A stretch of 21,902 bases of DNA from a virus. Below, in pieces: positions 1 to 21,902 of this stretch (position 1 is its first letter; every line of letters begins with the position of its first letter). A program made the position numbers and the translations under genes. The notes beneath the pieces were generated by a model. It did no database searches and was not told the DNA's origin. It saw only the letters and a program-made list of their open reading frames with translations. The DNA lies in IMG/VR virus record IMGVR_UViG_3300037071_000991, positions 1 to 21,902 of that record; one strand, given 5' to 3'.

Positions 1-1132
1 AAGGCACCGCATTGCTCAGCGTGTCCGATGCGAATCCGGGCGGGTCCAACGCCTCATCGTATGGCACTTCAGCCGGGATACTGCGAATGAGTGTCTTACC
101 GCCATCGGCCGCTGTGTAGGTTGCGCCCTTGACTTCCCAGTAGGTAATCATTGGCCGCACGTCACGGCGGTTCGTGAAGCTGTAGGCGTTGACACCTTCG
201 GTATAGCGCATCACCGGGAAGAGCTCGATCATCGGGTACAGGTTCAGCACGGCGCCACCAACACCGGCATAGCCGGTGTATCCGTCGTCGGTGGTCATCT
301 CGTACCAGTAGTTATTCGTTTGCCCGGAGTCGTTGACGGTCGGTCCGCTCAGGATCGTGACCCGCGTTCCGGCAGCCATCGATGTGACGATAGCAAACGA
401 TATAGCTGGCCCTTCGCGCAGACTCAGCGTCGTACGCACCTCGCCACGGTCTCCGGCTTCGTACTGATTGCTCAGCACGGTTGATGCTTCTTCGTAGTCA
501 GGCGGGAGTCCACTCACCCGCGCCATTCGCACCGCGCCGTCCGGGCAGTCGAACACGCGGTAGCCGAACAGCTTCGATGTGCGCACCAGCCAATCGAGTG
601 GTGATGTTCGCTCGTCGATACGCACATGCCCCCCGTCGATCTGCGCCTCGCCGCCGAGCATAATCGTGGTCACGCCATCGACGTACGTGGTGTCGTCTGC
701 CAGGTAGGTAGGCACGCTGCGCAGTTCGCACAGTGAACGGAACGCATCTTTCAGCGATACCGGGCCGGGTATCTCAATCATCTCCGTGGACTTGTAGCGC
801 AGCCGCGATGCCCAACCCTCGCCGGCGACACGCACCCAGCGTCCCTGATCCGAAATCGCCGCTTCGTCGTTTGGTATGCGCCCGTGGAAGATGCGCCGCA
901 CCGCGCCGTCGTATCCGGCTTCGATCTCTATTTCGGCATTGATGGCCAGTGATGCCGGGCGTGGCGCTTCAACGCGGACCGTGCATGTGCCGATAGGCTG
1001 GTCAACACCGTGGTTGGTAGAGACTTCGGTAACGGCGACGGCCACGCCGCCGATTCGGCAGTACGGACCGACCACCGGCTGTACGACGGCAGCGACCGCT
1101 TCATCGACCGTGGCGAAGGTGATGGCGCTCAC
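1..1132 (-). CDS. Baseplate hub/tail protein with inserted SH3b domain (partial, runs off the left edge)
   Basis: This minus-strand frame is open from a GTG at 1132 to the window edge (377 codons) and lacks its stop. Residues about 1-210 are beta-rich and resemble hub proteins of the gpD/gp27 type (TVRVEAP, then IFHGRIP). Residues about 301-357 hold a second hub-like stretch (RYTEGVN, then TYWEVKGA). Between them, residues about 231-292 read as a bacterial SH3 domain (SLREGPA, GTRVTILSGP, WYEMTTDDGYTGY). Hub proteins sit at the tail tip after the tape measure and distal tail genes, which matches its place here. The start is 18 bases after the preceding stop, in the same frame, with only a weak GGCGG-like ribosome site. 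Tail function is confident; the exact hub role is inferred. No lytic catalytic motif is visible in the part present. Confidence 0.75.
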   Translation of the reverse strand, partial: MSAITFATVDEAVAAVVQPVVGPYCRIGGVAVAVTEVSTNHGVDQPIGTCTVRVEAPRPASLAINAEIEIEAGYDGAVRRIFHGRIPNDEAAISDQGRWVRVAGEGWASRLRYKSTEMIEIPGPVSLKDAFRSLCELRSVPTYLADDTTYVDGVTTIMLGGEAQIDGGHVRIDERTSPLDWLVRTSKLFGYRVFDCPDGAVRMARVSGLPPDYEEASTVLSNQYEAGDRGEVRTTLSLREGPAISFAIVTSMAAGTRVTILSGPTVNDSGQTNNYWYEMTTDDGYTGYAGVGGAVLNLYPMIELFPVMRYTEGVNAYSFTNRRDVRPMITYWEVKGATYTAADGGKTLIRSIPAEVPYDEALDPPGFASDTLSNAVP

Positions 1133-1150
1133 GAGAGCACCGCCGAGTTG

Positions 1151-1423
1151 TTAGTCTGGGCAGGAGTAGGCGACAGCCATAACAACGTCCGGCATGGCTT
1201 CGATGTCCACTGAACAATTGGCCGGAAGTGTTTCGACGAATGCCTCAGCGTCGTGACGCCCAGACCATCTATCGCTTGCGTCTGTGAGGGCGAAGTATTC
1301 GACGTGCCACGTCGTTTGTGCGTCAGCGTCTGTTTCGGCAGAGAAGTAGACGTAAACGCCGACTGTCGCCGCCAGCCCAATAAAGGCGATGTAAATAGCA
1401 ATAGCGACAATCGTAGAGCGCAT
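1151..1423 (-). CDS. Small single-pass membrane protein of unknown function
   Basis: A 90-residue protein with an N-terminal hydrophobic helix (about residues 4-26: IVAIAIYIAFIGLAATVGVY) followed by a mostly acidic soluble tail with two cysteines (ANCSVD and the C-terminal SCPD). The topology fits a signal anchor with the tail outside the cytoplasm. It lies between the distal tail-like gene and the hub gene, so it may be a tail or host-interaction accessory. The ATG at 1423 lies 13 bases after the upstream stop and has no good ribosome site. An in-frame ATG at 1480 would add 19 unlikely residues. No family is recognised. Confidence 0.55.
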   Translation of the reverse strand: MRSTIVAIAIYIAFIGLAATVGVYVYFSAETDADAQTTWHVEYFALTDASDRWSGRHDAEAFVETLPANCSVDIEAMPDVVMAVAYSCPD

Positions 1424-1436
1424 GGGAGCAATCGTA

Positions 1437-1901
1437 TCATGCCGGTCGCTCCTGCAGTTGAAACAACGCCGTGCATTCACATGAACCGTCGAGGACGATC
1501 CGATCGCCGCTCACCTCCTTGAGCAACACATCTTGTATGCGTTTGTAAATCTGGCCGAAGACGACGACCTCAGCGACAGCACGTATGCCGGTGGTTTCGT
1601 CTGGCGCCGTCTGTGGGAGTTCGCACATCGCCGCGTAGACAGTGAGCTCGCCGCTGGTGTGCTTCAGTGCCAGGAAGTTGCTGTACTCGGTGGTGGTTTC
1701 GAAGAGTAGCCGGTACGTCTGCGTGAGCGGCCCTAAGCCGAGTAGTTGCGTGATGGTGATATTGCCGCCAGGCACATGTCTATCGACGCTGTAGGATGGT
1801 TGCTGCCAGCCAGGCATTCCGGTCGGGTCCACCGAATCCCACAGGATGCCAAAGTTCGTCTCGCCGAAACCGCAATGTCGTTCGACAGTCCAGACGGTCA
1901 T
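1437..1901 (-). CDS. Distal tail-like/minor tail protein
   Basis: A 154-residue beta-rich protein directly after the tape measure gene and before the hub gene, the usual slot of a distal tail (Dit-like) or minor tail protein. It begins MTVWTVERHC and contains several short beta-type segments (GNITITQLLG, YRLLFETTTE, AVAEVVVFGQ). The ATG overlaps the tape measure stop in TGATG, which indicates translational coupling. No catalytic motif is visible. The family is not recognised from sequence; the role comes from gene order only. Confidence 0.6.
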   Translation of the reverse strand: MTVWTVERHCGFGETNFGILWDSVDPTGMPGWQQPSYSVDRHVPGGNITITQLLGLGPLTQTYRLLFETTTEYSNFLALKHTSGELTVYAAMCELPQTAPDETTGIRAVAEVVVFGQIYKRIQDVLLKEVSGDRIVLDGSCECTALFQLQERPA

Positions 1902-4585
1902 CAGTAGCCCCTCTGGTGTGTCTGCAAGGCGCGCTGAAGTGCCGGCACGATCTCGCGCACGATCTGTTCGGTGTTGTTGGCGTTGGCGATGTTGACGGTG
2001 AGATTGATACCGCCGCCACCGGTGTTCTCTAGTCCGGTATGCGGAGTAACGAGCGTTCCACGCGGAACGTTGTACAGGGCGTCGCCGCTCGTGAATGCGA
2101 TGCCTCCGCCAGGGAAGGTCAGACGCTCTGTGCCGTACTCGCCCATGCGGGCCACCACGCCACCGGAGTCGTAGCCCATGACGCCACCGAGACCAGCGGC
2201 GCCGATCTTCTGCTCGACGATGTTGATATAGGTCGTGGCGACCGATCCGTCGATTGCTGCGAGTGCTGAGGCAACGCCACGTATCGTGCCGCTGGCGTTG
2301 TCCTGCGCATTGATTGAAGCCGTGTAGGCCTTTTCGTAGTTGTTCGCCGCAGACTGCGCGGCTCCGATGTCGTCAACCGCATCCTTATTGTCAGCATCAA
2401 TCTTGCCGGTTGATGTACTGGCATCCCAGGTGATTGCCCGGTTTTCCGCCTCAGTTATTTGCTCGATTGCCGGACCAATATCGGCGTCAACCGTAGCAAC
2501 CGTATTGAGATTCTCCCAGGCGTTGGCGTCGCCCATTACCTCTTCGTACGCCGCTTCCGCCGCTGACACATCTCCGCCAAATGTGGCAACCCACGTCGCT
2601 GCTGTGAGTTGACGCATTGTCTCCGTCAAAAGTGTGAGTTCGCTCTGTCCCTCAGTCAGTACCGTGACTGTGCCATCAGCACCGACACTGATGATGCCCA
2701 TATCAACGAGGATGTCTTCGAGTAGAGGATTGGCCGCTATCGCCCCCGCAATCAGGTTTTCCATGCCGGGCGCACCGGCCATTGCCGTTTGGGCAATTTC
2801 CAACGCTTGTGCCGCCGTGGCCGTGTCCATATAGGCGAGGGCGAGGCGTTGCTGGTCGGCTGGTGCATCGGCGAGTCCCGCCCAGTATTCCGCTTGGGCA
2901 GACATCAACTCTTCAATGATTGGAGCTTGCTGACGCTGAATGTCGAGGATTGCCGTTTGGATCGTAACGTTGTCTTCGGCGATGTTGTTTGCGAGTCCGA
3001 GACCCTCTGACCAATCGGCCACCGCCTGCGCTTGCTGCCCTACCGCGTCTGTGTTTTGCACAATGACGCGGAAGCCGGCAGATAGCGCATTCGTCGTGTT
3101 CGTGTAGGCAGCGGTAACTTCGTTGAATTGCTGAGCAAGATTGGCGCGTGCGAGCTCGAGTACCTGTGCTTGGAATGCCTCGAGTTTTACCTGCGCATCC
3201 ATTGCCTGAAGGGCAGTGCCGTGGAGGGATGATCCTAACTTCTCTGTTACGCCCGCAGCATCCGTCGCTACCCGGTCGTACATCTCGAAACTGTTTGCTA
3301 TCCTATCGACATTCAGCCAATAGTCAGCGGCATCCATGCGTCCACTGGTAAATGCTTCGTTGAGTGACTCTAGTTGACTGCGCGCCAGGTCAGCGCCTTC
3401 GCCGGTATTGGTGAGAATTCTGGCAACTGATCCCTCTAACTTCGAGAAGTTGTCAATATCTAAGCCGAGCGATTCAAATGTATCGGCCAGCAAATTGAAC
3501 TCGTCAATTTGCGCTTGGGTCACATCATCGGTGCCCATAATGTTACTGAGTTCTGAAAACCTATCGAAGTCCCTCATCATCTGATCAGTGATGGCATTGG
3601 TGGCATCACCGAGTTCTAAGAGAGACCCCTCACCATTTTTGGCCAGTTGGGCGAGTACCGCGTCGAGTTGATCGCTTCCTTCGTCAAAGTCATCAAAGAT
3701 GTCTTCCATGTAGTTGTTTTGCGACATCTTATCGAGTTCATACAACCCGACCGCGATGGCACCGAGAACGCCGGCTTTGCCCCACGCCTTCGCGAACGCG
3801 GCCGCGTTCGTCGTGGTAATTCCCAACATTCCGCTGAGTCCACCAAGCGCCGCCGTGGCAGCGGTCCATGCTGCCGATACTCCGGGCATCAACACAAGGA
3901 GCGTCTGGAATGCCCCAGTGTGCTCGCCGATGCTTTCCTGCACGTTCTCTAGCTGGTTGCGCAGTCTGTCGAGTGTCCCCGCAGTCGTCGCCGCATACGC
4001 CTCAGCTTGCCCGGCGTACCGTGCTTGCAACGCGGCGAGTGCCTCTTCCTTGCTGGCGTTCTCATCAAGCACGATACCCATACGGGCCAGCGTGCCGATA
4101 CGCCCGAGTTCCGCGGCTTCGACAATGCGCGTGGCATCAGCCAGCGAGATACCGCGACCACGGGCCACGTCCATAATCAACCCAAGCTGATCGATGGCCT
4201 CGCCAGCATCGCCAGTGGATGCCGTCAGTCGGGCAATGGAGTCTGCGGCTTCTTCGTCATCGAAGCCCATCGACACGGCGGCTTCACCAGCGGCGTCGAG
4301 TTGTTCGGCGTATTGCTCGTACGTATCGCCGGATGCTTCGATAGCAGCGCGTAGCCGTTCCTGACTGACTTCGGCTTCAGCGGCCGCTCGTGCGCTGTCG
4401 GCCATGATGCCGGAGACCGCACCGAGCGCTGCACCGATAGCCGCGCCGGTCCGTGAGAACCGCTGCATCGTGGTTTCGGACTTCGACAGGCTGGAATCCA
4501 TCTTGTCAGCAGATGACGCCACCTTGCCGAATACGGCAGACGCACTGTCAGTTGCGGTTATCGAAATGCTCACCTTATCGGACAT
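1901..4585 (-). CDS. Tail tape measure protein
   Basis: An 894-residue protein that sets tail length and is packed inside the tail tube before DNA ejection. It starts with a beta-type segment (KVSISITATDSAS) followed by long Ala-, Glu- and Gln-rich helices. Hydrophobic stretches lie near residues 48-62 and about 225-285, typical of tape measures that insert in the host membrane. The C terminus has the Gly-rich and beta segments usual in this family (GYDSGGVV, FPGGGI, ALQRALQTH). It lies directly downstream of the chaperone pair, the nearly invariant position. With about 1.5 angstrom per helical residue, the length suggests a tail of roughly 130 nm; this is an estimate only. The ATG overlaps the upstream TAA in TAATG. 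No lysozyme or peptidase domain is seen. Confidence 0.93.
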   Translation of the reverse strand: MSDKVSISITATDSASAVFGKVASSADKMDSSLSKSETTMQRFSRTGAAIGAALGAVSGIMADSARAAAEAEVSQERLRAAIEASGDTYEQYAEQLDAAGEAAVSMGFDDEEAADSIARLTASTGDAGEAIDQLGLIMDVARGRGISLADATRIVEAAELGRIGTLARMGIVLDENASKEEALAALQARYAGQAEAYAATTAGTLDRLRNQLENVQESIGEHTGAFQTLLVLMPGVSAAWTAATAALGGLSGMLGITTTNAAAFAKAWGKAGVLGAIAVGLYELDKMSQNNYMEDIFDDFDEGSDQLDAVLAQLAKNGEGSLLELGDATNAITDQMMRDFDRFSELSNIMGTDDVTQAQIDEFNLLADTFESLGLDIDNFSKLEGSVARILTNTGEGADLARSQLESLNEAFTSGRMDAADYWLNVDRIANSFEMYDRVATDAAGVTEKLGSSLHGTALQAMDAQVKLEAFQAQVLELARANLAQQFNEVTAAYTNTTNALSAGFRVIVQNTDAVGQQAQAVADWSEGLGLANNIAEDNVTIQTAILDIQRQQAPIIEELMSAQAEYWAGLADAPADQQRLALAYMDTATAAQALEIAQTAMAGAPGMENLIAGAIAANPLLEDILVDMGIISVGADGTVTVLTEGQSELTLLTETMRQLTAATWVATFGGDVSAAEAAYEEVMGDANAWENLNTVATVDADIGPAIEQITEAENRAITWDASTSTGKIDADNKDAVDDIGAAQSAANNYEKAYTASINAQDNASGTIRGVASALAAIDGSVATTYINIVEQKIGAAGLGGVMGYDSGGVVARMGEYGTERLTFPGGGIAFTSGDALYNVPRGTLVTPHTGLENTGGGGINLTVNIANANNTEQIVREIVPALQRALQTHQRGY

Positions 4586-5294
4586 TAGCCGACCTGCCCT
4601 ATGTCATCGCTCATCATGTGTTGAATCGCCTGCGACTCTTTGCGAGCGTCCATCACGCCGCCGTCGTAGGCGTTGCGCAGCGTCACCGCTTCAGTCCAGC
4701 GACGGGCGTTGGTGTGTGCGTATTCGTCTGGTCGCATCGGTGAGAGGTCGTACCAGGCTATCAAGTCGAGTCCTTCCGGCTTTGGCACGGGATCGCCCGC
4801 CGTGGCCAGGTTCAATCGCTTTCGTTCGGCGTACCGTCCGTATCGGCGGAACGCCTCTGCCCTTTTGGGAGGTCGGACAGGCCGTCACCGAGACGGATGC
4901 ACCAAGCGATGAAGTTCGTCACCTGCGTACGCTGCGTTGCAAACGCTTCCGGTCCCATCTCTGCCGGCGGCGGCACAGCCTTCCATTCACCGCTCACCTG
5001 ATCGAGCGCAATGGCGTTCCACGCGATTACCCACGGTGCAATGGTTTCCCACAGATCAGCGAACGGCGCGGACGGTTTCACCGAGTCCATCTCGGCGAAT
5101 GTCAGGTCGTCGCGGATGTCAGCCCAGAACGGCTCGGCGCCGTCTTCTGGTTCCATCTGTGCTGCCACGCGTTTTGTAAACGGACTGATGACCGAATCGG
5201 GCATGGCCACAATGCGGCGTACCGACCGTTTTGGCCGGTATCCGCTGATGATCGTTGGCGCTGTGACTTCTTCGAGTACCTTCGGTTTCGGCAT
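4585..5294 (-). CDS. Tail assembly chaperone, -1 frameshift (GT-like) product
   Basis: Predicted fusion made when ribosomes slip -1 at the heptamer at 4869-4863 (CCCAAAA). Translation then leaves the G-like frame after 144 codons and continues for 92 residues in the -1 frame to the TAA at 4585-4587, giving about 236 residues. The -1 frame is open through the junction and reads plausibly (EAFRRYGRYAERKRLNLATA, then GLDLIAWYDL). In lambda-like and many other long-tailed phages the analogous GT protein binds the tape measure and recruits tail tube subunits. The T-like part ends in a TAATG overlap with the tape measure start. The T-like frame also holds an ATG at 4815, but no separate ribosome site is evident, so frameshifting is the better explanation. 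Confidence 0.8.
4812..5294 (-). CDS. Tail assembly chaperone (G-like, unshifted product)
   Basis: A 160-residue protein between the tail tube and tape measure genes, the standard place of the lambda G-type chaperone. It begins MPKPKVLEEV and is mixed alpha and acidic (EPEDGAEPFWADIRDDL, FIAWCIRLGDG), without signal peptide or membrane segments. The ATG at 5294 has an AGGAG ribosome site five bases upstream. It starts 8 bases after the tail tube stop. The last 16 residues lie beyond the slip site and are made only without frameshifting. The role is inferred from position and from the frameshift signal, since these chaperones diverge strongly in sequence. Confidence 0.82.
   Translation of the reverse strand: MPKPKVLEEVTAPTIISGYRPKRSVRRIVAMPDSVISPFTKRVAAQMEPEDGAEPFWADIRDDLTFAEMDSVKPSAPFADLWETIAPWVIAWNAIALDQVSGEWKAVPPPAEMGPEAFATQRTQVTNFIAWCIRLGDGLSDLPKGQRRSADTDGTPNESD
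4828..4869 (-). promoter_or_regulatory. Programmed -1 ribosomal frameshift signal (slippery heptamer plus hairpin)
   Basis: The minus strand carries C CCA AAA at 4869-4863, in the zero frame of the G-like gene, a canonical X XXY YYZ heptamer. Seven bases downstream, 4855-4828 can fold: GGCGT (4855-4851) pairs with ACGCC (4832-4828), and TCCG (4850-4847) pairs with CGGA (4840-4837) around a CCGATA loop, leaving CGGT bulged. Heptamer, spacing and hairpin are those of a -1 frameshift stimulator. The -1 frame is the one that stays open to the tape measure start. Confidence 0.82.
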
Positions 5295-5302
5295 CGTGAC
5301 TC

Positions 5303-6541
5303 CTACGGATTGGCGGCAATCGCGTTCTTAACGGTGATCTCGATGGGCGACGCTTCGGAGGCATCGACGTATCCTCGAAACTGCCAGGTCGCCGTAATGT
5401 TGTTGTTACGCTCATCGACGGAGAACTCGCCCCAGTAGCCGGCGAAGATGTCGATCTGAGCCAGTTTGGTGGGAATGGTGTGCGCGTTGATCGTCGAGCC
5501 GGTTTGCTTGATACGGATTTTCCGTACCGTCTGCGCTTTCCAGGCGTCGTACTCGTCTCGGTTGTCGAACTCAAGGCGCACCTGACCGGTAACGCGCTTT
5601 TTGCCCTGGTCGATGCGCGGCGCGTAGCTGTCCACGTTCTCCATGAACCGCTTCAGGCTGGCGTTACCTTCGTACGTGACGCTGAACGAGATAAACCGGC
5701 CAGTCTGCACCGTCGTGCCCAGTGTGGCCGTGTCGAGATAGAGCAGCGTGCCCGGCGCGTCGATGACTTCGCGGGTCCGGTCGCTGATACCGGTGGTGAA
5801 CGTGCCGCTGATCTCGAAGGTATCGGCATTGGCGACGGCGCTCGGAAAGAGGCCGGAGATCGTCAGCGTGGTAGCGTCATTGCTGGCAATGCGCCGCACT
5901 TGGCCGATGTTGCCTGCGGTGCCGGTAAGCATGCGCACATACGCGCCCTGGTAAGCGTTGACCACCCAGCCAGCTGCGGCCTTGATGACGGTCGATGTGC
6001 TGCCGCCGGTGGCGGTGTCGTTCACGTCGGCCTTCAGATCGTGCGTGCAGGCTCGTACCGGCGAGCTCCACTTCCAGGCCGCTTCGCTATCATCGATGTC
6101 GCCGGATATCGTGAAGCCTTCGAAGAAGAGGCACGTCGAGCGCCACGGCATACCGGGTGTGCCGTATTCCAGCGTCATCGTGTCCAGGTTGATGCTGTCG
6201 GCAGCCGGTTTGTGCTCGTAGAGATAGCCGGGCGTGCCCTCGGCATCGGAGACGCCAACCACACCGCCAACCAGGCCGTACCGCAAGAGGATCGGCAGGT
6301 CTTCGTACGATAGCGGTTGCTCGTAGGTTCCGGTGATTTCCAGCGGTCCCCAGATTGGCGAGTAGTCGGCAAAGTATGTGCCGGCGAACTCTTCACGATC
6401 CGCGAGTGCACGTTTTGGATCAACCTTCATATTGCCGTAGAGCCGGAAAGTGGGTGTCACTGCCGTCCCGGCCTGCACCTCGGTGCCGCCATATGCGCGG
6501 CGAAGCCCGACGCTGTTCGGAATCTGATTCCAGTTTGTCAC
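5303..6541 (-). CDS. Major tail (tube) protein with inserted beta module
   Basis: A 412-residue protein that forms the tail tube. It precedes the chaperone pair, as tube proteins do. The N-terminal part is tube-like (RLYGNMKVDP, SPIWGPLEITGTYEQPLSYE), and the C-terminal part returns to a beta fold (FISFSVTYEG, TGQVRLEFDNRDEYDAW, ITATWQFRGYVDA). Residues about 175-247 look like an inserted module: a GW segment, then GTAGNIGQVRRIASNDATTL, a pattern known to recur in phage virion proteins. The start is a GTG at 6541 overlapping the upstream stop in GTGA. Length exceeds that of simple tube proteins (about 200-250 residues), consistent with an insertion exposed on the tail surface. Confidence 0.85.
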   Translation of the reverse strand: MTNWNQIPNSVGLRRAYGGTEVQAGTAVTPTFRLYGNMKVDPKRALADREEFAGTYFADYSPIWGPLEITGTYEQPLSYEDLPILLRYGLVGGVVGVSDAEGTPGYLYEHKPAADSINLDTMTLEYGTPGMPWRSTCLFFEGFTISGDIDDSEAAWKWSSPVRACTHDLKADVNDTATGGSTSTVIKAAAGWVVNAYQGAYVRMLTGTAGNIGQVRRIASNDATTLTISGLFPSAVANADTFEISGTFTTGISDRTREVIDAPGTLLYLDTATLGTTVQTGRFISFSVTYEGNASLKRFMENVDSYAPRIDQGKKRVTGQVRLEFDNRDEYDAWKAQTVRKIRIKQTGSTINAHTIPTKLAQIDIFAGYWGEFSVDERNNNITATWQFRGYVDASEASPIEITVKNAIAANP

Positions 6542-6744
6542 GGCTTCACCTCATCTTTCGCCGCTGGCTTCTCGGCGCTCGCCGTGCTTGCTTTGGCCTT
6601 CTCGTAGAGTCCGCTTTCGACGGCATCGCGCATGGCCGCCGGCCCGGCGTGTTGCACGTCTTTCGCGGTCAAATCGCGCTGAGGGACGCCGGTGATGAAT
6701 GCGCCCTCCCTCGGCTTGTACTGGTACAGGATTGGTTCACTCAT
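6538..6744 (-). CDS. Small structural-region protein of unknown function
   Basis: A 68-residue protein between the tail terminator-like and tail tube genes. The N-terminal half contains YKPREGAFITGVPQRDLTA, a compact pattern often seen in tiny head-tail region proteins. The C-terminal third is low-complexity Lys/Ala/Glu/Pro. The ATG at 6744 has GGGAG seven bases upstream (in GGGAGCTAACC) and follows the previous stop by two bases. Its stop overlaps the next GTG. No catalytic motif or membrane segment is present. Expression as part of the morphogenesis operon is clear, but the function is not known to me. Confidence 0.65.
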   Translation of the reverse strand: MSEPILYQYKPREGAFITGVPQRDLTAKDVQHAGPAAMRDAVESGLYEKAKASTASAEKPAAKDEVKP

Positions 6745-6746
6745 GG

Positions 6747-7190
6747 TTAGCTCCCGGCGAATCGCCGCAGTTTGATACCGAAAAACAGTTCTGCTCCGTA
6801 GTAGAGATGTCCGGCGTACTCGACACCGCTATCACCGCCAGCCGTTCGCTCCAACCGGCAGTAATCAACGCGGTCCGTACCGTCGTCCGTCTGCAGATGG
6901 AAGGCCGCATGGTTGCTACCGTCGCTGGTGAACGCATCAGCCAGCGGTGCGATGAAGGTGTCCGCCACCAGGATTTCCCCCGCCACATTGCCTTTGAGCG
7001 ATGTCAGTAGTTGCCCTTTAACGGTGAGCATCCAGAGTTGTTCGCCAGCCGATTCCGTCAGTAGCGATTCATCCCAGTACAGCACCATTGCGGGCGATGC
7101 AATCGTTCCGGGCGCCGGGTAATGGACATACAGTCCGGTGACGCCGGAGGCGTAGTAGGCGAGTCGTTGCAGCGCAGTCGTGGGCAGCAT
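6747..7190 (-). CDS. Tail terminator/tail completion-like protein
   Basis: A 147-residue protein in the position of the tail terminator, after the gp10-like gene and before the tail tube gene. It starts with a helix (LQRLAYYASGV) followed by beta segments (GLYVHYPAPG, AMVLYWDESLL, QLWMLTVKGQLLTSL), an alpha-then-beta layout like that of gpU-type proteins. The C-terminal part (GVEYAGHLYYGAELFFGIKL) is also beta. The ATG overlaps the upstream stop in TGATG. The assignment rests mainly on gene order; sequence similarity to a named family could not be established. Confidence 0.6.
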   Translation of the reverse strand: MLPTTALQRLAYYASGVTGLYVHYPAPGTIASPAMVLYWDESLLTESAGEQLWMLTVKGQLLTSLKGNVAGEILVADTFIAPLADAFTSDGSNHAAFHLQTDDGTDRVDYCRLERTAGGDSGVEYAGHLYYGAELFFGIKLRRFAGS

Positions 7191-7639
7191 CAGCCGACAA
7201 TCCTGGCGATAGCACGCTTCATGGCGGCGCTCATCTCACGATTGGCAAGCGGACGAATCTGCACGCCAGCCGGTTTGATGAATGGATACGGGCGTGTGCC
7301 CGGATGGTTCACGAACCGCACCGGATGACGAGCGCCCTTCCAGTACAGCCACGGGTTGCCGGTGATCTTGTGCGGTTTCGTGCCCTTTTCGAGCCACAGT
7401 CCGACTTTGTAGACGGTGCCCCATTCTCCGCGCACACCGTTGCCGAGCTTGGAAACTTTGTGCGTGATCGAGCGCGCCGTCGTGCGGGTCTTCTTGCGCA
7501 CCAGTCGTTTGCTGATCGCCTCGCCTTGAATGACAATGCGCGTCATGCTGCGCAACATCTCGTCACCGATGATCTTCGGCGCCTGGCGATAACTGCTAAT
7601 CAACTGGTCGAGGCCTTGCACGGCAATGTCAATCTGCAT
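7190..7639 (-). CDS. HK97 gp10-like head-tail/tail completion protein
   Basis: A 149-residue protein with a helical N terminus (GLDQLISSYRQAPKIIGDEM) and a basic middle (KRLVRKKTRTTARSI). It then has the conserved GxWLEKGTKPH-type segment of gp10-like proteins (VGLWLEKGTKPHKI), followed by HPGTRPYPFIKPA. This family links connector and tail in HK97-like phages. The ATG at 7639 overlaps the stop of the adaptor gene in TGATG. A longer reading frame to 7708 exists, but its extra residues overlap the adaptor gene and are unlike the family. Confidence 0.85.
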   Translation of the reverse strand: MQIDIAVQGLDQLISSYRQAPKIIGDEMLRSMTRIVIQGEAISKRLVRKKTRTTARSITHKVSKLGNGVRGEWGTVYKVGLWLEKGTKPHKITGNPWLYWKGARHPVRFVNHPGTRPYPFIKPAGVQIRPLANREMSAAMKRAIARIVG

Positions 7640-8241
7640 CAGAAGCTCGCCATGCTCAGCGCTGCACCGTAGTGGTCGATGGCCGTCTTCACGATCTCGA
7701 AGTCCCACGGATTGCGCGCTCTTGTCATCATGCCGTCCGGGCCAATCTCACCAGCCGGTGACGACTGCCGTAAACGCCATTCCTCTGTCACCAGCACCGT
7801 TGCCGCCGCCACGATCTCGGATGGCACAGCGCCACCAGGTGCGTCGGCGGACCACTTGCCGGTAATCGTCAGCGTTGAACGGCCATTGTTGTATGGCCAT
7901 GCGCTGCTGTTGATGAGCCGGATAGCGTGGTAGTCGCCGGTCAGTTCGGTCGGCATGGCCAGCGCGTAATCGGTGGTGGTGTAGGTCCGTGCCGCGTCTC
8001 CGGTGATGACGATGCTCGCCACGGATCGAATCGGAAACGGCAGCACGAGCGTGTCGTGTCCGTAGGAAACAGGGAGTCGGACAACGCGAGCCACGTCCGC
8101 CGCTGTACCGCCGAATGTCCGGCCTGTTTTCAGGTCGATCAGTCTGGCGATCTCATCGTCGAGTGTCTGGAGCCGAGCGGTATCGCTGGCGTCGGAGATC
8201 CCGAGATCGGTTGCGGCGGCGGACAGGTTCGCGTATCCCAC
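7639..8241 (-). CDS. Head-tail connector (gp6-like adaptor) protein
   Basis: A 200-residue protein that likely joins the portal ring to the tail. A helical N-terminal region (DTARLQTLDDEIARLIDLKT) precedes beta strands (TLVLPFPIRSVASIVI, TLTITGKW) and a helical C-terminal part (PSEIVAAATVLVTEEWRL). This is the alpha-beta-alpha pattern of gp6-like adaptors, whose P-(F/V)-x-S-V segment is visible. The start is taken as the GTG at 8241, eight bases beyond the upstream TAG and preceded by AGTAGGGCAACT. The frame extends upstream to 8319, but the extra residues are arginine-rich shadow sequence over the preceding gene. Confidence 0.78.
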   Translation of the reverse strand: MGYANLSAAATDLGISDASDTARLQTLDDEIARLIDLKTGRTFGGTAADVARVVRLPVSYGHDTLVLPFPIRSVASIVITGDAARTYTTTDYALAMPTELTGDYHAIRLINSSAWPYNNGRSTLTITGKWSADAPGGAVPSEIVAAATVLVTEEWRLRQSSPAGEIGPDGMMTRARNPWDFEIVKTAIDHYGAALSMASF

Positions 8242-8248
8242 AGTTGCC

Positions 8249-8488
8249 CTACTTCTTCTCTGGCGCCTTGTCGGCTTTGTTCTCAGGTTCCGGCGCTGCC
8301 TTCGCTGCGTCGGCGTCATCAGCGGCCATGACTTCCTGCCGTTCGACGAGTGAGTCGCACTCTTCGGTCAGCTTCCAGTTCACCGGCATGGATCGACCTG
8401 CCTTGACGAAGTGATGCACGCCATCCGAGGATTCATACACCCCGGTCGTGCGCACCTTTACGAGCTTGTCGGAATCGATGTACTGCAC
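8249..8488 (-). CDS. Small head-region protein with Lys/Ala/Glu/Pro tail
   Basis: A 79-residue protein starting at a GTG at 8488. The start is fixed by a strong AAGGAG eight bases upstream, in the short gap after the decoration-like gene. The N-terminal two thirds are beta-like (LVKVRTTGVYESSDGVHHFV), and the last 25 residues are low complexity (ADDADAAKAAPEPENKADKA). It sits between decoration-like and connector genes, so it may be a minor capsid accessory. A longer frame to 8770 is only the antisense-like shadow of the neighbouring gene. Function unknown. Confidence 0.7.
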   Translation of the reverse strand: MQYIDSDKLVKVRTTGVYESSDGVHHFVKAGRSMPVNWKLTEECDSLVERQEVMAADDADAAKAAPEPENKADKAPEKK

Positions 8489-8496
8489 TGGTTTTG

Positions 8497-8502
8497 CTCC
8501 TT
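8497..8502 (-). promoter_or_regulatory. Strong ribosome binding site deciding a GTG start
   Basis: AAGGAG on the minus strand lies eight bases before the GTG at 8488 and just after the TAA of the upstream gene. It selects a short 79-residue product over the 173-codon open frame. Confidence 0.75.
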
Positions 8503-8505
8503 TGG

Positions 8506-8880
8506 TTAGGCGAGGTACTCGGCGCCCACGGAATAGGTGAAGCTGTCGGTATCGGCAACGGTCACGGCGACGCGCCATGTGTACGGCAGGACATTCAATG
8601 CGTTCACGTTCGCCGATGCTGCAATATCCGGGTGGATTACCAGCGTCGTCGTGGCAACTGCAGCCAGGGCCGCTGATGCCAGGAGCGTGTAGTAATCCCC
8701 TTGCGCTGTCTTGCCTTGGATGGTGAACGTCACCGCCGCGGCGGCTGGGTCCACTGTGACCTTGACCCAAACGCGCAAACCTTTGGCGCCTGCCGTGTTG
8801 GTGAAGTCGGCGGAATTAACCGCCGCAGTACGTGCCGCTGATGGCAACACTTGAAATTGGCGAATTGCGGAGACTGCCAT
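8506..8880 (-). CDS. Putative head decoration protein, copy 2
   Basis: A 124-residue Ala/Thr/Val-rich beta protein, clearly paralogous to the gene just upstream. Both share a SAARTA segment, VDPAAA, FTIQGKT, QGDYYTLLASAA and a C-terminal EYL. Small beta-sandwich proteins of this kind are often found next to capsid genes and may decorate the capsid surface; this role is inferred. The ATG at 8880 follows the upstream stop by 10 bases, with an AGGGGGG ribosome site. No enzyme motif, signal peptide or membrane helix is present. Confidence 0.72.
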   Translation of the reverse strand: MAVSAIRQFQVLPSAARTAAVNSADFTNTAGAKGLRVWVKVTVDPAAAAVTFTIQGKTAQGDYYTLLASAALAAVATTTLVIHPDIAASANVNALNVLPYTWRVAVTVADTDSFTYSVGAEYLA

Positions 8881-8890
8881 GAGCGCCCCC

Positions 8891-9262
8891 CTAGTTCAGA
8901 TACTCGGCATACGCCGAATAGGTGATCGAGTCGGCGTCAGCGTGCGTTGCCAGCAGACGCCAGACATTGCCCAGCGCGTTCTTCGCAACCGTGTTCGCTG
9001 CCGCCGTGATCTGCGGATGCACGGTCAGTTCGGTATTGCCGACTGCCGTAATCGCCGCAGACGCGAGCAACGTGTAGTAGTCGCCCTGCTGGGTCTTGCC
9101 CTGGATCGTGAAGACCACCGATGCCGCAGCAGGATCGACCGTGCAGTCGATGGTGACGCGCACGCCTCTGGCGAAGTTGTTGGTCTTGTCTCCTGAATTA
9201 TTGGTCGCCGTCCGTGCCGCACTCGTCATCAGTGCGAAGGGCCGGCCGCTCGTTACTGCCAT
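8891..9262 (-). CDS. Putative head decoration protein, copy 1
   Basis: A 123-residue protein immediately after the major capsid gene, paralogous to the next gene (shared SAARTAT-type start, VDPAAAS, FTIQGKT, QGDYYTLLASAA). The composition (Ala, Thr, Val, few charged residues) suggests a compact beta fold. The position suggests a capsid surface protein present in many copies. The ATG at 9262 has AAGGGGA upstream and lies 10 bases after the capsid gene stop. Its partner copy differs mainly in the outer thirds, so the two may bind different capsid sites or be heteromeric. Confidence 0.72.
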   Translation of the reverse strand: MAVTSGRPFALMTSAARTATNNSGDKTNNFARGVRVTIDCTVDPAAASVVFTIQGKTQQGDYYTLLASAAITAVGNTELTVHPQITAAANTVAKNALGNVWRLLATHADADSITYSAYAEYLN

Positions 9263-9272
9263 GTCAGTCCCC

Positions 9273-10541
9273 TTATGCCATTGTGGTGACGACGAAGGCC
9301 GCTGGGCGGAAGACGACGAGGGTCAACCGAACTTCTGCCAACATCACAAAGATGTTGCGAATGAAAAAGTCCGCGTGCTGATCGGCCATATAGATGGCCG
9401 CATCGTTGCGGTCGATAACCGCTGCCTGCGTGCCGTCTCCGACGATGACTGTGCCAGCGGCGATGTTCTCGTCCTCGAGCACTGGCAATCCCCACAGTCG
9501 CGCAACACTGGCGCCCGGTGACGGATCGCCGACCAGGTATTCGCCGGTTGTCGTGGTGATCGTGTCCCAGTCTTCCGTGTCTGCCGGGTTGGCGAGGATG
9601 AATGTGGGTGTCGCCAGTCCGGTGGTGCGTACCAGTCGCTTCGCTCGACGAATGCGGTTCAGGTTTTCGTTGTCCGTGCCGGCGTCGTTGACCGGTGCGC
9701 CAGCGAAGTACGCGGCATCGGCAACCGTGAGGCCCGTCTGATCGAGCAGGCCTGAGATGTTCGGCGCGGTGCCGTTGCCGTTGATGAGTTGCGCACTAAC
9801 GCGCCGCTCTAGTCCGTCACGCAAACGCCCTTCGACGTATGACTCCATCATCGGCAAGTCTTCAAGCATCTGCCGGGTGATGGGAATCCAGTGAGCAACG
9901 ATCCGCACCGGGTGTGCGACTTCCTCGAAGGTGATCGCCGATTCTGGTTTCACGGCGCTGGCATCGTCAACCGCGATTGATTCGTCCACTTCTGCAGCTG
10001 CGTTGGTAAACACGAGTTCCTGCAGCACAACCACGCTATCGGATGATGTGCGGCCGCTGCCGAGCGCCTGGCGTACCGCGCTGATTGGTTCAAGACCACG
10101 CCGGATGCCGGGCATCACCTGTGGCAGCAACGTCGAAGCCGACGCGGTGCCAGAGAAGATCAGCGCCTTCTCGTGCAGGATGCTTTCGGTGTGGAACTTC
10201 TTGCTGGTGCCGTGCGGGTTCTGCCGGAAGTCTTTAAGCTCCGCAGAGTCAGCGAACTTCGCGCCGAGTGAGCGAAGATCAGGCTCGGTGCCGTTGGCAA
10301 TCTGCCGCTGTGCCGGAGCCGGCTTGGTGAACTTCTCAATGGTGGAATCCACCATGTCGTTTGTCGCTGCGCGCTCTTCGGCTTTGGCGAGATCGGCGAT
10401 AGCCTTGTTGAGTTGACTCACCAACTCGTCGTACCGCTGATCTTCCTCAGCAGTCAGCGTGCCTGCCTTGCTTTTCTCGGTGAGCGGTTTGGCGTCACTA
10501 GCGATGGTTGCGATCATTGCTCGCAACTGTTCAGGGTTCAT
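9273..10541 (-). CDS. Major capsid protein (HK97 fold)
   Basis: A 422-residue protein that forms the icosahedral shell. The N-terminal region of about 75 residues is a charged coiled coil (EEDQRYDELVSQLNKAIADL), the scaffolding delta domain that the prohead protease removes in HK97-like phages. The rest shows HK97-like features: LLPQVMPGIRRGLEPIS, a domain with HWIPITRQMLEDLPMMESYV, GNGTAPNISGLLDQTG, and a C-terminal VRLTLVVFRPAAFVVTT strand. The ATG at 10541 has AGGAG upstream and follows the protease stop by one base. The open frame runs 41 codons further, but that part overlaps the protease gene and is unlike a capsid N terminus. Length is normal for the family including the delta domain. 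Confidence 0.93.
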   Translation of the reverse strand: MNPEQLRAMIATIASDAKPLTEKSKAGTLTAEEDQRYDELVSQLNKAIADLAKAEERAATNDMVDSTIEKFTKPAPAQRQIANGTEPDLRSLGAKFADSAELKDFRQNPHGTSKKFHTESILHEKALIFSGTASASTLLPQVMPGIRRGLEPISAVRQALGSGRTSSDSVVVLQELVFTNAAAEVDESIAVDDASAVKPESAITFEEVAHPVRIVAHWIPITRQMLEDLPMMESYVEGRLRDGLERRVSAQLINGNGTAPNISGLLDQTGLTVADAAYFAGAPVNDAGTDNENLNRIRRAKRLVRTTGLATPTFILANPADTEDWDTITTTTGEYLVGDPSPGASVARLWGLPVLEDENIAAGTVIVGDGTQAAVIDRNDAAIYMADQHADFFIRNIFVMLAEVRLTLVVFRPAAFVVTTMA

Positions 10542-10542
10542 A

Positions 10543-11307
10543 TCAATCTCCTGTAACGATGCCCCGCTGCCGTAAGTCGGCAAGCAGGAATGCCAGTTCT
10601 GCACCTCGGTTCCGCGTTGCTGTATCGAGCGTGGGCAGCACGGGCGTCTCGCTGTTACTGCCACCCTCGGCGGGCATGTCGGATAGGAGTTGCATTAGTT
10701 CGGCACGCTGCTCTGGTGTGAGCTCGGCGGCCAGTTTGGATATGTCGAGTTCGGATCGGTAAGAGTTGACAAGCGCCGGATCGACAGCCGGGAAGCTGAC
10801 GACGCTGTTCTCCATCATCCGCACGCCGGTCAGGATGCGTATCTCGTTGCGCGGGATCGTCTTCACCCAGTCGGGTGCGCTGCTGAAGTCCAGCGGATCA
10901 GAGTCTTCGGCCGTGCGGTCGTTGATGCGCCGGAAGCCAATCGACAAGCCGTACTGCACGTCATCCTTGAGATGCGCGCGAACCGTGCTGCCCCACATGC
11001 CATCGTCGGAGACTTTGGCTTCGATGGCCAGGCCTTCGGCGTCTTCCGACATCGCCTTATGTGTGCCGATGGTGTGCTCGTGTTCGTAGCGGAGCAGGAT
11101 ACGGTTACTGCCGGCCGGTCCACGCTGAGCGATGGTCTCGGCGAACGCGCCAGGCGCGGTGGCTTCGGCGTAACTATCCACCACCCAGAACTTCGAAGCG
11201 TAGCCGGAGAGGATGCCTTTTTCGGCGTCGGCTTTGACTTCGAGAGGGTCGCGGGATTTGGTAAGGATGCCGTCGTAACTGGTACGTCTGTTGTCTGGTG
11301 ATTCCAT
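10543..11307 (-). CDS. Prohead maturation protease (U35/HK97 gp4-like)
   Basis: A 254-residue serine protease that cleaves the capsid delta domain during maturation. Family motifs in order: GYASKFWVVDSYAE near 35-48, the histidine region LLRYEHEHTIGTH (candidate catalytic His76 or His78), the EGL turn at 91-93, and the serine motif YGLSIGF (Ser122). The C terminus after about residue 175 is helical and charged, which fits a scaffold-like tail. The start is taken as the ATG at 11307, with GAGG about six bases upstream. A frame extension to 11340 would read into the hairpin before the gene. It directly precedes the capsid gene with one base between. Confidence 0.9.
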   Translation of the reverse strand: MESPDNRRTSYDGILTKSRDPLEVKADAEKGILSGYASKFWVVDSYAEATAPGAFAETIAQRGPAGSNRILLRYEHEHTIGTHKAMSEDAEGLAIEAKVSDDGMWGSTVRAHLKDDVQYGLSIGFRRINDRTAEDSDPLDFSSAPDWVKTIPRNEIRILTGVRMMENSVVSFPAVDPALVNSYRSELDISKLAAELTPEQRAELMQLLSDMPAEGGSNSETPVLPTLDTATRNRGAELAFLLADLRQRGIVTGD

Positions 11308-11321
11308 GCTGCGCCTCGTGC

Positions 11322-11372
11322 AAGAGAAAAGGCCGCGCAACCGGATCGCTGTGTCCGATTGCTCGCGGCCTT
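11322..11372 (-). terminator. Probable intrinsic terminator or attenuator upstream of the prohead protease
   Basis: On the minus strand AAGGCCGCG (11372-11364) pairs perfectly with CGCGGCCTT (11337-11329). Inside, CAATCGGA pairs with TCCGGTTG (one U-G pair) around an eight-base loop, with only a two-base AG bulge. That makes about 17 base pairs. The stem is followed in the transcribed direction by TTTTCTCTT, while the other strand lacks a T tract. It lies between portal and protease genes, so it would have to be partial or antiterminated. Confidence 0.65.
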
Positions 11373-11419
11373 GTGGCTCTACTGCCCGGCGAGCATGGGT
11401 TCAGATGCAATTGCCAATA

Positions 11420-11428
11420 ATCATATCA
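11420..11428 (-). promoter_or_regulatory. Possible extended -10 promoter element
   Basis: TGATATGAT, a TGn-TATGAT extended -10-like motif on the minus strand, begins at the portal gene's own TGA. A transcript from it would begin about 7 bases downstream and run into the hairpin at 11372-11329 before the protease. No convincing -35 is seen. AT-rich context supports it weakly, and chance occurrence is quite possible. Confidence 0.2.
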
Positions 11429-13588
11429 TGCGTCCGTACCAAGTGGCACAGCAAGAATTGGCACGACGATCAGCGAACCGTTCGGATGCTCGGCTTCCGT
11501 GTGCAGTTCCACCATCGACAGCGGTGTGATAAGTCCGTGTCTATCAGCGCACGTCAACCCATCAAGCGCACCGTAGTCGTCAACATGTTCAGGATTGTCC
11601 AGCAGTTCGACTTCGTTGACTTCGCCACTCTCGGCATAAGCCAGCGCGCTACTACGGTTGTATGCCACCTGTGATTCAGTCCTCGCAATTGTTTCAGCCC
11701 TGCCCTTGTACGTCGCTTCGACGTGCTCACGAATAGCCGCCGACAACTCCTGCAACGTCGTGCCCTGCAGCAATCCATCGGCAACGATCCGGCTGATGGT
11801 GCTGCGTGTTGTTTCGTGAATATCGACGATGCGCTCACCGAGTACCTGCAGCAGCTTCAGGATGCGCGGGTTATTCACGGTCCAGGTGGTTTCGGAAACG
11901 ACGAACGTATCCGCTGCCGCGAAGGCGGCCTCTCCATTGGCCATGTAGAACTTGCGCAACACGGCTTCGAGTTCTTTGTATTCCTCTTCCCAGTCGATCC
12001 ATTCGAGATCGCGCCGTTCGTGGTTGTCCGCACTCTTGGCGATGTTGGTAGCGATCCTATCGCCCTGCGCTTTCAGCATCTTGCCGATATGCCGTGTGCC
12101 GACTTCGATGAGCCGCTGTCTGTCCCGTCGTGTTCGCCCGGCGATGTTCGCTCGCACCTCGAGCGCATCGGCAGACATCCGCGTTTCGTCAACATACCGC
12201 CGTGCCGATGACGTTGACGCTGGCAGCGCTGGTGTCTCGGGTGTGCGACTGGCGGTGATCGCTGCTGGCAAGTCTTCGAAGCCGGCCAGTGAGTTCGCCG
12301 ATACCAGCATCGTCGAGAACGGCACGGCGAACACATCACCCTGTGCGTTCGGCAGTGGATCGAGTTTGATCGCCATGCGCGCTTCGTTGAGCGTAATCAT
12401 GGTCGCGGCATAGTCGGCTCTGACTCTCGTGTGCAGCGCATCGGTATCTTCCTGCAATGCCAGCACCATAGACGTGTCGAACGCCAGCCGGTATTGCGGG
12501 TGCATCAGTCCGAACTCGGGTAGCAACGACCGGCCTAACGCGGCAGCGAGCCGCAACCGCAACGGCTCCGCGCCGTACCGCTGCAGCGCCGTCATGTCTC
12601 CGTCTGTCTCGGTGGTGGTCAGACTGCCAGCGACGAGCGCGTGTCGCGCACCAATCAGGCCAGGAGGCACGCGGAAGGCGCTGCATATCTTCAGTTCGGT
12701 GAGATCGCGCAAGTCCGGCCAGGCGAGCGTGTTCACGTCGCCTTGTATCTGTTGCAACTGCCAACCGCCATGCAGATACGGGATCTTGCCGTAGGCTTTC
12801 GATCCGCCATACTTCTGCTTCCAGTTCTCCTGCATCACTTCGATAGTGGCCGTGTCGTGCTGCACGTCCGGGTGTGTCATCACGTACATCGGAATGCCGC
12901 CAGCGTCGAGGAATGCCTTAAGCCAGTTCGTGAGCTCGTTGTCGATACCGATCTCACGCGCTGCCACGGTCACCGGCGAGACACCGCGCCGCTCCATGCG
13001 GTCGTCGTGCCGCCACGGTAGCCAGATGAGATCGTTGGCTGGTATCAACCGGATCGGTGCGCCAGGAACTTTGTACTGGTAGTCGTTGGAATCACCGCGT
13101 GGATTGGCCAGCCAGTCAGCACGCAACGGCCACAGTTCGACGGGAAGATTGGCGCCACTCCGCACCTTCTCCACGACGGCGTAACCCATAATGCCCATCT
13201 GGTAGACGAGCAACGAGAGGAACTCGGCGTCTTCCATGTGCGGGTTGGGCCGGTTGATGATGCCCTGCAGCGCCCGGCTGGCGCTATCGGTGGCCGCGTC
13301 CCACTCGCCCTCAGTCGTGCGTGACTCGACGGTCAGCTGCGCTTCAGCCACCGCGTCACCGAGATAGGTGGCGCAGGCAAACACGGTGATCGACTTGCGC
13401 GCCGCGTCACGCGCCTTGTCGCTATCCCACTCGTAACCGGACCAGGACGCCTTGCGCGCACCGAACCAGTCGGGCAAGCGCTCGGGATCGTAGTCTCCAC
13501 GCAGCATCAGCGGCGCGCTATCTATCCGGTAGTCAATGATTGGGTTAGTTGTCTTGGAAAGGTTGCCGAGGAAGGATCGAAGGCCCAT
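11426..13588 (-). CDS. Portal protein fused to a MuF-like head morphogenesis domain
   Basis: A 720-residue fusion. The first two thirds match an HK97-type portal, the ring through which DNA is packaged: PNPHMEDAEFLSLLVYQMGI, GYAVVEKVRSG, NDLIWLPWRHDD, RGVSPVTVAAREIGI, a long helix with TETDGDMTALQRY, and FDTSMVLALQED. The last 150-200 residues match MuF-type proteins (GTTLQELSAAIREHV, IARTESQVAYNRSSALAY, GLTCADRHG, HPNG). Portal and MuF domains are usually separate genes, though fusions are known. The usual HPNCRC zinc cluster reads HPNGSL here, so metal ligands seem lost. The ATG at 13588 gives the common MGLRSFLG-type N terminus; an in-frame ATG at 13597 is the alternative. The stop is followed by a 118-base gap with a hairpin. 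Confidence 0.9.
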   Translation of the reverse strand: MGLRSFLGNLSKTTNPIIDYRIDSAPLMLRGDYDPERLPDWFGARKASWSGYEWDSDKARDAARKSITVFACATYLGDAVAEAQLTVESRTTEGEWDAATDSASRALQGIINRPNPHMEDAEFLSLLVYQMGIMGYAVVEKVRSGANLPVELWPLRADWLANPRGDSNDYQYKVPGAPIRLIPANDLIWLPWRHDDRMERRGVSPVTVAAREIGIDNELTNWLKAFLDAGGIPMYVMTHPDVQHDTATIEVMQENWKQKYGGSKAYGKIPYLHGGWQLQQIQGDVNTLAWPDLRDLTELKICSAFRVPPGLIGARHALVAGSLTTTETDGDMTALQRYGAEPLRLRLAAALGRSLLPEFGLMHPQYRLAFDTSMVLALQEDTDALHTRVRADYAATMITLNEARMAIKLDPLPNAQGDVFAVPFSTMLVSANSLAGFEDLPAAITASRTPETPALPASTSSARRYVDETRMSADALEVRANIAGRTRRDRQRLIEVGTRHIGKMLKAQGDRIATNIAKSADNHERRDLEWIDWEEEYKELEAVLRKFYMANGEAAFAAADTFVVSETTWTVNNPRILKLLQVLGERIVDIHETTRSTISRIVADGLLQGTTLQELSAAIREHVEATYKGRAETIARTESQVAYNRSSALAYAESGEVNEVELLDNPEHVDDYGALDGLTCADRHGLITPLSMVELHTEAEHPNGSLIVVPILAVPLGTDA

Positions 13589-13701
13589 GCACCGCATCTC
13601 GCAGAGTAGTCAAGCCAGCGCTATAGATCGTTGTGTCTACGCTACTGCGGCAAGCTATGCTCTGCTACCCGGCAGCAATGGGTTTCACATTCAATTACAC
13701 A
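13589..13701. other. Intergenic gap before the portal gene
   Basis: This is one of only two gaps of about 100 bases in the window. It is locally AT-rich next to the zinc-finger gene. It holds a short hairpin (13663-13677, TGCTGC/GTAGCA with a three-base loop on the minus strand) without a U tract. No open frame, tRNA or convincing promoter is seen. A CATAAT hexamer overlaps the upstream stop but has no clear -35. Confidence 0.4.
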
Positions 13702-13929
13702 TTATGCTATCACACTTGCATAGATCACCGAAACCACATGACACCCAGGACACGTCTGCTGCAAGTCATCGTGCAGTGGTTGGCTCATTGTCCATTGCCG
13801 AGAAACGATGATGACCAGCCGCGTACCAACCAGTTCACCGAGCACGCGATGACAGTTTGGGCATTGCCACATGGTGCGGTCTTCACCGCGTCTGTCGGTG
13901 CGGGTAACAATGCTGGCTGGTTGCGGCAT
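13702..13929 (-). CDS. Small zinc-finger protein, Com-like
   Basis: A 75-residue protein whose middle and end carry a four-cysteine finger: CPNCH near residue 23 and CPGCH near residue 60, with a beta segment between (VGTRLVIIV). A short CxxC, beta hairpin, CPxC layout resembles Com-type zinc fingers of Mu-like phages, where Com activates translation of a DNA modification gene. That analogy is inference only. The ATG overlaps the large terminase stop in TGATG, and a second ATG precedes the WQCPNC segment (residue 20). It lies between large terminase and portal, where a small regulator or packaging accessory could act. Confidence 0.68.
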   Translation of the reverse strand: MPQPASIVTRTDRRGEDRTMWQCPNCHRVLGELVGTRLVIIVSRQWTMSQPLHDDLQQTCPGCHVVSVIYASVIA

Positions 13930-15239
13930 CAGCCGAATCCTCCTGTGCTCTGTCCACCGATCAGGTTGTACAGCGCCGTCAATGCCCAGACTGCCGCATC
14001 CATCCGGTCAGGAGACGGCATACCAGGCACCCAGTTGCACTGCTGGTCTTCGAGTGTGTCGAACCGTCCAACGTGTGAGATCAATCCCTGTTCGTAGAGC
14101 GCGCTGATCGGCTCAGCCCTCGTTGCCTTGCCCCGGCTGGCGTGGACTTCCTTGACCGCGATACCTGGCCGCACGGTGCGTAGCGTTGTACGGATCATCT
14201 CGCCGCCCTGGTTCGTCTCGACGACGATGGTGTCAGCTTCGTGCGCGTCGTAGCCACCGACAGCGCGCCGCGCCCACTCGAGTGGCTGGCCACGCAATGA
14301 CAGATCAGCCAGGATGTAGCCGCGCTTGTCGCTGCCGGCCGCCGCGACGATGATGCCGGTTTCGTTACTCTCTTCGCCGCTGGTGGTTGCTGGATCAACG
14401 GCGACGACGACGGTAACGAGTGACACGCCGTCCGGTATGTCGATCATTCGGTGCTTGTCGATGGTGGCCAGGTTCCATAGCGCGCCCTCCACATCCTCGA
14501 GGAGTTCGCCTTCGATCTCCTGCCTGCCTTTGCGCGTGCCGCCGTAGGCTTTCGTGACGGCGGCGACGAACGACTCCGGCAGGTTATCGGCGTTGTCATA
14601 GAGCGATGCGCGAGTGACAACGGTGCGACTGTCTGGCTCAGTGGCTTCGTCGATGAGTTTGCGTACCCGGCTGATTGGTCGCGGCGTCGTCGTCACCATC
14701 GTCTGCGGGTTGGCACCCTCGCGCATGCCGTACATAAGGTTGTCCCAGGTGTCATCGACGTACTTCCACGCGGCGAGCTCGTCGCACCAGGCCGCGTCGT
14801 GCTGCGGTCCTCGCAAGCGGTCCGGCTCTTCAGCGCTGTACAGGTAGACGGCGGCATGATGACTCGGGAAGTTGACGCGCCGCCGTGAGAGTTGCGGAGT
14901 GACGTTCATACCGCGCTTTCTGCCCAGCGTCTCGATGCCAGACGGTCCTTCGACCATGATGTCGCGCACGTCTGCCGATGTGGCGCCGACGAGGGCGATG
15001 CGCTTCGAGCCGGCAGCGATCATGTCCAGCACCCACGATGCGCCGGCGAACGTCTTACCAGCGCCACGTCCAGCGATGATGGCCCACGTATCCCACGCGC
15101 CGGACGGCGGCATCTGGTAGTCGTGACGGTGTACGGCTGGTTCATTCGGTGTCGTCCGAATCCCGGCTACCAGGCTTGTGTAGAGTGAGTGTTCCAAGGT
15201 CTGCGGCAATGGCGGCACGCTCAAGCGGGTCACTGACAT
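13929..15239 (-). CDS. terL: Terminase large subunit
   Basis: A 436-residue packaging motor ATPase and headful or site nuclease. Motifs: Walker A AGRGAGKT (56-63), Walker B region HDAAWCDE (147-154), coupling motif TTTP (183-186), and the RNase H-like nuclease acids D282 (AVDP), E341 (VVETNQGG) and D411/D414 (SPDRMDAAVWAL). The family is the phage terminase 6 type, with GRGAGKT in place of a lysine-rich P-loop. The first ATG gives 98 bases of overlap with the small-subunit gene. An alternative ATG at 15113 begins MPPSGAWDTW just before the ATPase core and would avoid overlap, so the true N terminus is uncertain. Length is normal for the family. Confidence 0.95.
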   Translation of the reverse strand: MSVTRLSVPPLPQTLEHSLYTSLVAGIRTTPNEPAVHRHDYQMPPSGAWDTWAIIAGRGAGKTFAGASWVLDMIAAGSKRIALVGATSADVRDIMVEGPSGIETLGRKRGMNVTPQLSRRRVNFPSHHAAVYLYSAEEPDRLRGPQHDAAWCDELAAWKYVDDTWDNLMYGMREGANPQTMVTTTPRPISRVRKLIDEATEPDSRTVVTRASLYDNADNLPESFVAAVTKAYGGTRKGRQEIEGELLEDVEGALWNLATIDKHRMIDIPDGVSLVTVVVAVDPATTSGEESNETGIIVAAAGSDKRGYILADLSLRGQPLEWARRAVGGYDAHEADTIVVETNQGGEMIRTTLRTVRPGIAVKEVHASRGKATRAEPISALYEQGLISHVGRFDTLEDQQCNWVPGMPSPDRMDAAVWALTALYNLIGGQSTGGFG

Positions 15240-15675
15240 GGCGGTTCACCGAATCGTAGAGCCGGGCAATGAGCAACATCGCCTGCTCGCCCGTAATCAT
15301 CTGCTGCATATCGACAAGTCTCCGACGTTCTGACTCGACGAGAGAGCGGCGATCCTGAATCACGTACCGGATGTCTCGCCATGTGGCTGTGTCTGGTGTT
15401 TCGTCGTCGTCGATCTGACTGACCAGTTCGTTGAGTCGCACGTCGATCAGGGCAATATCGCTGTGAAGACTGAGCAGTTCCGGGTCGTGCATCGCCTCCC
15501 GAAAAGATGCCAGCGCCTTTGTCGGCAAATGCTTGGAGTAGCGCCCGGTAACAGTGTGATGGTGCTCGATACCTCGCTTCTGGGTACCGCCGTGGTGGTA
15601 ACAGACACCATTGGCCATCGCTTGCGCGTTGCATCGCTTCTTGGTACGTTTTGATGTTGCTGTGCATTTCGCCAT
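15142..15675 (-). CDS. terS: Probable terminase small subunit with N-terminal zinc motif
   Basis: A 177-residue protein directly upstream of the large terminase. The first 30 residues carry a compact Cys/His motif: C4, C15, C25 and H27/H28 ending in HHGG, a pattern often found in small proteins encoded just before terminases. The rest is mostly helical and charged (DVRLNELVSQID, SLVESERRRLVDMQQMI), which fits a ring-forming DNA recognition subunit. No helix-turn-helix is obvious. The start is the ATG at 15675, one codon after an in-frame GTG; the ribosome site is weak (GGTTGAG). The role is inferred from position and helical content. Confidence 0.65.
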   Translation of the reverse strand: MAKCTATSKRTKKRCNAQAMANGVCYHHGGTQKRGIEHHHTVTGRYSKHLPTKALASFREAMHDPELLSLHSDIALIDVRLNELVSQIDDDETPDTATWRDIRYVIQDRRSLVESERRRLVDMQQMITGEQAMLLIARLYDSVNRHVSDPLERAAIAADLGTLTLHKPGSRDSDDTE

Positions 15676-15697
15676 CACTCAACCGATTACCGAATAC

Positions 15698-15919
15698 TCA
15701 TGCGATAACATCACTCGCCTCCCCAACCACCGCCACGCGCAGCGCCTCACTCTCCGCCTGGTAGCGGGCGATGATCGGTTGGACTGTGGCATATGGGTCG
15801 CACGACTCGATATACCGCACCAGCGCCGCAATATCGGCCCGTTGCTGGGCGATGGTGGCGCGCTCACTAACACAGGGAATGAACTCATCGGGATCCGGGA
15901 GAAATTCCGTAAACTCCAT
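15698..15919 (-). CDS. Small acidic protein of unknown function
   Basis: A 73-residue acidic helical protein (FLPDPDEF, then ERATIAQQRADIAALVRYI). Its ATG at 15919 overlaps the upstream stop in TGATG, which fixes the start; a longer frame to 16027 is shadow sequence. The repeated helical heptads suggest a small coiled coil. It lies between the nuclease region and the small terminase gene. No family is recognised. Confidence 0.6.
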   Translation of the reverse strand: MEFTEFLPDPDEFIPCVSERATIAQQRADIAALVRYIESCDPYATVQPIIARYQAESEALRVAVVGEASDVIA

Positions 15920-16197
15920 CACTCGCCCTCCTGTGTTGACAGCGGATTGAGATCGCCGCGTCGCATATCGTGATACCGACCCTTTCCTGTCCAGTGACAC
16001 TCCGCCGTGTCGCGCACTCGCTCCCAACGATCACGATCCACGCACACTTGCCCCGGCCCGGCTATCGTGTAGCCAGCCTGGGCGAGCGCGGCAGACAGTA
16101 ACTGGAGTTCGTCTGTATCCGCTCCTCTGAATCCATGATCATCAAGCCAATCCAAAATCACCGTGGCCGCCGTTCGCGTGTCCTGTTCGCTGCTCAT
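15919..16197 (-). CDS. Hypothetical protein
   Basis: A 92-residue soluble protein beginning with a helix (TAATVILDWLDDHGF), then a second helical segment (ELQLLSAALAQAGY) and a Trp/Arg-containing stretch (DRDRWERVRDTAECHW). It overlaps the nuclease gene by four bases (ATGA) and the next gene by TGATG, so it is part of the coupled series. No catalytic motif, membrane helix or zinc cluster is visible. Function unknown. Confidence 0.62.
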   Translation of the reverse strand: MSSEQDTRTAATVILDWLDDHGFRGADTDELQLLSAALAQAGYTIAGPGQVCVDRDRWERVRDTAECHWTGKGRYHDMRRGDLNPLSTQEGE

Positions 16198-16502
16198 GCG
16201 TTACCTCCGAGTATCGCTACTGCATCGTCGTAGCTGATCTCGTTCGATGCCTTCGGTTCTGGTCGGACTACTCTGGAATATGCTCCGCAACCCTCCCATG
16301 ATGTCAGCCATCTCAGTTGCTCCATTGACACCTTGCCTTTCTGTATCTTCAGTTCGAAGACGACGATCCGTCCATGACGAATGCAGATGACATCGGGAAA
16401 TCCTGAGTCAGATCGACGACTATCGTGCGTGTGGTAATACAACCATCCATTCGCTAACGCTGCCTCGCGGATCGTGTTCTGGAGTTGAGCTTCGGTGGCC
16501 AT
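16194..16502 (-). CDS. VRR-NUC domain nuclease
   Basis: A 102-residue single-domain nuclease of the PD-(D/E)xK type. It has the family order: ATEAQLQNTIREAALANGW, then SGFPDV (Asp37), VVFELK (Glu50, Lys52), then MEQLRWL (Gln62). Stand-alone VRR-NUC proteins are common in phages and in fusion with helicases; they cleave branched or structured DNA. The ATG at 16502 has AAGGA nine bases upstream, and the family N terminus begins here. A GTG at 16538 overlapping the previous stop (GTGA) is a possible longer start adding 12 residues. It is downstream of a helicase and methyltransferase and may serve DNA repair, recombination or packaging preparation. Confidence 0.88.
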   Translation of the reverse strand: MATEAQLQNTIREAALANGWLYYHTHDSRRSDSGFPDVICIRHGRIVVFELKIQKGKVSMEQLRWLTSWEGCGAYSRVVRPEPKASNEISYDDAVAILGGNA

Positions 16503-16534
16503 ACTTCGGTATCCTTGGGCGCAAAGTGTGTTCG

Positions 16535-17254
16535 TCACACCGTCGCCTCCTCGTGCTCAGCTACCCGCCGCGCCTTCTCCATCGCTCCAATCGTGTCCGT
16601 GCGCATCAACGGCAGTCCTGCCCTCTTTAGCGAGTCCCGCTCTTTGTCCAACAACGCCTCCAGTCCGGCATCGTCCACCGGTGACAACTGCGGGTAACTC
16701 AGTGACTTTGTGCGCAGCACCACCGGCTTAACCTTGCCCTTAGCCCACGGCGGCGGTGCAGGGGAAACCCTGGGCTCCGGCTCGCGTACTACCCGCTCAC
16801 GTGCCGCCGCAGATCGGAGACGGCTGGCCTCCATTGCCGATGATCCAGCGCACTCCCGGCTGCAGTAGCGACGCGGAGGACGATTCGATACGACGTACTG
16901 GAATGATTGTTGACAGTGCGCGCATGTGGTCATCCGCTTCTCCTGCGACGCGGCCCGCTCGTCGCGCTCGAGTTGCCGGCGATGATCTGCCGCACATCTG
17001 GCGCCGCAGTATTTCTTGCCAGCCTTCGATGTGCTGAACCGTTGTTTGCAATGCGGACAGTAGTGCTCTACGGTTTTTGCCTCTCGTACCGCCTGGCGCT
17101 TTTGCAGCGCGTTGAGCTTGTCCCTACAACGACGAGAGCACACCTGCTGATGCGGGTTGTTGACCAGCGGCCAGAAGTCGATACCGCACTGCTGACACTG
17201 ACGAGACGGCAGCACACGGGTGAGTGTCAGCGGTTGTGTGGGGATGGTGCTCAT
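16535..17254 (-). CDS. Triple zinc-finger protein of unknown function
   Basis: A 239-residue protein with three consecutive four-cysteine fingers: C20-C23/C39-C43, C66-C69/C83-C87 and C111-C114/C131-C135, each CxxC-x13-16-CxxxC. Basic helices join them (ALQKRQAVREAK, HRRQLERDERAA). The C-terminal 90 residues are Pro/Arg-rich, then acidic and helical (DDAGLEALLDKERDSL). The finger spacing resembles zinc ribbon or MYM-like knuckles that bind nucleic acid or protein. The ATG overlaps the methyltransferase stop in TGATG. No known family is assigned. Location between a DNA methylase and a nuclease suggests DNA binding. Confidence 0.75.
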   Translation of the reverse strand: MSTIPTQPLTLTRVLPSRQCQQCGIDFWPLVNNPHQQVCSRRCRDKLNALQKRQAVREAKTVEHYCPHCKQRFSTSKAGKKYCGARCAADHRRQLERDERAASQEKRMTTCAHCQQSFQYVVSNRPPRRYCSRECAGSSAMEASRLRSAAARERVVREPEPRVSPAPPPWAKGKVKPVVLRTKSLSYPQLSPVDDAGLEALLDKERDSLKRAGLPLMRTDTIGAMEKARRVAEHEEATV

Positions 17255-18132
17255 CAGGAAACTCCGGCGAAAAGAGGGAGTTCCTGTGTCGCGGTTGCCT
17301 TTTGCAGATTCTTGACAGCGACCGCGTAATACCCGGCCTTCAGTTCGACGCCGATGAACTTCCGGCCATTGACGATGGACTCATACCCCTCGCTACCGAT
17401 GCCCATGAATGGACTGAGTACGGTTTCTCCTTTGTTGCTCCACAACTTCACACATCGTTCGATGGTTCCGAGTTGCAGCGGCGCGATGTGGCGCTCGTCT
17501 TTCTCTTCTCGCGCGCCGGCGAATTGCAGCGTGTCCGACTCCCGGATGCCGTACCAGATCGGACGGGCGTATTGAATCCAGTCCTCATTGCTGATGTCGT
17601 CCGGCAGAATCGGCGTCTGGTTCTCGCCTGGCGCCCGCATCAGCAGGATGTAATCAGCCAGCGCCGGCCGGAGCCACGACGAATCACGGCGCAACGACAC
17701 GAACAGGAGCGACTTGCTCTTGGTGCGGATCGCCTGCGCTTGCGGATCTTTGTCAATGCAGACTTCACCGTGATACACAAAACCGGCATCCTGAAAGTGC
17801 CTGATCGTGTCACCACGGAAGTCGAACAGCCCGATAGTTCCGTGCGTTGCCTTTGTGCTCGGAACCTGCGCTACATGCACCGCGCAGATACGACCCGGCT
17901 TGATGACGCGCACGAGCTCCCGGCTGATGAATCCGAAGTGATCCCAGAATTGCTCAATCGAGCGGGAGTTACCTAAGTCCCGATCACTTGCCGAGTAGGT
18001 ATAGAGCGATTGGAACGGTGGACTGAACAGAGACAGGTCAATACTGTGATCCGGTAATCCTGGTAACACTTCGGCGCTGTCGCCGTTGTATATCGCGTAC
18101 TGGTCGGTGACTTCCTGATTCAGAACATTCAC
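17254..18132 (-). CDS. DNA methyltransferase (N4/N6, beta-order motifs)
   Basis: A 292-residue SAM-dependent DNA amino-methyltransferase. The catalytic motif SPPF (37-40) precedes the SAM-binding motif SPFMGIGSEG (240-249) with IGVELKAGYY after it; this order defines the beta class. A middle segment has VCIDKDPQAQAIRTKSKSL, common in phage enzymes. No restriction enzyme follows, so it is an orphan methylase that may protect phage DNA or mark it. GTG at 18132 is preferred because AGGAG lies seven bases upstream and GTGA overlaps the helicase stop; a GTG at 18150 also exists. It forms a pair with the upstream helicase. Confidence 0.9.
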   Translation of the reverse strand: MNVLNQEVTDQYAIYNGDSAEVLPGLPDHSIDLSLFSPPFQSLYTYSASDRDLGNSRSIEQFWDHFGFISRELVRVIKPGRICAVHVAQVPSTKATHGTIGLFDFRGDTIRHFQDAGFVYHGEVCIDKDPQAQAIRTKSKSLLFVSLRRDSSWLRPALADYILLMRAPGENQTPILPDDISNEDWIQYARPIWYGIRESDTLQFAGAREEKDERHIAPLQLGTIERCVKLWSNKGETVLSPFMGIGSEGYESIVNGRKFIGVELKAGYYAVAVKNLQKATATQELPLFAGVS

Positions 18133-19544
18133 GCTGCGACTCCTATCCACTCAGGCAATTGCATTGGAACGGTTGGTTCGTAGGGGATGGTTTGCCGAGC
18201 GCTGCCCAGTTCGGCCCGCTCATATTCGATGACGTGCTTCACCAGTTCATCGGCGATGCGCTTGGCGTCTTTCTCTTTGCTCAGCACGTTGTGATAGATC
18301 GGTTCTTCCAGCGATGACAGCACGATATGGGCGTGGACTTCGCGGTCCTGCCCGAATCGGTAGCATCGACGAATCGCCTGGAAATACTGTTCGTACGAAT
18401 CGCCGAGTCCAACGAATACCATCCGGGCACATCGCTGGAAGTTCATCCCAAATCCGGCAATCGACGGTTTGGTAATCAGCCATTGCGCATCACCGGCCGC
18501 GAACGCTTGCAACGCGTCGGCCTTGGCTTCTGGCGACTGACTGCCCTCGACGTGTAACGCGCCCGGCAATGCTTCAGCGAGTGCGTTGCCCTCGTCATTC
18601 AGCCCACACCAGATCAGCCACGGCTCATCGGCCTCAGCCCTGATCAGGTCGACGGCGGCCCGTACCCGGTCATCAATCGTCTCCTTGCGGACTTTGGTTC
18701 GATCAGTAACGCCTTTCAGCGTGGTAGCGAAAAGTTGCCCTGCTGGTACGTAGTCCGATGCCACGAACCGCGGCAGAATCGACAACGGAGGCAGGTCGAA
18801 TCCATCGTCGGGGTATCCCAGATCCGATGGCTTCTGCAGTGACATGCCCCACGATGCCAGCCATTCGTAGAACGGCCCTTCTGCATGGCCCTTCAGTCGC
18901 CAATCGCGTTCGTCGTGGACAAAGAACGTGGCCAGCATTTCGACGCGATTCATCACCCCGAGAAACTCGGCATGATTGGCAATCTCGCTGATGTCGTTCG
19001 GCGCTGGTGTTGCCGTGCAGCACAGCCGGTACGGTGTCTGTGAAAACTGTTTTATCAGCGCCGAGCGAGTCTTTCCGTCATGCGACTTCAGGATGCTTGA
19101 TTCATCCAGGACGACCGCGCCAAAGTCTCTCGCAGAGAACTTATGCACCATCTCGTAGTTCGTGATGGTGATGCCGTCATGCGCGATGCCGTCCCGGCTG
19201 TATCGAATCGGCACACTGATCTTTGATGCCTCGTCAATCGTCTGATGGGCCACGGCCAGCGGCGCCACAATCAGCACACGCTCACCCGTCAACCGTGCCC
19301 ACTCGACTTGCATCCTGGTCTTGCCCATGCCGGTCGTCGCGAAGATCGCAGATCGGCCTTTGCGCAATGCCCAGCGGACTAAATCCATCTGAAACGGGAA
19401 TAGGCTAGGATGCAACTCGCACTCGTCAACATCGATGCCCGAAGCCGGAAACGTCAGAGTCTTTGCGCCGAGGAATCGTTCGTAGTCGAGTGCCGGTGGC
19501 GGAGGTAGTGACTCCGCCACCTTCCCGTTCATCTGTCCGCTCAT
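18129..19544 (-). CDS. SNF2-type superfamily 2 helicase
   Basis: A 471-residue DNA-dependent ATPase/translocase. Motif I is TGMGKT (71-76), with the preceding FPFQMDLVRWAL Q-like region. Motif II is DESS (147-150) in place of DEAH, typical of phage SNF2 relatives. Motif III is TATP (177-180), and motif VI is IRRCYRFGQ (391-399), the SNF2 hallmark. The C-terminal domain is complete, and no extra DNA-binding domain is attached. The ATG overlaps the upstream stop in ATGA, and its stop overlaps the methyltransferase start. Length is that of phage-type SNF2 helicases rather than chromatin remodellers. A role in replication, recombination or modification is plausible. Confidence 0.92.
   Translation of the reverse strand: MSGQMNGKVAESLPPPPALDYERFLGAKTLTFPASGIDVDECELHPSLFPFQMDLVRWALRKGRSAIFATTGMGKTRMQVEWARLTGERVLIVAPLAVAHQTIDEASKISVPIRYSRDGIAHDGITITNYEMVHKFSARDFGAVVLDESSILKSHDGKTRSALIKQFSQTPYRLCCTATPAPNDISEIANHAEFLGVMNRVEMLATFFVHDERDWRLKGHAEGPFYEWLASWGMSLQKPSDLGYPDDGFDLPPLSILPRFVASDYVPAGQLFATTLKGVTDRTKVRKETIDDRVRAAVDLIRAEADEPWLIWCGLNDEGNALAEALPGALHVEGSQSPEAKADALQAFAAGDAQWLITKPSIAGFGMNFQRCARMVFVGLGDSYEQYFQAIRRCYRFGQDREVHAHIVLSSLEEPIYHNVLSKEKDAKRIADELVKHVIEYERAELGSARQTIPYEPTVPMQLPEWIGVAA
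18140..18144 (-). promoter_or_regulatory. Ribosome binding site deciding the methyltransferase GTG start
   Basis: AGGAG on the minus strand, seven bases before the GTG at 18132, sits inside the end of the helicase gene. It favours the GTG at 18132 over the GTG at 18150. Confidence 0.6.
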
Positions 19545-19807
19545 ACCGCCGCCCTCATCTGTGCCTTCGCCCGCGCTGTCTGCGGTCGCGTGCTGCGTAG
19601 CGTCGTCTGCGTCCGGTCACTCAGCTTCACCAGCGCCACCTCACTGACATCAGAGTCGTAGCCGCCGCCGTTGAATGTCGTCACAGCCTGCGCATATCGC
19701 CGTTTGGCCCGTCCGTAGTCCGTCTCGCCCTCAGTGGCCATCGTCCGGCCCCGGCTGTCGCGCATGGCGACGACGTAGGTGGTGATGGTTGGTGTGTCTT
19801 CGGTCAT
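19541..19807 (-). CDS. Small basic protein of unknown function
   Basis: An 88-residue protein that starts with a beta segment (TITTYVVAMRDSRGRT) and ends in a basic, Thr/Arg/Ala-rich tail (RSTRPQTARAKAQMRAAV). The middle (YGRAKRRYAQAVTTF) is helical. The ATG at 19807 overlaps the previous stop (ATGA), which fixes the start; its own stop overlaps the helicase start. The basic tail could bind nucleic acid. No family is recognised. Confidence 0.65.
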   Translation of the reverse strand: MTEDTPTITTYVVAMRDSRGRTMATEGETDYGRAKRRYAQAVTTFNGGGYDSDVSEVALVKLSDRTQTTLRSTRPQTARAKAQMRAAV

Positions 19808-20040
19808 GCCGTCTCTCCCAGCCATGCGCAATGCTGCACAAGGTCCGCCTTGTGTCTGACAATGAACTCCCGCGCTTCTGGTGTCATTGCCGTCGCCGGT
19901 CCGATGTTGAATTGTTCACCGTTGACTTTGATGTGATAGCCCGGCTCTGCCATGAGCTCATGTAATGCGCGTCTCAGGCGATGGCGCCGGCGTTCGTCTG
20001 GTCCGTAGGTACGGATGTCTGAGGGACTCGGCATTGTCAT
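19804..20040 (-). CDS. TubC-docking-like small protein
   Basis: A 78-residue protein with the pattern of the TubC N-terminal docking fold: a basic helix (RRHRLRRALHELM), a beta hairpin (YHIKVNGEQFNIGPA) and TPEAREFIVRHKADLVQHC, close to the usual TPEL...HK.eLL. Such small modules also appear next to phage replication genes, where their partner is unknown. The ATG at 20040 overlaps the upstream stop (ATGA) and has GGAG six bases before it. No catalytic residue is expected. The fold call is pattern recognition, not a profile search. Confidence 0.65.
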   Translation of the reverse strand: MTMPSPSDIRTYGPDERRRHRLRRALHELMAEPGYHIKVNGEQFNIGPATAMTPEAREFIVRHKADLVQHCAWLGETA

Positions 20041-20654
20041 GCTCTGCTCCAGTACGATGGTCGATGATTCCAAAGTTTCGTTTCGATCTGCTGATACCCG
20101 AACACTCGCAACGCCGCATTGAATCGTCGGCCGGTCGTCGCACCGTCGAGTAATTCACCGCCAACGGTGTACTGGCGAAAGTTCCCGACGCTCTCATTCG
20201 TGAATGTGTTCGCGATCAGAAATGACTTCGGCTCGAACATCGTAATTAATTGCGCCAGATGATCCACCGGCGCTTCTATGTGCTCGAAGTATTCCGATGC
20301 AAAGATCAGATCAATCGGAGATGGAACGAGGTTCAGACTGTCAATGATTGTCACGCCGTAGTCTGCGCCAACTTGTTGCGCAATGCGCAGCTGAGGTGAA
20401 CCGCTCCAATCGAATCCATACACATCAGCATGAGGCAAGATGTCTTTCCATGCGGCAGTTGTGTAACCAATACCGCAGCCTACATCTAGAACGCTCTGAG
20501 TTGAGGCGAGAGCGTCAGAAAGCGAGTGCGTGAACATTCCTCTTGGATGAATGATTCTCTTCATGTACTCGCGTGAATACGCGATCCAGCACGACCACAC
20601 TTCCGCGATGTAGTCAGGCTCCGTGTCCATCCAGCATCGAGCGCTGCGTACCAT
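20037..20654 (-). CDS. Class I SAM-dependent methyltransferase
   Basis: A Rossmann-fold methyltransferase of up to 205 residues. The SAM motif is VLDVGCGIGYTTAAW, with VYGFDWSG as the second strand and IDLIFASEYFEHIEAPVDHL as the motif IV and post-IV region. The C terminus (GRRFNAALRVFGYQQIETKLW) is complete. Substrate unknown. The preceding gene overlaps in another frame. Third-position G/C preference belongs to this frame from about 20630 leftward, and the segment EPDYIAEVWSCWIAYSREYM reads as real protein. Possible starts are ATG 20654, ATG 20630, or ATG 20564 (ATGA with the upstream stop). It may instead be the C-terminal part of one gene split by a frameshift from the upstream frame. Confidence 0.8.
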   Translation of the reverse strand: MVRSARCWMDTEPDYIAEVWSCWIAYSREYMKRIIHPRGMFTHSLSDALASTQSVLDVGCGIGYTTAAWKDILPHADVYGFDWSGSPQLRIAQQVGADYGVTIIDSLNLVPSPIDLIFASEYFEHIEAPVDHLAQLITMFEPKSFLIANTFTNESVGNFRQYTVGGELLDGATTGRRFNAALRVFGYQQIETKLWNHRPSYWSRA

Positions 20655-20908
20655 CGTTGCTCAAGCTGTCTACTCTCAACGGACTGAAGTCGCGCCGTTC
20701 TATTGCCCCGAAGATGGCGGATATTCTCGTTCGCCATCGACTTGATGAATCCCAGATCAGGCACCTCATCACTTGCGTACGTAGACAGAAACCGCTCTAT
20801 CGCTACGTTGCTCTGTTCCTGAAGGACATTCGGTTGTGTCTGATACCCATACGGGGTATCTATAGTCACTATGGTTTTGTCGTTGATATGTTGTTGTTGT
20901 GTACTCAT
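20561..20908 (-). CDS. Unknown protein, possibly the N-terminal part of the methyltransferase
   Basis: A 115-residue frame beginning MSTQQQHIND at an ATG overlapping the upstream stop (ATGA). Residues about 1-90 look real (VAIERFLSTYASDEVPDLGF, then RLQSVESRQLEQRWYAALDAG). The last 20 are Ser/Thr/Arg-rich with poor third-position G/C, unlike the rest. In methyltransferases of this type, as I recall them, a LExRWYxSLxxG-type segment precedes the YxAExWACW-type segment. Here the second lies in the -1 frame near 20630. This suggests one gene with a frame shift, or a read-through fusion, rather than two normal genes. Confidence 0.55.
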   Translation of the reverse strand: MSTQQQHINDKTIVTIDTPYGYQTQPNVLQEQSNVAIERFLSTYASDEVPDLGFIKSMANENIRHLRGNRTARLQSVESRQLEQRWYAALDAGWTRSLTTSRKCGRAGSRIHAST

Positions 20909-21108
20909 CGTGTTGGCTCCCACCAGCGCACGAGCGCATTCCACAGTCGCTCCTGGCCATAGACGCATTGCTCGACACCGAATGCGGCAAACGCATGATC
21001 TCGGGCGGCGTACAGGTCGTGAACATTGGATACGTGAATACTTTTCTGCATATACCAGCGATAGACGTGAAGCAACGTGCGAAACGTTGCGAGTTGTTCA
21101 GCTGTCAA
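20905..21108 (-). CDS. Small protein of unknown function
   Basis: A 67-residue helical protein (LATFRTLLHVYRWYMQKS, LYAARDHAFAAFGVEQCV, then RLWNALVRWW). It starts with TTG at 21108, overlapping the ATPase stop in TTGA, with GGAG about 10 bases upstream. Its stop overlaps the next ATG. The aromatic- and Arg-rich composition might suit a protein-binding helical bundle. No family is recognised. Confidence 0.6.
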   Translation of the reverse strand: MTAEQLATFRTLLHVYRWYMQKSIHVSNVHDLYAARDHAFAAFGVEQCVYGQERLWNALVRWWEPTR

Positions 21109-21902
21109 AACGTCTCATCTCCTTCTGGTGCGTGGTAGCCGTTCTGCGATGCCTTGGTATCGTGCTGCGGCAGCATCGTCAGCCACGGCCCACCGAATCC
21201 GTCTTTGCGGTAGACACAGCGAAGACGACTCTTCGCCTTTTCAAGGCTGTCCTTGTCAATCTTCTCAGCGGCAGCATCACGAGCAAGATGCTTGCTCGGC
21301 ATTGGACCAGACTTGAGGTAGTCTTTGACCCACTCAGTCGCTTCATCCCATTTATCCATCTGCTCAACACCAACAGCTTTGCCCATCAGCAACTCGTCTG
21401 CAGTCAGATCAGAGAAACCTGGCAGCCACTCAACCTTCGCCACTTCATCACCCGGCACGTCAACCAGACGAAATTGCAGCGTCCTCGGTTCCCGGCCCAG
21501 GTTCCCCTTCGCTCTTGCTAGACATTTGATCTCCCGGTCTCGAGGATCCTCCGCGAGCAGAAGACCAAGGCGTGCAGTGGCAATTATTCCAATGGAGCCA
21601 CCACCTCGGTAGAGTGCGTTTGTCCCCCCTCCTTTGTTCAGGTGGCGTACGACAATGATCGATGCACCAGTCCTTTGGGCTATAAGCTCCAGCGGCGTCA
21701 GGCATTTGCGCACATCCTTGTTTGAGTTCTCGCTGAGGTCATCAGCCATGAAGAGAGCGAACGGATCAATGAACACCATCCCGACGTTGCGCTCGATGAT
21801 GATCTGCTCCAGCAGGTCAGCGTCGGTCGGTAGCTCGAACATCCGCAGAGCCACCACATCTTCATCATCCGGTCCTTTGTAGACGTACGGCACGTCTCGT
21901 TT
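21105..21902 (-). CDS. RepA/RecA-like (AAA_25-type) ATPase, partial at the right edge
   Basis: The frame is open to the window edge, so the N terminus (with the Walker A motif) is missing. The visible part has the Walker B strand MVFIDPFALFM, the sensor-like strand SIIVVRHLNKGGG, then ALYRGGGSIGIIATARLGLLLAED and LARAKGNLGREP, the hallmark series of phage and plasmid RepA-like ATPases related to DnaB and RecA. The last 90 residues (WDEATEWVKDYL, then KIDKDSLEKAKSRL) form a winged-helix-like C terminus ending in DETF. It is likely a replication helicase or recombination ATPase. It is the first gene in the visible coupled series. Confidence 0.88.
   Translation of the reverse strand, partial: KRDVPYVYKGPDDEDVVALRMFELPTDADLLEQIIIERNVGMVFIDPFALFMADDLSENSNKDVRKCLTPLELIAQRTGASIIVVRHLNKGGGTNALYRGGGSIGIIATARLGLLLAEDPRDREIKCLARAKGNLGREPRTLQFRLVDVPGDEVAKVEWLPGFSDLTADELLMGKAVGVEQMDKWDEATEWVKDYLKSGPMPSKHLARDAAAEKIDKDSLEKAKSRLRCVYRKDGFGGPWLTMLPQHDTKASQNGYHAPEGDETF

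Follow-up and report, generated by a model that had tools for sequence, protein, structure and literature searches.

A gene at one end of this record encodes a protein in which a beta-barrel of the phage tail-tip hub type precedes a bacterial SH3 domain (SH3b), and the tail genes leading to it follow the order tube, tape measure, 154-aa protein, hub. Our preferred reading, which we hold with slightly better than even confidence, is that the gene specifies a tail-tip hub (Tal), probably of a siphophage, carrying a wall-binding SH3b inserted between sub-domains 3 and 4.

The hub gene and its neighbourhood

The window, that is the whole stretch analysed, is an entire linear IMG/VR record of 21,902 bp. 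Nearly all of its genes are carried by the minus strand and are arranged in phage order: terminase, a portal-head morphogenesis fusion, protease, major capsid protein, connectors, tail tube and tape measure. Past the tape measure, a 154-aa protein and a small open frame precede the hub gene. The tail genes are:

5303-6541, minus strand: tail tube protein (Pfam Phage_tube_2, E 1.3e-8)
1901-4585, minus strand: tape measure protein, 894 aa (Pfam TMP_3, E 0.009, below the cut-off; related tape measures at 31 viral loci)
1437-1901, minus strand: 154-aa protein in a Dit-like position between tape measure and hub, placed by gene order
2-1132, minus strand: tail-tip hub (Tal-like) protein, 377 aa visible (open frame and hub profile match)

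The hub gene starts with a GTG at 1132 and reaches no stop codon before the record ends, so that the C-terminus of the hub and any downstream catalytic domain are out of view. It sits just past the tape measure gene and a putative distal tail gene, the product of the latter (the 154-aa protein, a Dit by position) having no Pfam match and, as its best PHROG match, only phrog_5870 at E 0.058. In known siphophages a Tal trimer is stacked beneath a Dit hexamer. The phage carrying this hub gene is probably a siphophage; no sheath gene is seen in the record which, being a partial genome, makes that absence weak evidence. Another record, whose capsid protein is identical, stops shortly past the capsid gene, short of the hub.

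Several other features of the window merit mention. A 90-aa open frame at 1151-1423 (minus strand), flanked by the 154-aa tail protein and the hub, has an N-terminal membrane-spanning stretch (MRSTIVAIAIYIAFIGLAATVGVYVYF). This is an unusual site for a membrane protein, and the GC3 of the frame is 0.59 against 0.64-0.78 in its neighbours. Just past the major capsid gene, two adjacent minus-strand genes (8506-8880 and 8891-9262; 124 and 123 aa) have products that clearly resemble each other and share TIQGKTxQGDYYTLLASAA; the genes constitute a tandem duplication, perhaps of head decoration proteins. At 17254-19544 (minus strand), a SNF2/DEAD-type helicase gene adjoins one for an N6/N4 DNA methylase, a pair resembling a phage-borne modification unit.

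The SH3 domain and the hub-type barrel

Within the 377 visible residues the following parts can be distinguished:

791-1066, minus strand: residues 23-114, first hub beta-barrel (sub-domain 1), from hhalign against 36 Phage_GPD-type hubs
548-613, minus strand: residues 174-195, ERTSPLDWLVRTSKLFGYRVFD, in register with a motif of the alpha/beta sub-domain of GPD hubs, from the extension of that alignment
266-430, minus strand: residues 235-289, bacterial SH3 domain SH3_3 (Pfam PF08239, E 1.1e-9, 38.7 bits)
2-247, minus strand: residues 296-377, following the SH3b, where hub sub-domain 4 is expected; unconfirmed, with no significant match

Judged from its sequence, the SH3 domain is real and beyond chance. 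An SH3b pattern had been noticed earlier at about residues 231-292, and the Pfam match bears this out, its 38.7 bits exceeding the curated SH3_3 cut-off of 27 bits. In a six-frame search of the window this was the single match to PF08239, and SH3_3 was found in none of 47 other phage or viral records (for the most part remote relatives by terminase or capsid, some of them fragments). Alignment with Chloroflexota SH3b domains reveals the typical L-x-L-R-x-G-P start and central Trp. The best matches are SH3b domains of cellular proteins from Chloroflexota, which say little about the host since this was the only phylum surveyed with the hub protein. The SH3b family is known for peptidoglycan binding and, by analogy with its family, the domain described here may bind peptidoglycan as well. 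The GC3 of the SH3b stretch (0.70) is like that of the remaining gene (0.72 and 0.73); nothing in the composition therefore points to a recently acquired foreign segment or to a chimeric assembly.

Single-sequence AlphaFold models were set aside, together with their fold matches, for low confidence. The visible 377-aa protein, with no homologues to align, reached a pLDDT of 33; a 75-residue SH3b piece reached 52, with three strands, and retrieved no SH3 structure from the PDB.

The profile comparisons support a hub-like N-terminal part over residues 23-114. The hub profile consisted of 36 aligned sequences, some being one protein fetched twice, gathered among Chloroflexota genome proteins via phrog_196 and Phage_GPD; one of these hubs matches Phage_GPD at E 1e-17. 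With the full-length query, hhalign aligned residues 23-114 to this profile with a score of 37.4 (E 4e-4), and residues 1-125 alone gave E 9e-5; scores for the region ranged from 36.5 to 37.4. By comparison, the top score of 40 shuffled sequences was 21.8 (mean 16.5, sd 2.9) and that of eight other proteins of the window was 18.8. An earlier, smaller hub profile picked the identical region. Because the HH-suite probability of the match is modest (35-60%), the case for a hub is built jointly on E-value, controls and gene order. Below threshold, the two best matches to the N-terminal part are hub proteins: the phrog_196 baseplate hub (E 0.12, residues 65-135) and All3320 (PDB 7b5h; E 0.47, residues 56-97 on 63-104), which we take to be the hub of an Anabaena contractile injection system.

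Profile searches for SH3_3 and for phage hub families, as advised in the earlier note, thus gave a divided result, with SH3_3 over its cut-off and no hub family over threshold. Indeed, Pfam yielded no Phage_GPD, Prophage_tail or other hub match above cut-off anywhere in the protein, the hub flanks matched no Pfam, PHROG or NCBIfam family above threshold, and neither Firmicute Tal (Prophage_tail) nor XkdQ-like profiles matched the hub protein.

Placement of the SH3b and its possible meanings

The evidence is good that this SH3b belongs to a hub-type protein, whether lying inside it or following on directly, and that the gene comes just past the tape measure. The extended hhalign alignment is collinear up to residue 195, although the segment at 174-195 is not significant when taken alone. 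As the register holds to this residue, the end of the alpha/beta sub-domain, the SH3b, which starts about 40 residues further on, begins where sub-domain 4 is due. The Tal structural domain spans 350-400 residues (PMC9437275), whereas only some 230 precede the SH3b, so that sub-domain 4 should come after it.

The earlier note had seen hub-like sequence on both sides of the SH3b, and this held for one side. The 82 residues after the domain (296-377), which are only the visible part of a cut-off gene, scored no better than shuffles against the hub profile; on the upstream side, VRMARV, cited as hub-like, is found around residues 201-206, beyond the signal-bearing barrel. That the SH3b is inserted in mid-hub is therefore something we infer, since the hub-like part stops at the equivalent of sub-domain 3 and the 82 residues behind the SH3b have no significant match to sub-domain 4. 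Set against the definition of an evolved Tal, a foreign module inside the structural domain, the module is present and the second flank is unconfirmed.

The same 82 residues bear on a more conventional reading, that of a tail-associated lysin made of hub plus enzyme, with the SH3b as its wall-binding domain, the catalytic domain past the record end, and either a linker or the first part of the enzyme following the SH3b. SH3b domains are the usual companions of lytic enzymes and are mostly found alongside them, the gene does continue past the record end, and a hub match is lacking in residues 296-377. However, no Pfam or PHROG enzyme family matched these residues either, and the segment before the SH3b is too short for a complete Tal structural domain (PMC9437275); we consider such a lysin unlikely. 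The domain might instead be a structural or docking module that binds another tail-tip protein (Dit, a receptor-binding protein or an accessory peptidase) and not the wall. Hub insertions with structural roles are indeed known, namely the plug domain of T5 pb3 and the HDII-insertion of lambda gpJ (PMC10721106), but the best matches in the Chloroflexota searched are SH3b domains of cellular proteins, not of tail proteins, and no partner protein was identified, so that docking appears quite unlikely. It is very improbable that the protein is some other tail-tip component, hub-like in its first barrel only and not the central hub: although significance is limited to residues 23-114, the hub register holds through residue 195 and the gene sits just past the tape measure and 154-aa genes.

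If the protein is a Tal with an inserted SH3b, as we prefer, its N-terminal part would form a gp27/VgrG-like structural domain and, as in known phages, trimerise beneath the distal tail ring. The SH3b module of about 60 residues would sit in the loop joining sub-domains 3 and 4, its ends near each other, so that the hub barrel could still close. Inserts between these sub-domains in Brussowvirus Tals project outward (PMC9437275), and the SH3b would be expected to do likewise and to touch the wall. Three copies per tail tip would then bind host peptidoglycan or another wall polymer and hold the tip on the wall during tube opening, a putative role in adsorption. A stronger version, in which the SH3b between sub-domains 3 and 4 is the sole wall-facing module of the tip and the hub, having no lytic enzyme, grips the wall without cutting it, is possible but doubtful.

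Relatives and comparison with known systems

The full hub protein had no homologue in viral contigs, genome contigs, phages or plasmids. Chloroflexota matches of the full-length query were essentially the SH3b of cellular proteins and hence not hub relatives; those of the N-terminal query were noise, the best-looking one not being a phage hub. An SH3b scan of viral contigs returned only an unrelated Mu-like phage protein. Searches by way of the major capsid, terminase and tape measure proteins gave no hub relative in the sequences searched, and no virus possessing this hub, whether SH3b-bearing or not, was present in the collections and records searched.

The tape-measure search led to the 31 viral loci. 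The closest relative, IMGVR_UViG_3300031965_000033, matches the tube at E 3.5e-102 and the tape measure at 6e-62, and a 160-aa protein is also common. Its 367-aa candidate hub was rejected as a relative, as it aligned significantly with neither the window hub protein nor the GPD profile; a motif resemblance to the window hub seen by eye was lost under shuffling. The tail tip of this phage (10001-18300), with a 971-aa protein, a pectate-lyase-like 605-aa protein and the 367-aa hub candidate, is wholly unlike that of the window despite the related tube and tape measure, suggesting exchange of a tail-tip module past the tape measure. Another related phage, IMGVR_UViG_3300049734_000140, carries several HNH-type homing endonuclease-like frames between consecutive tail genes (9359-15704, minus strand), on the opposite strand.

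Published modules in the gp27-like Tal domain (PMC7291167, PMC9437275) make the arrangement less unusual than the earlier note took it to be. No case of an SH3b between hub sub-domains 3 and 4 was found in the literature searched, and the SH3b-bearing hub is probably a modest variation on a known design that puts sugar-binding or wall-cutting modules at the same place. If the preferred reading is true, SH3b joins carbohydrate-binding modules (CBMs) and lysins among the modules that phages put in a conserved hub, and points to a tail-tip wall-binding step in phages whose hosts are uncultivated; functionalised hubs are, as a principle, already established.

By described architecture, one close likeness is with the Tals of Streptococcus thermophilus phages SW13 and TP-778L. 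In these Brussowvirus Tals, wall-degrading modules borne on linkers are inserted between gp27-like sub-domains 3 and 4, far off axis and at or near the wall (PMC9437275). There the inserts are a glycosyl hydrolase and a peptidase, both lysin modules, whereas here there is one small SH3b. Evolved Tals and Dits, in which CBMs lie within the structural domain (the gp27-like domain in Tals; PMC7291167; Oenococcus phage Vinitor162, PMC8540738), likewise have a binding module in the hub or Dit itself and no C-terminal fusion; they differ in having CBM folds, not an SH3b fold, and in belonging to phages of lactic acid bacteria. With Phage_GPD/VgrG-type hubs (PF05954), including Chloroflexota eCIS-like hubs and Anabaena All3320, the protein shares a profile match over its first barrel, at a level under the Pfam threshold, and no SH3b was noted in those hubs. 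Finally, it has the L-x-L-R-x-G-P start and central Trp in common with SH3_3 domains of cellular proteins, but their second typical Trp (TGW) is a Tyr here, and the carrier is a tail protein.
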